Part shown: one piece after another, positions 1-64,000 of the stretch
Position numbering within the stretch: the stretch's first letter is position 1
Layout of the letters: each line of letters starts with the position of its first letter
From: Rhodanobacter sp. C06
GTDB lineage: Bacteria; Pseudomonadota; Gammaproteobacteria; Xanthomonadales; Rhodanobacteraceae
Reading direction: 5' to 3'
DNA length: 64,000 nucleotides
Assembly: GCF_002001105.1 (NCBI RefSeq)
Contig: NZ_MUNP01000048.1
Location: 1-64,000 of the forward strand
Position numbers and translations under genes: made by a program
The notes under the pieces: model-generated
Databases searched by the model: none
Seen by the model: only the letters and a program-made list of their open reading frames with translations
What the model was told of the DNA's origin: nothing

Positions 1-351
1 GCCGTGCTGCGCGTACCGGCGATGGTGTCGGACCCGGGTTCGGAGGACGCCTACCTGGCCGAGGTCATGCTCGAGTTGTCGGCCGGCGTGGACCCTGCCG
101 AGGCGACGCTGATCCTGTGCGCCTCCCGTGCGCTGATGGACGCCCTCGTGGAGCGCGCACCCGCGTCGTGGAAGGACCGGATGAAGGTTCAGGGGAGGAC
201 GTCGATCGCGCCGCTGCTGGAGGCGCATCGGGCGGACGTCGCTGCCCGGAAGGGATCGGGACTGGGGATGCTGGCAGAGGGTGTGTACATGCCCGGCAAG
301 CAATGCTCGCACGTGGTGATCGTGAAGCTACCCTTCGCGTCGCCGACGTCA
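1..351 (+). pseudogene. dinG: dinG-like helicase C-terminal fragment, truncated
   Basis: The reading frame is open from the first base, so the gene begins left of the window. The sequence matches the end of DinG-family (XPD-like) ATP-dependent DNA helicases: a stretch around MKVQG, an HRADVAARKGSG segment, EGVYMPGKQC (normally EGVDLPG), and HVVIVKLPFASP. Intact DinG continues about 60-80 residues past KLPFA through a QxxGRxIR helicase motif; here similarity stops near base 348 and unrelated sequence continues in the same frame. The D-to-Y change in EGVDLPG also suggests decay. Left part unseen; the truncation at the right is visible directly. Confidence 0.6.
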
Positions 352-480
352 CGATCTGGGCGGCGCTTGCGCGCGCCCGACGTCATGGTAAGCCTGTCTC
401 ATATCGATTGCTGTATTCCCATGCGGAATGCGGCACCATACTTTCCAACGACGAACCCGATGCCGGCCTTTCGATTCCTG

Positions 481-873
481 ATGAACAAGCGCGAGCGCAG
501 CCGCGCTGATGCGCGCCTTGGCGATATCCTCGGCCTTTGTCGGCGCCTTGAGCGGATGTCCGCGCGGGACAAGATGGACCTGGTTGAAAAAAGGAAGGAA
601 GCTCTGCGTTACCTCCGGCGCGGCGCGCTTTGCGACACGCTCGCCCTCGCCTGTATCACCCTGGTCTGCATTGGCTTGGCCTTCCCGGCGCTCTCTGGCC
701 TCTCGACCGGTCTCTCCGCTCGACTGGTCCTTCTCTTGGTGATGGCCTTCCCGGTCTACCGGCTGGTGAACGTGATGGACACCAGCCAGCGCGCCTACTA
801 CGCGATTAGGAATGAGATCGACGTGATCTTCAAGTCTGGCATTTCGGAAGCGTCGCGCTTCGACAACTGTTGA
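481..873 (+). CDS. Hypothetical two-helix membrane protein
   Basis: Family not recognised. The product (about 130 aa from the ATG at 481) has a basic, charged N-terminal half with probable helices, then two hydrophobic segments (CDTLALACITLVCIGLAF and ARLVLLLVMAFPVYRLV) and a soluble tail ending RFDNC. The frame is continuous with the upstream dinG fragment, so it may now be translated as a fusion; ATGs at 385, 421 and 481 are alternative starts and none has a good Shine-Dalgarno sequence. It was probably an independent gene joined to dinG by recombination. Confidence 0.45.
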   Translation: MNKRERSRADARLGDILGLCRRLERMSARDKMDLVEKRKEALRYLRRGALCDTLALACITLVCIGLAFPALSGLSTGLSARLVLLLVMAFPVYRLVNVMDTSQRAYYAIRNEIDVIFKSGISEASRFDNC

Positions 874-1358
874 TCAGACCCTTTTACCAGCCACGCATGA
901 CCGCGGCCAACATTCGACTCCCCTGGCCGGCGAGGTCTTCACCATCCATGGCTCATCCGACGCACTTGGTCATTCGACCTCACCCAGCACCTTGCGGCGG
1001 GGATTCCAGCCAACCCTAACCGCGACGCTGCGCGCCGCGGCTCGCTGAGTTGATGGATCGTACGGGCATGTTGGCGTACGACCGATAAAACGATCGTTCC
1101 AAACAAAGGATGCGCGTTCTTGGATCGTACGATCCAAAATTTTAGGACCGCGGGCGGAGGTGAAACATGAGGTCGTACGGACGCACCGGAGGCGAGGCCT
1201 GCGACGGTACGTGTGACGGACTCTGCTCGTTCTCGAAAGGCACGTCAACCCCTTCTTGTTCTGCTCACGCGGCCCGAAAAAACAAGTGCACGGGTACGCC
1301 GGCCTGCCCGGCATCGCGGCATGACCCATGATCTCTCATGCCGAGTCGCCCCTTTCTT
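874..1358. other. Convergent gene-free region with GTACG palindromes
   Basis: No convincing gene in this 485-bp stretch between converging genes. It is locally AT-richer than the surroundings and carries several copies of a CGTACG/GTACG core between about 1055 and 1210, including an 18-bp perfect palindrome at 1120-1137. It could contain a bidirectional terminator or a protein-binding or recombination site; none is proven. Confidence 0.5.
1120..1137. repeat. 18-bp perfect palindrome
   Basis: TTGGATCGTACGATCCAA is a perfect inverted repeat followed by AAATTTTAGG. Related GATCGTACG and GTCGTACGG half-sites lie at about 1056 and 1168. It may be an intrinsic terminator for the converging genes or a dimeric protein-binding site. 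Confidence 0.6.
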
Positions 1359-2123
1359 CTAGTCGTCCAATGCGAGCCAGCTGTCGTGATCCTTGGCTAT
1401 CAGCGTCCAGATCACGATGGGAAAAATAGCCGCGAACACAAAAACGAACAGACCCACCAAAGCGGGGATCCGCGACACGAACAGGCCCATGGGACCGAGC
1501 GCTACGAAGATGGAGGCAGCAACAAGCGTTGCGATGGTCCGGGACTTCCGCGTCTTGGTCACCAGCTCCCTCTTGAGCTGTGCCGCCCGCTCGTCCAGAC
1601 CGACCAGCGTGTCCAGACGATGGTTGCCATGGACGCTCGGCTTGCCTACAACGACTGGACGCCCATCGAAGTGATGGATGGTGAAGTAGTGCGTTCCGTG
1701 TCCGGACCCTGACTCGGCGCCTCGGGTCTTGCTGTACTCCACCTCCAGCACCGCCGTTGCGCCGATGCGACGTGCACGCTCCTGAAGGGTCCGCATGGCT
1801 GCATCTGGCGATTCACGCGATGAGCCACCCACGACCCAACGACTCTCCACCAGCACCTCCCAACCCCTGATGGTCGGGTGGCGCGTTGTCAGGACATCAT
1901 CGGGCAAGACGTAGCCGGTCGCGCCGGCCAGCTTTACCGGGCACACGCGACGCGCGCGATACCCCTTGGGCGTGGCCGACTCCTCGAAGGCCACGCGCTG
2001 GCCTTCGATCACCGTATGCTCTCCGACGATGTCGCTGTGATGGACGAAGTAGTCGCGCCCATCGTCGCCACGCAGGAAACCGTATCCCTTGCTGGGCAGG
2101 AAGCTGTTGACGGTGCCTTCCAT
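1359..2123 (-). CDS. Cold-shock-domain protein with C-terminal membrane anchor
   Basis: The 254-aa product starts MEGTVNSFLPSKGYGFL; the in-frame sequence upstream looks non-coding. Residues 1-65 form a cold-shock (CspA-like) nucleic-acid-binding domain with RNP1 KGYGFL (12-17) and RNP2 YFVHHS (25-30). Residues about 85-160 contain a segment (AMRTLQERARRIGATAVLEVEY) resembling YbjQ/heavy-metal-binding folds; this is a weak resemblance. Two membrane helices follow (about 197-215 and 219-242). CSD-plus-membrane proteins are known in proteobacteria (for example with DUF1294), but this middle domain is not the usual partner. The gene lies 11 nt downstream of the lipoprotein gene and probably forms an operon with it. 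Confidence 0.75.
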   Translation of the reverse strand: MEGTVNSFLPSKGYGFLRGDDGRDYFVHHSDIVGEHTVIEGQRVAFEESATPKGYRARRVCPVKLAGATGYVLPDDVLTTRHPTIRGWEVLVESRWVVGGSSRESPDAAMRTLQERARRIGATAVLEVEYSKTRGAESGSGHGTHYFTIHHFDGRPVVVGKPSVHGNHRLDTLVGLDERAAQLKRELVTKTRKSRTIATLVAASIFVALGPMGLFVSRIPALVGLFVFVFAAIFPIVIWTLIAKDHDSWLALDD

Positions 2124-2134
2124 ACGCCTCCCGA

Positions 2135-2545
2135 TCAATGCGCGGGAGCCGAATGTGGCGCTGACGAGGCCGCCGATGCCGGGGCGGTATCGTTGTGCTC
2201 CGGAGCCAGCGGACCGGCATAGATGCAGGCCACGCCACCGTTGGTGAGCGCCACGGTGTATCGCAAGTCGCAATTGACCGCCGCGAACAGGATGGGAAGT
2301 TGCTCGTTGCCCCAGTGATCCGGCAGGAACACTACCTTCTGGCCGGCGCTGCACTTCGCCGCGGTGACATCCTTCTGCCACTTGCTCACTTCGCAGATAC
2401 GCGTCTGATCAGGAGATGCCTGGGTCGCCGCCGTGGCGACGGTCGATGGAACCGCCCCTTGCGGCGCAGCGCCGCTACCGTTGCACCCCTGCAGCGACAC
2501 CGGCACCAGTGCACACACCATCAGTCGAACCAAAGCATGCTTCAT
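2135..2545 (-). CDS. Small lipoprotein, unknown function
   Basis: The 136-aa product starts MKHALVRLMVCALVPVSLQGC: a basic n-region, hydrophobic h-region and lipobox LQGC, so it should be lipidated after signal peptidase II cleavage. A purine-rich GAGGGGG lies about 8 nt upstream of this ATG. The mature part has five further cysteines-or-aromatic landmarks including RICEVSKWQKDVTAAKC, NCDLRYTVAL and GGVACIY, then an Ala/Ser/Pro-rich tail. No family recognised. It is the promoter-proximal gene of a pair with the cold-shock-domain membrane protein. Confidence 0.7.
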   Translation of the reverse strand: MKHALVRLMVCALVPVSLQGCNGSGAAPQGAVPSTVATAATQASPDQTRICEVSKWQKDVTAAKCSAGQKVVFLPDHWGNEQLPILFAAVNCDLRYTVALTNGGVACIYAGPLAPEHNDTAPASAASSAPHSAPAH

Positions 2546-2567
2546 GGCTGAACCCCCTCGTGAAAGA

Positions 2568-2589
2568 GCACCCACTCGCGAGCGGGTGC
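2568..2589 (-). terminator. Hairpin terminator downstream of barrel remnant
   Basis: On the minus strand GCACCC-G-CTC pairs with GAG-T-GGGTGC (one G-U pair) and is followed by TCTTTC. It sits between the autotransporter remnant and the start of the lipoprotein gene and probably ends the older upstream transcript. Confidence 0.5.
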
Positions 2590-2652
2590 CGATTGAAAAA
2601 ACGTGCGTTGCACCAAGGCCGCTCGGCGTCTCCGCCGGGCTGCACTACCTGA

Positions 2653-2932
2653 TTAGAATCGGTACTCGATCCCCGCATTCGCGGTCACGTCATGTTCGCG
2701 GCCACGCGCGGCCTGCGTGGCGGCGTTGAGGTACCAGCTCCAGCGGCCGTTGATCTGCATGCTGAAGCTGGCGCCGATCGCGCCGGTGTTGGGGCCAGAA
2801 CGTACTGCCGATGCCGTTGGTGTGACCCGCGAGGCTGGCGACGTCGGCGTTCATCGTCGTGTGGCCGAACGCCGCGCCACCGTAGACGTTGCCGTAGATC
2901 GGAGCGTCCAGACCGACTAGCGCGCCGCCCAT
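2653..2932 (-). pseudogene. Autotransporter-type beta-barrel C-terminus, frameshifted
   Basis: Read on the minus strand, the first frame gives MGGALVGLDAPIYGNVYGGAAFGH... up to GIGSTFWP near base 2795. The sense of the protein then continues in another frame as NTGAIGASFSMQINGRW, then SWYLNAATQAARG, and ends ANAGIEYRF-stop at 2653. Alternating hydrophobic residues, a final G-x-x-Y-R-F and a terminal Phe are hallmarks of autotransporter or opacity-type outer-membrane barrels. A stop codon lies directly before the first Met. Only about 90 residues of barrel remain, so this is a 5'-truncated, frameshifted remnant. Confidence 0.65.
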
Positions 2933-3316
2933 GGTTTACTTGACCGAGGCGAAGTCGGACTGTGACAGGCAATGGCCCGCAAGAGGCGGGTGTGCAGGCC
3001 GTCCTGGCAATGGGGCGACGATGCATGGCGCGTTCCTGATCGAAGGATGGCTGCCAGCCAACCATAGAAGCCCAATCGCGCAAGCCCACTTCAAGGGTTG
3101 CTTGCCAAACTACCCCGGATACACCGTGGTGGCCTCGATGTCGGCTCCTGACAGCGAGAGGCCACGTTGTCCGCCTTGGACAGGCACCTGCTCCATCGGC
3201 ATGCGTCCAAGTCGTGCATGGACACCGGCTGCCTTCACGCCAAGCGATGCACCTAGCCGTCGCATGCCCCCCGCCGGGGGCATTGCGCAAACCGAAGGGC
3301 TGGGTATGTTGGAGGA
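2933..3316. other. Gene-free decayed region
   Basis: About 380 bp without a gene I can support. Open frames on both strands have Arg/Pro/Ala-rich low-complexity translations typical of antisense frames in high-GC DNA. It may contain the missing 5' part of the autotransporter gene, but no barrel strands could be recognised. Confidence 0.4.
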
Positions 3317-3685
3317 ATGAGCGATCCTACGCGCCGACCGTTGAAGCTCATCCAAGGCGGTCGCGAAGCCTTGGATCGCCAACTCCTCCACTTGTGCCTT
3401 TTTGGCCCGGCCGAAGCGTTTCGCGCCGCCATCGATGCGATCAAGCCACGCGGGAGGCTCACGCTGGTCAAACCACCGGACGCAAAGTCTCCTCCATCGC
3501 GCCCCACGCCGGGCCCACCACACGACGGGCACTCGCGCGATCGATCTCGCTCGGCCGAGGCTCTTTGCCCGCTTGAAGTGAACTTGCGCAACTCGGCTTT
3601 TGTGCTTTCGTCCTTCCACGCTTCCGCCAGCGGAAGAATCCACGACACCGAAGTGCATGGCGTCCACTTCCTCCTCCGTCCATAG
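3317..3685 (+). CDS. Hypothetical protein, doubtful
   Basis: The 122-aa frame begins MSDPTRRPLKLIQGGREALD and its first 50 residues (helix-like, ending RGRLTLVKPP) look coding. The rest is Pro/Ser/His-rich and unconvincing, so the gene may be truncated after about residue 52. A GGAGG lies immediately before the ATG, too close for normal spacing. No family recognised. It lies 11 nt before the next gene on the same strand. Confidence 0.25.
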   Translation: MSDPTRRPLKLIQGGREALDRQLLHLCLFGPAEAFRAAIDAIKPRGRLTLVKPPDAKSPPSRPTPGPPHDGHSRDRSRSAEALCPLEVNLRNSAFVLSSFHASASGRIHDTEVHGVHFLLRP

Positions 3686-3696
3686 AGGCGAAACCC

Positions 3697-4005
3697 ATGT
3701 CCCACGATCGACCCTCCGAAATCGAAGGCAACAAACCTGCCGTCGAGCAGTGCCTGCTCATTGGCGCTCCCGTCTTAGCCGGCCTCCTTCTACTGTGCGC
3801 CCAGGTCGGCTGGGCGGTCGCCGGCAAGGCACCCGAATTTTCACCGACCCAATGGGTGAGCCATTCCATCGCCCTGGCTGCATCGATCTCCCTTGGCGTG
3901 TTCGCCGTCCTGGCTGTCGTGGCCGTGCTGTGGGGTCTGGGCTCCTTGGCGGTGATGCTGGGCGGCGCCATCATCGGGTCATATCGGCGATGGCGCTACC
4001 GCTGA
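3697..4005 (+). CDS. Small membrane protein, copy 1 of tandem pair
   Basis: 102 aa with two predicted membrane helices: CLLIGAPVLAGLLLLCAQVGWAVA near the N-terminus and SLGVFAVLAVVAVLWGLGSLAV near the C-terminus, separated by GKAPEFSPTQWVSHSIAL, with a basic SYRRWRYR tail. It shares a layout and many positions (AP-x-x-SP-x-x-W, AL, S-x-G, LW-x-x-G, terminal R-rich tail) with the next gene, so the two are tandem paralogues. Family not recognised. An AGAGG lies about 9 nt upstream. It is carried in the accessory region beside the recombinase. Confidence 0.65.
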   Translation: MSHDRPSEIEGNKPAVEQCLLIGAPVLAGLLLLCAQVGWAVAGKAPEFSPTQWVSHSIALAASISLGVFAVLAVVAVLWGLGSLAVMLGGAIIGSYRRWRYR

Positions 4006-4050
4006 CCACTTTGACGATCAGCCCCCAGGTCCGCTAGCAGAGGCCCAGCC

Positions 4051-4362
4051 ATGTCGAACAACCGTCTCCCCGTTCATGCGGGTCGTGAATCGCCCGCCAT
4101 GCTGCGCCTGATCCTCGGCGCCCCGACCCTTTGCATCGTCATCAGCCTGTTCAGCTGGATCGAATGGGCAGCTCAAGGATTTGCACCGGAGCTATCGCCA
4201 CGCCATTGGCTCGACTACCACGGCGCCCTGTTTCTAGGGATGAGCTTCGCCGGCGGTGTCATCGCGCTTCTTGCCTCAGCGCTTCTGTGGACGTTTGGCA
4301 TTATCGCCATGGCGTTCGGCGAGGGACTTCTGCGGGCGTTACGGCGGAGGCGCGGCTACTGA
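4051..4362 (+). CDS. Small membrane protein, copy 2 of tandem pair
   Basis: 103 aa, also with two predicted helices (LILGAPTLCIVISLFSWIEW and GVIALLASALLWTFGIIAMA) and a basic tail ALRRRRGY. The middle segment GFAPELSPRHWLDYHGAL aligns with GKAPEFSPTQWVSHSIAL of the preceding gene. The 45-nt gap carries AGAGG before this ATG. The divergence between copies implies an old duplication or two recruited homologues. Function unknown. Confidence 0.65.
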   Translation: MSNNRLPVHAGRESPAMLRLILGAPTLCIVISLFSWIEWAAQGFAPELSPRHWLDYHGALFLGMSFAGGVIALLASALLWTFGIIAMAFGEGLLRALRRRRGY

Positions 4363-4722
4363 TCCAGCGCCTATCGAAATCCAGAAGCACCATCGGCCAG
4401 TCGCCTCGCCCGAGGCTTCCGACCCTGTCGTCGCGCGACAAACCTTGGCCGCCCGATCAATCTGGCGTCTTTGCCCCTGAATGTCCGATGCCACGGACGA
4501 AACCCTCCAGCGACAACTGAATGCGATCAGCGGCGCGCACTTCATGGGTCGAGTCTTCCCGGCAGTCTTCCGATATCCCCAGCAAGGGACAGGCGCCAAT
4601 CCAGTTCAACGCTTAACCGCGTCACTTTGTCGACATGCAGCCCATTCAATCACCTGTTTCGAGCACACCCACCTTGGCGACGGGCCGGAAAATATCTGCA
4701 CCTCCAGTGGAGCTCGCGGCGC
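4363..4722. other. Intergenic region without a supported gene
   Basis: 360 bp between the membrane-protein pair and the small ORF before the recombinase. A frame starting MSDATDETLQRQLNAISGAH at 4481 looks plausible for about 30 residues but then becomes Cys/His/Ser-rich and is not supported. No hairpin or repeat stands out. Confidence 0.4.
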
Positions 4723-4863
4723 ATGTCACTCACCACCCTCATCGATGCCCTAGCCGCCCGGATCGTGTCGGATTATCTGACCACGGAAACCGCATCCTGC
4801 AACGATCCTTCGCCAGCGCGACAGAATCCCGCCCCGTTGCCTGCCGCGGCCGCCGCGCCCTAA
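4723..4863 (+). CDS. Small ORF preceding the recombinase
   Basis: 46 aa, beginning MSLTTLIDALAARIVSDYL and followed by a Pro/Ala-rich tail. A GTGGAG lies about 10 nt upstream and the stop is 9 nt before the recombinase ATG, so the two are probably cotranslated. Short ORFs with an N-terminal amphipathic helix are often seen directly before phage-type recombinases in xanthomonads; I recall this only as a general pattern. Function unknown. Confidence 0.5.
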   Translation: MSLTTLIDALAARIVSDYLTTETASCNDPSPARQNPAPLPAAAAAP

Positions 4864-4872
4864 TCTCGCGCC

Positions 4873-6423
4873 ATGCTTACCGCCGCCTACGCGCGCTATT
4901 CCAGCGACCAGCAACGCGACGCCAGCCTCGACGATCAGCTTCGCAATTGCCGCGCCTATTGCGCTCGCCAAGGCTGGCCCGCGCCCGTGGAGTACACCGA
5001 CGCCGCCACCAGTGGCGCGCGCAACGACCGCGCCGGTTACCGGCGCCTGCTGGCCGATGCCTCACGCTACGCCGTGGTGTTGGTCGACGATCTCTCGCGC
5101 CTCAGTCGCGACAGCGCCGAATGTGCCATGGCGGTGCGGCGGCTCAAGTTCGCCGGCGTGCGACTGATCGGTGTCGGTGACGGCGTAGACACTGCGCGCA
5201 AATCGCACAAAGCGGATGTCGGGCTACGCGGCTTGATGTCAGAGCTGTACCTTGATGACTTAGCTGAGAAAACCCATCGCGGTCTCACCGGTCGCGCGCT
5301 GCAGGGTGCGAGCGCCGGCGGTCTCCCCTACGGCTACCGGGTTTCCGCCGTCGGTCAGCGCGTCATCGATGATGGGCAAGCCGCCGTGGTGCGGCGGATC
5401 TATGCCGCCTACATCGCCGGACAGAGTCCGCGTGCGATCGCCGACGCACTCAACCGCGAGCGCGTGCCGTCGCCGCGTGGCAGCACCTGGGCCATGTCCG
5501 TGATCTACGGCGATACCGCGCGGGGCATCGGCATCCTCGCCAACCCTATCTACGTTGGCCGCCAAGTGTGGAACCGCAGCCGCTGGGTGAAGCATCCGGA
5601 TACCGGCCGGCGCCTGCGCCAGAATCGGCCAGAGGCCGAGTGGATCACCACCGAGCACCCGGAGCTTGCCATCATCGATGCGGCTACGTGGAGCGCCGCC
5701 CAAGCGCGCATCCGCGGTGCCAGGCCCAAGCGCAAAGGTACCCCGCACGCCGGCCCAGGCCGACCACCCAGGCACCTGCTCAGCGGGCTGCTGCGCTGTG
5801 CATGCTGTGGCGGCGCCATGGTGGTAGTCGACCGCTACCGATACGGTTGCAGTACGCACAAGGATCGCGGCGAAAGCGCATGCCCCTCGCGCCTGCGCGT
5901 TCCACGCACCGCGCTGGAAGATGCATTGCTCGCCGCTGTGCGCGAGCAGTTGCTCACCGATGCCTCCTTTCAGCGCCTACAGCGCGCCGTGGCTGACGCC
6001 CTCAAGCGTGCGATGCCCGATACATCCACACTGCAGCGCGCACTGGCCGTCGCCGAGCGCGTGCGCGGCAACATCCTCGCCGCCCTGCGCGCCGGCATCA
6101 TCACGCCCAGCACCCAAGCCGAGCTGCTCGCCGCCGAAGCGGCCGTCAAGCAAGCCAGCGACGCCATCACCAGCGCGCGCCACCACCAGCCAGCGCATGT
6201 CATCCCGCGCCTGCGCGAACGCTGGCACGCCATCGTCACTGATCTTGCCAACGTCACCCGCGACATCCCCGCCGCACGCAATGCCCTGCGCGATCTGCTC
6301 GGCGAGCGCATCACCGTCGCGCCAAACGAAAACGGCGACCTCATCGCAGAGGTCGCCGCATCAGAACTGCAGATAAACATGGTAGCGGGGGCAGGATTCG
6401 AACCTGCGACCTTCGGGTTATGA
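4873..6423 (+). CDS. Large serine recombinase (site-specific integrase)
   Basis: 516 aa. Residues 1-140 form the resolvase catalytic domain: YARYSSDQQ with nucleophile Ser10, and DDLSRLSRD (72-80). Residues about 150-255 match the recombinase DNA-binding domain (GGLPYGYRV, ILANPIYVGRQVW). A zinc ribbon follows with CACC (309-312) and C326/C337. A helical C-terminal region resembles the coiled coil of large serine integrases. This class excises and integrates mobile elements without high-energy cofactors. The last 14 residues are encoded by the complement of the tRNA-fMet 3' end and the stop lies inside the tRNA gene, so the natural C-terminus may have been altered by integration. No other phage gene is present nearby. 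Confidence 0.92.
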   Translation: MLTAAYARYSSDQQRDASLDDQLRNCRAYCARQGWPAPVEYTDAATSGARNDRAGYRRLLADASRYAVVLVDDLSRLSRDSAECAMAVRRLKFAGVRLIGVGDGVDTARKSHKADVGLRGLMSELYLDDLAEKTHRGLTGRALQGASAGGLPYGYRVSAVGQRVIDDGQAAVVRRIYAAYIAGQSPRAIADALNRERVPSPRGSTWAMSVIYGDTARGIGILANPIYVGRQVWNRSRWVKHPDTGRRLRQNRPEAEWITTEHPELAIIDAATWSAAQARIRGARPKRKGTPHAGPGRPPRHLLSGLLRCACCGGAMVVVDRYRYGCSTHKDRGESACPSRLRVPRTALEDALLAAVREQLLTDASFQRLQRAVADALKRAMPDTSTLQRALAVAERVRGNILAALRAGIITPSTQAELLAAEAAVKQASDAITSARHHQPAHVIPRLRERWHAIVTDLANVTRDIPAARNALRDLLGERITVAPNENGDLIAEVAASELQINMVAGAGFEPATFGL

Positions 6424-6456
6424 GCCCGACGAGCTGCCAGACTGCTCCACCCCGCA
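6380..6456 (-). tRNA. Initiator tRNA-fMet (CAU)
   Basis: 77 nt including encoded CCA. The anticodon loop reads CTCATAA with the three G-C pairs (GGG/CCC) in the anticodon stem that mark initiator tRNAs, and positions 1 and 72 do not form a Watson-Crick pair (T against T), as expected for initiators. The 3' end abuts and overlaps the serine recombinase gene, the typical arrangement for an element integrated at a tRNA 3' end. Confidence 0.95.
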
Positions 6457-6469
6457 TCAGAGTCCGAAG

Positions 6470-6498
6470 ATTCTAGCGAGACTTGCCATTTACCGCAA
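6470..6498 (-). promoter_or_regulatory. tRNA-fMet promoter
   Basis: On the minus strand TTGCGG and TAGAAT are separated by 17 bp, 13 nt before the tRNA 5' end. Good match to a sigma-70 promoter. Confidence 0.6.
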
Positions 6499-6532
6499 GC
6501 CTTGCAGAAGGACTTTCGATCAAATCCTTCGA

Positions 6533-7975
6533 TCAACCCAGGCCGAACGAGTGGCGGCACCAGCCCAGCAGCGGTCCCCAGTACACGCCCAGCACCAGCA
6601 ACGCCAGCGCGTTGAGCGAGAGCACCACGCGCATCGACATGTCGGGCGCGGACTGATCGGCGCCACCCTCTTCCGCCTTGTCGAAGTACATCACCTTGAC
6701 CACGTGCAGGTAGTAGTAGAGGCCGATGATCGCGAACACCGCACCGGCGAGCGCCAGCCACAGCATGTGCGCGTCGATCGCCGCCTGCAGCACCAGGTAC
6801 TTCGCGTAGAAGCCGAACAGCGGCGGCACGCCGGCCAGCGAGAACATCGCCAGCGCCATCAGCGCGGCGAACCACGGCGAGCGCTGGTTCAGGCCCTTGA
6901 GGTCGGCGATCTCCTCGCATTCGAAGCCCGCGCGGGCCAGCGCCAGGATCACGCCGAACGCCACCGTGCTCATCAACGCGTAGCTGATCGCATAGAACAT
7001 CGCCGCGGAATAGCCTTCCGGCCCCGCGTTGACCAGGCCCATCAGCAGGTAGCCCATGTGCGAGATGGTCGAGTAGGCCAGCATGCGCTTGAGGTTGGTC
7101 TGCACGATCGCGACCAGGTTGCCGATTGCCATCGACAGCACCGCGATCACCGCCAGCATCGGCTGCCAGTGCTGCGACAGGTCGCCCAGTCCGGTTTCCA
7201 GCAGGCGCCAGGCCATGCCGAACGCCGCCAGCTTCGAGGTGGAGGCGATGAAGGTGGTGACCGGGGTGGAAGCGCCCTGGTAGACGTCCGGAATCCACAT
7301 GTGGAACGGCGCCGCGCCCAGCTTGAAGGCGATACCCACCAGCATGAAGATCAGGCCGAACACCAGCAGGTGCGGCATTGCGCTCTGCGGCACCGCGGCG
7401 TGCAGCTGGGCCAGGTCCAGCGTGCCGGTGGCGCCGTACACCATCGACATGCCGTACAGCAGCATGCCCGAGGACAGCGCGCCCAGCACGAAGTACTTGA
7501 TCGCCGACTCCGAGGACAGCGGCGAGTCGCGGTTCAGTGCCACCAGCGCGTAGGACGACAGCGTCAGCAGTTCCAGTCCCAGGTAGATCATCACCAGGTT
7601 CCCGGCCGAGACCAGCAGCATCACGCCGATCGTGGCGAAGATCATCAGCGTGTAGAACTCGCCGACGAACTGCTTGCGGTCGAGCAGGTACGGCCGCGCG
7701 TAGATGAACACCAGCACGGTGCACAGCAGCGCGAATACCTTGAGGATCTCGGACGTCTGATCGCGGATGAACATGTCGCCGAATGCGGTCACGGTGACGT
7801 CGGGCTGACCCGCGATCACCAGGAAGCCGGCCATCAGCAGCACCACGATGGAGAGCCAGTGCAGCGACCAGCGCTGCTCCGGCTTCATGAAGGCATCCGC
7901 CAGCAGCAGCACACACGCCGCCGCCACGAGGTAGAACTCCGGCAACAGGACCAGGATGTCGTTGAAGGTTGGCAT
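6533..7975 (-). CDS. nuoN: NADH-quinone oxidoreductase subunit N
   Basis: 480 aa, polytopic inner-membrane antiporter-like subunit of complex I, in the proton-pumping arm next to NuoM. The sequence is almost entirely hydrophobic helices and includes the family landmarks LGLELLTLSSYALVA, KYFVLGALSSGMLLYG, and KRMLAYSTISHMGYLLMG with the conserved lysine and histidine of Mrp-type antiporter subunits. Length is normal. It is the last gene of the nuo operon, 12 nt after nuoM. No strong terminator was seen before the tRNA-fMet promoter. Confidence 0.97.
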   Translation of the reverse strand: MPTFNDILVLLPEFYLVAAACVLLLADAFMKPEQRWSLHWLSIVVLLMAGFLVIAGQPDVTVTAFGDMFIRDQTSEILKVFALLCTVLVFIYARPYLLDRKQFVGEFYTLMIFATIGVMLLVSAGNLVMIYLGLELLTLSSYALVALNRDSPLSSESAIKYFVLGALSSGMLLYGMSMVYGATGTLDLAQLHAAVPQSAMPHLLVFGLIFMLVGIAFKLGAAPFHMWIPDVYQGASTPVTTFIASTSKLAAFGMAWRLLETGLGDLSQHWQPMLAVIAVLSMAIGNLVAIVQTNLKRMLAYSTISHMGYLLMGLVNAGPEGYSAAMFYAISYALMSTVAFGVILALARAGFECEEIADLKGLNQRSPWFAALMALAMFSLAGVPPLFGFYAKYLVLQAAIDAHMLWLALAGAVFAIIGLYYYLHVVKVMYFDKAEEGGADQSAPDMSMRVVLSLNALALLVLGVYWGPLLGWCRHSFGLG

Positions 7976-7987
7976 GTTCTATCCCGA

Positions 7988-9496
7988 TCAGATCTTGTGG
8001 ATGGCCAGCTGCTGCACCAGCTGCGTCACCGAGCTGTCCATCAAGTGGATCAGCGGCTCCGGCCAGATGCCGAGCGCCAGCACCAGTGCAGCGAAGGCGC
8101 CCAGCACGAGCGTCTCGCGGCCGCTGATGTCCTTCATCTCGGCCACGTGCGGATTGTGGATCTCGCCCCACAGCACGCGCTTGACCAGCCACAGCGTGTA
8201 GCCCGCGCCGATGATCAGGGTGAACGCGGCGAACAACGCGATCCACGGGCTGGCCTTGAAGCTGGCCAGGATCACCATGAACTCGCCCACGAAGCCGCTG
8301 GTGCCAGGCAGGCCGCAGTTCGCCATCGCGAACAGCACGTAGAAGAAGCCGAACCACGGCATCACGTTGATCAGGCCGCCGTAATCCTTGATCAGGCGAG
8401 TGTGCAGGCGGTCGTACATCACGCCGATGCAGGTGAACATCGCACCGGAGACGAAGCCGTGCGAGATCATCTGCACCATCGCGCCCTGCATGCCCAGCCG
8501 TGCCGTGTCGACGTCGCCGAGCTCGCGCGCCAGCATGAAGGCGATGAAGATGCCCAGCGTGACGAAGCCCATGTGTGCCACGGACGAGTACGCCACCAGC
8601 TTCTTCATGTCCTCCTGCACCAGCGCCACGTAGCCGATGTAGACGATCGCGACCAGGCTCAGCAGCACCACCACCCACGTGAAATGCGCACCGGCATCCG
8701 GCACGATCGGCAGGATGAAACGCAGCATTCCGTAGGTGCCGACCTTCAGCATCACCGCCGCCAGCACCACCGAGCCGCCGGTCGGCGCCTCCACGTGGGC
8801 GTCCGGCAGCCAGGTGTGCACCGGCACCATCGGCACCTTGATCGCGAACGCGAGCAGGAAGGCGAAGAAGATCCAGGCTTGCTCGGTGAACGTCAGCGGC
8901 AACGCCGCCAGCGTGCGCAGGTCGAACGTGCCGGCCTTGTGGTACAGGTACAACAGCGCGATCAGCATGAAGATCGAGCCGAGGAACGTGTAGATGAAGA
9001 ACTTCAGCGTCGCGTAGACACGGCGCGGGCCACCCCAGATGCCGATCAGGATGAACATCGGGATCAGCATCGCTTCGAAGAACACGTAGAACAGCAAGGC
9101 GTCGGTGGCGCAGAACACGCCGATCATCAGGCCTTCGAGTACCAGCATCGCGGCCATGTACTGGTGCGTCTTGTTCTGGATCACCTCCCACGCGCCGATC
9201 ACCACGAGGATGCCGACGATGGTGGTGAGCAGGATCAGCGCCACCGAGATGCCGTCCACGGCCAGGCCGTAGTGCACGTTCAGCGAGGCGATCCACAGAT
9301 GGCTCTCGACCAGCTGCATGCCGCCCTGCGTGGCGTCGTACTGCGGCAGCAGGAACAGGCTCACCACGAAGGTGAGCACCATGAACAGCAGCGCGAGCCA
9401 GCGCGCCACGTTGGGGCGGGCGGCACCGGCCAGCAGCACGGGCACCGCGCCGACGATGGGCAGCCAGATCAGCAGGCTGAGCAAGTGATTGAACAT
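7988..9496 (-). CDS. nuoM: NADH-quinone oxidoreductase subunit M
   Basis: 502 aa, about 14 membrane helices, antiporter-like proton-translocating subunit of complex I. Visible landmarks include GISVALILLTT, FFEAMLIPMFILIGIWGG, the LLAFAIKVPMVPVHTWLPDAH motif and DMKKLVAYSSVAHMGFVTLG. Glu in FEAMLIP and Lys in AIKVP are the residues tied to proton transfer in this family. It follows nuoL with a 15-nt gap and precedes nuoN with 12 nt, so it is cotranslated within the operon. Confidence 0.97.
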   Translation of the reverse strand: MFNHLLSLLIWLPIVGAVPVLLAGAARPNVARWLALLFMVLTFVVSLFLLPQYDATQGGMQLVESHLWIASLNVHYGLAVDGISVALILLTTIVGILVVIGAWEVIQNKTHQYMAAMLVLEGLMIGVFCATDALLFYVFFEAMLIPMFILIGIWGGPRRVYATLKFFIYTFLGSIFMLIALLYLYHKAGTFDLRTLAALPLTFTEQAWIFFAFLLAFAIKVPMVPVHTWLPDAHVEAPTGGSVVLAAVMLKVGTYGMLRFILPIVPDAGAHFTWVVVLLSLVAIVYIGYVALVQEDMKKLVAYSSVAHMGFVTLGIFIAFMLARELGDVDTARLGMQGAMVQMISHGFVSGAMFTCIGVMYDRLHTRLIKDYGGLINVMPWFGFFYVLFAMANCGLPGTSGFVGEFMVILASFKASPWIALFAAFTLIIGAGYTLWLVKRVLWGEIHNPHVAEMKDISGRETLVLGAFAALVLALGIWPEPLIHLMDSSVTQLVQQLAIHKI

Positions 9497-9511
9497 GTTT
9501 GCTTGCTTCCC

Positions 9512-11560
9512 TTATTGCGCAGCCAGCATCGGGCCGAACAGCCAGTACCCGCCGAGCAGCAGGATCAGGCCGATGATCATCGCGAAGGCGTACTGGTAGA
9601 GGTAACCCGATTGCAGCCGGCGCATGCCCGAGGCGAGGCGACGGGTCATGGCGGTGGTGCCATCGATCATCACGCCGTCGATCACCGCGGCATCGCCCGC
9701 CTTCCAGAACAGGCGACCCAGCTTCACGCCCCCGCGGGCGAACAGCACGTAGTACACCGCGTCGAACCAGTACTTGTGGTTGAGCATCTGGTAGAACGGG
9801 TTCAGCGCGTTCTTCAGCTTGTCCGCCACCGACGTGTTGAACAGATAGATGTACGTGGTGATCGCGAAAGCCAGCACCACCAGGCCGAACGGCAGGCTCC
9901 AGAAGCCGTGCAGTGCCATCGCCAGCGCGCCGTGGAACTCGTGGCCCATCTCGCCCAGCACGTCGTTCGCCCCGTTCACGCGGATGGCCGAGCCGAACCA
10001 GCCACCGAACAGCATCGGCTTGACGGTGAAGAAACCCACCAGCAGCGACGGAATCGCCAGCAGCACCAGCGGCAGCGTCACCACCCACGGCGATTCCTTG
10101 GGCGTCTCGTGCATGATGCCCTGCTCGTGGTGGCCGTGGTCGTCCATGTGCTCGACATGGTGGCCATGGCCGTGGTCGTGCACCACGGTGAAGCGCTCCT
10201 TGCCATGGAAGGTCAGGTACATCTGGCGGAACGTGTAGGTGGCGGTGACGAAGGCGCCGGCCATCACGCAGAAGTACGCATAGGCCGCGCCCCAGCGGTG
10301 CGACTCGCCCACCGCCTCGATGATCGCGTCCTTGGAGTAGAAGCCCGAGGTGAACGGGATCGCCACCAGCGCCAGCGAGCCGATCCACATGGTGATCCAG
10401 GTGATCGGCATGTACTTGCGCAGGCCGCCCATGTAGCGCATGTCCTGCTCGTGGTGCATCGCGATGATCACCGAGCCGGCGCCCAGGAACAGCAGCGCCT
10501 TGAAGAACGCATGGGTCATCAGGTGGAACACCGCCCCGGCGTAGGCCGACACGCCAAGCGCCACCGTCATGTAGCCCAGCTGCGACAGCGTGGAATACGC
10601 GATCACGCGCTTGATGTCGTTCTGCACGATGCCGATCAGGCCGGTGAACAGCGCACCGGTGGCGCCGATCACCATCACGAAGCTGAGTGCGGACTGCGAC
10701 AGCTCGAACAGCGGCGACATGCGCGCCACCATGAAGATGCCCGCGGTCACCATCGTCGCCGCATGGATCAGCGCGGAGATCGGGGTCGGGCCCTCCATCG
10801 AGTCGGGCAGCCACACGTGCAGCGGCACCTGGGCGCTCTTGCCCATCGCGCCGATGAACAGCAGCACGCAGATCACCGTGGCTGCATCCCACTGCACGTT
10901 CTGGGTGATCGCCAGCGTCTTGCCGACCAGGGTCGGGGCGGCCGCGAACGCGGTGGCGTAGTCCAGCGTGCCGAGGAAAGTCAGCACCGCGGCGATGCCC
11001 AGCAGGAAGCCGAAGTCGCCCACGCGGTTGACCAGGAAGGCCTTGAGGTTCGCGAAGATCGCGGTCGGCCGCTTGTACCAGAAACCGATCAGCAGGTACG
11101 ACACCAGGCCCACCGCCTCCCAGCCGAAGAACAGCTGCAGGAAGTTGTTCGCCATCACCAGCATCAGCATGGAGAAGGTGAACAGCGAGATGTAGCTGAA
11201 GAAGCGCTGGTAGCCCGGGTCGTCGTGCATGTAGCCGATGGTGTAGACGTGCACCAGCAGCGAGACGAAGGTGACCACTACCATCATCATCGCGGTGAGG
11301 CGGTCGACCATGAAGCCCACGCTGGCGTTGAACTTGCCGATCTCGAACCAGGTGTAGAGGTTCTGGTCGTAGTTCGCGGCGCCGCCCCAGACCAGCTGGT
11401 AGAGCACGTAGAACGACAGGCCGCAGGAAATCAGCAGGCCCAGAATGGTGACGCTGTGCGCACCGGCACGGCCGATCTGCTTGCCGAGGAAGCCGGCCAG
11501 CAGGCAGCCGACCAGCGGCGCCAGCGCGATGACCAGCAGGATGGATGTGGAAAGCGCCAT
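9512..11560 (-). CDS. nuoL: NADH-quinone oxidoreductase subunit L
   Basis: 682 aa, the most distal antiporter-like subunit of complex I, with the long C-terminal lateral helix that braces NuoM and NuoN. Landmarks: NLYTWFEIGKF, FFGWEAVGLVSYLLIGFWYK, GKSAQVPLHVWLPDSMEGPT, KRVIAYSTLSQLGYM, and HAFFKALLFLGAGSV. A His-rich insertion, 10 His in 24 residues, is encoded at 10109-10180 in the loop before the C-terminal helix region. The gene lies 4 nt after nuoK and 15 nt before nuoM. Confidence 0.97.
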   Translation of the reverse strand: MALSTSILLVIALAPLVGCLLAGFLGKQIGRAGAHSVTILGLLISCGLSFYVLYQLVWGGAANYDQNLYTWFEIGKFNASVGFMVDRLTAMMMVVVTFVSLLVHVYTIGYMHDDPGYQRFFSYISLFTFSMLMLVMANNFLQLFFGWEAVGLVSYLLIGFWYKRPTAIFANLKAFLVNRVGDFGFLLGIAAVLTFLGTLDYATAFAAAPTLVGKTLAITQNVQWDAATVICVLLFIGAMGKSAQVPLHVWLPDSMEGPTPISALIHAATMVTAGIFMVARMSPLFELSQSALSFVMVIGATGALFTGLIGIVQNDIKRVIAYSTLSQLGYMTVALGVSAYAGAVFHLMTHAFFKALLFLGAGSVIIAMHHEQDMRYMGGLRKYMPITWITMWIGSLALVAIPFTSGFYSKDAIIEAVGESHRWGAAYAYFCVMAGAFVTATYTFRQMYLTFHGKERFTVVHDHGHGHHVEHMDDHGHHEQGIMHETPKESPWVVTLPLVLLAIPSLLVGFFTVKPMLFGGWFGSAIRVNGANDVLGEMGHEFHGALAMALHGFWSLPFGLVVLAFAITTYIYLFNTSVADKLKNALNPFYQMLNHKYWFDAVYYVLFARGGVKLGRLFWKAGDAAVIDGVMIDGTTAMTRRLASGMRRLQSGYLYQYAFAMIIGLILLLGGYWLFGPMLAAQ

Positions 11561-11564
11561 CGGA

Positions 11565-11870
11565 TCAACCCTTCATGCTGTCGATTTCGGCGACGTTGAC
11601 CGTGCTGCGGTTGCGGAACAGCAGCACCAGGATCGCCAGGCCGATCGCGGATTCCGCCGCGGCCACGGTAAGGATGAAGAACACGAACACCTGCCCCGCC
11701 ACGTCGTGGCCGAAGCGGGAGAACGCCACGAAGTTGATGTTCACCGCCAGCAGCATCAGCTCGATCGCCATCAGCAGCACGATCACGTTCTTGCGGTTGA
11801 TGAACAGGCCGGCGACGGCGATGCAGAACAGGATCGCGCCGAGCACGATGAAGTGGGAAAGGGTAATCAT
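11565..11870 (-). CDS. nuoK: NADH-quinone oxidoreductase subunit K
   Basis: 101 aa, three membrane helices, a normal length for NuoK. The start [19 protein letters not shown] is the family N-terminus. The conserved membrane glutamates in [19 protein letters not shown] and [17 protein letters not shown] are present; they form part of the central hydrophilic axis of complex I. Its ATG overlaps the nuoJ stop by 4 nt (ATGA), indicating translational coupling. Confidence 0.97.
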
Positions 11871-12505
11871 GGCTGGGGCTCCTGGGCCGGGGCGGCACCG
11901 GCGGGTCTCTCGGCCGCCATCTTCACCACGCGCACGCGGTCGCGCGGGTTGACCGCGACCTGCTCGCTGGCCAGCTGGCGCTTGCTGCCGGTGCGCTGGC
12001 GCAGGGTCAGCGCCACCGCGGCGATCACGCCCACGGTGAGGATCAGCGCGGCGATCTCGAACGGCAACAGGTACTGCGTGTACAGCGCCTTGCCCAGCCA
12101 CGCGGTGTTGGAGTCGCCCGCCGGGTTCGCGCCCATCGTCTGCGCGTGCATCACGCGCACGCCGATCAGGCCCAGCATCTCCACCAGCATCACCACGGCG
12201 ACCACCAGGCCCACCGGCAGGAACTTCACGAACCCCTCGCGCAGCTTCTCCTGGTCGATGTCGAGCATCATCACCACGAACAGGAACAGCACCATCACCG
12301 CGCCCACGTAGACCACAATCAGCGCGATGGCGAGGAACTCCGCCTCGGCCAGCATCCAGATGCAGGCCGTGCTGAAGAAGGTCAAAACCAGCGCGAGCAC
12401 CGCATGCACCGAGTTGCGCAGGGTGATCACCGCGAGCGCGGCGGCCACGGTAACCGCGCCGAAGACGTAGAAGCAGACGAGTTGGAGCAGGTTCGGATCA
12501 ATCAT
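11867..12505 (-). CDS. nuoJ: NADH-quinone oxidoreductase subunit J
   Basis: 212 aa with five predicted membrane helices. It carries the family signature [27 protein letters not shown] in the third helix region (the pi-bulge helix of complex I). The C-terminus is extended by a charged Ala/Pro-rich cytoplasmic tail ending EPQP. It overlaps nuoK by 4 nt and follows nuoI by 12 nt. Located in the quinone-proximal part of the membrane arm. Confidence 0.96.
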
Positions 12506-12517
12506 GACGTTCCATCC

Positions 12518-13009
12518 TCAGCGGTACGCCGCGTCTTGCGCGCGATCGGCGGCGATCTGCTGCTCGAAGCGGTCACCGATCGCGAGCAGCTGCTGCTTGT
12601 TCACCACGTTCTCGCCGCGATGCTCGAAGTGGTACTCGTGGATGCTGGTCTCGACGATGGAGTCCACCGGGCAGCTCTCCTCGCAGAAACCGCAGAAGAT
12701 GCACTTGAACAGGTCGATGTCGTAGCGCGTCGTGCGGCGCTGGCCGTCGCTCTCGCGCGGCGCCGAATCGATGGTGATCGCCAGCGCCGGGCACACCGCC
12801 TCGCACAGCTTGCAGGCGATGCAGCGCTCCTCGCCGTTCGCGTAGCGGCGCAGCGCGTGCAGGCCGCGGAAGCGGTTCGACTTCGGGATGTGCTCCATCG
12901 GGTAGCGCATCGTGTACTTCGGGCTGAACATGTAGCGCCAGGTCAGCGCCATGCCCTTGAGCAGCTCGGCCAGCAGCAGGCTGTTGAAATAACTGGTTAC
13001 GCGTTTCAT
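12518..13009 (-). CDS. nuoI: NADH-quinone oxidoreductase subunit I, 2x[4Fe-4S]
   Basis: 163 aa from [20 protein letters not shown]. Two ferredoxin-type motifs, [12 protein letters not shown] and [12 protein letters not shown], bind clusters N6a and N6b, which pass electrons toward NuoB and the quinone site. The N-terminal amphipathic segment anchors it to the membrane arm. The start was chosen for the family N-terminus; it lies 8 nt after the nuoH stop. Peripheral subunit on the cytoplasmic side. Confidence 0.97.
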
Positions 13010-13017
13010 CGGCTTTC

Positions 13018-14034
13018 TCAGACCCCCGCGATGCCGTAGTACTTCATGCAACCGGCCACCAGCACCCAGACGATCGCGATCGGAATGAACACCTTCCAGC
13101 CCAGCCGCATGATCTGGTCGTAGCGGTAGCGCGGGAAGGTCGCGCGGAACCACAGGAACAGGAAGGCGAAGGCGAAGGCCTTGATGAACAGCCACAGGAA
13201 GTTGCCGTGGCCGATGAAGCCCCAGCTCTCGGGGAACGGGCTGAGCCAGCCGCCCATGAACAGGATCGAGGCGAGGAAGCTCACCAGGATCATGTTCGCG
13301 TACTCGGCGAGGAAGAACAGCGCGAACGCCGAGCCGGAGTACTCCACGTGGAAGCCGGCGACGATCTCCGACTCGCCTTCGGCCACGTCAAACGGCGCGC
13401 GGTTGGTCTCGGCCACGCCGGAGATGAAGTAGACGACGAACACCGGCAGCAGCGGCCACATGAACCAGCTGAAGATGCCCTTGTTGCCGGCCTGCGCGTT
13501 GACGATGTCGGTGAGGTTGAGCGAGCCGGCCAGCACCAGCACGCAGACCAGGCACAGGCCCATCGCCAACTCGTAGGAGATCACCTGCGCCGCCGAACGC
13601 ATCGCGCCGAGCAGCGCGTAGCGCGAGTTGGAGGCCCAGCCGGCGAGGATGATGCCGTACACGCCCAGCGAGGTCATCGCCAGCAGGTAGAGCAGGCCGG
13701 CGTTCGCGTTCGACAGCACCATCCTGGTGCCGAACGGGATCACCGCCCACGCCGCCAGCGCCGGGACCAGCGCGAGCAGCGGCGCGAGGTAGTACAGCGC
13801 ACGGTTCGCCTTGCTCGGCAGGATCACTTCCTTCAGCAGCAGCTTCACCACGTCGGCGAAGGCCTGCAGCAGGCCGAACGGACCGATCTTGTTCGGCCCC
13901 ATGCGCACGTGCATCCAGCCGATGACCTTGCGCTCCCAGTACACGAACATCGCCACGGCGATCACCAGCGGCAACACGATGCACAGGATGTAGATGATCG
14001 GCCAGACAAGCTGGTTGAGTAGCTGTTCGCCCAT
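13018..14034 (-). CDS. nuoH: NADH-quinone oxidoreductase subunit H
   Basis: 338 aa, eight predicted helices, the membrane subunit that forms the quinone chamber with NuoB and NuoD. Diagnostic segments are [39 protein letters not shown], and [20 protein letters not shown]. The start [16 protein letters not shown] is 5 nt after the nuoG stop. [14 protein letters not shown]-like C-terminal loop is present as [14 protein letters not shown]. Confidence 0.97.
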
Positions 14035-14039
14035 GTGCC

Positions 14040-16363
14040 TTACGCCTTGCTCAAGGTGATGGCTGCGCCGTAGGGCGGCAGCGTGGCGGTGATGTCCTGC
14101 GCGGCCTCGACCCACACCGCACCATCGGGTACGGCGTGATCCACGACCAGCGGCAGCGTCGTGTCGGCGATGCGAACCTGCGCGCCCTCGGCCAGGCCCA
14201 GCCGCGTGGCTTCGTCCGCGTTGAGGCGCGCGGCCGGCGCACGGTTCAACGGATGCGCATTGAGCGCAGTGGCCCGGCGCAGCACCGCGTCGCCACGGTA
14301 GATCGGCCAGGTGGCGAGGCGGACGAGGCCGGCGACCGGCTTGCGCGCGGCGAGCGAGTCGCGTGCCGGGGCGCCGCGCGCCACGATGCCGTCACGCAGG
14401 CCAGCGAGATCGTCGAACTCGAAGCCGGCGAGCCGTAGCAGACCACCCAGCGCACGCAGCACCTTCCAGCCCTGACGGGCTTCGCCTGGCGCCTTCGCAC
14501 CGGCCTGCACCGCCTGCGCGAGGCCGTCGACATTGACCAGGGTGCCGTCGGTTTCCGGCAGCAACGCGATCGGCAGGATCACGTTTGCCACCTCGCGCAG
14601 CGCGGGGCTGGCGTAGGCGCTGAACGCCACCACTTGCTGTGCGCCGCGCAGCGCGGCGAACGCGAGCGCACCGTCGGCGAAGTCATGCGGCGGCTCCACG
14701 CCGTACAGCACGTAGCCTTTGCGCGGCTGCGCCAGCATGGCAAGTGCGTCCAGGCCGCCGTTGCCGGGCACCACGCCGAGCTGGGCCAGGCCGATCGCGT
14801 TCGCGCCGACCGGCAGTTCGTCGTAGCCGGCGCCGGTGGCGGTGGCGATGAAGCGCGCGATCGCGCGCAGCCACGAGGCCTCCGGATGGGTGGCCGCGGC
14901 TTCGCCGAGGATCACCACCGCCCTGCCCGCCTTCAGCGCGGCGATCGCGGCGTGGTCACCCTCGTCGCTGGCCGCGGCGTTGATCGCATCGACCAGCGCG
15001 GCCGGCGCGGCGGCGCCTTCCGCGACGGCGGCGCGGGCCAGTGCCAGCAGCGCGTCGACCATGCCTTGCGGCGGCACGATCGCGGCGCCGGCCAGCTTGT
15101 AATTGAACTCGAACGCGGCCGGGTTGACCGCATACACCTTGGCGCCCTGCTTGGTCGCCTGGTGCAGGCGATGGTTGAGCAGCGGCATCTCGCGGCGCAG
15201 GTCGGACCCGACCAGCAGCGCGGCCTTGACCTGCGCCACCTCGCCCACCGGCAGGCCGAAGCTGGTGGCTACGGCGCTGTCGGCGAAGTCGAGCTGGCGC
15301 AGGCGATGGTCGACGTGGGCGCTGCCCAGGCCGCGCGCGAGGCGCAGCAGCAGGTCGGCCTCCTCGTTCGTGGTGGCCGGATGCACCAGCATGCCCAGCT
15401 CGCTGCCCGGCACGCTCTTCAGCGCCTCGGCGGCGACGGCGAGCGCGTCCTCCCAGGTGGTCGGCTGCCACTGGCCGTTGCGCTTCACTTCCGGCTGCTG
15501 GACGCGGTCGGCCGCGTACATGCCCTGGTGGCTGTAGCGGTCGCGGTCGGACAGCCAGCACTCGTTGATCGATTCGTTGTCGCGCGGCACCGTGCGCAGC
15601 ACTTCGCCGCGGCGGGTGTGCAGCCACAGGTTGGAACCCAGCGCATCGTGGTAGCCGATCGACGGCTTGGCGATCAGTTCCCAGGCGCGCGCCTGGAACT
15701 GGAACGGCTTGTTGGTGAGCGCGCCGACCGGGCAGACGTCGATGATGTTGCCCGACAGTTCCGTCTCGACGGTCTTGCCGATGTAGGTACCGATCTGCAG
15801 GTTCTCGCCGCGGCTCATGCCGCCCAGCTCGTAGCTGCCGGCGATCTCGCTGGTGAAGCGCACGCAGCGCGTGCACTGGATGCAGCGGGTCATCTCGGTG
15901 GCGACCAGCGGCCCGATATTTTCATCGGCGATGGTGCGCTTGCGCTCGGTGTAGCGCGACACGCTGCGGCCGTAGCCCAGCGCCACGTCCTGCAGCTCGC
16001 ACTCGCCGCCCTGGTCGCAGATCGGACAGTCCAGCGGATGGTTGATCAGAAGGAACTCCATCACGTCCTTCTGGAACTTCAACGCCTTGTCCGAACGCGT
16101 GGTGACCTTCATGCCCTCGCCCACCGGCGTGGCGCAGGCCGGCTGCGGCTTGGGCATCGGGCGGCCGCCCATCTCCACGTCCACCAGGCACATGCGGCAG
16201 TTCGCGGCGATCGGCAGCTTGCGGTGGTAGCAGAAGCGCGGGATGGCGATGCCGATGGCGTCGGCCGCCTCGATGATCATCGCGCCCTTGCGGATCTGCA
16301 CGGGCTTGCCGTCGACCTCGATGCTGACGAGGTCGGGGGCGACATTGCTGGTGGGCTGCGCAC

Positions 16364-16367
<4 letters not shown>
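14040..16367 (-). CDS. nuoG: NADH-quinone oxidoreductase subunit G
   Basis: 775 aa. The N-terminal quarter carries the iron-sulfur ligands: a [2Fe-2S] set ([15 protein letters not shown] and a later CATP), the H-cluster segment [14 protein letters not shown], and [10 protein letters not shown], with [13 protein letters not shown] completing a [4Fe-4S] site. The rest is a molybdopterin-oxidoreductase-like fold that in complex I has lost the cofactor role. Start [20 protein letters not shown] overlaps the nuoF stop by 4 nt. Peripheral electron-transfer arm. Confidence 0.97.
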
Positions 16368-17701
<1,334 letters not shown>

Positions 17702-17706
17702 CGTTC

Positions 17707-18234
17707 TTACTCCAGCCCGTCCAGGATCGCATCGAGCTTCTCGGTGGTGAGCCGCTCGTGGTAATGGCCGTTCACCGTCATCGCCGGCGCGTACACGCAG
17801 GCGGCGATGCACTCTTCCTCCTGCTTGAGGTAGACGCGGCCGTCCGGGGTGCTCTCGCCGAGCTTGATGCCCAGCTTCTTCTCGCAATGCTTCACCAGAT
17901 CCTCGGCGCCGTTGAGCCAGCACGAGATGTTGGTGCAGATCGCCACGTTGTTGCGGCCGACCGGCTTGGTCTCCAGCATCGAGTAGAAGCTGGCCACCTC
18001 GTAGGCCCATACCGCGGGCAGGTCGAGGTACTTCGCCACCGCCGTGATCAGCTCGTCGGTGAGGAAACCCCGGTTCTGTTCCTGCGCGGCGAACAGCGCC
18101 TGGATCAGCGCCGAACGCTTGCGGTCCGGCGGAAACTTGGTCAGCCAATGGTCGATGTGCTGGCGCGTGTGCTCATTGAGCACGGCAAGCGGATCGACGT
18201 TCCTGACCTGGTCGTAATGTCCGGTGGCTTTCAT
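17707..18234 (-). CDS. nuoE: NADH-quinone oxidoreductase subunit E, [2Fe-2S]
   Basis: 175 aa thioredoxin-like [2Fe-2S] subunit (24 kDa family). Cluster N1a ligands are visible as CTNISC and ECIAAC, with EVASFYSML and [18 protein letters not shown] landmarks of the family. It partners with NuoF in the NADH-oxidising module. The ATG follows nuoD by 21 nt. Confidence 0.96.
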
Positions 18235-18255
18235 GCGTTTCTCCGTCGTGCCGGC

Positions 18256-19512
18256 TCAGCGGTCAACTTCGCCGAACACGAGGTCGTAGGTGCCGATCAT
18301 CGCCACCACGTCGGGCAGCATGTGCCCACTGACGATGGGATCGATCGACGACAGATGGGCAAAGCCCGGCGCGCGCAGGTGCACGCGGAACGGCTTGTTG
18401 GCGCCGTCGGAGACGAGGTAGCAGCCGAACTCGCCCTTCGGCGCCTCGACTGCGGCATAGGTCTCGCCGGCCGGCACGCCGTAGCCTTCGGTGAACAGCT
18501 TGAAGTGGTGGATGAGCGCTTCCATGCTCTCCTTCATCTCCTCGCGCTTCGGCGGGGCGACCTTGTAGTTCTCCACCATCACCGGCCCGGGATTGGCCTT
18601 CAGCCACTTCACGCACTGCTTGATGATGCGGTTCGCCTGGCGCATTTCCTCGACGCGCACGAGGTAACGGTCGTAGCAGTCACCGTTGACGCCGACCGGG
18701 ATGTCGAAATCCATCTCGGCGTACTTCGCGTAGGGCTGCTTCTTGCGCAGGTCCCAGGCGATGCCCGAGCCGCGAAGCATCGCGCCGGTCATGCCCCAGG
18801 CCTGGGCCTGTTCCGGCGAGATCACGCCGATGCCGACGGTGCGCTGCTTCCAGATGCGGTTGGTGGTGAGCAGTTCCTCGTACTCATCCACCTTGGTCGG
18901 GAAGTCGTCGGTGAAGGCGTCGAGGAAGTCCAGCATCGAGCCTTCGCGCCAGCTGTTCAGGCGCTTCAGGTCCTTGCCCTTGTGCCACGGCGACTCGCGG
19001 TACTGCGACATCTGCGACGGCAGATCGCGGTAGACGCCGCCGGGACGGTAGTAGGTCGCGTGCATGCGCGCGCCCGACACCGCCTCGTAGACGTCCATCA
19101 GTTCCTCGCGCTCGCGGAACGCGTAGAGGAACACCGCCATCGCGCCGAGGTCCAGCGCGTTCGAGCCGATCCACATCAGGTGGTTCAGGATGCGGGTGAT
19201 CTCGTCGAACATCGTGCGGATGTACTGCGCGCGCTCGGGCGCCTCGATCCCCAGCAGGGTCTCGATCGCCTTCACGTAGGCGTGCTCGTTGCACATCATC
19301 GATACGTAGTCGAGGCGGTCCATGTAGCCGATCGACTGGTTGAACGGCTTGGACTCGGCCAGCTTCTCGGTGCCACGGTGCAGCAGGCCGATGTGCGGGT
19401 CGGCGCGGACGATGGTCTCGCCATCCATTTCCAGCACCAGGCGCAGCACGCCGTGCGCGGCCGGATGCTGCGGACCGAAGTTCATCGTGTAGTTGCGGAT
19501 TTCCTGGGCCAT
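18256..19512 (-). CDS. nuoD: NADH-quinone oxidoreductase subunit D
   Basis: 418 aa, 49 kDa subunit. Start [21 protein letters not shown] contains the conserved GPQHPAAHG loop at the quinone site; [30 protein letters not shown] and the terminal VFGEVDR are diagnostic. It forms the quinone-reducing pocket with NuoB and is related to the large subunit of [NiFe] hydrogenases. It is a separate gene from nuoC here (4-nt gap), unlike the fused nuoCD of E. coli. Confidence 0.97.
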
Positions 19513-19516
19513 CGAA

Positions 19517-20248
19517 TCAGTTCCTGCGCCAGTCGTCGGCGGCTTCGGCCTGGGCCTGCAAGAGGTCGGCATCGTCACGGATCACGCGCGGCACCAGCAC
19601 GCGCGGCACCACGGAGGTCACGGGTTCGTACACCACGCGCTTCTGCTCGGGGTCGTAGCGCACCTCGACGTTGCCGATCAGCGGGAAGTCCTTGCGGAAC
19701 GGATGCCCAACGAAGCCGTAGTCGGTGAGGATACGGCGCAGGTCCGGGTGGCCGTCGAAGACGATCCCGTAGAGATCGAACGCCTCGCGCTCGAACCAGT
19801 TCACGCCCGGCCAGATACCGGTCACCGACGGCACGATCGGCAGGCTGTCGTCCTCGCAGAACACGCGCAGGCGCAGGCGCTGGTTGTGCTCGATCGAGAG
19901 CAGGTGGATCACCGCGGCGAAGCGGCGCGGCTGGTCCACGCCGCGCGGGCGATCGGCCCAGTCGAAGCGGCCCATCGCCTCGCCTTCCACGCCGCGCGAG
20001 AAACCGGAGCCGCTGACGGTCTCGGTGTCCCACTCGACCTGGCCGTACCCGAGGTAGTCGATGCCGCACAGGTCAACCAGTTCGCTGAAGCGGAAGCCCG
20101 GCTCGTCGCGCAGCGCGGTGGCCACGGCGAGCAGGTCGGCTGCCGCCAGCTCGGCACTGGTTTCATTGCGCACCACGCTGATCTTCAGCGTGTCGCCGAA
20201 TCGCGCGGCCAGGCGCTCGGCCAGCGAGGTCTTTTGCATGTCAGTCAT
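19517..20248 (-). CDS. nuoC: NADH-quinone oxidoreductase subunit C
   Basis: 243 aa, 30 kDa subunit with the signature [32 protein letters not shown] region (family motif ERE-x-x-D-x-x-G). The ATG at 20248 has GAGG about 8 nt upstream, so it is preferred over an in-frame GTG 6 nt earlier. The C-terminal [13 protein letters not shown] tail is a lineage extension. Peripheral-arm structural subunit beside NuoD. Confidence 0.96.
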
Positions 20249-20257
20249 GGGCACGCC

Positions 20258-20805
<548 letters not shown>

Positions 20806-20815
<10 letters not shown>

Positions 20816-21162
20816 TCCAGTGCTCCCTTCTTCCAGACGTAGGCGAAACCGACCACCAGCAGCAGCAGGAACAGCGCCATTTCAATGAGTGCCACGAGGC
20901 CGATCTGCTTGAACACCACCGCCCACGGAAACAGGAAGGCGATTTCCAGATCGAAGATGATGAACAGGATTGCGAGCAGGTAGTAGCGCACGTCGAAGCG
21001 CGCGCGCGCATCCTCGAACGCCTCGAAGCCGCACTCGTAGGGCGCAAGTTTTTCCGCCCCCGGACGACGCGGACCAGCAAGCATGCCGACCGCCAACAGG
21101 ACGAGGCCGAGGCCGGCGGCCACGACGATGAACAGCAATACGGGCCAGTATTCGGCAATCAC
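20806..21162 (-). CDS. nuoA: NADH-quinone oxidoreductase subunit A
   Basis: 118 aa with three membrane helices and the conserved loop [25 protein letters not shown] broken here only for length; Cys in ECG is the redox-state marker residue of the family. Translation begins at GTG (21160-21162) with GGAGG about 11 nt upstream. First gene of the operon; the 5' region back to pilZ contains a perfect 8-bp stem hairpin at 21298-21320. Confidence 0.96.
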
Positions 21163-21297
21163 GATGCAACCTACCTCCGCGCCATCGGCGCATCAGTGAC
21201 CGTGGGGTGACGGTCCGGCAATTCGTTTCGGCAGGCCATGAAGGCCACGGACCTTGCGGCCGCGCTCGCGTCTGCTGACAGTCACGGGCGCCCGACT

Positions 21298-21320
21298 CTT
21301 CACGACACGGGTTCGTGAAG
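21298..21320. promoter_or_regulatory. Perfect hairpin in nuoA leader region
   Basis: CTTCACGA and TCGTGAAG form a perfect 8-bp inverted repeat around a 7-nt loop, 136 nt before the nuoA start and about 100 nt beyond the pilZ stop. There is no T-run on either strand, so it is more likely a regulatory site or leader structure than an intrinsic terminator. Confidence 0.4.
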
Positions 21321-21418
21321 CGGGGCATTGTATCAGTGCATGCAGGGGCCACAACAGCTTGACGAGCGTCAACGGACCATGAAAACGCCCGTATTGCGCA
21401 AGGCTGCGCAGGGATTGC

Positions 21419-21772
21419 TCACATCGTGTGGGTGGGCCGCTCGGAATTGAGCACGCCGGCGAGCATGTTCTCGATGCGCTGGCGCGCCACCTCGGCATCC
21501 GGCGAGTCGTTGAAGTGGATGCCGATGCCTGCCGTGCGGTTGCCCTGCGCGCCGGGCGGGCAGATCCACGCCACCTTGCCCACCACCGACAGGCGCTCGC
21601 TCTCGTCGGCCAGGCTCACCAGCAGCACCACCTCGTCGCCCAGCGCATAAGGTTGGGCGGTGGGCGCGAACAGGCCGCCGTTGCGCAGGAACGGCATGTA
21701 GGCGTTGTACAACGTGGCGGCATCCTTGATCTTCAGCGAGATGATGCCCTGGCGGGCGGCGACGGGATTCAT
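21419..21772 (-). CDS. pilZ: Type IV pilus protein PilZ
   Basis: 117 aa, the length of the type IV pilus PilZ subfamily. The PilZ fold is recognisable (GIISLKIKDAATLYNAYMPFLRNGG, LGDEVVLLVSL, GKVAWICPPG, GIGIHFND). The classic c-di-GMP-binding RxxxR and D/NxSxxG motifs are not evident, as expected for this subfamily, which acts through PilB and FimX contacts rather than direct nucleotide binding. It follows holB-tmk in many gammaproteobacteria; here a PIG-L gene stands between holB and pilZ. Start at ATG 21772 matches the family. Confidence 0.9.
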   Translation of the reverse strand: MNPVAARQGIISLKIKDAATLYNAYMPFLRNGGLFAPTAQPYALGDEVVLLVSLADESERLSVVGKVAWICPPGAQGNRTAGIGIHFNDSPDAEVARQRIENMLAGVLNSERPTHTM

Positions 21773-21847
21773 GTGGGCTCCTGGACCGCGCTCGGCTGCC
21801 GATGCGGCAGTCTCCATGCTAACCACGATGATGTGCCGCGCAAAGCC

Positions 21848-22783
21848 TCACACTTCGCGCCAGCCCCAATGGTCGAAGATCCACGGCGAGGGCAAGGCGA
21901 GCGACAGCCGCACGAAGCAGGCGTCCTCCGTCCGCGCCGCCGGCCATTCCAGCCGCCACCCGCCCTGCCCGTCGCGCCGCAGCGGTGCGGCATGCCAGGG
22001 CCACTGCTGTGCCAGGCCGGATGTGCTGGCCGCAGTCAGCCGCAGGCGCGGCCACAGCAAGGGCGATGGCCGCCACGGCAGTACACGGGTCGACCCTGAC
22101 GCCACGGGCGGTGCATGACGCTCGGGGCGTTCGGCCAGCCGGCGCAGGCGGCCGCCGCTCAAGGCCAATTGGCTGGCGTAGGCCGCCAACGCATGCTGCT
22201 TGGTGGCCTGCTGCGCCGGCGTGACCGGCGATTCGGGCATCGGCGTACCGTCGTCGTGACCGTGGACCAGGTAGCCGAGCAGGATCGGCGCACGCCCCAA
22301 CGTGGCCAGCGCCATGCGCAGCAGCACGTGGGCCGCGCCGTGATCGGGATGGCGGTCGCCCAGTGCCGGCACGGCGACCAGGTCGGGGGCGAAATCGGCC
22401 AGCGCCGCCGCCAGCTCGGCCGACGCCGACGGGTCCGGCTGCAGCAGGCGATCAAGCACGCCCATGTCCGGCCAGCCCAGCGACTGCAGCGCCGTGGCCG
22501 GCACATCCAGCCGGTGCAGCGCTTCCGCCAGTTCGGCACGGCGGCGCCGCCCCCAGCGCTCGCGCTCGCCGGCACCGATGGACCAGCGCCGTTCAAGCCA
22601 GCGCTGCGGCCAGGGGTTGTTGTCGCCGTTGGTGAGCAGCAGCACGCGCACCGTGCCGCCGACCGCGCGCACGCGCTGGATCAGCAGGCCGTTCGCGATC
22701 GTCTCGTCGTCCGGATGCGGCGCCACCACCAGCAGGCGGGTCTGCGCCGTGATGCGAGGTTCCACCGCTGCGTTCAGCGCCAT
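21848..22783 (-). CDS. PIG-L family deacetylase
   Basis: 311 aa LmbE/PIG-L fold. The N-terminal strand LLVVAPHPDDE (PHPDDE 22-27) and the second metal motif HPDH (145-148) supply zinc ligands of N-acetylglucosaminyl-type deacetylases. The C-terminal 100 residues are Trp/Arg-rich and not conserved. Substrate unknown; members act on GlcNAc conjugates and antibiotic or cell-envelope sugars. Its start overlaps the holB stop by 10 nt, so it is translated with the DNA-replication genes although it has no evident link to them. Confidence 0.88.
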   Translation of the reverse strand: MALNAAVEPRITAQTRLLVVAPHPDDETIANGLLIQRVRAVGGTVRVLLLTNGDNNPWPQRWLERRWSIGAGERERWGRRRRAELAEALHRLDVPATALQSLGWPDMGVLDRLLQPDPSASAELAAALADFAPDLVAVPALGDRHPDHGAAHVLLRMALATLGRAPILLGYLVHGHDDGTPMPESPVTPAQQATKQHALAAYASQLALSGGRLRRLAERPERHAPPVASGSTRVLPWRPSPLLWPRLRLTAASTSGLAQQWPWHAAPLRRDGQGGWRLEWPAARTEDACFVRLSLALPSPWIFDHWGWREV

Positions 22784-23709
22784 TGCGCCAGCAGTTCCAG
22801 CAACAGCAGGTCGCCGCGCAAAGGACCGCGCAACGCATCACGCGCGCGGTTGGCGGCGTCATACCAGTGCACCAATGCCTCGCCGTCCATCGTGCTGGCA
22901 AGTGGCGCCGCGGCCTGCGTCGACTGCGCACGGCGCTCGTCGGCGGCCGCCTGCGCGGCGAACCACAGGCGCTGCGCAGCCTCGTCGTCCAGCCAGCGCT
23001 TGGCCATGTCCGTGACCTGCCCGCGACCCGCCGCCAGCGCGGCGAGATCGCGCCGCACCTCGGCGCGGCGTTCCAGCGCGCCCTGCTGCGCCCAAGCCAG
23101 CGCCAGGCCGGGATTGCCCAGCGCGGCCTCCAGCGCCGCCTGCGCCTGCGCCACGCCCTGCCCCTGCAACCACGCCCGTGCTTCCGCAGGCGGCGGCACG
23201 TTGAACTCGATGCGCTGGCAGCGGCTGCGTATCGTCTGTGGCAAGCGCCAGGGTGCATCGGCCAGCAGCACCAGCAGGGTCCGCGCGGAAGGCTCTTCCA
23301 GCGTCTTCAGCAGAGCATTCGCCGCCGCTGCATTCATCGCGTCGGCCGGATCGATCAGCGCCACCTGCCAACCGCCGAACTGGCTGCTCATCGCCAGCCG
23401 CGCGGACAGCTCGCGGATCTGCTCGATCACGATCTCGGTGCGCGGCGTGCCGTCCCTGCGCAGGCCGAAGCTGAGCGTGACCAGGTCGGGGTGCGTGCCG
23501 GCCTCGAGCAGCAGGCAGCTGCGGCATTGCCCGCAGGCCTCGCCGTCCTGCACACGCTCGCACAGCAGGCCGCGCACGAAGCGCTGCGCGAACGCGCGCT
23601 TGCCCAGGCCCGCCGGTCCGCACAGCAGCAGCGCATGCGGCAAGGCATCGCGCTCGCGGCGGGCCTGCAGCCGCGCCCAGTCCGTCGCGTGCCAGGGCAT
23701 CGCGCTCAT
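22774..23709 (-). CDS. holB: DNA polymerase III delta-prime subunit
   Basis: 311 aa clamp-loader subunit. AAA+ N-terminal domain with GPAGLGKRAF in the P-loop position, a zinc module (CERVQDGEACGQCRSC), sensor-type ALLKTLEEPSARTLLVLLAD and SRCQRIEF (SRC motif). Works with DnaX and HolA to load the beta clamp. The ATG overlaps tmk by 4 nt (ATGA). Fits the common tmk-holB-pilZ order. Confidence 0.93.
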   Translation of the reverse strand: MSAMPWHATDWARLQARRERDALPHALLLCGPAGLGKRAFAQRFVRGLLCERVQDGEACGQCRSCLLLEAGTHPDLVTLSFGLRRDGTPRTEIVIEQIRELSARLAMSSQFGGWQVALIDPADAMNAAAANALLKTLEEPSARTLLVLLADAPWRLPQTIRSRCQRIEFNVPPPAEARAWLQGQGVAQAQAALEAALGNPGLALAWAQQGALERRAEVRRDLAALAAGRGQVTDMAKRWLDDEAAQRLWFAAQAAADERRAQSTQAAAPLASTMDGEALVHWYDAANRARDALRGPLRGDLLLLELLAQWR

Positions 23710-24341
23710 GCGTCCGCTCCAAACAGGTGAGCCGTGGCGGCCACCGCGTCGCGCAGTACCGCCTCGGCCGGCTGGCTGGCGTCGATCACCCGGAAGCGCC
23801 GCGGCTCGGCCACGGCGCGCGCGCGATACGCGGCGCGCACACGCTCGAAGAAGCCGTCGGCCTCCACCTCGATGCGATCCGCCGCGCCACGGCCCGCGGC
23901 ACGCGCCCGCCCGGTGCTCACCGGCAGGTCGAGCAGCAGGGTGAGGTCCGGCACGAGGCCGGCGCAGGCCCATTGCTCGATCGCAGCGATGCGTTCGGCC
24001 GGTTGGCCGCGGCCGCCGCCCTGGTAGGCATAGCTGGCGTCCACGTAGCGGTCGCACAGCACCCAGCGTCCGGCCGCCAGGGCCGGTTCGATGGTTTCGC
24101 GCACCAGTTGCGCGCGCGAGGCGAACATCAGCAGCAATTCGCTCTCGGCGCACAGTTCACGCCTCGCCGGATCCAGCACGATCGCGCGCACCGCCTCGCC
24201 CAGCGCGGTACCGCCTGGTTCGCGGGTCAGCAGCAGGTCGACACCGCGGCTTTCCAGGTGCGCGCGCAGACCCGCCAGCAAGGTGCTCTTGCCCGCGCCC
24301 TCGCCGCCTTCCAGCGTGATGAAACGACCGAGCCCACTCAC
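23706..24341 (-). CDS. tmk: Thymidylate kinase
   Basis: 211 aa. Phosphorylates dTMP to dTDP. P-loop LEGGEGAGKST, TREPGGT, the DRY motif in LCDRYVDASYAYQGGGR, and a LID-type region are all present. GTG at 24341 gives a 4-nt overlap with the mltG stop, the same junction style as the neighbours; an in-frame GTG 9 nt upstream is an alternative. Part of the pabB-pabC-mltG-tmk-holB run. Confidence 0.95.
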   Translation of the reverse strand: MSGLGRFITLEGGEGAGKSTLLAGLRAHLESRGVDLLLTREPGGTALGEAVRAIVLDPARRELCAESELLLMFASRAQLVRETIEPALAAGRWVLCDRYVDASYAYQGGGRGQPAERIAAIEQWACAGLVPDLTLLLDLPVSTGRARAAGRGAADRIEVEADGFFERVRAAYRARAVAEPRRFRVIDASQPAEAVLRDAVAATAHLFGADA

Positions 24342-25360
24342 TGGCTGCACCGCTTGAGCTGGTAGCAGGCCACGTTGCGGTTCTGCTCGGCGAGCGTGTC
24401 GGCGAACGCGTGGCTGCCATCGCCGCGCGCCACGAAATACAGCGCGGTGCCGGGCGCGGGGTGCAGCGCCGCCATGATCGCCGGCTTGCCCGGCAGCGCG
24501 ATCGGCGTGGGCGGCAGGCCGGGCCGGGTATAGGTGTTGTACGGCGTGTCGGTGGTGAGGTCGGCCTTGTGGATCTTGCCTTGGTAGCTGTCGCCCATGC
24601 CGTAGATCACGCTGGGGTCGGTCTGCAGCAGCATGTGGTCTTCAAGCCGGCGCACGAATACGCCGGCGATCTTCGCGCGCTCGTCGGCGCGGCCGGTTTC
24701 CTTCTCCACGATCGAGGCGAGGATCAGCGCGTCGTAGGGTGTGGCCAGCGGCAGATCCTTGTCGCGGCCCGGCCACAACGCGTCCAGCGTCTTCGCCATC
24801 GCCGCGTGCGCGCGCTTCAGGATGTCGAGGTCGCTGTCGCCCTTCACATAGGCGTAGGTCTCGGGCAGGAAGCGGCCTTCCGGCTGTTCGCCCGGCGCGC
24901 CGATCTTCTGCATGATCGCGGCATCGTCCAGGCCGGCGGTCGCGTGCTGCAGTTTCTCCGCCTTGCCAAGCGCCGCGAGCACTTCGTGGAAGGTCCATCC
25001 GTCGACGATGGTGAAGTTGCGCTGCAGCACCCTGCCCGCCGCCATGTTGGCCAGCAGCTGGCGCGGCGTGAGGCCGACCGGCGTGGCGTATTCGCCCGCG
25101 TGCAGCTTGCCGGCCACCCGCATCTGCACGGCCACCAGGCGCCAGTACAGCGGCGAGGCGGTGCTCAGCTGCTGGTCGCGCAGCTGGCGCACGATTTCCT
25201 TGAAGCTGCTGCCGCGGCCGATGTCGATGCTTTCGCCCTGCGCGGCGACATGCAGCGGCGCGTCGCCGAAACGGCTGAAGTCGCGCCAGCCCCAAGCTAC
25301 GGCGCCAATCAGCGCCAACAGCAGCACCAGGATCGCGTTGCGCCAGGTCTTGCGGGTCAT
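24338..25360 (-). CDS. mltG: Endolytic murein transglycosylase MltG
   Basis: 340 aa, one N-terminal membrane helix (ILVLLLALIGAVAWGW) and a periplasmic YceG domain preceded by a LysM-like segment. Catalytic Glu lies in ASIVEKETG; family landmarks include FLPETYAY, DPSVIYG, YNTYTRPGLPPTPI and ALHPA. It cleaves nascent glycan strands and is thought to release or terminate them. Its ATG overlaps the pabC stop by 4 nt. Confidence 0.95.
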   Translation of the reverse strand: MTRKTWRNAILVLLLALIGAVAWGWRDFSRFGDAPLHVAAQGESIDIGRGSSFKEIVRQLRDQQLSTASPLYWRLVAVQMRVAGKLHAGEYATPVGLTPRQLLANMAAGRVLQRNFTIVDGWTFHEVLAALGKAEKLQHATAGLDDAAIMQKIGAPGEQPEGRFLPETYAYVKGDSDLDILKRAHAAMAKTLDALWPGRDKDLPLATPYDALILASIVEKETGRADERAKIAGVFVRRLEDHMLLQTDPSVIYGMGDSYQGKIHKADLTTDTPYNTYTRPGLPPTPIALPGKPAIMAALHPAPGTALYFVARGDGSHAFADTLAEQNRNVACYQLKRCSQ

Positions 25361-26172
25361 GCCTGCTCCATCGGGTATCCAAGCTCGTGCCAATGCGACT
25401 GCATCGCACGGGCCACCGGACCGGGGGCGAACACCTTATCCGCCACGGCCTGAACCGGCAGGATGCCGCGAACGCTGGAGCTTAGGAAGAGCTCGGACGC
25501 GAGCAGGCATTCGGCCAGCGGCAGCTCGCGCACCTCGACCCGCGGCAGCGCCTCCAGCAATTCGGCGCGCAACACGCCGGCCACGCCGCAGCGCTCCAGC
25601 GCAGGCGTCACCGGTACGCCGTCGACCACTGCGAACAGGTTCGCCGCGGTGGCCGAGATCGCGTGGCCGTGCTGGTCGCACAACAGGCCTTCGGCCATCG
25701 CCGGATCGTTCCACTCGGCGCGTGCCAGCACCTGCTCCAGCCGGTTGAGATGCTTGATGCCCGCCAACCGCGGCTGTTCGGCGAGGCGCGTTTCGCACAG
25801 ATGCAGGCGCACGCCGTCACGGTATGACACCGCGTCCAGCACTGGCAGCGAAAATGCCGCCACGATGCGGGTGGGCCGTGGTGCGGCGGGCATCGCATAG
25901 CCGCGCGTACCCGTGCCGCGGGTGAGGGTGATGCGCAGCACTGCGTCCGCCAGGCCCCGCGTCGCCGTCGCCGCTTCCTGCCACAGCAGCCCGGGATCGG
26001 GCGCGGGCAGGCGAAGGCGTTCGCAACCCCATGCCAGTCGCCGCATGTGGCGCGACCACAGCGGCGCAACGGCACCCGTGAAGCGGATCGTCTCGAAAAG
26101 GCCGTCGCCGTACAGCAGGCCGCGATCCTGCGCGGACACCTGGTCCTGCGGTTGGCCGTCGACCAGGATCAT
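25357..26172 (-). CDS. pabC: Aminodeoxychorismate lyase
   Basis: 271 aa, fold-type IV PLP enzyme that converts 4-amino-4-deoxychorismate to p-aminobenzoate and pyruvate for folate synthesis. RGLLYGDGLFETIR, the PLP-lysine segment AGIKHLNRLEQVLAR, and SSSVRGILPV are characteristic. The ATG overlaps the pabB stop by 4 nt, so both pABA genes are coupled. Confidence 0.92.
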   Translation of the reverse strand: MILVDGQPQDQVSAQDRGLLYGDGLFETIRFTGAVAPLWSRHMRRLAWGCERLRLPAPDPGLLWQEAATATRGLADAVLRITLTRGTGTRGYAMPAAPRPTRIVAAFSLPVLDAVSYRDGVRLHLCETRLAEQPRLAGIKHLNRLEQVLARAEWNDPAMAEGLLCDQHGHAISATAANLFAVVDGVPVTPALERCGVAGVLRAELLEALPRVEVRELPLAECLLASELFLSSSVRGILPVQAVADKVFAPGPVARAMQSHWHELGYPMEQA

Positions 26173-27521
26173 GCGTCCGCCGCTCCCAGCGCGCGCAGCA
26201 GGCCGCGCGCCTTCGCCCGTGTTTCGTCCAGTTCCTTCTCGGCCACCGAATCGGCCACGATGCCGGCGCCCGCGCGCAGGCTCACCGTGTCGCCGGCGAG
26301 GGTCAAGGTACGGATCAGGATGTTGAGGTCGAGGTCGCCGTTCAGGTCGAGATAGCCCAGCGCGCCGGTGTAGGCGCCGCGCGGCGCGTCCTCCAGCGCG
26401 GCGATGATCTCCATGCAGCGCACCTTGGGACAACCGGTGATGGTGCCGCCGGGAAATACCGCGGCGATCGCCTGCCCCGGCGTCACGCCCGCGCGCAGGC
26501 GCCCGCGTACGTTGGAGACGATGTGGTGCACGTGGGCGTAGCTCTCCACCGTCATCAGCTCGTCCACGTCGACCGTGCCGGGCACGCAGACACGACCGAG
26601 GTCGTTGCGTTCGAGGTCGATCAGCATCACGTGCTCGGCGCGCTCCTTGGGATGCGCGGCGAGCTCGCGGATGCGCGCCACGTCGTCGTCGCCGGCCGTA
26701 CGTGGGCGGGTACCGGCGATCGGGCGGGTCTGCGCCACGCCATCGCGCACTTCCACCAGCCGTTCCGGCGACGAGCTGGCAATCGCCCAGCCGGGCTGCT
26801 GCAACAGGCCCGCGAACGGCGCGGGATTCGCGCGTCGCAGGGCGGCATGCAGTGCCCCCGGCGTCGGCGGTTCGACGTACTGCGCGCGCCACGCGCGCGA
26901 CAGGTTCACCTGGAAGATGTCGCCTGCGTGGAGATGCTCGTGAATGCGCGCCACGCCGTCGAGGAAGTGTTGCGGCTCGTCCTCGACCAGCCGCCATGGC
27001 GCAGGCAACGGCTCCGGCGCAGGCAGCACGGCGAGGTCGGCCTCCAGCGCATCGAGCAGGTGCTCGCTGCCCACTTCGGCGACCAGCACGGTGCAGCCGC
27101 GCGTATGGTCGATGATCGCGGCCGCGGGGCAGCGCAGGGCCAGCGCCATCGGCAGCACGGCGTCGGCTCGCAGCTGGAGTTTCGGTTCGATCTCGCCCGC
27201 CAGTTCGTAGCCCAGCAGCAACGCCCAGCCGCCGTGGAACGGCAGGCCATCGTCCTCGCGCGGCCGGCGCCCAGCCTGCCAGGCGGCGTCCAGCGTATCG
27301 AGGAAACGCGTGCCGACGACGCTGCCGTTGGCATTGCGCACACGGCCGTCCGCGGCCAGCGTCAGGCTGTCCCGCGGAAACGCGAACAAGATGTCGTAGC
27401 GCGCCTGGGCGGTGCCGTGCAGCACGCTTTCCAGCAGGCATGGATAGCGCTGCGGAAATGCAGCGGCCGGCGCGAGCAGATCGCGCCGGCCGTCGAGGTA
27501 CCGTCGATGGCAGGTCGTCAC
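26169..27521 (-). CDS. pabB: Aminodeoxychorismate synthase component I
   Basis: 450 aa, chorismate-binding enzyme. Landmarks: [54 protein letters not shown] and the C-terminal [14 protein letters not shown]. With a glutamine amidotransferase (PabA/TrpG, not in the window) it makes aminodeoxychorismate. Start is GTG (27521), overlapping the fabF stop by 4 nt (GTGA). Confidence 0.94.
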
Positions 27522-28756
27522 ACGCGACGGAAGGCCAGCGTGCCGTTGGTGCCGCCGAAGCCGAAGGAGTTGGAGATCACCACGTCGACCTTCGCCTCGC
27601 GCGCCGCGTTCGGCACGAAGTCGAGGTCGCAGCCGTCGCCCGGTTCATCCAGGTTGATCGTGGGCGGCAGCACGCCGTCGCGCATCGCGAGGATGCTGAA
27701 GATCGCCTCCACGCCGCCGGCCGCGCCGAGCAGATGGCCGGTGATCGACTTGGTGGAGCTCATCGCCAGCTTGTAGGCGTGGTCGCCGAACACGCGCTTG
27801 GCGGCCAGCACTTCGCCGAGGTCGCCCAGCGGCGTCGAGGTGCCATGCGCGTTGACATACTGGACCTCGGACGGATTGATGCCGCCGTCCTTCAGCGCGC
27901 TCTCCATGCAGCGCGCCGCACCTTCGCCACCCTCGCTGGGCGCCGTGATGTGGTAGGCGTCGCCGCTCATGCCGTAGCCGGCCAGTTCGGCATAGATGCG
28001 CGCGCCACGCGCCTTCGCATGCTCGTATTCCTCCAGCACCAGCACGCCGGCGCCATCGGACAGCACGAAGCCGTCGCGGTCCTTGTCCCACGGGCGGCTG
28101 GCCCTGGTCGGCTCGTCGTTGCGGGTGGACATCGCCTTGGCCGAACAGAAGCCCGCCATCGCGGTGCCGGTGGTGGCGAATTCCGAACCGCCGGCGACCA
28201 TCACGTCGGCATCGCCGTACTGGATCATGCGTGCGGCCAGGCCGAGATTGTGCGTGGCCGTGGCGCAGGCGGTGACGCAGGCGATGTTCGGGCCCTTCAG
28301 GCCGAACATGATCGACAGGTAGCCCGACACCATGTTGATGATCGAGCTGGGCACGAAGAACGGCGACACGCGACGCGGGCCCTTTTCATGCAGTTCGATC
28401 GAGGTGTCCTCGATGGTGTTGAGACCGCCGATGCCGGCGCCCACCGCCACGCCGATGCGCGGCGCGTTCGCCTCGGTGATTTCCAGCCCGGAATCGCGCA
28501 GCGCCTGGGTGCCCGCAGCGATGCCGTACTGGATGAAGTGATCCATCTTCTTGACGTCTTTCGGCGATACCCAGTCGGCGGGGTTGAAACCCTTCACCTG
28601 GCCGGCAATGCGCGTGGCGTAGTTGCTGGCGTCGAAGTGGGTGACTTCGCCGATGCCGCTGACGCCCTTGAGGATATTGTCCCAGGCGGTGACCAGGTCG
28701 TTGCCGACCGGCGAGATGATGCCCATGCCGGTCACTACCACGCGTCGCTTGCTCAT
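27518..28756 (-). CDS. fabF: 3-oxoacyl-ACP synthase II
   Basis: 412 aa condensing enzyme for acyl-chain elongation. Active-site Cys in [12 protein letters not shown], His in [11 protein letters not shown], and Lys/His in [16 protein letters not shown] are all present; the terminal [14 protein letters not shown] is diagnostic. Start [20 protein letters not shown] is the family N-terminus. It follows acpP with a 192-nt gap carrying a hairpin terminator or attenuator. Confidence 0.97.
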
Positions 28757-28869
28757 GCTCTTGTTCCTTCGTGTTCCGGGGAGCGCCGATGCATGGCGCT
28801 GCTCGTCATTCGGGGATGCCCGCCATCGCCGCACACCATACGGGATCGGACGTTGCAGATTGCAGAAAC

Positions 28870-28893
28870 GAAAACTGCGCCTTGTCGGCGCAG
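28870..28893 (-). terminator. Intrinsic terminator/attenuator after acpP
   Basis: On the minus strand CTGCGCC-GACAA-GGCGCAG is followed by TTTTCGTTT. Lying between acpP and fabF, it would allow high acpP mRNA with partial read-through into fabF. Confidence 0.7.
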
Positions 28894-28948
28894 CTTCCGA
28901 TACCGCTACGGGGGCAGCAGCGCAGCGCGCCGTCCTGCCACCGCGCGA

Positions 28949-29188
28949 TCACTCCTTGGTGTGGGCCTTGATGTAATCAACGGCCTGCTGCACGGTGGTG
29001 ATCTTCTCGGCGTCCTCGTCCGGGATCTCGGTCTCGAACTCTTCCTCGAGGGCCATCACCAGCTCGACGGTGTCGAGCGAGTCGGCGCCCAGGTCGTCCA
29101 CGAACGAGGCATTCGCCGTGACTTCATCCTCTTTCACGCCCAGCTGCTCGACGACGATCTTCTTGACGCGCTCTTCGATGGTGCTCAT
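28949..29188 (-). CDS. acpP: Acyl carrier protein
   Basis: 79 aa, acidic, starting [18 protein letters not shown]. The phosphopantetheine-attachment serine is Ser37 in [10 protein letters not shown]. Carries acyl chains for all Fab enzymes around it. A strong GGGAGG lies 10 nt before the ATG. A 240-nt leader separates it from fabG, with a TACAAT-type -10 candidate and a GC-rich hairpin, so it probably has its own promoter. Confidence 0.98.
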
Positions 29189-29250
29189 GTTGCCAAACCT
29201 CCCACGGGGAATTGTGTTGTACGCCGGCCCGCGGCCGGCAAGACCGGCGG

Positions 29251-29256
29251 ATTGTA
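29251..29256 (-). promoter_or_regulatory. acpP: Possible acpP -10 element
   Basis: TACAAT on the minus strand, 63 nt before the acpP ATG; the -35 position has only TGGCAG. A GCCGGCC-GCG-GGCCGGC hairpin lies in the predicted leader. Weak evidence. Confidence 0.3.
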
Positions 29257-29430
29257 GTGGCCAAGCCGTCAGGCTGCCAGCACATCCGCCGCAGGTGTTG
29301 CGATACCGGCCCTGCGGCCGACGCGAAAACGCAATTGTCGCCGAAAAAGCGAGCCTGCGCGACAGTCTTGGCATGCGTTGCCGTATGGAGTGGCGGCGTT
29401 TGAAACTGTCGCACAGGCGGCTGCGCCGCC

Positions 29431-30174
29431 TCAGGCCATGTACATGCCGCCGTTGACGTGCAGCGTCTCGCCGGTGATGTAGCTCGCCGCCGGCGAGGCG
29501 AGGAAGCCCACCGCCTTGGCGATGTCGCCGGCCTCGCCGAGGCGACCCAGCGCGATCTGGCCCAACAGCGCCTCCTTTGCCGACTCCGGCAAGGCGCGCG
29601 TCATGTCGGTATCGATGAAACCCGGCGCCACCACGTTCACGGTAATGCCGCGCGAACCGATCTCGCGCGCCAGCGACTTGGAGAACGCGATGATGCCGGC
29701 CTTGGCCGCCGCGTAGTTGGACTGGCCGGGATTGCCGGTGAGGCCGATCACCGAGGCGATCGAGATGATGCGGCCCTTGCGCGCCTTCATCATGCCGCGC
29801 ATCACCGCCTTCGAAGTGCGGAACACCGAGCTGAGGTTGGTGTCGAGGATGGCCTGCCAATCCGCCTCGGGCATGCGCATCAGCAACTGGTCGCGGGTGA
29901 TGCCCGCGTTGTTGACCAGGATCGACACTGCACCGAACTCCTTGGTGATGCCGTCGATCAAAGCCTCCACCGCGACGGAGTCGGTGACATTGAGCATTCG
30001 GCCGTGGCCGCCATGCACGGCCAGCCGCTCGCCGATCGCGGCGGCGCCGCTCTCGGTGGTGGCGGTGCCGATCACGGTGGCACCCATCGCGACCAGTTCG
30101 TCCGCGATCGCCGCGCCGATGCCGCGGCTGGCGCCGGTCACCAGCGCGATCTCGCCCGTCAGTGTCTTGTCCAT
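29431..30174 (-). CDS. fabG: 3-oxoacyl-ACP reductase
   Basis: 247 aa short-chain dehydrogenase. Cofactor motif [24 protein letters not shown], catalytic Ser in [14 protein letters not shown] and Tyr/Lys in NYAAAKAG. Uses NADPH to reduce 3-oxoacyl-ACP. ATG at 30174 ([14 protein letters not shown]) is preferred to the GTG one codon earlier. In relatives fabG follows fabD directly; here a five-gene cassette separates them. Confidence 0.96.
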
Positions 30175-30240
30175 CACCGTGTTCCGTCAGGATTCGAAGC
30201 CGCGAACCTTACACGGAAACGGACTCGTGCCGCACGTGGC

Positions 30241-31053
30241 TCAGCGGCAGCAGTCGGCATCTCCGCCGGCGTACTCGTCGTGGCGTCGCCACCAGATGCC
30301 GTTCGCTTCATTGCGCCCCTTGGGCGCGCGATCGAGCCACTGGTACATGCCCCACAAGCCATCCAACCCGCGCGCAAAGCTGGAGTACGTGTGATAAACG
30401 ACGCCGTCTTCGCGCACGAATGCGCTCATGCCGGGCCGTTCGCGGATGTAGGTGGCGGGATCGATGCCGCACATCCGTGCGAACTGCGAAACCGGACGTT
30501 CGCCGCCGAATTGCGTGCTCGGGCCATCCTGTGCCTGCGGGTCCGGCGCAGCGGCCTCGCGTCGATAGTTGTACTCCGCTCCGCCTTCGCGCTGCTGTTC
30601 TTCGGTGATGCCAACCGCGAAGTCGAGATTGAAATCGCTGCCGAACGAGGACGCCCAGGGGAAAATCCAGCCCAGCCGCCGTTTGTACGCCTGCAACTTC
30701 GCCAGCGGCGCGCGCGACACCGCCGTGAAAGCCACATCGTGGTTCTCCAGGTGCGCAACAAAGCCGTTGAAGCCGTCGGCGATCGCCGAGCAGGACGGGC
30801 AGCCTGCGATGTAGTCGGGACCGAACATGAAGTGGTAGACCAGCAGTTGCGAGCGCCCGCGGAACAATTCCTCCAGCGTGGCGCTGCCTGCGTCGGTGTC
30901 GAAGCGATAGTCCTTGTCGACGCGCACCCACGGCAGCGCCTGCCGCTGGCGCGCCAGCTCGTCGCCGCGCCGGGTCAACGCCTTTTCCGCTTCCAGCAAT
31001 TCAAGCCGTGCGGCACGCCACTCCGCGCGGGTTCCAATGGTGTGACTGGTCAT
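30241..31053 (-). CDS. DUF899 thioredoxin-like protein
   Basis: 270 aa. The DUF899 family has a thioredoxin-like fold; here FMFGPDYIAGCPSCSAIADGF contains C85-P-S-C88 at the active-site position, and FPWASSFGSDFNLDF, YHTYSSFARGLDGL and the terminal DEYAGG are family landmarks. Probably a cytosolic disulfide/redox protein; substrate unknown. It ends in a Cys pair (DADCCR). Last gene of the ArsR-controlled cassette, 12 nt after the DHFR-like gene, and 66 nt before fabG. Confidence 0.88.
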   Translation of the reverse strand: MTSHTIGTRAEWRAARLELLEAEKALTRRGDELARQRQALPWVRVDKDYRFDTDAGSATLEELFRGRSQLLVYHFMFGPDYIAGCPSCSAIADGFNGFVAHLENHDVAFTAVSRAPLAKLQAYKRRLGWIFPWASSFGSDFNLDFAVGITEEQQREGGAEYNYRREAAAPDPQAQDGPSTQFGGERPVSQFARMCGIDPATYIRERPGMSAFVREDGVVYHTYSSFARGLDGLWGMYQWLDRAPKGRNEANGIWWRRHDEYAGGDADCCR

Positions 31054-31065
31054 GATCGGTTCTCC

Positions 31066-31641
31066 TCAAGCCATCGCGTAGGTCAGGCCGAGTCGGCCGC
31101 CGTGCAGCGTCTCGGTCTTGCGCAGTTCCAGCCCGCGGCGCTGCCGCACGGACGCGAACAGCGCCTTGCCCTCTCCCGCAATCAACGGGTAGACGATCAA
31201 GCGCAGTTCGTCGACGAGGCCGGCCTCGATCAGGCTGGCCGTGATTCGGGCGCCGCCCATGAGATAGATGTCCTTTCCGGGTTGCTGCTTGAGCGCCGCG
31301 AGTTCGGCCACATCGCGCAGGAACCGTGTCAGCGGCCAGTTGGCCGTGTCCAAGGTGCGCGACAGCACGTAATGTGGCGTCCGTGCGGCGAAGCGGCCCC
31401 ATGCGACCTCGGCCGGCGTCGGCAACTTGCCGGTCATCGGCAATGCCGCGTCCGGCGCGTTCCGTATCGCGGTCCAGTACTGCTCGTAACCGGGATACAT
31501 GCCGCTGCCGAGCACGCAGGCGTCGATCTGCGCGGTCAGGCCGTAATCCTCCGACCAGGCGTCCACCCAGTCGGCGTAACCTTCCGGCCCTTCCATCTTG
31601 CCGTCAGCGGAAATCTTCATGCCGGCGATCAGCTTGCGCAT
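31066..31641 (-). CDS. Dihydrofolate reductase family protein (RibD_C-like)
   Basis: 191 aa, RibD C-terminal/DHFR-like fold of the YyaP/YwjB kind. MRKLIAGMKISADGKMEGPEG, YVLSRTL, IYLMGGARITASLIEAGLVDELRL (broken across family motifs) and HGGRLGLTYA are typical. Such stand-alone reductases occur with ArsR-SRPBCC pairs; natural substrate unknown and it should not be assumed to supply tetrahydrofolate. AAGGAGG lies about 5 nt upstream of the ATG. Confidence 0.85.
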   Translation of the reverse strand: MRKLIAGMKISADGKMEGPEGYADWVDAWSEDYGLTAQIDACVLGSGMYPGYEQYWTAIRNAPDAALPMTGKLPTPAEVAWGRFAARTPHYVLSRTLDTANWPLTRFLRDVAELAALKQQPGKDIYLMGGARITASLIEAGLVDELRLIVYPLIAGEGKALFASVRQRRGLELRKTETLHGGRLGLTYAMA

Positions 31642-31822
31642 GACATCCTCCTTCGTTCTGCATGGGTTGAATGGTGTTGGACACTGGCTTCCCGGGCAGC
31701 CTGCCGGGCTGCCCAAGCCGCTTGATGCGGCGCCTCGCGACGAGGACCGTGGCCAAGCCTCCGGCCGGGCCACTTCCCGCAACCGTCGCCCACGCTGCGA
31801 CACAGAGGCAGATCGGACACAT
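31604..31822 (-). CDS. Tiny CPIC-motif membrane protein
   Basis: 72 aa beginning MCPICLCVAAWATVAGSGPAG and GLATVLVARRRIKRL. A cysteine-rich start (CPIC-x-C), one short hydrophobic segment with a Gly-rich turn and a basic end match a widespread class of unnamed small proteins that travel with ArsR and SRPBCC genes. The ATG lies 3 nt after the SRPBCC stop. The 3' end overlaps the DHFR-like gene by 38 nt and its last 25 residues may be unimportant. Function unknown; a metal- or redox-linked role is inferred from the cysteines only. Confidence 0.6.
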   Translation of the reverse strand: MCPICLCVAAWATVAGSGPAGGLATVLVARRRIKRLGQPGRLPGKPVSNTIQPMQNEGGCHAQADRRHEDFR

Positions 31823-31825
31823 GAC

Positions 31826-32269
31826 TCAATTCATTCCGCCCAGGCGTGCGACCAGCGTGTCGAGGAAGAACGTCCAGCCCTCGGTGTGCGCCATCGCCAT
31901 CCGCTCGTCGGGCAGGCCTTCATGGGTCAGGCGCAACTCGGTCTGCTTGCCGCGCGGCGTGAATTCGAGCGTGACTACCGATTCCTTGCCGTGCGTGTGC
32001 TCGCTCACCCAGGTGAACTCAAGCAGGCGCGGACTTTCCACGCGCAGGTAACGGCCGTAGTGCGGGCGCACCTGGCCCGAGTACAGCATGCCGAGGTAGA
32101 ACAAGCCGTCGGGGCGCGGATCGGCCACCACGTCGCCACCCTCCGCCAGCCACGCCTTCATGCTGGCCGGGTCGGTCCAGGCACGGAACACCCGCTCGGG
32201 CGAGGCATCGTAGCTGCGAGGGATCTCCAGGCGAAACGAACCCATTGCGCTTTCATTGCGACCCTTCAT
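31826..32269 (-). CDS. SRPBCC (AHSA1-like) domain protein
   Basis: 147 aa START/Bet v1-like ligand-binding fold of the activator-of-Hsp90 homologue type: RSYDASPERVFRAWTDPASMKAW, YLRVESPRLLEFTW, VTLEFTPRGKQTELRLTHEG and GWTFFLDTLVARL. These proteins bind hydrophobic ligands and are regularly paired with ArsR regulators. ATG at 32269 has AGGGG 8 nt upstream and overlaps arsR by 17 nt. Confidence 0.88.
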   Translation of the reverse strand: MKGRNESAMGSFRLEIPRSYDASPERVFRAWTDPASMKAWLAEGGDVVADPRPDGLFYLGMLYSGQVRPHYGRYLRVESPRLLEFTWVSEHTHGKESVVTLEFTPRGKQTELRLTHEGLPDERMAMAHTEGWTFFLDTLVARLGGMN

Positions 32270-32603
32270 CGTCGTTCCCCTGCTGCTGATCGAGGAATGT
32301 GCCCAGCGCGTCGAGGCGCTGGTTCCAGAAGCGTTCGTACTGCGAGGTCCATTTGGCGACTTCGCGCAGCGGTGCGGCGCGCAGGCGCAGGTAGTGTTCG
32401 CGGCCCTCGCGGCGGCGGCGGACCAAGCCCGCGCCCTCCAGCACCTTGACGTGTTTGGACACCGCGTTCAGCGACATCGCGAACGGCTGTGCGAGGTCCG
32501 TCACCCGCAACTCGCCGCGGGTCAGCCGCGCCACGATGCGGCGACGGGTAGGATCGGCGAGCGCGGCGAAGGCGAGATCGAGGTTCGACATGGCGACATT
32601 CAT
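32253..32603 (-). CDS. ArsR-family transcriptional regulator
   Basis: 116-aa winged-helix protein: FAALADPTRRRIVARL, TVTDLAQPF-type helix as RVTDLAQPFAMSLNAVSKHVKVLEGAGLVRR, then a C-terminal helix with WNQRLDALGTFL. No clear metal-binding Cys cluster (ELCVCDL-type) is present, so it probably senses something other than arsenic, as most SRPBCC-linked ArsR proteins do. The start overlaps a perfect palindrome, implying autorepression. The leader is only about 10 nt with AAAGG. Confidence 0.92.
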   Translation of the reverse strand: MNVAMSNLDLAFAALADPTRRRIVARLTRGELRVTDLAQPFAMSLNAVSKHVKVLEGAGLVRRRREGREHYLRLRAAPLREVAKWTSQYERFWNQRLDALGTFLDQQQGNDDEGSQ

Positions 32604-32621
32604 TCAACCTTTTGGTTGAAT
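32602..32621 (-). promoter_or_regulatory. ArsR operator palindrome
   Basis: ATTCAACC-N4-GGTTGAAT is a perfect 8-bp inverted repeat spanning the end of the -10 box, the predicted transcription start and the arsR start codon. Position and symmetry fit an autoregulatory ArsR operator. Confidence 0.75.
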
Positions 32622-32647
32622 AATACGCCGATGAAAAGGCGCGTCAA
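32620..32647 (-). promoter_or_regulatory. Cassette promoter
   Basis: On the minus strand TTGACG and TATTAT (each 5/6 to consensus) are separated by 16 bp, directly upstream of and touching the operator. Confidence 0.7.
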
Positions 32648-32657
32648 GCGCGCCCTT
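32633..32657 (-). terminator. Intrinsic terminator after fabD
   Basis: Minus-strand GGCGCG-CTTGA-CGCGCC followed by TTTT. It ends the fabHD transcript just before the ArsR cassette; the cassette -35 box lies inside its loop and stem. Confidence 0.65.
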
Positions 32658-32677
32658 TCGCGAAGCCTGGTTTCCGC

Positions 32678-33628
32678 TCAGCCGCGCCAGTCGGCCAGCG
32701 TGGCGTCGAACTCGGCCGGCGCACCGATGGCGCGGCCTTCGATGCTCTTGTCGATGCGCTTGACCAGACCGGCCAGCACCTTGCCCGGTCCGCATTCGGC
32801 GATGCGCGTGGCGCCGCCGGCGGCCAGCGCCTGCACGCATTCCGTCCAGCGCACGGGCAGGTAGAGCTGGCGCTGCAGCGCGCCGCGGATCTCGTCCAGC
32901 GAGGCGTAACGCTGGGCCTCGGCGTTCTGGATCACCGGGATCGTCGGCAGCCGCCACTGGATCGATGCCATGCGCTCGCCCAGCTTGTCGGCCGCTTCGC
33001 GCATCAGCATGCAGTGCGAAGGTACCGACACGGCCAGCTTGATGGCCTTCTTCACGCCCAGCTCGGCGAGCCGCACCAGTGCACGATCCACCGCCTCGGC
33101 GTTGCCTGCGATCACCAGTTGGCCCGGCGAGTTGTAGTTCGCCGGCGCCACCACCTGGCCTTGCGCAACCTCTTCGCACACTTGCGCGATCTGCGCATCG
33201 TCGCCGCCCAGGATCGCCGCCATCGCGCCCACGCCGGCCGGCACCGCCGCCTGCATCAGGCGGCCGCGCTCGGCCACCAGCGCGGCCGCGTCATGCAGCG
33301 ACAAGGCGCCGGCGCAAACCAGCGCGCTGTATTCGCCGAGGCTGTGACCGGCGAGCTGCGCGGGCCGCGCGCCGCCGAGCTTGTTCCACACGCGCCACAC
33401 CGCGACGCTGGCCGCGAGCAGGGCCGGCTGGGTGTGCTCCGTGCGGTTGAGCTGGTCTTCCGGACCCTGCTGGCTGAGCACCCACAGGTCCGCGCCCGCA
33501 CCCTGCGAGGCCTCGTCGAAGGTCGCCTTCACCTCGCCATGCGCGGCAGCCAGTTCGGCCAGCATGCCGACCGATTGCGAACCCTGGCCCGGGAAGACGA
33601 AGGCGAGATTGGAATGGGTGGTGCTCAT
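32678..33628 (-). CDS. fabD: Malonyl-CoA:ACP transacylase
   Basis: 316 aa. FVFPGQGSQSVGM, catalytic Ser in GHSLGEYSALV, active-site His in SVPSHCMLM, and NYNSPGQLVIAG are family hallmarks. Transfers malonyl groups to AcpP for chain elongation. Follows fabH with a 110-nt gap that holds a GC-rich hairpin repeat. Confidence 0.97.
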   Translation of the reverse strand: MSTTHSNLAFVFPGQGSQSVGMLAELAAAHGEVKATFDEASQGAGADLWVLSQQGPEDQLNRTEHTQPALLAASVAVWRVWNKLGGARPAQLAGHSLGEYSALVCAGALSLHDAAALVAERGRLMQAAVPAGVGAMAAILGGDDAQIAQVCEEVAQGQVVAPANYNSPGQLVIAGNAEAVDRALVRLAELGVKKAIKLAVSVPSHCMLMREAADKLGERMASIQWRLPTIPVIQNAEAQRYASLDEIRGALQRQLYLPVRWTECVQALAAGGATRIAECGPGKVLAGLVKRIDKSIEGRAIGAPAEFDATLADWRG

Positions 33629-33658
33629 GCAGTTCTACTCCCACGTTCAAACAATGGC

Positions 33659-33718
33659 TCCGCACCCCGACCCTCTCCGCCGGGCTTGCCGGGAGAGCTG
33701 GGGCATCTGGTGGTGCGG
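33659..33718. repeat. Structured intergenic repeat between fabH and fabD
   Basis: CCGCACC at the left and GGTGCGG at the right form an outer stem; inside, CTCTCC...GGAGAG and CCGGG/CCGG arms pair. The CCCTCTCC core resembles the hairpin at 58167-58189, suggesting an interspersed repeat family. Confidence 0.45.
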
Positions 33719-33738
33719 CTTTCCCGAATCCTGGCTTT

Positions 33739-34713
33739 TCAGTACCGCAGCAGCGCCGACGCCCAGGTGAAACCGCCGCCAAAGGCTTCCAGCAGCAGGT
33801 TCTGGCCGCGCTGCACCTTGCCCGAGCGCACCGCGTAGTCCAGCGCCAGCGGCACCGAGCCGGACGAGGTGTTGGCGTGCTGGTCGACGGTCACGATCAC
33901 GCGCTCCATCGGCATCGCCAGCCGCTTGGCGGTGGCCTCGATGATGCGCAGATTGGCCTGATGCGGGATCAGCCAGTCGATCTGGGAGGCCTGCATGCCG
34001 GCGGCCTGCAGGGTCTCGTCGACCAGCGCGTCCAGCGTCTTCACCGCGACCTTGAACACTTCGCGGCCGGCCATCTTGATGCGCACGCCGTGGTTGGGCT
34101 CGTCCTTGAAACCGGCGGACACGCCGACCGGGTTCCACAGCAGCTCCTTGTAGCCGCCGTCGGCGTGCATGCAGGTGGCATGGATGCCCGGCTCGCTGGA
34201 AGCTTCCAGCACCACCGCGCCGGCGCCGTCGCCGAACAGCACGCAGGTCTCGCGGTCGTTCCAGTCGATCATGCGGGTCAGCGTCTCGGCGCCGATCACC
34301 AGCACCTTCTTCGACTGGCCGCTCCTGATGAACTTGTCCGCGATGCCGAGCGCGTACATGAAGCCCGAGCAGGCCGCGTTGACGTCGAACGCGGCGCAGC
34401 CGTTCGCGCCCAGCCGCTGCTGCACCAGGCAGGCGGTGGACGGGAAGATGATGTCGGGCGTGGTGGTGCCCAGCACGATCAGGTCCAGCTCGGACGCCTT
34501 GACGCCCGCCTCGTCCAGCGCACGCTGCGCGGCGAGGAAGGCCAGGTCGCCAGTGGTCTCGCCGTCGGCGGCGATGTGGCGCTGGCGGATGCCGGTGCGG
34601 GTGCGGATCCATTCGTCGCTGGTGTCGACGATCTTCTCCAGATCGGTGTTGCTGACGACGCGCTCGGGCAACGCGCTGCCGGTGGCGATGATGCGGGAGT
34701 AGATCGGGGCCAT
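33739..34713 (-). CDS. fabH: 3-oxoacyl-ACP synthase III
   Basis: 324 aa, starts fatty-acid synthesis by condensing acetyl-CoA with malonyl-ACP. Catalytic Cys in DVNAACSGFMYAL, His in WLIPHQANLRI and Asn in DQHANTSSGSVP are present. Start MAPIYSRIIATGSALPERVV is the family N-terminus. There is no plsX between rpmF and fabH. Confidence 0.97.
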   Translation of the reverse strand: MAPIYSRIIATGSALPERVVSNTDLEKIVDTSDEWIRTRTGIRQRHIAADGETTGDLAFLAAQRALDEAGVKASELDLIVLGTTTPDIIFPSTACLVQQRLGANGCAAFDVNAACSGFMYALGIADKFIRSGQSKKVLVIGAETLTRMIDWNDRETCVLFGDGAGAVVLEASSEPGIHATCMHADGGYKELLWNPVGVSAGFKDEPNHGVRIKMAGREVFKVAVKTLDALVDETLQAAGMQASQIDWLIPHQANLRIIEATAKRLAMPMERVIVTVDQHANTSSGSVPLALDYAVRSGKVQRGQNLLLEAFGGGFTWASALLRY

Positions 34714-34875
34714 GCGGTTTTCCGTCAAACGTGAATCGTGAATTGAACGCCCTGCGCGGTACATGCGCAACCGTCCGGGCGCAATGGCGGAACCCACAAC
34801 GCGAAACGGCGCGTCGCCGCGCCGTTTCGGTCGGTTCGGTCAGGCGGATTCCGCAAGAGGAATCCGCCGCGTCGG

Positions 34876-35070
34876 TCAATCCTCGACCGACACCGCGCCC
34901 TTGGTCTCGATGACCTTCTTGCCGCGGTAGTAACCGTCGGCGGTGACGTGGTGGCGCAGGTGCACCTCGCCGCTGGTCGGGTCGGTGGACAGCTGCACGG
35001 TCTTCAGCTTGTCGTGGGCGCGACGCATGCCGCGGGTGGACGGGGTACGGCGGCTCTTGGCAACGGCCAT
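34876..35070 (-). CDS. rpmF: 50S ribosomal protein L32
   Basis: 64 aa. [21 protein letters not shown] is the L32 N-terminus, and [17 protein letters not shown] its C-terminal part. The zinc-ligand cysteines of C+ L32 forms are absent, so this is a C- form. Follows yceD by 46 nt, as in most proteobacteria. Confidence 0.97.
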
Positions 35071-35116
35071 GGTAGTTCTCCAACTGAACCTGATTTCGGT
35101 ATCTGGATGATCGAGG

Positions 35117-35656
35117 TCAAGGACCCCGACCGGCTTGCTTCTTCAGTTCGCGCAACACCGCGAACGGGTTGTTCTCTTGTCCCGCGGCATCGTCCTGCCC
35201 GGTCGCGCCGTGATCGATGGCCGCGTCGGGCAGGCTGCTGTCCGGATTCACCGGCACCAGCGGCAACGCCAGCAGCAGCTCGTCCTCGATCACGTCCGCC
35301 GGATGCAGGCGACCATCCTCGGTCACCAGCAGCGGTTCGCAACCGGGCGGCAAACCCGCCTCGTCGCGCTCCCGCCGGATCAGCCCGAGCCGGCTGTCCA
35401 CCGTCACCGGCAACACGAACGGCTCCAGCGTGCGCTGGCAGATCATCGTCAGCGGCGCCTGCGCATGGACATCCACGTAGTCCGTGCCCAACTGCTCGTC
35501 GCGACCGAAATCCAGCCGGAAGCTCACATCGCCCACGTCGCCGGCCAGCGCGCCACGCAGGCGCCCTAGCGCGGCCACGGGCATCGATCCCTCGAACGAA
35601 CGCCGCGCCGAGACCATGCGCCAAGCGTCCACGGACTCTGGCAGTGTCACGGACAT
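35117..35656 (-). CDS. yceD: YceD/DUF177 family protein
   Basis: 179 aa, DUF177. The [14 protein letters not shown] stretch, [15 protein letters not shown] (usual Cys in LxCQRCLxP, one Cys replaced by Thr here) and a terminal [12 protein letters not shown] are typical. In plants and bacteria the family is linked to 23S rRNA accumulation. The start at 35656 is only about 10 nt downstream of a good -10 box, so the mRNA may be nearly leaderless. Confidence 0.9.
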
Positions 35657-35665
35657 AATCGGCGA

Positions 35666-35694
35666 ATGGTAAGTTCGTGAACGACCGAAGTCAA
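35666..35694 (-). promoter_or_regulatory. yceD-rpmF-fab promoter
   Basis: TTGACT and TACCAT on the minus strand with exactly 17 bp between them, 10 nt before the yceD ATG. It would drive yceD, rpmF, fabH and fabD. Confidence 0.55.
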
Positions 35695-35791
35695 CCGACA
35701 ATCAAGCGCTTGCGTCATCCGTTTCGCCCATTTTGCCTGATGCGCCCCGCTTGCGGCAGACTGCACGCCCACTCCATCGGGGCGTTGCCGC

Positions 35792-36241
35792 GTGAACCTT
35801 TCCCTGACGCTGGGCGTGTTCGCCCTGCTGGTGCTGGTCGCGGCGGCGGCCTGGGCGCTGTCCTCGCGTCGCTGGCAGAACCGGCGCGCCGCGGACCTGC
35901 AGCAATTGCTCGACCTGGCCGACCGGCTGGAAACCGACCTGAAAAGCTGCCGCGCCGGCCTGGCACAGGCGCATGCGGTGATGGCGATCAACCCCGATCT
36001 GCCCGGCGCCAGCGAACAGGGGGCCCGTCAGGCAGTGGACGCCGGGTTGCAGGCGCTGCTGCGCCAGCGCATCTGGATCCGCGACCACGCCGCCCGCGCC
36101 AGCCAGCACGAACTGGATGAAACCGCCGCCGCGATGCGCGCCAGCCGCGACCGCCTGCAGCCGCTGCTGCAGGCGCTGAACGCCGCCCAGCGCGACCTGG
36201 ACAGCGCGATGCGCGAACACATCCACCGCGACGCGGAATGA
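35792..36241 (+). CDS. Membrane-anchored coiled-coil protein
   Basis: 149 aa, GTG start. One N-terminal helix (LTLGVFALLVLVAAAAWAL) followed by a long, charged helical region rich in Gln, Arg, Leu and Ala (LQQLLDLADRLETDLKS, ELDETAAAMRASRDRL, LQALNAAQRDLDSAM) predicted to form a coiled coil in the cytoplasm. No family recognised. Its TGA overlaps the maf ATG by 4 nt, so the two are coupled. It is transcribed divergently from yceD. Confidence 0.7.
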   Translation: MNLSLTLGVFALLVLVAAAAWALSSRRWQNRRAADLQQLLDLADRLETDLKSCRAGLAQAHAVMAINPDLPGASEQGARQAVDAGLQALLRQRIWIRDHAARASQHELDETAAAMRASRDRLQPLLQALNAAQRDLDSAMREHIHRDAE

Positions 36242-36825
36242 ACTCCACGCCCCGCATCGTGCTGGCTTCCACCTCGCGCTACCGCGCCGAACTGTTGCGC
36301 CGGCTGCTGCCGGCATTCGAGGAGCGCCCGCCCGGCACCGACGAGGCCGCCCTGCCTGGCGAAGCGCCGGGTGCCCGTGCGGCGCGGCTGGCCCTCGCCA
36401 AGGCCGCGTCGGTTGCCGGCGGCCTGCGCGATACGCTGGTGATCGGCTCCGACCAGGTCGCCGAACTGGACGGTACGCAGCTGGACAAGCCCGGCAGCGT
36501 GGCGAACGCCCGCGCTCAGCTCGCCGCCAGTTCCGGCCGCGTGGTGCATTTCCACACCGCGCTGTGCCTGCTCGACGCGCGCAACGGCCAACACCAGTTG
36601 TATGTCGACCACACCCGCGTGCATTTCCGAACGCTGGGTACCGAGGAGATCGAACGCTACGTGGCACGCGAGCAGCCGCTGGACTGCGCCGGCAGCTTCA
36701 AGTGCGAAGGCCTGGGCATCAGCCTGTTCGAGCACATCGACAGCGAAGACCCCAGCGCGCTGATCGGGTTGCCGCTGATCGCGCTGGCGAGGTTGCTGCG
36801 CGCGACGGGCGTCGCCGTGCCCTGA
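36238..36825 (+). CDS. Maf-family nucleotide pyrophosphatase (YceF type)
   Basis: 195 aa. RIVLASTSRYRAELLRRL, LVIGSDQVAEL, LDKPGS and GSFKCEGLGISLFEHIDSEDPSALIGLPL are characteristic of the YceF subgroup, which hydrolyses 7-methyl-GTP and related modified nucleotides. maf-yceD-rpmF neighbourhood is conserved, here with maf divergent from yceD. Confidence 0.92.
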   Translation: MNSTPRIVLASTSRYRAELLRRLLPAFEERPPGTDEAALPGEAPGARAARLALAKAASVAGGLRDTLVIGSDQVAELDGTQLDKPGSVANARAQLAASSGRVVHFHTALCLLDARNGQHQLYVDHTRVHFRTLGTEEIERYVAREQPLDCAGSFKCEGLGISLFEHIDSEDPSALIGLPLIALARLLRATGVAVP

Positions 36826-36897
36826 AGCAAACCGGGGTACGCTGGCCGCAACCCCGTCGAACCGCTTCCCACCCACGCACCGCCGCGAGCCCGACCG

Positions 36898-37844
<947 letters not shown>

Positions 37845-37845
<1 letters not shown>

Positions 37846-38804
37846 TGCGCTCCAACCTGCGCCGGCTCGCGCAACGTGCCAGAGTCTGGGCCGAACGTCG
37901 CCTGCCCGCGCTCACCCGCCTGCGCCAGCCCGAGCCGCTGCCGATCGAACTGGGTCGGCGCCGCATCTACATCGTGCCGACAACGTTCGGGCTGGGCTTT
38001 GGCGTGTTGCTGCTGGTGATGCTGGTCGGCGCACTGAACTACGCCAACAACGCGGCGCTGCTGCTGACCTGCATGCTGGGCGCGGCGACCGCCGCGAGCA
38101 TGCTGCTCGCGTTCCGCACGCTGGATGGCCTGTCACTGCGCGGCATCCGCGCCGGCCATGCCGTCGCCGGCGAGCCGCTGGAACTGGTACTGGATTTCGC
38201 GGCGCAGCGTGCGCGCGAGTCGGTACGACTCGACTGCGCCAGCGAGTCGCTGGCCTTCGCCCTGCAGGGCACCACGGAACTGCGGCTGCGCCTGGCCACC
38301 ACCCGGCGCGGCTGGCTGGCGCTGCCGCGGCTACGGATCTGGAGCAGCTGGCCACTGGGCCTGTTCCGCGCCTGGAGCTGGCTGCACCCGCAGCAGTCCG
38401 TGCTGGTTTGGCCCCGGCCGGAAGCCGCCGGGCCGCCGCCGGTGCTGCCGGGCGATGCGCGCGAGCGCCTGCGTCCGCAGCCGGGCGAGGAACTGGCCGC
38501 GCTGCGCGACTACCGCCGTGGCGACGCGCCCCGGCACATCGCGTGGAAAGCCAGCGCCCGCCACCATGACCTGCTGGTCAAGGATTTCGACCGCCCGGAG
38601 CCGCGCGAGACCTGGCGTCTGGAGTGGGACGCGCTGCGCGCGCTGGATCGCGAGGCGCGCATCGCCCGGCTGGCGCGCTGGCTGGGCGATGCGGAGGCGC
38701 AAGGCCGGCGCTACAGCCTGCAGCTGCCGCACGAACGCATCGACATCGGCAGCGGCCCGGCCCACTACGCGCGCTGCATGAGCACGCTGGCGGTGTTGCC
38801 GTGA
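37845..38804 (+). CDS. DUF58 domain protein
   Basis: 319 aa. Two N-terminal membrane helices (TTFGLGFGVLLLVMLVGAL and NAALLLTCMLGAATAASMLL) then a cytosolic DUF58 part with the signature LRDYRRGDAPRHIAWKASAR and LLVKDFD. DUF58 proteins are thought to bind MoxR and carry a von Willebrand-like fold. Followed with 4-nt overlap (GTGA) by the transglutaminase gene. Confidence 0.92.
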
Positions 38805-40756
38805 CGAAGTCCGCCGCCACGCCGCTGGACCCACGCAGCTTCGACCTGGTCGCGTTCGGCCTCGCCGCCGTGCTGGCGCTGCACGCACCGCACCTGCCCT
38901 GGTGGCTGGGCGTCACGCTGGCGAGCATCCTCGGCCTGCGCTGGTGGCAGCGCCGCCGCCAGCGCGCGCGCACGCCGGCCTGGCTGAAGTTGCCGCTGCT
39001 GGCCGCGCTGCTGCTGTCCATCGTGAGCTGGTACGGCAACCTGTTCGGCCAGGCGCCGGGCGCCGCGCTGGCGGTGGGCCTGCTGGTGCTGAAGCTGCTG
39101 GAAACCGAGACCGCGCGCGATGCCCGCGTGGGCATGAGCTTCGCCTGCTTCACCCTGATGGCCGCGCTGCTGTTCGACCAGAGCCTCACCGCCACCACCA
39201 CGGTGGCGCTGGGCCTGCTACCGCCGCTGGCTGCGCTGCGTTCGCTGGAGCCGGGTCGGCGCGCGCCGCCGGCACTGTGGCGCGAACTGCTGCCCGGCTT
39301 CGGCCTGCTGGCCGCCGCGTTGCCGCTGGCCCTGCTCGCCTTCCTGCTGTTGCCGCGGCTGAACTCGCCGCTGTGGGGAGCGCCGAACACCGGCGAACAA
39401 CGCACCGGCCTCAGCGACCGCATGACCCCGGCCGGCTTCACCCAGTTGCTGGTCGACGACAGCCCCGCGCTGCGGGTGGGCTTCGACGGCCCGCCGCCAC
39501 CGCCCGACCTGCGCTATTTCCGCGCCTACGTGATGGGTCATTACGACGGCAGCAGCTGGACCTACCGCGACGTGGCCAACCAGCTGCCAGTACCGGTCGA
39601 AGCCGCGCAAACCATCCGCTACCACGTCAGCCTGGAACCGACCCGGCAGCGCGTGCTGCCCACGCTGGACGTGCCGCTGGCCGCGCCGCCCGGTGCCAGC
39701 CTGCGCCGCGACCGCGAGGTGATCGCCGACAAGCCGGTGGACAGCTTGCGCGACTACACGCTGGAATCCGCCACCCGCTACCGGCTGGAGCCGAAGCTCG
39801 GCCGCCACCGCGCCCGCTGGCTGCAACTGCCCGCCGGCTTCGACCCGCGCACGCTGGCGCTGGGCCGCTCATGGCGGGCGCGTTACGGCAGCGACGATGC
39901 CGCCATCGTGCAGGCCGCGCTGGCGCTGTTCCACGACGGCGGCTTCCGCTACACGCTGGCGCCAGCGCCGCTGGGCCGCGACGCGATGGACGATTTCCTG
40001 TTCGATACCCGCGAAGGTTTCTGCGAGCACTATTCGTCCGCGTTCACCGTGCTGATGCGCGCCGCCGGCATTCCCGCCCGCGTGGTCACCGGCTACCAGG
40101 GCGGCTACTGGAACGCGCTGGGCGGTTACCTGCTGGTACGCAATTCCGACGCGCATGCCTGGAGCGAGGTGTGGCTGGCTGGCCACGGCTGGGTACGGGT
40201 CGACCCCACCGCTGCGGTGCGCCCGCAGCGCATCAGCATGGGTGCCGCCGCCGCCGCGCCCGGCCAGCTGCCGTGGTACCAGAGCGGCTGGCTGCAGTCG
40301 ATGCGCAACCGCTGGGACATCGTCAACCGCTGGTGGAACCTGGGCGTTAACGGCTTCGATGCACTGCGCCAGCGCGGGCTGCTGAAGCCGTTCGGCATCC
40401 GCGACACGGATCCTTCCACGCTGGCACTGCTGCTGGCCGTGGCCTGCGTGCTGGCGATGGCTGCCGGCTTGGCGTGGGTGTGGCGGCGGCGCGAACCGGA
40501 AGACCCTGCGCGCACCGCGCTGCGCCAACTGGAACGCAAGCTGGCGCGGCAGGGCGTGGCACGACTGGCCGGCGAAGGACCGCGGGACTACCTGCAACGC
40601 GCCGCCCGCATGTTGCCGGCGCAACACGACAGGCTGACCGAACTGATGCACCGTTATCTCGAACTGCGCTATGCCCACCCCGAACCGACGTCTGAATCCC
40701 TCCGCGCACTGCAACGCGCGGTACGGGATTTTCCTGTCGTCCGCATGGTCAAATGA
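38801..40756 (+). CDS. TgpA-like membrane transglutaminase
   Basis: 651 aa, GTG start. The N-terminal DUF3488 part has about six membrane helices, followed by a periplasmic transglutaminase core with Cys408 in GFCEHYSSAF, His452 in DAHAWSEVW and Asp468 in RVDPTAAV, then one more helix (LALLLAVACVLAMAAGLAWVW) and a DUF4129 tail. Matches TgpA of Pseudomonas, an essential periplasmic enzyme whose substrate is unknown. No VWA-domain genes follow, unlike larger moxR clusters. Confidence 0.93.
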   Translation: MTKSAATPLDPRSFDLVAFGLAAVLALHAPHLPWWLGVTLASILGLRWWQRRRQRARTPAWLKLPLLAALLLSIVSWYGNLFGQAPGAALAVGLLVLKLLETETARDARVGMSFACFTLMAALLFDQSLTATTTVALGLLPPLAALRSLEPGRRAPPALWRELLPGFGLLAAALPLALLAFLLLPRLNSPLWGAPNTGEQRTGLSDRMTPAGFTQLLVDDSPALRVGFDGPPPPPDLRYFRAYVMGHYDGSSWTYRDVANQLPVPVEAAQTIRYHVSLEPTRQRVLPTLDVPLAAPPGASLRRDREVIADKPVDSLRDYTLESATRYRLEPKLGRHRARWLQLPAGFDPRTLALGRSWRARYGSDDAAIVQAALALFHDGGFRYTLAPAPLGRDAMDDFLFDTREGFCEHYSSAFTVLMRAAGIPARVVTGYQGGYWNALGGYLLVRNSDAHAWSEVWLAGHGWVRVDPTAAVRPQRISMGAAAAAPGQLPWYQSGWLQSMRNRWDIVNRWWNLGVNGFDALRQRGLLKPFGIRDTDPSTLALLLAVACVLAMAAGLAWVWRRREPEDPARTALRQLERKLARQGVARLAGEGPRDYLQRAARMLPAQHDRLTELMHRYLELRYAHPEPTSESLRALQRAVRDFPVVRMVK

Positions 40757-40803
40757 GCGTTGATAGGGTTGTGCACACAAACATCCATGATGGAGATACC
40801 GCC

Positions 40804-41403
40804 ATGTCCCTCTACCGTCCCCTCGCGCTAGTCGCGGCCGCTGCCCTGCTGGGCGGCTGCGTGACCATTCCGCAACCGCTGCAAGGCAACTACACCGCCA
40901 TCTCCAGCGCCGCCGCCCAGCAAGGTGGCGCCGGTGGCACCCAGGTGCGCTGGGGTGGCGAGATCATCAAGACCGAGCCGGGCCCGCAGCAGACCTGCTT
41001 CTACATCCTGGCGCGTCCGCTGGACAGCCAGGCGCGGCCGGAGCTGGGCCGCTCGGGCAGCGACCAGGGCCGCTTCGTGGCCTGCCACAGCGGCTTCTAC
41101 GACCCCGAGGTGTTCAGTCGCGGCCGCGAGCTGACCGTGACCGGCACCATCCACGGCACGGTGACGCAGAAGGTGGGCGACTACGACTACCCCTATCCGC
41201 GCGTGGAAGCGAACGTGGTGTACCTGTGGCCGAAGCGCCCGGTCTACGTGAACACGCCCTACCCGCCGGGCTTCTACGACCCGTTCTGGGGCCCGGGCTG
41301 GGGTCCGTGGGGTGGCTACGGTTACGGTTATCCGTACTACTGGAATCGCCCGCGCGTGATCGTGGTGCGCCCCGCACCGCCGCCGCCCCCGCCGGGCAAG
41401 TGA
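40804..41403 (+). CDS. Slp-family outer-membrane lipoprotein
   Basis: 199 aa. Signal peptide with lipobox LLGGC (Cys near residue 20), then the Slp fold (VRWGGEIIKTEP, TCFYILARPLD, DQGRFVACHSGFYDPEVF, RELTVTGTIHG, YDYPYPRVEA). The C-terminus is Tyr/Gly/Pro-rich (WGGYGYGYPYYWNRP). Slp proteins accumulate in stationary phase and anchor in the outer membrane. GGAG lies 9 nt before this ATG, which excludes earlier in-frame starts. Confidence 0.88.
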   Translation: MSLYRPLALVAAAALLGGCVTIPQPLQGNYTAISSAAAQQGGAGGTQVRWGGEIIKTEPGPQQTCFYILARPLDSQARPELGRSGSDQGRFVACHSGFYDPEVFSRGRELTVTGTIHGTVTQKVGDYDYPYPRVEANVVYLWPKRPVYVNTPYPPGFYDPFWGPGWGPWGGYGYGYPYYWNRPRVIVVRPAPPPPPPGK

Positions 41404-41414
41404 CTGCCGCAACG

Positions 41415-41441
41415 AAAACGCCGGCCATGGGCCGGCGTTTT
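41415..41441. terminator. Bidirectional intrinsic terminator
   Basis: AAAACGCCGGCC-ATG-GGCCGGCGTTTT is a perfect 12-bp stem with T-runs on both strands, between the converging slp and HIT genes. Confidence 0.9.
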
Positions 41442-41465
41442 CCATTGGTGCCCATGAAAGACCGC

Positions 41466-41810
41466 TCAACCCGGTGGCCAGTGCATGTGCCGGCCGCCCA
41501 GCAGGTGCACGTGCAGGTGGAACACGGTCTGACCGCCGTATTCGTTGCAGTTGATCACGGTGCGATAGCCCTGCGCGGCGAAACCTTCGCGCTTCGCGTA
41601 GTCGGAGGCAGTCAGCAGCAGGCGGCCCAACAGCGCCGCATCCTCCGGCGCGGCGTCGTCCAGCGTGGCGATCGGTTTCTTCGGGATGAACAGCACGTGC
41701 ACCGGCGCCTGCGGGTTCACGTCGCGGAAGGCCAGCAGTTCGTCGTTCTCCCAGACGATGTCGGCCGGGATCTCGCGCCGGATGATCTTGCCGAAGATGG
41801 TGTCGCCCAT
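41466..41810 (-). CDS. HIT-family protein (HinT-like)
   Basis: 114 aa. DTIFGKIIRREIPADIVWE N-terminus and the histidine triad HLHVH (98-102) identify a purine-nucleoside phosphoramidase of the HinT group. ATG at 41810 with GGAG 9 nt upstream is preferred to a GTG further out. First of the downstream genes after GNAT, 17 nt apart. Confidence 0.93.
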   Translation of the reverse strand: MGDTIFGKIIRREIPADIVWENDELLAFRDVNPQAPVHVLFIPKKPIATLDDAAPEDAALLGRLLLTASDYAKREGFAAQGYRTVINCNEYGGQTVFHLHVHLLGGRHMHWPPG

Positions 41811-41827
41811 GTCGTTCTTCTCCACGG

Positions 41828-42250
41828 TTACAGACGCAGCAGCATACCGTGCGCGGCCGGCGCCACCAGTCTGAAACCGAATTGCTCGTAGAGCCGGAAA
41901 GCGGTGCCGTCGGCAATCAGGCCGACCATCGCCCGTGCCGGCGCCCGTGCGCGCAATTGCTCGACCAGCGCGGCCATGATGTGCCGCCCCCAGCCGCGTC
42001 CCTGCCAGGCCGGCGTCACCGCGATGTCGACCACGAACAGGAACAGGCCACCGTCGCCGACGATGCGGCCCATGCCGATCAGTTCGCCGTCATGGCGCAC
42101 GCACACCGCGCACCAGCTCGCCGGCAAGCCGGTCGCCGCGCCCTCGGCGGTCATGGCGCTCAGTCCCGCCGCGACGCGCAGCGCGCGGTATTCCTCGATG
42201 GCGGGGATTTCCAGCCTGAGCTCGGGCTCGCGGACGTCGTTCGCGCTCAT
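41828..42250 (-). CDS. GNAT-family acetyltransferase
   Basis: 140 aa. Acetyl-CoA-binding core VVDIAVTPAWQGRGWGRHIM (Q/R-x-x-G-x-G/A) and a C-terminal YEQFGFRLV strand are typical. N-terminal part reads LPASWCAVCVRHDGELIGMGRI. Substrate unknown. Lies between recR (12 nt) and the HIT gene (17 nt), so it is cotranscribed. Confidence 0.87.
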   Translation of the reverse strand: MSANDVREPELRLEIPAIEEYRALRVAAGLSAMTAEGAATGLPASWCAVCVRHDGELIGMGRIVGDGGLFLFVVDIAVTPAWQGRGWGRHIMAALVEQLRARAPARAMVGLIADGTAFRLYEQFGFRLVAPAAHGMLLRL

Positions 42251-42262
42251 CGGCAACTCTGC

Positions 42263-42865
42263 TCAATCCAGCAACTGGCGGCCGCCGAACGCGTGCGCCA
42301 GCGTGCCGCGGTCCACGAATTCCAGCTCGCCGCCCAGCGGCACGCCATGCGCCAGCCGGGTCGGCCGCACGCCACCGGCACGGGCCAGCTGCGCCAGGTA
42401 GTGCGCGGTGGCCTCGCCTTCCACGGTGGGGTTGGTGGCGATGATGAGTTCTTCCACCTCGCCTTCGCCCAGCCGCTGTGCCAACTGCGACAGACCCAAT
42501 TCTTCCGGCCCCAGCCCGTCCAGCGGCGACAGCCGGCCATGCAGCACGAAGTACTGGCCACGGTAACCGGTGGCCTGCTCGATCGCGGCCAGATCCACCG
42601 GCGACTCCACCACGCACAGCAGCTGGCGGTCGCGGCTGCTGCCGGCGCAGATCGCGCACAGCGGCTCCTCGCTGAAGTTGCGGCAGCGCCCGCAATGCCC
42701 GATGCGCTGCATCGCCTCGCGCAACGCATCGGCCAGCTTCAACCCGCGCTCGCGGTCCCGCTCCAGCAGATGGAACGCCATCCGCTGCGCACTCTTGCCG
42801 CCCACGCCGGGCAGGCAACGCAGCGCTTCGATCAGATTGGCAAGAAGTGGGGAACCGGATGACAT
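42263..42865 (-). CDS. recR: Recombination protein RecR
   Basis: 200 aa. N-terminal helix-hairpin-helix ([20 protein letters not shown]), a zinc finger ([16 protein letters not shown]), TOPRIM domain ([27 protein letters not shown]) and C-terminal Walker-like [16 protein letters not shown]. Works with RecF/RecO to load RecA. ATG at 42865; upstream lies a GAGTGAG-rich inverted repeat. Confidence 0.96.
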
Positions 42866-42871
42866 GGATGA

Positions 42872-42965
42872 TCCGAGTAGTGAGTGAAGAGAAGTGAGGA
42901 GTGAGAGAAAAGCGAGGAGCAGCAAGCTGATGCTCTCTCTCGTTTCTCACTCCTCTCCACTCACT
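42872..42965. repeat. GAGTGAG-rich imperfect inverted repeat
   Basis: The left half is a purine run of repeated GAGTGAG/GAGAAGTGAG units and the right half is the complementary pyrimidine run (CTCTCTCGTTTCTCACTCC, CACTCACTCC). They can pair into a long imperfect hairpin between ebfC and recR. Confidence 0.6.
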
Positions 42966-42972
42966 CCTGCGT

Positions 42973-43296
42973 TCAGAACGGCATCTTGAAACCCGGCGGC
43001 AGGCTCATGCCGGCGGTGACACCACCCATCCTGTCGCGGCTGGCCTGGGCGACCTTGTTCACCGCGTCGTTGATCGCGGCGGCAACCAGGTCCTCGGCCA
43101 TCTCCGGATCGTCGGCGAAGGTCTGGCGGTCGATGCTCACCTTGCGCACCTCGTGCGCGCCGCTCATCGTCACGCTCACCAGGCCGCCACCGGCGCTGCC
43201 GGTGACTTCCAGCTTCGCGATCTCCTCCTGCGCGCGCTTCATGTCTTCCTGCATGCGCTGGGCCTGCTGCATCAGCTGGCCGATCTGACCTCTCAT
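42973..43296 (-). CDS. ebfC: YbaB/EbfC nucleoid-associated protein
   Basis: 107 aa. N-terminal helix IGQLMQQAQRMQEDMKRAQ then AKLEVTGSAGGGLVSVTMSG and DPEMAEDLVAAAINDA, ending MSLPPGFKMPF. Binds DNA as a dimer. dnaX-ebfC-recR order is conserved; 12 nt downstream of dnaX. Confidence 0.95.
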   Translation of the reverse strand: MRGQIGQLMQQAQRMQEDMKRAQEEIAKLEVTGSAGGGLVSVTMSGAHEVRKVSIDRQTFADDPEMAEDLVAAAINDAVNKVAQASRDRMGGVTAGMSLPPGFKMPF

Positions 43297-43308
43297 CGTC
43301 TGGCTCCG

Positions 43309-44952
43309 TTACTGCGGGTTGTTCAGGGGTTTCACCGACTGCGGCACCACGCGGGCGCCGAAGTCGCGTTTCATGGATTGCACGAAGGGATCGTCCTCGA
43401 TCGACTGCTCGGCGGCCGCCTGCGCCGTGTTGCGCGCCTGCGTGGCGCGCGCGGCCGGCGTGGCGGTGGCCGCCGTCTTGTCGATGTCGACGAAACGCAG
43501 CTTGATGCGTTCGCCCAGCGCCTGGCTGATGCGCTCCTCCATCTGGCTGACCATCGGCTCCACCGCCATGCCCATGTGCGCCGGTTGCAGCGCCAGCACC
43601 AGGGTGTTGCCATCGCGTTCGCGCAACACCGCGTTCTGCGCCAGCACGCTGAACGGGCCACGCAGGCCGGCCTGTTCGATCAGGCTTTCCCAGTGCGGCA
43701 GGCCACCGCTGTCGCGCATCGGCGCAGCCGGAGCGGATTCGCGCACGGCCGGTGCCGCGGCCGGGGCCGGCGGCGTGGCCCGATATGCCGGAGCCGGCGG
43801 CGCGACTGGCGCGGCGCCGCGCGCGGGCGGTGCCGCACGCTCCGCCACCGGGTGCACTGCCTCGTCGCCGGGGCGGAACGCCAGCATGCGCAGCAGCGTC
43901 ATCTCGAAACCGGTGCGCGCATCGGGCGCCAGCGCGAGGTCGCGGCGGCCGCCGATGGCGATCTGGTAGTAGAGCTGCACGTCCTCCGGCGCGATGCGCG
44001 CGGCCAGCGCGTGCAGCGCCTCGCCATCGGCGCCTTCCTCGTCCAGCCGATAGCCGGGAATCAGCTGGATCAGCTGCAGGCGATGCAGCACGCCGGCGAG
44101 GTCACCCAGCACGCCACCAAAATCCGGCGAGTACGAGGCGATCTGCACGCACTCGGCGAGCAGGCGCGTGCCGTCACCGTCAGCCAGCGCATCCAGCACG
44201 CCCAGCACCTGTCCGCTCGCCACGCTGCCCAGCATGATGCGCACGTCGTCGGCACGCAGCGCGCCGCCGCCGTAGGCGATGGCCTGGTCGAGCAGCGACA
44301 AGCCGTCGCGCATCGAGCCGTCGGCGCCGCGCGCCAGCTCCTCGATCGCGGCATCCTCGTAGGCGATATTCTCGGCGCCGAGGATGTGCCGCATATGGCT
44401 GGCGATCTGCTCCGGCAGATGGCGCTTGAGATTGAACTTCAGGCAGCGCGACAGCACCGTCACCGGCAGCTTCTGCGGGTCGGTGGTGGCGAGCAGGAAC
44501 TTCACGTGCGGAGGCGGTTCCTCCAGCGTCTTCAGCAGCGCGTTGAACGCCGGCTTGGAGAGCATGTGCACCTCGTCCACCAGGTACACCTTGAAGCGGC
44601 CACGCGAGGGCGCGTACTGCGCGTTCTCGATCACCTCGCGCACGTCGTCCACGCCGGTGTTGCTGGCCGCGTCGATCTCCAGCAGATCCACGAAGCGGCC
44701 TTCGTCCACCGCGGTGCAGACCGCGCACTCGCCGCATGGGTCGGCCGATTCGCCGCGTTCGCAGTTCAGCGACTTGGCGAAGATGCGCGCGATGGTGGTC
44801 TTGCCCACGCCGCGCGTGCCGGTGAACAGGTAGGCGTGATGCATGCGCCCGGTGTCCAGCGCATTGGTGAGCGCGCGCACCACGTGCTCCTGCCCCACCA
44901 GTTCGGCGAACTTGCGCGGGCGCCATTTGCGGGCGAGAACTTGATAGGACAT
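43309..44952 (-). CDS. dnaX: DNA polymerase III tau/gamma subunit
   Basis: 547 aa. QVLARKWRPRKFAELVGQ, P-loop TGTRGVGKTTIARIFAKSL, zinc ligands CERGESADPCGECAVC, Walker B/sensor DEVHMLSKPAFNALLKTLEEPP and SRCLKFNLK. The C-terminal third has a Pro/Ala linker and a domain for polymerase contact. I see no obvious A-rich slippery site for a gamma frameshift product. Confidence 0.96.
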   Translation of the reverse strand: MSYQVLARKWRPRKFAELVGQEHVVRALTNALDTGRMHHAYLFTGTRGVGKTTIARIFAKSLNCERGESADPCGECAVCTAVDEGRFVDLLEIDAASNTGVDDVREVIENAQYAPSRGRFKVYLVDEVHMLSKPAFNALLKTLEEPPPHVKFLLATTDPQKLPVTVLSRCLKFNLKRHLPEQIASHMRHILGAENIAYEDAAIEELARGADGSMRDGLSLLDQAIAYGGGALRADDVRIMLGSVASGQVLGVLDALADGDGTRLLAECVQIASYSPDFGGVLGDLAGVLHRLQLIQLIPGYRLDEEGADGEALHALAARIAPEDVQLYYQIAIGGRRDLALAPDARTGFEMTLLRMLAFRPGDEAVHPVAERAAPPARGAAPVAPPAPAYRATPPAPAAAPAVRESAPAAPMRDSGGLPHWESLIEQAGLRGPFSVLAQNAVLRERDGNTLVLALQPAHMGMAVEPMVSQMEERISQALGERIKLRFVDIDKTAATATPAARATQARNTAQAAAEQSIEDDPFVQSMKRDFGARVVPQSVKPLNNPQ

Positions 44953-45004
44953 GCCTGACTACCTTGGGGCGAACCCCGATTGTGCCAAGGCGAAGCCGGT
45001 TTCG

Positions 45005-45027
45005 GTAGGAGCGGCTTCAGCCTCGAC
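45005..45027 (+). repeat. REP-like element (GTAGGAGCGGCTTCAGCC)
   Basis: A 23-bp palindromic unit of the GGAGCGGCTTCAGCC type, related to the pair at 54023-54080. Lies between dnaX and the 4.5S RNA gene. Confidence 0.6.
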
Positions 45028-45048
45028 CGGCATGATCCGCCCGAAATG

Positions 45049-45160
45049 GCGGCGGCCCCGCCAGCCACACCCCGGCACCCGAATCATCCACTACCGTTGC
45101 TTCCTTCCGGACCTGGCGGGGTTTGCGGACTATCGTCGCGGGGGGACCGACGGGGCCACC
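45049..45160 (-). ncRNA. ffs: Signal recognition particle 4.5S RNA
   Basis: The minus strand contains the invariant core CAGGTCCGGAAGGAAGCA, followed by GGGTGCCGGGGTGT, and the ends GGTGGCCCCGTCGG and CTGGCGGGGCCGCC pair into the long terminal stem. Size about 112 nt, ends approximate. Binds Ffh for co-translational membrane targeting. dnaX neighbourhood is common for ffs. Confidence 0.88.
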
Positions 45161-45223
45161 ATGGACGTTGGGCTTTTTAGGGAGCCCGGCGCGCCAGCCG
45201 AAGCCGTCGCGTCTTTCAACAAC

Positions 45224-45316
45224 TGGCGGAGAGGGCGGGATTCGAACCCGCGATACGGGGATAAGCCGTATACACACTTTCCAGGCGTGCTCCTTCAACC
45301 ACTCGGACACCTCTCC
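45224..45316 (-). tRNA. tRNA-Ser (GGA), intact copy
   Basis: 93 nt with encoded CCA. Anticodon loop CTGGAAA gives GGA; long variable arm of class II tRNAs; acceptor GGAGAGG pairs with CCTCTCC. The first 75 nt and 14 nt of 5' flank are repeated exactly upstream. Confidence 0.93.
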
Positions 45317-45330
45317 GCACGCAGAACCTT

Positions 45331-45439
45331 TGTCGCATCACCCCGCACCGGGCGGGATGGTTCGGCTCGTCCTGAGCCTCACCCCTCGCTTTCGCTCGGG
45401 GCCAGCCTGCGGCTGTCCAAATTCGTTCCTACGAATTTG
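45331..45439. repeat. Hairpin-rich insert between tRNA-Ser copies
   Basis: 109 bp made of consecutive short hairpins: AAATTCGT-N4-ACGAATTT at the right edge, an AGCC-TGC-GGCT unit, and CGAGCGAAAGCGAG in the middle. It resembles a REP/MITE-like element lying between the two tRNA-Ser copies. Confidence 0.5.
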
Positions 45440-45514
45440 TCGAACCCGCGATACGGGGATAAGCCGTATACACACTTTCCAGGCGTGCTCCTTCAACCAC
45501 TCGGACACCTCTCC
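45440..45514 (-). pseudogene. Truncated tRNA-Ser copy
   Basis: Identical to the first 75 nt of tRNA-Ser(GGA), ending inside the T loop (GGGTTCGA), with the 3' T-stem and acceptor strands missing. Part of an 89-bp perfect direct repeat: 45242-45330 and 45440-45528. Cannot fold as a tRNA. Confidence 0.85.
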
Positions 45515-45563
45515 GCACGCAGAACCTTCCCACCAGCCCAATCGCGGCTGGTGAAGAGCCGGA

Positions 45564-45592
45564 AGGATACCGGCCACCACGGTGACTGACAA
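45564..45592 (-). promoter_or_regulatory. tRNA-Ser promoter
   Basis: Minus-strand TTGTCA and TATCCT with 17 bp between them, 50 nt before the truncated copy. No comparable promoter lies directly before the intact tRNA, so transcription likely runs through the truncated copy first. Confidence 0.5.
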
Positions 45593-45605
45593 GGGACGAC
45601 GGCGC

Positions 45606-46367
45606 TCAACCGGCATCCGCGGGCGGCGGCAGCGGCGTCCCCAGGGCAACGCGCTGTCCAGCCGAGGCAACGCGATAGCCGCGTGCCACCAGCGTCGCAC
45701 CATCGGCCACACTGCCGTAGTGATACAGCAGCAACCGTGCGCGCAGCGCCACGTCGTACTCGCGCTCGATGTCGTCGATGCCGGTGTGCGAGGGGTTGCC
45801 GACCAGGCCGCAATCGTGCGCCACCAGTTCGTCACCGTCGACATGCCGGGCCAGCGTCTCGGGGATCGGCCGGGTGTCGCCGGTGTAGACGAAACTGCCG
45901 GGCAGCGCGAGGCCGAACGAGGTGTTGGGCCGGTGGTGGCGGGTGGCGAACACGTCGAACCACAGGCCGTCCAGCCAGAAGCCGCGCGTGCACGGTACCA
46001 GCCGGAACGCCTCCCAGAAATTCACCCCGCCTTCGGCCAGCACGCCGGGGTAGTCGGCCACGCGCGTCTGCAGCCAGGGAACCAGTGCGGCGTGCGCGAA
46101 CAGCCGCATGGTGCCGCGCAGGTGTTCGTCGAACCACAGCTTGATGAACAGCCCTTCAAGCCCCGCCACATGATCCATGTGGGTGTGGGTGACATAGAGC
46201 GCGGGCGGCAGTGCGCCGTAGGCATCGAGGTAGCGGTCCAGCGTGTCCGGGCCGCAGTCGACCAGCAGCACCGGCACGCCGTCGCGTTCCAGCACCGCGG
46301 CCGAGGAACCCAGTTCGCCGGCCGCGTGGGCCGCGCCCGTGCCAAGGAAATGCAGATGCCAGTTCAT
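45606..46367 (-). CDS. MBL-fold metallohydrolase
   Basis: 253 aa. Starts MNWHLHFLGTGAAHAAGELGS, like RNase Z and cyclic-nucleotide phosphodiesterase relatives; the metal motif is HTHMDH (61-66) with later VFATRHHRP, YTGDTRP and AHDCG. Substrate unknown. Its ATG overlaps the kdkA stop by 4 nt, so it may act in the same envelope pathway or simply share the transcript. Confidence 0.85.
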   Translation of the reverse strand: MNWHLHFLGTGAAHAAGELGSSAAVLERDGVPVLLVDCGPDTLDRYLDAYGALPPALYVTHTHMDHVAGLEGLFIKLWFDEHLRGTMRLFAHAALVPWLQTRVADYPGVLAEGGVNFWEAFRLVPCTRGFWLDGLWFDVFATRHHRPNTSFGLALPGSFVYTGDTRPIPETLARHVDGDELVAHDCGLVGNPSHTGIDDIEREYDVALRARLLLYHYGSVADGATLVARGYRVASAGQRVALGTPLPPPADAG

Positions 46368-47089
46368 GCGCCGAAGGTAGCCTCGTAGGCGTCGAGGAGA
46401 GGTGTCCAGATGGACTCGCGAAACGCTTCCTCGCCCTGGGCTGCAGCGCCCAGCTTGAGCAGCGAGCGATGCAGTCGTTCGAGATTGGCCAACCGCCAGC
46501 CTTCGGCCGATACGCGCAGGCGACCGCGATCGAAGTCGATCAGATGCAGCGCCGAGGATGTCACCAGCACATTGTGCGCATTGAGGTCGGCGTGCCAGAT
46601 GCCGGCGCGATGGAAACGCGCCACCAGCGCGCCGGTCTCGCGCGCCAGTTCCGCATCCAGCTTGCCGGCAGCAAGGCATTCGGCCAGCGTCTGTGCGTCC
46701 GCAATGCGTCGGGTGATCAGGTCGGCGCGGTAGTACTGGCCATGCCGACGGTAGCATGCGGCCACCGGCACCGGCCCGGGCAGGCCCAGCCGCGCGATCT
46801 CGGCCAGCAGGCGGAATTCGGCGAAGCAGCGCGTGGCATCGGCGCCACGCCACAGGTAGCGGTCGCCCATCAACGCAGCCACCATGCCGCCGCGGCGGTA
46901 GTGCCGCAGCACGCATTCGCCGGCCGGCGTGGCAATCACGGAAACGCCGCCGCGCCCGCCCGCCTGCGAGCGCAATGCGCCCTGCTCGCGCCAGTGCTCC
47001 GGCACGAACCAGTCGGCGTCGACTTGTGGCGAGGCCTCGGCGTCGAACAGAATCGCGCCTTCGGCGTCTTCGCGCAGTTGCTCTTGCAT
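46364..47089 (-). CDS. kdkA: Kdo kinase
   Basis: 241 aa, small kinase of lipopolysaccharide biosynthesis that phosphorylates 3-deoxy-D-manno-octulosonate at O-4. Catalytic loop HADLNAHN (166-173), DFD (185-187), and nucleotide-site landmarks VLRHYRRGGMVAALMGDRYLW. Usual in lineages with a single phosphorylated Kdo, such as Haemophilus and xanthomonads. Divergent from the heptosyltransferase-type gene with 39 nt between starts. Confidence 0.9.
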   Translation of the reverse strand: MQEQLREDAEGAILFDAEASPQVDADWFVPEHWREQGALRSQAGGRGGVSVIATPAGECVLRHYRRGGMVAALMGDRYLWRGADATRCFAEFRLLAEIARLGLPGPVPVAACYRRHGQYYRADLITRRIADAQTLAECLAAGKLDAELARETGALVARFHRAGIWHADLNAHNVLVTSSALHLIDFDRGRLRVSAEGWRLANLERLHRSLLKLGAAAQGEEAFRESIWTPLLDAYEATFGA

Positions 47090-47128
47090 CGGTGCGAGTG
47101 CGTCTCGGTCAGCTTCCGGCGATTCTAC

Positions 47129-48172
47129 ATGTCCCCTCCCGATTCCATGTGCCTGCTGCGCACCTCCGCCATCGGCGACGTCACCCATGTGGTGCCGCTG
47201 GTGCGCACGCTGCAGGCGGCTTGGCCGCAGACCAGGCTCACGTGGATCGTGGGCAAGCTGGAACGCAAGCTGATGGGCGACCTGCCCGGCGTGGAGTTTG
47301 TCACCTTCGACAAGGGCAACGGCTGGGCCGGCATGCGCGAAGTCTGGACGGCACTGCGCGGCCAGCGCTTCGACGCGCTGCTGCAGATGCAGGTGGCTTT
47401 GCGCTCCAACCTGCTGAGCCTGGGCATCAAGGCGAACCGGCGCATCGGCTACGACGCGGCACGGGCCAAAGACCTGCACGGCCTCGTCGTCAATGAGCGC
47501 ATCCCGGCGCGCAGCGGCGAACACGTGCTCGATGCCATCGGCAGCTTCTGCGAGCCGCTGGGACTGAAGCAGACCGAGGTGCGCTGGGATATCCCCATCC
47601 CCGACGAGGCGCAGGCCTGGGCCGCGGAGCAGTTGCCGGGCGACACGCCCACCCTGCTGGTGAGTCCTACGTCAAGCCATGCGCTGCGCAACTGGCAGCC
47701 GGAGCGCTATGCGGCAGTGATGGACCACGCCGCCGCGCGCGGCTGGCGGGTGGCGCTGGTGGGCGGTCCTTCTCCGGAAGAGCGCGCGATGGCGGACGTG
47801 GTGCTTGCGCACTGCAAGCACGCGCCACTCGACCTCACCGGCAAGGACACGCTGAAGAAATTGCTGGCGCTACTCTCACGCGCCGAGCTGCTGCTGACCC
47901 CGGATTCCGGCCCCATGCACATGGCCAATGCGGTAGGAACCAAGGTGCTGGGTCTGCATGCAGCGAGCAACCCGAATCGTTCCGGCCCCTATTCGGATCG
48001 ACGCTGGTGCGTGGACAAGTACGATGCGGCCGCGCGCAAGTATCTGGGCAAGCCTGCGAGCGAGCTGGCCTGGGGCACGAAGATCGAGAAGCCCGGTGTG
48101 ATGGATCTGATCGAAACCGGCGACGCGATCGAACGCTTCGACGCGGCCAGCGCCCATCTCGGGATCGGCTGA
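47129..48172 (+). CDS. Glycosyltransferase family 9, heptosyltransferase type
   Basis: 347 aa. N-terminal LLRTSAIGDVTHVVPLVRTLQAAWP, TWIVGKLE and C-terminal LVSPTSSHALRNWQPERYA and LLTPDSGPMHMANAVGTKVLGLHA are typical of ADP-heptose:LPS heptosyltransferases (WaaC-like). Adds inner-core sugars next to phospho-Kdo, matching the divergent kdkA. An alternative Met lies six codons in. Confidence 0.9.
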   Translation: MSPPDSMCLLRTSAIGDVTHVVPLVRTLQAAWPQTRLTWIVGKLERKLMGDLPGVEFVTFDKGNGWAGMREVWTALRGQRFDALLQMQVALRSNLLSLGIKANRRIGYDAARAKDLHGLVVNERIPARSGEHVLDAIGSFCEPLGLKQTEVRWDIPIPDEAQAWAAEQLPGDTPTLLVSPTSSHALRNWQPERYAAVMDHAAARGWRVALVGGPSPEERAMADVVLAHCKHAPLDLTGKDTLKKLLALLSRAELLLTPDSGPMHMANAVGTKVLGLHAASNPNRSGPYSDRRWCVDKYDAAARKYLGKPASELAWGTKIEKPGVMDLIETGDAIERFDAASAHLGIG

Positions 48173-48187
48173 AGCCGCGAGCCTCGT

Positions 48188-48928
48188 CTACAACTCGCGC
48201 AGCTTGATGTCGCGGAACTGCAGCCGGATCGGCGTCGTGCCCTTGTCCTCAGTGCCCTGCAAGGAAACATGTCCCTTGCGGAAAGTGCCGAAGTCCGGCC
48301 ACGCCTTGAACTTGGTGGAGGCGACCAGCTTTTTCCACGCGTCCGTCCACAGCCAGATATCGATCACCTTGTGGCCGTTCTGGAAGAACTGCAGGTGCCC
48401 GTGGTCGGCGACGATCTCGAAGCGGTTCCACTGCGGCGCCTGGTTGACCCATTCCACCGGCGAGGAGATCAGGTCGAACAGGTCGCCCGAGCGCTCGTTC
48501 AGCACGCGGCTGTCCAGCTTCGTGCAGGCCAGGTCGGCGATCTGCATCTCCGGCCCAGTCTCGTAGGTCTGCGCATACTTCGGCGACTCGTTCACGTAGA
48601 ACATCACCCCGCTGTCGGCGCACGGCGTCATCCGCCACTCCAGCTTCAAGTCGAAATTGGCGTATTCGCCATCGGTGACCAGGTCGGCGAAATCCTCCGC
48701 GCGACCGCTTCTCCCGCGCTGCAGCTCGATGCTGCCATCACGGACGGACCAGTCCTTCCCCGGCGACTTCTGCAGGTAGGAATGCCAGCCATCGAGGTTG
48801 CGGCCGTTGAACAGCAGGTGCCAGCCTTGCGCCTTTTCCTGCGGAGTGAGCGTATTGGGCGCCTGTGCGCTCGCCGTTCCGCAGGCCAGGCAGGCCGCCA
48901 CGAATACCATGCGTTGTTTCGCGGTCAT
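48188..48928 (-). CDS. DUF1080 (3-keto-disaccharide hydrolase-like) protein
   Basis: 246 aa. Signal peptide MTAKQRMVFVAACLACGTASAQ then a concanavalin-like DUF1080 fold: GWHLLFNGRNLDGWHSYLQ, FDLKLEWRMTPCADSGVMFYV, GPEMQIAD, NRFEIVADHGHLQFFQNGHKV, and RLQFRDIKLREL. Some members hydrolyse 3-keto-glycosides. Exported; 21 nt downstream of a GH92 gene, so probably part of a glycan-degradation unit. Confidence 0.88.
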   Translation of the reverse strand: MTAKQRMVFVAACLACGTASAQAPNTLTPQEKAQGWHLLFNGRNLDGWHSYLQKSPGKDWSVRDGSIELQRGRSGRAEDFADLVTDGEYANFDLKLEWRMTPCADSGVMFYVNESPKYAQTYETGPEMQIADLACTKLDSRVLNERSGDLFDLISSPVEWVNQAPQWNRFEIVADHGHLQFFQNGHKVIDIWLWTDAWKKLVASTKFKAWPDFGTFRKGHVSLQGTEDKGTTPIRLQFRDIKLREL

Positions 48929-48949
48929 GCGGGAATCTCCTGGTGCCGG

Positions 48950-51388
48950 TCAAGTACCGGCGTGCCCGGCGTCGGGCGGGAAGGAAGGCGGCGCGACACG
49001 CAGGTCGCTGCCCCAGGTCTTGTCGGGCGCCGCCTGCAGCGAGAAGCGCAGCCGGCCGCCGTGCGTGGCGAAAGTCGTCGGCAACCACGGCCGCGTGTAC
49101 GGCTGGCCGTCGACCTGCAGCGCATGCACGTAGGGTGTGTCGGCCGCAGCGCCCGGCGCATCGATCACCACGTCGCCGCCGCTGCGGTGGACGACGGCAT
49201 GCTCGAACAGCGGGCTGCCCAAGACCAGGTCCGCGCTGCCGGGAATCTCGGGATACAGTCCCAGTGCCGACCACACGTACCAGGACGACATCTCGCCCAG
49301 GTCGTCGTTGCCCGGGATGCCGTCCGGCGTGTTCTTCCACAGCGTGTTCACCACCGCGCGCACGGTCGCCTGGGTCTTGTACGGCTGGCCGGCGAAATCG
49401 TAGAGCCAGGGTGTCTCCACCGACGGCTCGTTGTTCAGTTCGGCATGCAGCGGTCCGGCGTTGGTGAAGGCCCAGTGTCCATTGGCGTCGTGGAAGAAGC
49501 GGTCCAGTCGCGCCGTCGCCTTGCCATAGCCCCCCATCGCGTCGAACAGGCCGTGCAGGTCGAACGGCACCATCCACACGTAGACCGCTGCGCTGGCCTC
49601 AACGAAGCCGTCGTCGGTGGACGGCGTGAAGGCGGGCCAACTGCCGTCGGCATTGCGGTTCTGGATGTAGCCACCGTCGGGCGCGGCCTTAGTGTTGAAC
49701 ACGTTGCGCCAGTAGCCGGCGCGGTCGAGGAAGCGCCGCTGCCCTGCCCGGTCGCCCACGTCGGCGGCGAATTCGGACAGCGCGAAGTCGGCCGTCGCAT
49801 CCTCCAGCGTCTCGGCGGCACCGCCCCATGCATGTGACTTGGTGGCGATGTAGTGCAGCTTCAGCCACTGGTCCAGTGATGGCCGCTCGCCCACGCATTC
49901 CACGTTGCAACCGTCGTCCGATCCGTCGTGCGCGGTCGGCACGGTGGCTGCGCGGGCCAGCGAGGCATACGCGCCATGCAGGTCGAAGTCGCGCCCGCCG
50001 AAGGCGTAGATGTCCGCCAGTGCGGGCACCGCGGGGTCCCCGCTCATCACGTGGGTGCCGCCGCTGTTGTGCGTCCAGCGGTCCCATTCGCCCCGGTTCT
50101 GTTGCGCCTGGTTGTAGAGCGACTGCGCGATGTCGCTGCCCACTTTCGGCATCAGCCAGGTCACCAGTTGCAGTTGCGAGCGGTACACGTCCCAGCCGGA
50201 GAAGTTGGCGTACTGCGCCCGCTGGTTGCCCTGCACGCGATGGATCTTCTGGTCGAAGCCGCGGTATTCGCCGTCGACGTCGCTGAACACGTTCGGGTGC
50301 AGCAGGCTGTGGTACAGCGCGGTGTAGAACACCGTGCGCTGGTCGGCGCTGCCGCCGCGGACCCGGATGCGGCCCAGGGCCTGGTTCCAGGCGTCGCGCG
50401 CGTGCCCCCGCACCTGCGCCAGCGTGGTCCCCTGTGGAATCTCGGCGTCGAGGTTGGCGCGCGCGTTCGCCACGCTCACATAGGAGATGCCGACGCGCAC
50501 CCCGACCGGCCCCTTGCCCGGATCGAACGACACCCATACGCCCGAGCCCTTGCCTGCTGTCGGGAAGCCCTTGGCGTCGTAGTCGGTACCGCCTTGCGCG
50601 GCGGTTGCGCCACGATGCACCACCGCATCCTGCCAGGCGCCGATGGCGGTGAACGGCCGGTCGAAGCGGGCGACGAAGTAGAGCGTGTAGTAGCTGCGCT
50701 GGTCGGCCTTGGCCAGGTAGCCGCAGAAGTTGCCGCTGGTGACCGAGCCGCTGATCGTCTGTTGCGCCGAGTCGATCCGCGTCTCGGCCGCGCTGCTACC
50801 GACTTCCGAATCCGAGCTGCGGAACAGCAGGTTCGCCGGCTTGCCTGCAGGAAAGGTGAAGCTGGCCATGCCGCTGTGCATCGCCGCCGCCAGTTCCAGT
50901 TGCACGCCGTTGGCCAGCGCCAGCCGGTAGTCGCCCGGCGCTGCCTGTTCGTCGGCATGGCTGAAGTCGACGGCATAACGCGTGTCGTCGGCATCCACCG
51001 AAGGCGAGGTGGTGACCGGCTCGGTGATCGGCATCACGGGAACATCGCCGCTCGCCCCCGCGCAACCCGCGCCCGACAGATGAGTGAGGCTGAAGCCGCG
51101 AATGCGCTGCGCATCGAACTGGTAACCGCTGGGCGAGGCGGTGCGAACGTGGTGCCCGCGCGTGTTCTCCGGGCTCCACTGCAGCATGCCGAACGGCATG
51201 ACGGCGCCGGGATAAGTGTTGCCGCCCTTGCTGCTGCCGATCAGCGGATTGACCGCATTGGCCGGCGGCGTGTCCGCCCCCGTCGCGCACGCCGTCGCCA
51301 ACGCAAGCAGGCTGCCCGACACCCACAGGCATGCGAGGGAGAAGAACTTCGGCCTGGCGCTGTTCCGGTTCCGGTTCCGCTTGCACAT
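48950..51388 (-). CDS. GH92 alpha-mannosidase family protein
   Basis: 812 aa. Export signal with a possible lipobox (LATAC), then the GH92 N-terminal beta-sandwich (VNPLIGSSKGGNTYPGAVMPFGMLQWSPE, segment shortened here) and catalytic barrel with GYQFDAQRIRGFSLTHLSGAGC, YHSLLHPNVFSD, SGWDVYRSQLQLVTWLMP, GNDDLGEMSSWYVWSALGLYP. GH92 enzymes are Ca-dependent exo-alpha-mannosidases. It acts outside the cytoplasm with the following DUF1080 protein; a palindromic site lies upstream. Confidence 0.93.
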   Translation of the reverse strand: MCKRNRNRNSARPKFFSLACLWVSGSLLALATACATGADTPPANAVNPLIGSSKGGNTYPGAVMPFGMLQWSPENTRGHHVRTASPSGYQFDAQRIRGFSLTHLSGAGCAGASGDVPVMPITEPVTTSPSVDADDTRYAVDFSHADEQAAPGDYRLALANGVQLELAAAMHSGMASFTFPAGKPANLLFRSSDSEVGSSAAETRIDSAQQTISGSVTSGNFCGYLAKADQRSYYTLYFVARFDRPFTAIGAWQDAVVHRGATAAQGGTDYDAKGFPTAGKGSGVWVSFDPGKGPVGVRVGISYVSVANARANLDAEIPQGTTLAQVRGHARDAWNQALGRIRVRGGSADQRTVFYTALYHSLLHPNVFSDVDGEYRGFDQKIHRVQGNQRAQYANFSGWDVYRSQLQLVTWLMPKVGSDIAQSLYNQAQQNRGEWDRWTHNSGGTHVMSGDPAVPALADIYAFGGRDFDLHGAYASLARAATVPTAHDGSDDGCNVECVGERPSLDQWLKLHYIATKSHAWGGAAETLEDATADFALSEFAADVGDRAGQRRFLDRAGYWRNVFNTKAAPDGGYIQNRNADGSWPAFTPSTDDGFVEASAAVYVWMVPFDLHGLFDAMGGYGKATARLDRFFHDANGHWAFTNAGPLHAELNNEPSVETPWLYDFAGQPYKTQATVRAVVNTLWKNTPDGIPGNDDLGEMSSWYVWSALGLYPEIPGSADLVLGSPLFEHAVVHRSGGDVVIDAPGAAADTPYVHALQVDGQPYTRPWLPTTFATHGGRLRFSLQAAPDKTWGSDLRVAPPSFPPDAGHAGT

Positions 51389-51419
51389 GGACAGCTGTCC
51401 CCTTGGAATGGCCGCAACT

Positions 51420-51433
51420 TTGGATCGATCTAA
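51420..51433. promoter_or_regulatory. Possible LacI-type operator upstream of GH92
   Basis: TTGGATCGATCTAA is a near-perfect 14-bp inverted repeat centred on CG, 32 nt before the GH92 start. The symmetric GGACAGCTGTCC touches the start codon as well. No regulator gene is nearby. Confidence 0.3.
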
Positions 51434-51658
51434 ATCAAGGACGCAAATCTAGTCCAAGCCACGTCGTGAATCGAGCTGCAGAGCAACATTGCAGACGCGG
51501 GGGTACGGGTTCACCAGGGCCAGGCACGGCACGACCAACCGCTGCCGCGACCTTCCGCAGGAACACGCCCCGTGCGCGAATGCTTGCTCCGATTAGCGCC
51601 AGAGCGTTCGCGCATGGAGCCTGCCCCGAACTCGATCTGGGACACCCCTGCGGGTGAA

Positions 51659-52057
51659 TCAGGGGGCGCGGTAGTCCTGATAGGACTTTTCCTCGACCAG
51701 CTGCGAGCCCAGCTTCAGGTTGATCTCGCGCTTCACTGCCGCGCGTTCGTCGTTCCTGAAATACACCGAACGCGCCAGTTCGACGAAGCCGGCGTCGAAA
51801 GCCTGCGCCTTTTCCTTGAGGCGGATTTCGTCCTCGATCTCCCACAGCGCCTCGTTCACGGCGAGCAGTCGTGCGCGTTCGTCGCGAATGTCAGTCTTGG
51901 ATGCGGGGTGCGCGGCCCAAGTCGCGTTGAGCAGGTCGAGTTCGGTGCGCACGTTGGCCAGCTTCGCCGGATCGGCGATGCGCCGCGACTTGATTTCGAG
52001 GATGGTGATCTTGTCGATCAGCTCGCCGTAGGACACCGGGGTCTGGATCAGGCTCAT
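51659..52057 (-). CDS. DUF6165 family protein
   Basis: 132 aa, soluble, all-helical by composition: VSYGELIDKITILEIKSRRIAD, LANVRTELDLLNATWA, LLAVNEALWEIEDEIRLKEK, and ELARSVYFRNDERAAVKREINLKL. The pattern of DUF6165. GGAG lies 6 nt before the ATG. It begins 14 nt after the HAL-type lyase gene and is very likely cotranscribed. Function unknown. Confidence 0.82.
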   Translation of the reverse strand: MSLIQTPVSYGELIDKITILEIKSRRIADPAKLANVRTELDLLNATWAAHPASKTDIRDERARLLAVNEALWEIEDEIRLKEKAQAFDAGFVELARSVYFRNDERAAVKREINLKLGSQLVEEKSYQDYRAP

Positions 52058-52071
52058 GTCGTACTCCAAGT

Positions 52072-53973
52072 TCAGGCGGTGTGGCCGGGATGGAAGGCGC
52101 CCTGCCGCAGCAGTTCGCAGACGGTGCGCACGTCGCCATCCAGCGCGCGGTCGCGGTGCAGGAAATCGATGTGCCGGCGCAGCGTGAGGTGGGCCTTGCG
52201 CACATCGGCGCCGGCGTGGAAATCACTGGTGCCCGCCAGCGCCTCGGCCAGCTGCCGCACCTCGGCGACGAACTGCTCGTGGTGCGGCTGGCCTTCATGC
52301 GGTGCGTTGGCCACCTTGGCCGCCAGTGCCCGCCAGCCGCCGCGCTGGGCGAGGCGACGCGCGGCGTTGAGCATCTCCTGGCGGTAGTCCAGCGCCTGCG
52401 CCGCGGTGTAGAGCTCCAGCGCAATCACGTGGCCGAGGTCTTCCATCATTTCCATCACGTGGCGCGCCTCGTTGGCGCCCATCGAGACATGGTCTTCGGC
52501 GTTCGCGCTGGTTGGCACCGAATAGACGCTGGCCGGATGCGCGCGGGTGGCGAGGTCGTTGACCAGGGCCGCGGCGGTGTACTGCACGATCATGAAGCCG
52601 GAATCGGTGCCGTCCTCGTTGCCGGTGAGGAAGGCCGGCAGGCCGTCGTTCGTCGCCGGGTCGACCAGCTTGTTGAGGCGCCGTTCGGAGATCGAGGCCA
52701 GCACCGGCAGCGCCGCCTTCACGTAGCTCATCGCCAGTGCCAGCGGCATGCCGTGGAAGTGGCCGGCGGAGATCACCTGTTCCTCGATGAACTGCGCACC
52801 CTCGGCATCCGGGAAGATCAGCGGGTTGTCGGTGACCGCGTTCAACTCGATGTCGAACACGCGGCAGGCCTGCGCCCAGGCATCGCGCACCGCGCCGTGC
52901 ACCTGCGGCATGCAACGCAGGCAGTAGGCATCCTGCGGCTGGTGCTTCTTGCCGCCCTTGAACGGCAGGAAGCGCGCGTAGAACGCCTCGCGGCCATGGC
53001 GCTGGTTGGCCGGCACCCAGTTCCAGCCGATGTCGAAACTGAGCGCCTGGTCGTCGCCTTCGCTCCACGCCTCGGCCGTCCACGGCCGGAAGTGCGGCAC
53101 CAGGTGATAGGGGATATCGACCAGGGTGGAACCCTGCAGCAGTTCGCGTACATGCGCGGCCACCGCCGTCTGGCCGGGATGCGGACGCAGGGCGTGGACT
53201 TCTGGTCGCAAGGCGCCGCTGCGGCCCGCGAAGGCATCCAGCGTCATCGCCGCTGCAAGGTCGGCGGCGTCGAGCAGGCGTTCGAGATCGTGCAAGGCCA
53301 ATGTGCCGGTCGCCAGCATCTGCGCGGTGCCGTTGTTGAGCGCGAGGCCTTCCTTGAAGGACAGCCGCACCGGCGCCAGGCCGGCGCGCTTGAGTGCCTC
53401 GCCACCCGGCAGGCGTTCGCCATCAAAAAACGCCTCGCCGCCACCCAGCAGCACGATGGCCAGGTGCGAGAGCGGCGCGAGGTCGCCGCTGGCGCCCACC
53501 GAGCCCTTCTCCGGCACCACCGGCACGATGCCGGCGTTGAGCATCGCGGTCAGCGCTTCCAGCGTCTGCACGCGGATGCCCGAGTGCCCGCGCATCAAGG
53601 TGTTGATGCGGATCACCAGCATCGCGCGCACCACGTCGGCGCCGAACGGCTTGCCCACGCACACGGCATGGGTGGTGATCAGGTTGTGCTGCAACTCCTC
53701 CATCAGCGTGCCTTCCGGCACCTGCGCGCGGCTGCCCGGCAACTCGTCGCGCACGCGATGTGCGCCCAGCAGCTTGTCGGCATTGCTGCCGAAACCGGTG
53801 GTGACGCCGTAGGTCGGTTCGCCGCAGTTGACCTTGTCGGCGAGGAAATCGGCCGCGCGCTGCACGCGCTGCAGCCGTTTCGCATCCAGCGCCACGTTCG
53901 CTCCGTCGCGGGCCACTGCCACCAGCTGCGCCCGGGTCAGGCTGCTGCCGTCGAGAAGAATGGTTTCGCTCAC
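52072..53973 (-). CDS. HAL/PAL-family aromatic amino acid lyase, long form
   Basis: 633 aa, GTG start with GGAG upstream. The MIO prosthetic group would form from Ala161-Ser162-Gly163 in GSVGASGDLAPLSH; catalytic Tyr55 is in TYGVTTGFG, and QDAYCLRCMPQVHG and SMGANEARHVMEMMEDLGH are family segments. The selectivity position reads TH (HNLITTHAVC), closer to histidine than phenylalanine lyases. Standard HutH is about 510 aa; this one has an extra block around 288-350 (PWTAEAWSEGDDQALSFD) and a C-terminal extension. No hut genes are nearby. It releases ammonia from an aromatic amino acid; substrate not certain. Confidence 0.88.
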   Translation of the reverse strand: MSETILLDGSSLTRAQLVAVARDGANVALDAKRLQRVQRAADFLADKVNCGEPTYGVTTGFGSNADKLLGAHRVRDELPGSRAQVPEGTLMEELQHNLITTHAVCVGKPFGADVVRAMLVIRINTLMRGHSGIRVQTLEALTAMLNAGIVPVVPEKGSVGASGDLAPLSHLAIVLLGGGEAFFDGERLPGGEALKRAGLAPVRLSFKEGLALNNGTAQMLATGTLALHDLERLLDAADLAAAMTLDAFAGRSGALRPEVHALRPHPGQTAVAAHVRELLQGSTLVDIPYHLVPHFRPWTAEAWSEGDDQALSFDIGWNWVPANQRHGREAFYARFLPFKGGKKHQPQDAYCLRCMPQVHGAVRDAWAQACRVFDIELNAVTDNPLIFPDAEGAQFIEEQVISAGHFHGMPLALAMSYVKAALPVLASISERRLNKLVDPATNDGLPAFLTGNEDGTDSGFMIVQYTAAALVNDLATRAHPASVYSVPTSANAEDHVSMGANEARHVMEMMEDLGHVIALELYTAAQALDYRQEMLNAARRLAQRGGWRALAAKVANAPHEGQPHHEQFVAEVRQLAEALAGTSDFHAGADVRKAHLTLRRHIDFLHRDRALDGDVRTVCELLRQGAFHPGHTA

Positions 53974-54022
53974 AAATGCTCCAGCAGGCCCGCAGGCCCA
54001 ACGACGCCAAGAACCAGTCCGT

Positions 54023-54080
54023 TCGCGGCTGAAGCCGCTCCCGCGACGCGCTGCCTCGCAGGAGCGGTTTCAGCCGCGAC
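54023..54080. repeat. Inverted pair of REP-like elements
   Basis: TCGCGGCTGAAGCCGCTCC and GGAGCGGTTTCAGCCGCGA face each other across about 20 bp, forming a long hairpin in the gap between hisS and the lyase gene. Same family as the unit at 45005. Confidence 0.75.
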
Positions 54081-54089
54081 ATGTATCCG

Positions 54090-55463
54090 TCACCCCATTG
54101 CTGCGGCTTGTTCCAGTTCCACCCGCAGGGTCTTGACCAGCTCGGCGCGCGCCACCTCGAACTGGTCGCCGCGACGCAGGTCTTTCACCGTGACCACGCC
54201 CTTGGCCAGTTCGTCCTCGCCCAGCACCACGGCGAAGCGGATACCGGCACGGTCGGCGTACTTGAATTGCTTGCCCAGCTTGCCGCCTTCCAGCACCACC
54301 TCGGTGGCGATGCCGGCGGCGCGCAGTTCGCCGGCCAGCGCGAGGTAGGCGGGCAACTGTGCTTCGTCCATCTGCGTGACCAGCACGTCCACTGTGCTCT
54401 GCGCGGTATGCACCAGGCCGGCCTCGCGCAACTGCCAGTACAGGCGCGACAGGCCGATCGAGATGCCCACGCCGGGCAGGTGCGACTTGGTGTACTGGCC
54501 GGCGAGGTTCTCGTAGCGGCCGCCCGAACAGATCGAGCCGATCTGCGGGTGGTCATTCAACGTGGTCTCGTAGACGATGCCGGTGTAGTAGTCGAGGCCG
54601 CGCGCGATGGAGAGGTTGAGTGCGTAATGCGTCTCCGGCACGCCGAAGTCGCGGATCAGGCCGAGCACTTCCTTCAGCTCCGCGCGGCCCTGTTCCAGCG
54701 CCTCAGGGCCGGCGCCCAGCGCGTCGAGCTTGTCGAAGGCATCGGCCAGCGAAGTGGAACGCACCTGCACGAAGGCGAGAATCTTCGCCACCGCATCAGG
54801 CGCCAAGCCAAAGCCTTCGCCGGTGAGCGTGTCGCGCACATGGTCGGCGCCACGCTTGTCCAGCTTGTCCACCTCGCGCAGCACCAGCATCTGCTGCTCG
54901 GGGTCGGCCACGCCAAGGCTCTCGAAGTAGCCGCGCATCAGCTTGCGGTGGTTGAGCTGGATGGTGAACGGGCCGATCGCCAGTTCGCGGAAGACGCTGT
55001 AGATCACCGCCGGCAGCTCGGCGTCGTAGCGGATTGACAGGCTGTCCTTGCCGATCACGTCGATGTCGCACTGGTAGAACTCGCGGAAGCGCCCGCGCTG
55101 GGCGCGCTCGCCGCGGTACACCTTCTGCATCTGGTAGCGGCGGAACGGGAAGCTCAGCTCGCGCTCGTGCTCGGCCACGTAGCGCGCCAGCGGCACGGTG
55201 AGGTCGAAGCGCAGCGCCAGGTCCGGCTTCTCGCCCTGCTCCAGCGCGCCGGTGGACTGCACGAAATACACTTGCCGCTCGGTCTCGCCGCCGGTCTTGG
55301 TGAGCAGCACGTCGGCGTACTCGATCACCGGCGTCTCCACCGGCAGGAAACCGAAGCGCTCGTAGTTGCGGCGGATAGTGTCGAGCATGCGCTGGAACGC
55401 GATCTGGTCTAGCGGCAGCAGCTCGAGCACGCCGGGCATGGTGCGGGCCGGGGTAAGCGCCAT
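54090..55463 (-). CDS. hisS: Histidyl-tRNA synthetase
   Basis: 457 aa class II synthetase. Motif 2 region [20 protein letters not shown], histidine-binding [11 protein letters not shown], motif 3 [12 protein letters not shown], and a C-terminal anticodon-binding domain ([10 protein letters not shown]). Sequence starts [18 protein letters not shown]. Some features (YTGIVYETT) follow the shorter archaeal-like or alpha-type HisRS, so it may not be closest to E. coli HisS. Confidence 0.94.
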
Positions 55464-55587
55464 GGAAACCTCTGTGGACGGGGAGGAACGCGCCGCCGGC
55501 GAATCGCCGCGCGGCGGCAGCCGCCAAGGTTAACAGATGACCCCGCCTCGTCCGCCGCCGGCACGGAAACCCGCACGAGGAAACTTG

Positions 55588-55616
55588 TTGCCAAGGCGGC
55601 TGGCCGTCATTAAGAT
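55588..55616 (+). promoter_or_regulatory. tRNA-Pro promoter
   Basis: TTGCCA and TAAGAT with 17 bp between, 12 nt before the tRNA 5' end. Good sigma-70 match. Confidence 0.65.
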
Positions 55617-55628
55617 GTGCGGCTCCCG

Positions 55629-55705
55629 CGGGGTGTAGCTCAGCCTGGTAGAGCGCTACGTTCGGGACGTAGAAGTCGCAGGTTCAAATCCTGTCTCCCC
55701 GACCA
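55629..55705 (+). tRNA. tRNA-Pro (CGG)
   Basis: 77 nt with CCA. Anticodon stem CTACG/CGTAG with loop TTCGGGA gives anticodon CGG. Acceptor CGGGGTG pairs with TCTCCCCG-type end; GGTTCAAATCC T loop intact. Confidence 0.95.
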
Positions 55706-55742
55706 AGATTCAAGCTCCCGGATCCATCGATCCCGGGAACGG

Positions 55743-55772
55743 AAAAGCCGCCCTCTCGGGCGGCTTTCTTGT
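55743..55772 (+). terminator. Intrinsic terminator after tRNA-Pro
   Basis: AAAGCCGCCC-TCTC-GGGCGGCTTT followed by CTTGTTT; perfect 10-bp stem. Confidence 0.85.
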
Positions 55773-55816
55773 TTCCGCGATGCCTAGCACGAGCCGGCCC
55801 AGGGACGAACAGGCTT

Positions 55817-56296
55817 TCAGGACTTCGAGCCCGCTGCATTCGGCATGAGGCCAAACCGCAGCACCACCAGCTGCCCATTCACGCCACAGGCGGCTTCGGC
55901 GCCGACCTTCCCCTTGTCGAACTGCATCGGGACCAGCACGACGGTATAGCCCTGCACCATCTGGCCCTTGTCCGCGCCGCCGATCGACTTGGCCTTGCCG
56001 TATTGCTGCGTCAACGCGCCCCAGGCCTGCTGCAACTTGTCGCTGGTCGGCTTGCCGTTGGGATCGAACGACTGCGTCGCACCGTTGAAATCGCCCTTGT
56101 CCATGGCCGTGAGCGCCTTGTTCACCGCGCCTCCGCAGCTCGCCGTCTGCTCGGCCGAAGCCGGCGTCGGCGCCGGGGCCTGCTGCGGCGCCTGTTGCGA
56201 AGACTGCGCCGGCTGCTGCGCGGGGGCCGTCTGCGCCTGCGCGCTTCCGAAAGCCATCAACATGGCCGGCAGGATGAAAGGAATGGCCTGTTTCAT
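55817..56296 (-). CDS. Periplasmic DUF3887-like protein
   Basis: 159 aa. Signal peptide MKQAIPFILPAMLMAFGSAQA, a Gln/Pro/Ala-rich linker (AQQPAQSSQQAPQQAPA), then a compact domain (AVNKALTAMDKGDFNGATQSFD, LQQAWGALTQQYGKAKSIGG, GYTVVLVPMQFDKGKVGAEAAC, GVNGQLVVLRF) resembling DUF3887. GAGGAG precedes the ATG. Function unknown, exported, unlinked to its neighbours. Confidence 0.75.
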   Translation of the reverse strand: MKQAIPFILPAMLMAFGSAQAQTAPAQQPAQSSQQAPQQAPAPTPASAEQTASCGGAVNKALTAMDKGDFNGATQSFDPNGKPTSDKLQQAWGALTQQYGKAKSIGGADKGQMVQGYTVVLVPMQFDKGKVGAEAACGVNGQLVVLRFGLMPNAAGSKS

Positions 56297-56437
56297 GTCG
56301 TCTTCTCCTCGAGGGGATGGGAGCGCGACGGCAAGCGTGTCAGTCAAGGGGATTGGAGCGGACCGAAGCGCCGAAAGGTGCGCGAATGAAGCAGCGGGGC
56401 CGTCGCGGGGGAAGCGCCGTTTGCGCGACGCGTCCTC

Positions 56438-56466
56438 ATCCTCGTGAGCCGGAGCACCCCTGTCAA
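56438..56466 (-). promoter_or_regulatory. Possible promoter for DUF3887-like gene
   Basis: Consensus TTGACA with 17 bp to GAGGAT, 142 nt upstream of the gene. -10 match is poor. Confidence 0.35.
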
Positions 56467-56659
56467 ACCGCGCGCCGGCGACCATTCAGCAAGATGAGCG
56501 TCCGGTGTCCAAGAGGCCACGGGTTCGTCCCGCGACAGCCACGCGATCAAACGGTTCGGCAAAACAAGGCAGCGGTTGTTTGCCTTGCATGCGCATGGCG
56601 CCCAGCTTCGCATCATGGATTGGACTGGGCCGGCCGTACCGTCTCCCGACCGGTGCCTC

Positions 56660-56696
56660 AACGACAACGGCCGCCCACGAGGCGGCCGTTGTCGTT
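56660..56696. terminator. Perfect 16-bp hairpin
   Basis: AACGACAACGGCCGCC-CACGA-GGCGGCCGTTGTCGTT, 40 nt past the stop of the Oar-like gene. No long T-run, but position and strength fit a transcription stop. The 440 bp between the two genes hold nothing else I can support besides the promoter noted at 56438. Confidence 0.65.
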
Positions 56697-56736
56697 CCGG
56701 TTGTGCAGCACGGGATCGCCGATGCGACAGCCTCGC

Positions 56737-57132
56737 TCAGCCGTTCGACGCCGCAGCACAGTGATCGTCCGGGCAGGCGAAATCCACCTCCGCTCCCCGC
56801 CCCACCGTCACCGGAATGTTGGCGCGGGTATCGACGATCTTGCCGTCCTTCTGCAGTGACACCGTGTAGGTCGACATCGGCAGGTTGCGCAAGTTGTAGC
56901 GCCCCTTGGCATCGACGGTGACATGGCGATGCAAGCCGTTGCTGCTTTGCGCGAGCACGGTTTCGCCGGCCGGCGCCTGCCCGAAGATGTGTGCCGTCGT
57001 GCTCTGCGCACTGGCGGGCAGCGGCAGCATGCCGCCCATCGTCACCATGCCGGCGACCACTGCCAGCCGGGACAATACGCGCACATTCCGAATGACGCGC
57101 GGGCGGTGCCTGGCGTGCTCAAGGTTCCTCAT
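56737..57132 (-). CDS. Stand-alone Oar-type carboxypeptidase-regulatory domain
   Basis: 131 aa. Signal peptide (VLSRLAVVAGMVTMGGMLPLPASAQ) and then a beta-sandwich domain: TTAHIFGQAPAGETVLAQSS, HRHVTVDAKGRYNLRNLPMSTY, and a final VGRGAEVDFACPDDHC. This is the N-terminal domain of Oar-like TonB-dependent receptors of xanthomonads, but here the gene stops before any plug or barrel. Strong GGGAGGGGG before the ATG. Either a truncated receptor or a small exported protein. Confidence 0.75.
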   Translation of the reverse strand: MRNLEHARHRPRVIRNVRVLSRLAVVAGMVTMGGMLPLPASAQSTTAHIFGQAPAGETVLAQSSNGLHRHVTVDAKGRYNLRNLPMSTYTVSLQKDGKIVDTRANIPVTVGRGAEVDFACPDDHCAAASNG

Positions 57133-57322
57133 GTTCCCCCTCCCTAGACATCCAATGAGTAAGAGCCCTGCCTGCAACGATGGGCAGGACATCCCGGTCT
57201 CCGCCCTGCCGGACCATGCCGGCGCCCTGCTCACCCTCGGGCGGTTCCGCAAGCTAGCGACAAGCGGCGATGCTTCGCAAGTGGAGCAGGTCAGCCCGGA
57301 GCGCGATGCTCGACTGACGCAT

Positions 57323-58132
57323 TCAGCCTGCCACCGCCAGCGCCGCCAACCGGTCCAGCTCGGCTTCGACGAAGCCCGCCTCCAGTCGCGCGGGACGATT
57401 GAACGGGCCGCGCAGGCTTACGCCAAGGTAATCACGCAACAGATCGAAGAAGGTATCGAACGGATCGACGCCATCGCGCTCGCAGCACCAGCGGTACCAG
57501 CGCGTGCCGGCGGCGACGTGGGCGACTTCCTCGCGCAGGATCACTTGCAGCACGGCGATGGTGGCCTCGTCGCCCGCGTGGCGCAGGCGCTCGATCATGC
57601 CTGGCGTCACGTCCAGTCCCCGCGCCTCCAGCACGCGCGGCACCAGGGCCATGCGCGCGGTGTCGGAGCGCGCGGTCTTTTCGGCCATTTCCCACAGGCC
57701 GTTGTGGGCATCGAAATCGCCGTAGGCATGACCCAGTTCGGCCAGCCGTGCTGTGAGCAGCGCGAAATGGCGTGCCTCATCAAAGGCGCAGCTGGCCCAG
57801 TCGCGGTAGTAGGCATCGGGCATGCCGCGGAAGCGGTACACCGCGTCCCAGGCGAGGTTGATCGCGTTGAACTCGATATGCGCCACCGCGTGCACCAAGG
57901 CGGCACGGCCTTCGGGCGTGCCGAGGCCACGTTGCGGCACCTGGCGGGCGCTGACCAGTTGCGGCTTCGCGGGACGGCCGGGGGCGCCGATGGGTTCGGG
58001 CGATGGTGCGGCCGGATCGGGGCGCAATTCACCCGATTGCACGGCCACCCACACGGCATGGGTGAGGCCCAGTTTCTCGGCCGGATCGGTGGCAGCCAGG
58101 CAGGCTTGGGCGGCGGCGTGGAGGTTCGTCAT
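57323..58132 (-). CDS. DUF455 ferritin-like protein
   Basis: 269 aa, helical. AHIEFNAINLAWDAVYRF, WASCAFDEARHFALLTARL and ILREEVAHVAAGTRWYRW provide the Glu/His ligands (E-x-x-H type) of a di-iron ferritin-like bundle. The family is related to MiaE-type tRNA hydroxylases, but activity is not established for DUF455. Lies 190 nt after the Oar-like start and precedes purF in the opposite order of transcription; probably its own unit. Confidence 0.85.
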   Translation of the reverse strand: MTNLHAAAQACLAATDPAEKLGLTHAVWVAVQSGELRPDPAAPSPEPIGAPGRPAKPQLVSARQVPQRGLGTPEGRAALVHAVAHIEFNAINLAWDAVYRFRGMPDAYYRDWASCAFDEARHFALLTARLAELGHAYGDFDAHNGLWEMAEKTARSDTARMALVPRVLEARGLDVTPGMIERLRHAGDEATIAVLQVILREEVAHVAAGTRWYRWCCERDGVDPFDTFFDLLRDYLGVSLRGPFNRPARLEAGFVEAELDRLAALAVAG

Positions 58133-58166
58133 GGAGTCTTTCGCGAGCACCCGCCCCTCACCCCGG

Positions 58167-58189
58167 CCCTCTCCCCGAAGGGGAGAGGG
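58167..58189. repeat. CCCTCTCCCC hairpin repeat
   Basis: CCCTCTCCCC-GAA-GGGGAGAGGG, perfect 10-bp stem just past the purF stop. Looks like the interspersed hairpin seen between fabH and fabD; may act as purF terminator. Confidence 0.65.
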
Positions 58190-58202
58190 GGAACACATAT
58201 CA

Positions 58203-59678
<1,476 letters not shown>

Positions 59679-59691
59679 GATGGATGGCCTG

Positions 59692-60396
59692 CTACGGGTG
59701 ATTCGAGGGAGAGACGGTGGCGGCCGGCGCAGGGGCCGCGCCTGGCGTGGAGATGGTGGCTGGCAGTGGCTTGCGCAATGCCCCAGACGGGTCGGCGGGG
59801 CCCAGTTTCCCGTGCAGCGCATCCGATATCACCGCCGGGTCCAGATGCTCGCGCACGGCGTTCGACATCGCCGCCGGGTCGAGTTTCCCGCGGAGCGATT
59901 CCGACATCGCGGCGGGATGGAAATGCTCGCGCACGCTGGGCGGCACCTGCTGGCCCAGCCAGATCGTGGCGCTCTGGAACGGTGGCAGCAGCAACGATTG
60001 CCGCCACGGCGGCTCGCGGGTGAAGGTGGTGAACTGGCACAGGAATACCACCACGCACACCAGCAGCACGCCGCGCGCCAGTCCGAACACCATGCCGAAC
60101 AGGCGATCCGTGCCCGACAGTCCGGTGCTCACCAGCAGGCGATGGATCAGGAAGCGCAGCAGCGCGCCCAGCACCAGCACCAGCACGAAGCACAGCGCGT
60201 AGCCCGCAGCCACGCGCAGCGCGGGATGGCTGATCACCTCCAGGTGCGCGGACACCGTCGGCCCGAGCAGCCAGGCCGCCCAGAACGCGGCGATCCAGAT
60301 CACCAGCGCCAGCACCTCGGACACCAGGCCGCGCCACAGCCCGACCAGTACCGACACGCCCAGCACGCCGAGTATCGTGTAGTCGATCCAGTTCAT
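59692..60396 (-). CDS. cvpA: CvpA family membrane protein with repeat tail
   Basis: 234 aa. Four hydrophobic helices and the CvpA motif ([19 protein letters not shown]) occupy residues 1-125. Residues 161-211 hold four tandem copies of a 13-residue unit (P-A-A-M-S-x-x-x-R-x-x-L-D). Typical CvpA is about 160 aa, so the tail is an addition. Colicin V production role in E. coli is indirect. Conserved dedD-cvpA-purF order. Confidence 0.9.
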
Positions 60397-60421
60397 GCCC
60401 GGGTCCGCGCCAGTGTGCCGA

Positions 60422-61504
60422 TCAGGGGACGTTGACCACGTTGCCGCCGATGCCGAACTTCGCCTTGATCTCGTCGCGCACGCGCTCGGCGTCGGCACGC
60501 TGGGTCTGCGGACCAGCGCGCACGCGCCACAGCTGCTTGCCGCCCACGCTCACCGTATCCACGAAGCCGTCGAAACCGCCGGCGCGCAGCTTGTCGCGCA
60601 GCGCATTCGCGTCAGCCTCGCTGCCCAGCGCGGCCAGCTGCACGGCGTAGCCGCCGGCGCGCGGCGTCGTGCCGGCGGCCGCAGTGGCCGGCGCGGCGCT
60701 CGTCGTGGTGGTCGCCTTGACCGGCGTAGCCGCGATGTTGGAGTCGGCATGACCCAATCCCTCCACCAGCTTCGCCGGCACGCTGGGAATGGCCTGGGTG
60801 ATCTTCAGTCGCGCCGCTTCGGCACTGGTGCGCGAATCGAACGGGCCGGCGGTCACCAGGGTGAGCTGCTTGCCGGCCTGGGTGATGACGCGGGTGAGCA
60901 CCGGATAGCCGAGCGAGCGCACGCGGCGCACCAGGTGATCCACGCTGTTCGCGTTGGCGTAGGCGCTGAGGTTGAGCACATAGAGCGCATGGTCGGCGGA
61001 CGCGGATGCCGCCGCCGGCGTGGTCGCCGGTGCCGGGCTGGGCGTCGCCGCCGGAACCGCGGTCGTCTTCGTCGGCGCCTTGGTGGCCGGCGGGGTGGCG
61101 GCGGTGCCGCCCTGCCCCTGCAGCGGGATCACCGGCTGCGACGGCGAGGCGCCGGAACCCATCACCGGGCCAGCCGGCGGCTGCGCCTTGGGCGCCGCCG
61201 CGTCGGTGCCCACGTCGGTGGGGCGGCGCGAGGCGATGTTCACCGTAGCGAGCTGGTCGCCCTGCGCCGGCGTCGCCGCCGTGGTGGCCGGCGCCGGTGC
61301 CACGGCACTGCCGGCCGTGGCCGGTGCGCCCGGGCTCAGGCTCATGGTACGGGTCTGCAGGTTGCTGTCCTGCGCGGGCGGGATCGCCAGGCCCACGGAC
61401 TGGTCGCCGGCGGTGGCCGGCGGCGGATTGCTGGAGAAGAACATCGGCACGAAGATGACGAGCAGGGCTATCAGGACGGCAGCCCCCAGCAGACGTGTTT
61501 TCAA
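60422..61504 (-). CDS. dedD: SPOR-domain protein DedD-like
   Basis: 360 aa. TTG start: LKTRLLGAAVLIALLVIFVPMFF, the DedD N-terminal membrane anchor, with GGAG 8 nt upstream. A long Ala/Pro/Thr-rich periplasmic linker precedes two SPOR domains (about 168-245 and 282-358), which bind denuded glycans at the division site. Two SPOR copies are unusual for DedD. Preceded by a TATAAT box. Confidence 0.88.
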   Translation of the reverse strand: MKTRLLGAAVLIALLVIFVPMFFSSNPPPATAGDQSVGLAIPPAQDSNLQTRTMSLSPGAPATAGSAVAPAPATTAATPAQGDQLATVNIASRRPTDVGTDAAAPKAQPPAGPVMGSGASPSQPVIPLQGQGGTAATPPATKAPTKTTAVPAATPSPAPATTPAAASASADHALYVLNLSAYANANSVDHLVRRVRSLGYPVLTRVITQAGKQLTLVTAGPFDSRTSAEAARLKITQAIPSVPAKLVEGLGHADSNIAATPVKATTTTSAAPATAAAGTTPRAGGYAVQLAALGSEADANALRDKLRAGGFDGFVDTVSVGGKQLWRVRAGPQTQRADAERVRDEIKAKFGIGGNVVNVP

Positions 61505-61545
61505 GAGTTCGCTCCGCGGCGGCCGGCACGGCCCGCAATCCGGTG

Positions 61546-61551
61546 ATTATA
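61546..61551 (-). promoter_or_regulatory. TATAAT -10 element for dedD-cvpA-purF
   Basis: Perfect TATAAT, 42 nt before the dedD start, in a GC-rich leader. No clear -35 hexamer at 17 bp. Confidence 0.5.
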
Positions 61552-61590
61552 CCTGCCCCGCTCCACGCACCGCCCGCGGCTCAGTGCCGG

Positions 61591-61621
61591 TGAAAAATTC
61601 CACATACTGTGGAGTTTTTCA
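61591..61621. terminator. 14-bp hairpin with T-run
   Basis: TGAAAAATTCCACA and TGTGGAGTTTTTCA pair around TAC with one wobble. T-runs on both strands; probably ends the folC transcript before the dedD promoter. Confidence 0.6.
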
Positions 61622-61705
61622 GTCACGCGTCCGGCACCTGTCCGTACGTGCTCGCGCGAATCAGTCACTTGCGTGCCCGATCCGCGCCCGGCCATTCGTG
61701 GCCGA

Positions 61706-61738
61706 GCTGAGAGGTTGACAAATCAACAACCTCTCAGC
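61706..61738 (-). promoter_or_regulatory. Perfect 12-bp hairpin overlapping folC stop
   Basis: GCTGAGAGGTTG and CAACCTCTCAGC flank a 9-nt loop; the folC stop codon lies inside one arm. No T-run, so it may be an mRNA-stabilising 3' structure. Confidence 0.55.
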
Positions 61739-63011
61739 CGCGTTCAGCCATCACCGCCGCGGCCACGAAGAACGAACCGAACGCGAGGATGCGCTCGCCC
61801 GGCTGCGCGGCGGCGTGCGCTGCCGCCAGCGCAGAGGCCACGTCGGCATGCCGGTCCGCCTTCGCCTGCGGCAGGGTCTGCTGCAGGACTTCCGCCAGCG
61901 CATCCATCGCCAGGCCGCGCGGACTGGCGCCGTCCAGGCCGGCGAGGTGCCAGTGGGCGATGCGCGCGCCCAGCGCGGCGATCACGCCGGCCACGTCCTT
62001 GTCCGCCAGCGCGCCGTACACCGCATGGGTTCGCGCGGGCGGCTGCGCGTCCAGCCATGCGGCCAGCGCGCGTGCGGCCTGCGGGTTGTGGCCCACGTCC
62101 ACGATCAGCGGCGGGTCGCCGCCCAGCGATTGCAGGCGCGCCGCCACGTGCGCATGGCGCAGGCCGCGGCAGACCGCGGCATACGCATCCTGCGGCGCCA
62201 GCGGACCGCCTTCGATCCACAGCGCATGCAGTGCGGCGATCGCCGCCGCGGCGTTGGCGTATTGCACTGGCGCGACCAGCGCGGGCGCGGGCAAGTCCAT
62301 CGCGGTGCCGTCGCGATGCCGCCAACGCCAGCCATCCGTGTGGAGCTCGGTGCGGAAATCCGTGCCGGCGCGTTCGACGCGCGCGCCACTGGCGGCCAGC
62401 GCATCGAGCAGGCCCTGCGGCGGATCGAGCTCGCCCACGATCGCGGGGCGTCCGGCGCGGGCGATCCCGGCCTTCTCGCGACCGATGCTGTCGCGGTCCG
62501 GGCCCAGCCATTCCATGTGGTCGAGGTCCACCGTGGTGATCACCGCCACGTCGGCGTCGACGATGTTCACCGCATCCAACCGGCCGCCCAGGCCCACTTC
62601 GAGGATCGCGACATCGAGATCCGCGCGGGCGAACAGGTCCAGCGCGGCCAGCGTGCCGTATTCGAAATAGGTCATTGGCGTGTCGCCGCGCGCCGCCTCG
62701 ATGCGCTCGAAGCTGGCGACCAGTGCCGCGTCGTCCGCGTCGCGGCCGGCTATGCGCACGCGCTCGTTGTAGGCCAGCAGGTGCGGCGAAGTGAACGCAC
62801 CGACGCGCAGTCCCGCGCCCTGCGCCATCGCTTCCAGCAAGGCCACGGTGGAGCCCTTGCCGTTGGTGCCGCCCACCGTGATGACCCGCCGTGCCGGTGC
62901 CGTGGCGCCCATCCGCTGCCACACGCCGCGCACGCGCTCCAGTCCCAGCTCGATGCTGTGCGGGTGGACCTGTTCCTGGTAGGACAGCCATTCGGCGAGG
63001 GTGCGTGACAT
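61734..63011 (-). CDS. folC: Folylpolyglutamate/dihydrofolate synthase
   Basis: 425 aa. ATP-binding TVGGTNGKGSTVALLEAM, SPHLLAYNERVRI, TTVDLDHMEWLGPDRDSIGREKAGI and DVGHNPQAARALAAWL are typical. Adds glutamate to dihydropteroate and folates. Transcribed from its own upstream region, in the conserved folC-dedD-cvpA-purF order. Confidence 0.96.
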   Translation of the reverse strand: MSRTLAEWLSYQEQVHPHSIELGLERVRGVWQRMGATAPARRVITVGGTNGKGSTVALLEAMAQGAGLRVGAFTSPHLLAYNERVRIAGRDADDAALVASFERIEAARGDTPMTYFEYGTLAALDLFARADLDVAILEVGLGGRLDAVNIVDADVAVITTVDLDHMEWLGPDRDSIGREKAGIARAGRPAIVGELDPPQGLLDALAASGARVERAGTDFRTELHTDGWRWRHRDGTAMDLPAPALVAPVQYANAAAAIAALHALWIEGGPLAPQDAYAAVCRGLRHAHVAARLQSLGGDPPLIVDVGHNPQAARALAAWLDAQPPARTHAVYGALADKDVAGVIAALGARIAHWHLAGLDGASPRGLAMDALAEVLQQTLPQAKADRHADVASALAAAHAAAQPGERILAFGSFFVAAAVMAERG

Positions 63012-63085
63012 GCTCGGGACTTTGCGTGCTGCGGGAAGGCGCGCAGCTTAGAACCTCGCGCCCCTCGCGCACAGGGCGACGGCGC

Positions 63086-63250
63086 TCAACCGAACGGATG
63101 GATGCCGCTGTAGTGCAGCGCCATGTACATGCCGAACACGGTCCAGAACATCTTCTTCAGCGCGCGGGCGGACAGCAGCACGAGCAGCAGGCCAAGCAGC
63201 AGCGGCGCGTGCTTCTCCAGCGTGCCGCGCAGGTCGTTGACGGTATTCAT
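63086..63250 (-). CDS. Tiny single-pass membrane protein
   Basis: 54 aa: MNTVNDLRGTLEKHAPLLLG, then a leucine-rich helix (LLVLLSARALKKMFWTV) and a tail ending HYSGIHPFG. Shares the MNT start, LLL-x-L-x-SA helix core and terminal A-x-H-x-x-IHP motif with the next small gene, 10 nt upstream in transcription, so they are probable paralogues. Function unknown. Confidence 0.55.
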   Translation of the reverse strand: MNTVNDLRGTLEKHAPLLLGLLLVLLSARALKKMFWTVFGMYMALHYSGIHPFG

Positions 63251-63260
63251 GGCGCTCTCC

Positions 63261-63395
63261 TCAAACCAGCGGATGGATGGCCGCGTGCAGCGACCAGACC
63301 AGGCCGAAACCGATCGACGCGCTGGAAAACAGGGCCAGCAGCAGCGAGAGCGCGTAGCGGTCCAGGGCATCGCGAATCGTGGCAAGCGTGTTCAT
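63261..63395 (-). CDS. Tiny single-pass membrane protein
   Basis: 44 aa: MNTLATIRDALDRYALSLLL, helix LALFSSASIGFGLVWSL and tail HAAIHPLV. AAGGAG lies 7 nt before the ATG and is the paired arm of a perfect 10-bp hairpin (63401-63435). Located between the copper ATPase gene and its paralogue. Function unknown. Confidence 0.6.
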   Translation of the reverse strand: MNTLATIRDALDRYALSLLLALFSSASIGFGLVWSLHAAIHPLV

Positions 63396-63400
63396 GGAGC

Positions 63401-63435
63401 ATCTCCTTCGTCCAGTGATTGGGTGCGAAGGAGAT
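63401..63435 (-). promoter_or_regulatory. Hairpin sequestering a Shine-Dalgarno
   Basis: On the minus strand ATCTCCTTCG pairs perfectly with CGAAGGAGAT across a 15-nt loop; the second arm is the ribosome binding site of the 44-aa protein. Looks like a translational switch. Confidence 0.6.
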
Positions 63436-63495
63436 ACTCCACCGATGCGCCGCTCTGCGGCAGACCCGAACGTCAGCGATCGCGAATGACAACCG

Positions 63496-64000
<505 letters not shown>

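What the first reader, a model, noticed from the sequence alone, without database searches (positions are those of the whole stretch)
30178..32677. Five-gene ArsR redox cassette inserted inside the fatty-acid cluster
fabH-fabD and fabG-acpP-fabF are normally contiguous. Here they are split by arsR, SRPBCC, a tiny CPIC membrane protein, a DHFR-like reductase and a DUF899 thioredoxin-fold protein, with a terminator after fabD and a promoter with palindromic operator. Two members carry CxxC motifs. This looks like a coherent, probably mobile, ligand- or redox-responsive unit with unknown function.
Basis: partly seen in the sequence, partly recalled or inferred. Interest (0 to 1): 0.62.

Follow-up and report, generated by a model that had tools for sequence, protein, structure and literature searches.

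The report
ArsR stress operon within fatty-acid genes
In some bacteria related to Rhodanobacter, a small self-regulated gene set (a repressor, a lipid-binding-type protein, a peroxidase-like protein and a tiny membrane protein) sits between two fatty-acid synthesis genes; the arrangement is real and probably old rather than a fresh mobile insertion, and it exposes an uncatalogued tiny protein that keeps company with a little-studied thioredoxin-like family.

Summary
Between fabD (32678-33628, -) and fabG (29431-30177, -) lie arsR, an AHSA1/SRPBCC gene, a 72-codon MCPIC frame, a RibD_C (DHFR-like) gene and a DUF899 gene, with a promoter and a perfect palindrome over the arsR start. Of 15 genus genomes, 6 carry the unit here and 9 do not. 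All five genes occur in only 2 of 13 family genomes with this arsR at the fab site; the stable core is arsR-AHSA1. Five genera share the site, and the arsR-AHSA1 tree does not keep fab copies apart, so I read it as an old residence with losses and exchange, not a recent mobile cassette. TTCAACC-N4-GGTTGAA precedes this ArsR in 70 of 80 named loci (2 of 1600 control windows) and occurs exactly once in each carrier genome: a local autorepressor. The six carriers' ArsRs have no cysteine, so ArsR itself is no thiol sensor. Best new result: the tiny protein is real; N-terminal MCPxC relatives were found at 20 sites, 19 beside DUF899, with no Pfam or NCBIfam match. Likely function (inferred): a derepressible thiol-peroxidase-like stress operon. 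The ArsR-AHSA1 pairing itself is already noted in print (Frankia).

The parts
32678..33628 (-). fabD, upstream neighbour
   Evidence: NCBIfam TIGR00128 341.5 bits, cut-off 260.9
32633..32659 (-). hairpin after fabD: 11-pair stem, loop CTTGA holding the start of the -35; present in 5 of 5 genus carriers that span it (loop TTGAC in G001) and, with other stem letters, in two Dokdonella loci
   Evidence: not called a terminator by the scan
32620..32647 (-). sigma-70-type promoter TTGACG-16-TATTAT
   Evidence: same hexamers in G000, G010, G014, G007, G001, L157
32602..32621 (.). operator palindrome ATTCAACC-N4-GGTTGAAT over -10 and arsR start
32253..32603 (-). arsR, 116 aa, no cysteine
   Evidence: PF12840 2.5e-13, NF033788 5.8e-25
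31826..32269 (-). AHSA1/SRPBCC protein, 147 aa; overlaps arsR by 17 bases
   Evidence: PF08327 3.5e-27
31604..31822 (-). tiny MCPxC protein, 72 codons here (conserved part about the first 40); overlaps the ribDC start
   Evidence: N-terminal relatives at 20 sites, this one included
31066..31641 (-). RibD_C / DHFR-like protein, 191 aa
   Evidence: PF01872 1.9e-18; PDB 2gd9 YyaP 6.3e-21
30241..31053 (-). DUF899 protein, 270 aa, CPSC at residues 85-88, C-terminal CC
   Evidence: PF05988 4.4e-94
30205..30218 (-). TTCCGTGTAAGGTT, possible -10 region of a fabG promoter, found in carriers only
   Evidence: 10 of 12 carrier loci, 0 of 13 non-carriers
29431..30177 (-). fabG, downstream neighbour
   Evidence: NF004197 415.4 bits, cut-off 332

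Best explanation
A small self-repressed operon. The stable core is arsR-AHSA1; DUF899, the MCPxC membrane peptide and a DHFR-like reductase are cargo that varies between strains. The ArsR dimer binds ATTCAACC-N4-GGTTGAAT over the -10 and the start of arsR and shuts off its own promoter (operator and position shown by conservation; binding inferred). A signal other than ArsR cysteine oxidation or cysteine metal binding, most simply a small hydrophobic ligand possibly also bound by the AHSA1 protein, lifts repression (inferred). The products then act as a thiol-based detoxification set: DUF899 as a peroxiredoxin-like thiol protein and the MCPxC peptide as its membrane partner or anchor (fold class and adjacency shown, chemistry and membrane span inferred). 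The operon is an old resident of the fabD-fabG junction in part of the family, lost or replaced in many strains (inferred from trees), and is set apart by its own promoter and a separate fabG promoter (sequence elements shown, activity inferred).
For: Operator with 2 or fewer mismatches of 14 in 70 of 80 loci, against 2 of 1600 control windows; exactly one exact site in each of the 6 carriers and no exact site in the other 9 genus genomes. AHSA1 follows ArsR in 76 of 80 loci; of the four misses two end at a contig edge and one (L213) has AHSA1 on the other strand. DUF899 in 18 of the 80 loci, also in records titled Rokubacteria, Gemmatimonadetes, Rhizobium and Caballeronia; in four (L196, L200, L208, L213) it lies on the other strand. 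MCPxC: 19 of 20 sites beside DUF899, order varying; one shared open frame in G283. DUF899 fold: 159 PDB matches at E <= 0.001; the 50 shown are peroxiredoxins, other thioredoxin-fold proteins, a BCP complex model and one unnamed protein. Fab residence in 13 of 19 family genomes with this ArsR clade, five genera. fabG element in 10 of 12 carrier loci, 0 of 13 others.
Against: No expression, binding or enzyme data. The DUF899 model is weak (mean pLDDT 64.5), and TM-scores normalised by the query are 0.29-0.42 in the rows shown. DUF899 does not need the operon: 0 of 11 full-length orthologues fetched outside the carriers have the arsR-AHSA1 pair beside them in the fetched stretches (6.5-8 kb each), though L137 has a weak ArsR match (3e-7) and L141 a weak AHSA1 match (1.4e-5). 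Of 30 loci fetched for DUF899 in the phylum sample, a pattern search found an MCPxC frame only in the window's own. In G008 the AHSA1 frame ends early and the DUF899 match holds a stop; CPIC is eroded in G007 and G008 and absent in G001, so cargo is dispensable. No terminator was found between DUF899 and fabG, so separation from fabG is not certain. The promoter hexamers differ or were not matched in L159, L160, L161 and L163.
Confidence: 0.55

Rival explanations
1. Recent mobile cassette: the block moves as a unit and was inserted in the fab cluster of a few strains.
For: Patchy presence (6 of 15); the fabF+pabB tree rejects the 6 carriers as one clade (p-AU 1.4e-77; with the fabH stretch added p 2.4e-6) while the fabG tree groups them weakly (support 70/85), which fits transfer of the cassette with fabG between strains.
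Against: The same fabD-fabG site in five genera; no recombinase among the frames; no direct repeat of 14 nt or more spans both flanking gaps; no plasmid or phage record covers 80%; GC3 of the four larger genes (0.81-0.86) is only slightly below fabD, fabG and fabF (0.89-0.93). Homologous exchange and loss would also give the tree conflict.
Confidence: 0.15
2. Regulatory switch for fatty-acid synthesis: the ArsR promoter reads through into fabG-acpP-fabF, so the stress signal changes lipid synthesis.
For: Same strand, 61-98 bases from DUF899 to fabG in the six genus carriers and no terminator found in the window stretch; fab site kept in five genera; in L162 (Dokdonella) AHSA1 is 98 bases from fabG.
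Against: 10 of 12 carrier loci have their own conserved element before fabG; five family genomes have the unit away from fab; 9 of 15 genus genomes do without it.
Confidence: 0.2
3. Neutral hitch-hiker: the fabD-fabG junction merely tolerates inserts, and the unit's place has no meaning.
For: Other inserts at the same junction: a DUF1737 frame in G013 and G004, an alpha/beta hydrolase in L160, a short-chain dehydrogenase in L173; decay in G007 and G008.
Against: Operator and promoter are nearly unchanged in the genus carriers and their ArsRs are 91-98% identical to the window's, which suggests selection on the unit, though not on its place.
Confidence: 0.25

Closest known systems
ArsR genes paired with AHSA1 genes
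   Different: In the passage read there is no operator, DUF899, MCPxC or fab location.
ArsR/SmtB autorepressors (NF033788; PDB 3f6o and SmtB 1r1t by sequence)
   Same: Winged-helix family; palindrome over own promoter.
   Different: No cysteine for metal or thiol sensing; partner is AHSA1, not a metal efflux gene.
AHSA1/SRPBCC small ligand-binding-type proteins (2lak, 3eli)
   Same: Family match 3.5e-27.
   Different: No ligand known; encoded in one unit with its ArsR.
DUF899 (PF05988), thioredoxin-like clan
   Same: Full-length match, CxxC invariant. [quoted passage not shown]
   Different: Genus carrier copies end in CC plus one or two residues; beside the MCPxC peptide in part of the family.
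Peroxiredoxin Q / Bcp (5iow, 3drn)
   Same: Predicted fold, CxxC at the start of a core helix.
   Different: 11-13% identity for these two, weak model; activity untested.
YyaP-type DHFR-like RibD_C proteins (2gd9)
   Same: Sequence match 6.3e-21.
   Different: Substrate unknown; optional member.

Membership tests
ArsR repressor | winged HTH of the ArsR type | tested here: met
   PF12840 50.2 bits, cut-off 27; NF033788 86.9 bits, cut-off 55
ArsR repressor | palindromic operator at own promoter | tested here: met
   70 of 80 loci against 2 of 1600 control windows
Metal- or thiol-sensing ArsR/SmtB | sensing cysteines | tested here: not met
   0 Cys in all six genus carriers; 63 of 80 related loci have none, 14 one, 3 two. 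Metal binding by His or Asp not tested.
ArsR repressor | DNA binding and release by effector | not testable with these tools
   needs footprinting
DUF899 | Pfam match over cut-off, full length | tested here: met
   314.7 bits, cut-off 27, residues 1-261
Peroxiredoxin | peroxidase fold with peroxidatic Cys | tested here: inconclusive
   Foldseek E 8e-6 to 2e-4 in the rows shown, but model pLDDT 64.5; no Pfam AhpC-TSA hit for the window protein at 0.001
Mobile cassette or genomic island | own recombinase, or copies on plasmids or phages | tested here: not met
   no recombinase among the frames between fabD and fabG; no record covers 80%
Mobile cassette or genomic island | direct repeats at both ends | tested here: not met
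   none of 11 direct-repeat families of 14 nt or more has copies in both flanking gaps; shorter repeats not tested
MCPxC small protein as a gene family | conserved frame in independent genomes with recurring context | tested here: met
   20 sites in 19 genomes, 19 next to DUF899

The most novel reading that the evidence does not exclude
The MCPxC peptide and DUF899 form an undescribed thiol pair: a peroxiredoxin-like protein with a dedicated small membrane partner (44-85 residues in most cases) that carries an N-terminal CPxC. In Rhodanobacter and relatives this pair has been put under a ligand-sensing ArsR-AHSA1 switch inside the core fatty-acid operon, so that lipid or electrophile stress and fatty-acid synthesis share one control point.
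Probability: 0.25. Interest if true: 0.65.

Novelty: new variant of a known kind. Interest (0 to 1): 0.45.

Why it matters
DUF899 is widespread (60 of 398 phylum genomes), yet only three papers in the searched library name it. A recurring small partner and a defined operator give two direct handles on its function. A repressor unit kept inside the fatty-acid cluster in several genera makes a link between stress sensing and lipid synthesis testable.

Tried and rejected
A recent mobile insertion was considered and set low. The plasmid search found 69 records with a match; the 10 listed cover 31-32% of the query, all over the DUF899 part; the phage search found two short matches, 13% and 6% of the query. 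The repeat search showed no pair with copies in both gaps. ArsR as an oxidative thiol sensor was rejected: no Cys. The MCPIC frame as a chance frame was my first view (no family hit, overlaps ribDC, absent in G001); the profile searches overturned it. An exchange reading for L157 (fabD and fabG closer to Rhodanobacter than its flanks) is weak: nucleotide identities to G000 are fabH 86, fabD 89, fabG 88, fabF 84, pabB 77.

Tallying downstream cargo mechanically (133 frames picked; 106 of them aligned and scanned) gave DUF899 in 5, AHSA1 in 5 and RibD_C in 2 of 106; many picked frames are probably spurious, so it is only a hint. tblastn of two MCPxC proteins against plasmids gave no match for one and three matches at E 2-5 for the other. 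Paper searches: I saw listings, and passages of PMC3091736, PMC8638967 and PMC4531530. PMC4531530 does describe the ArsR-AHSA1 pairing; none of the listed titles describes the unit with DUF899, MCPxC or the fab site, but searches listed only 20 of 317 and 15 of 368 papers, and 10 of 27. ARAGORN's tRNA-Sec at 5067 was not matched by Rfam at gathering scores and was not pursued.

Errors and dropped rows: my fabH query was in the wrong frame, so fabH protein identities mean nothing; the DNA stretch is right, and the tree was repeated without fabH. One search stopped with an error after 17 of 20 rows; the last three (G750, G667, G671) rest on coordinates. MCPxC matches that did not begin at profile residue 1 were left out: 17 of 28 rows, 2 of 8, 1 of 5. 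In those searches only part of the candidates of most genomes were scored, so counts are lower bounds. No formal chance test of the MCPxC-DUF899 adjacency was run.
Full report
What is there. The nearest named loci to the window's ArsR include Rhodanobacter records, and the genome search places the window's genome in one genus with 14 others; that the family is Rhodanobacteraceae is my inference from names. On the - strand, between fabD and fabG, are arsR, AHSA1, a 72-codon MCPIC frame, RibD_C and DUF899. arsR and AHSA1 overlap by 17 bases, MCPIC begins 3 bases after AHSA1 and overlaps the ribDC start, and DUF899 begins 12 bases after ribDC, so one transcript is likely (inference).

Control region. 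The 74 bases between fabD and arsR hold a hairpin, the promoter TTGACG-16-TATTAT and the palindrome ATTCAACC-N4-GGTTGAAT that runs from the -10 to the arsR start codon. In the five genus carriers that span this stretch and in L157, hexamers and palindrome are unchanged; other genera vary in the hexamers. Over 80 named loci with a related ArsR, 70 have the site with at most 2 mismatches of 14 between 130 bases upstream and 20 bases downstream of the ArsR match start; 2 of 1600 control windows from the same loci do. In the genus the exact site occurs once in each of 6 carriers and in none of 9 others; one-mismatch sites occur once each in G012, G011 and G008, and the reversed control pattern once in G005. 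So this ArsR is most likely a local autorepressor. It has no cysteine in the six carriers; of 80 related loci 63 have none, 14 have one and 3 have two in the stretch counted.

The hairpin deserves care. Its loop (CTTGA, or TTGAC in G001 and L157) contains the start of the -35 hexamer, and its stem is kept with different letters in two Dokdonella loci. In the genus the 3' arm holds three or four T, in Dokdonella it does not, and the terminator scan found nothing in the window. Whether it ends fabD transcripts is open.

Distribution. Of 15 genus genomes, 6 have arsR at 90% identity or more between fabD and fabG (G000, G010, G014, G007, G008, G001); in G008 the junction falls at contig ends, so adjacency there is inferred. 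The other 9 have 37-220 bases between fabD and fabG. Among 233 family genomes, 19 have this ArsR clade at E below 1e-54: 13 at the fab junction (G008, G064 and G246 seen from one side or over two contigs), 5 elsewhere and 1 cut by a contig end. All five genes occur in 2 of the 13 (G000, G010). The rest: arsR-AHSA1-ribDC-DUF899 in G001; arsR-AHSA1-MCPxC-DUF899 in G014, G068 and (over two contigs) G064; arsR-AHSA1-DUF899 in G007, G008, G070 and, with a partial ribDC match, G226; arsR-AHSA1 alone or with an unrelated gene in G246, G095, G087. Named loci were equated with handles (L157 = G226, L159 = G246, L160 = G068, L161 = G064, L162 = G095, L163 = G070, L173 = G087) because coordinates or identities agree; this is inference.

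History. The tree of fabF and pabB puts the carriers in three places within a group of 10 genomes (6 carriers, 4 not) and rejects them as one clade (p-AU 1.4e-77), whereas fabG groups them, weakly (support 70/85). The fabD tree neither groups them nor clearly rejects grouping (p 0.059). In the ArsR-AHSA1 tree the 13 fab-located copies are not one clade either (p 0.021); eight non-fab copies fall among them as the tree is drawn. My reading is an old place at the fab junction, loss in many strains, exit in one lineage, and exchange between strains by homologous recombination through fabD and fabG. This is inference; two arrivals at the same site are not excluded.

fabG side. The element TTCCGTGTA-NN-GTT lies 41-44 bases before the fabG match in 10 of 12 carrier loci and in 0 of 13 non-carriers; the two carriers without it are the Dokdonella loci L162 and L173. 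It may be the -10 region of a fabG promoter kept with the unit (inference). With it fabG need not depend on read-through, though no terminator was found between DUF899 and fabG.

The tiny protein. A profile of three MCPIC proteins found 11 N-terminal matches in the family sample of 233, the three included; a pattern search added G027; wider profiles added 5 sites in 4 of 369 class genomes and 3 in 398 phylum genomes besides G000. Of these 20 sites in 19 genomes, 19 lie beside DUF899: 12 before it (with ribDC between in G000 and G010, and one open frame with the start of DUF899 in G283), 7 after a DUF899 gene or pair (G027, G128, G135, G137, G140, G141, G142). The exception is one of two copies in G565, where only a short DUF899-like start is visible by eye. 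In the same 398 genomes only 60 have DUF899, so chance adjacency looks very unlikely, though I ran no formal test. The reverse does not hold: among 30 loci fetched for DUF899 the pattern search found MCPxC only in the window's own. M1, C2, P3, C5, G16 and G22 are invariant in 16 aligned; one hydrophobic stretch (best 19-residue mean hydropathy 1.3-1.9 in the rows) and a basic tail suggest one membrane span (inference). No Pfam match reached 0.001 and no NCBIfam match reached E 1 in the relatives tested.

DUF899. C85 and C88 are invariant in 17 of 17. The predicted model is modest (pLDDT 64.5, pTM 0.65), but its best PDB matches are peroxiredoxins of the Bcp/PrxQ type. By sequence the PDB gave only E 0.63-0.97, to AhpE-like chains (that they are AhpE is partly recalled).

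Mechanism. Best reading: ArsR represses its own promoter; a non-thiol signal lifts it; the AHSA1 protein, DUF899, the MCPxC peptide and at times a DHFR-like reductase then handle a reactive or lipophilic stressor. Shown: gene order, operator, conservation, adjacency, fold class. Inferred: binding, signal, thiol chemistry, membrane partnership.

Verdict. The ArsR-AHSA1 pairing is already in print for Frankia as a potential operon of unknown meaning (PMC4531530, passage). What I did not find in print in the nine searches named in Tried and rejected is the MCPxC small protein beside DUF899, the shared operator and the place in the fatty-acid cluster; subscription journals are mostly absent from the library.

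Noticed in passing
L070, L071 fabD-fabG gap (G013, G004): A 67-residue DUF1737 frame (4.3e-21) fills the same junction in two genus mates without the unit.
   Followed up: partly
L160:6679-7644 and L173:5777-6574: An alpha/beta hydrolase and a short-chain dehydrogenase are extra genes before fabG in two carriers: the junction is a variable spot.
   Followed up: partly
L075:2342-3934 (-), G012: A PMT_2-type glycosyltransferase frame lies between fabG and acpP, so the fab cluster is split at a second place too.
   Followed up: no
L078:1781-2725, G001: FabD is only 68% identical to the window's while FabG is 94% and FabF 90%: probable replacement of fabD.
   Followed up: no
window 32633-32659 and L162, L173: Hairpin whose loop holds the start of the -35 hexamer, stem kept with changed letters in Dokdonella; role unknown.
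   Followed up: partly
L280, L282, L285: YCII-domain genes stand just before the MCPxC-DUF899 pair (YCII confirmed for L280; the others by eye).
   Followed up: no
window 5067-5162: ARAGORN calls a tRNA-Sec here that Rfam does not match at gathering scores; probably false.
   Followed up: no
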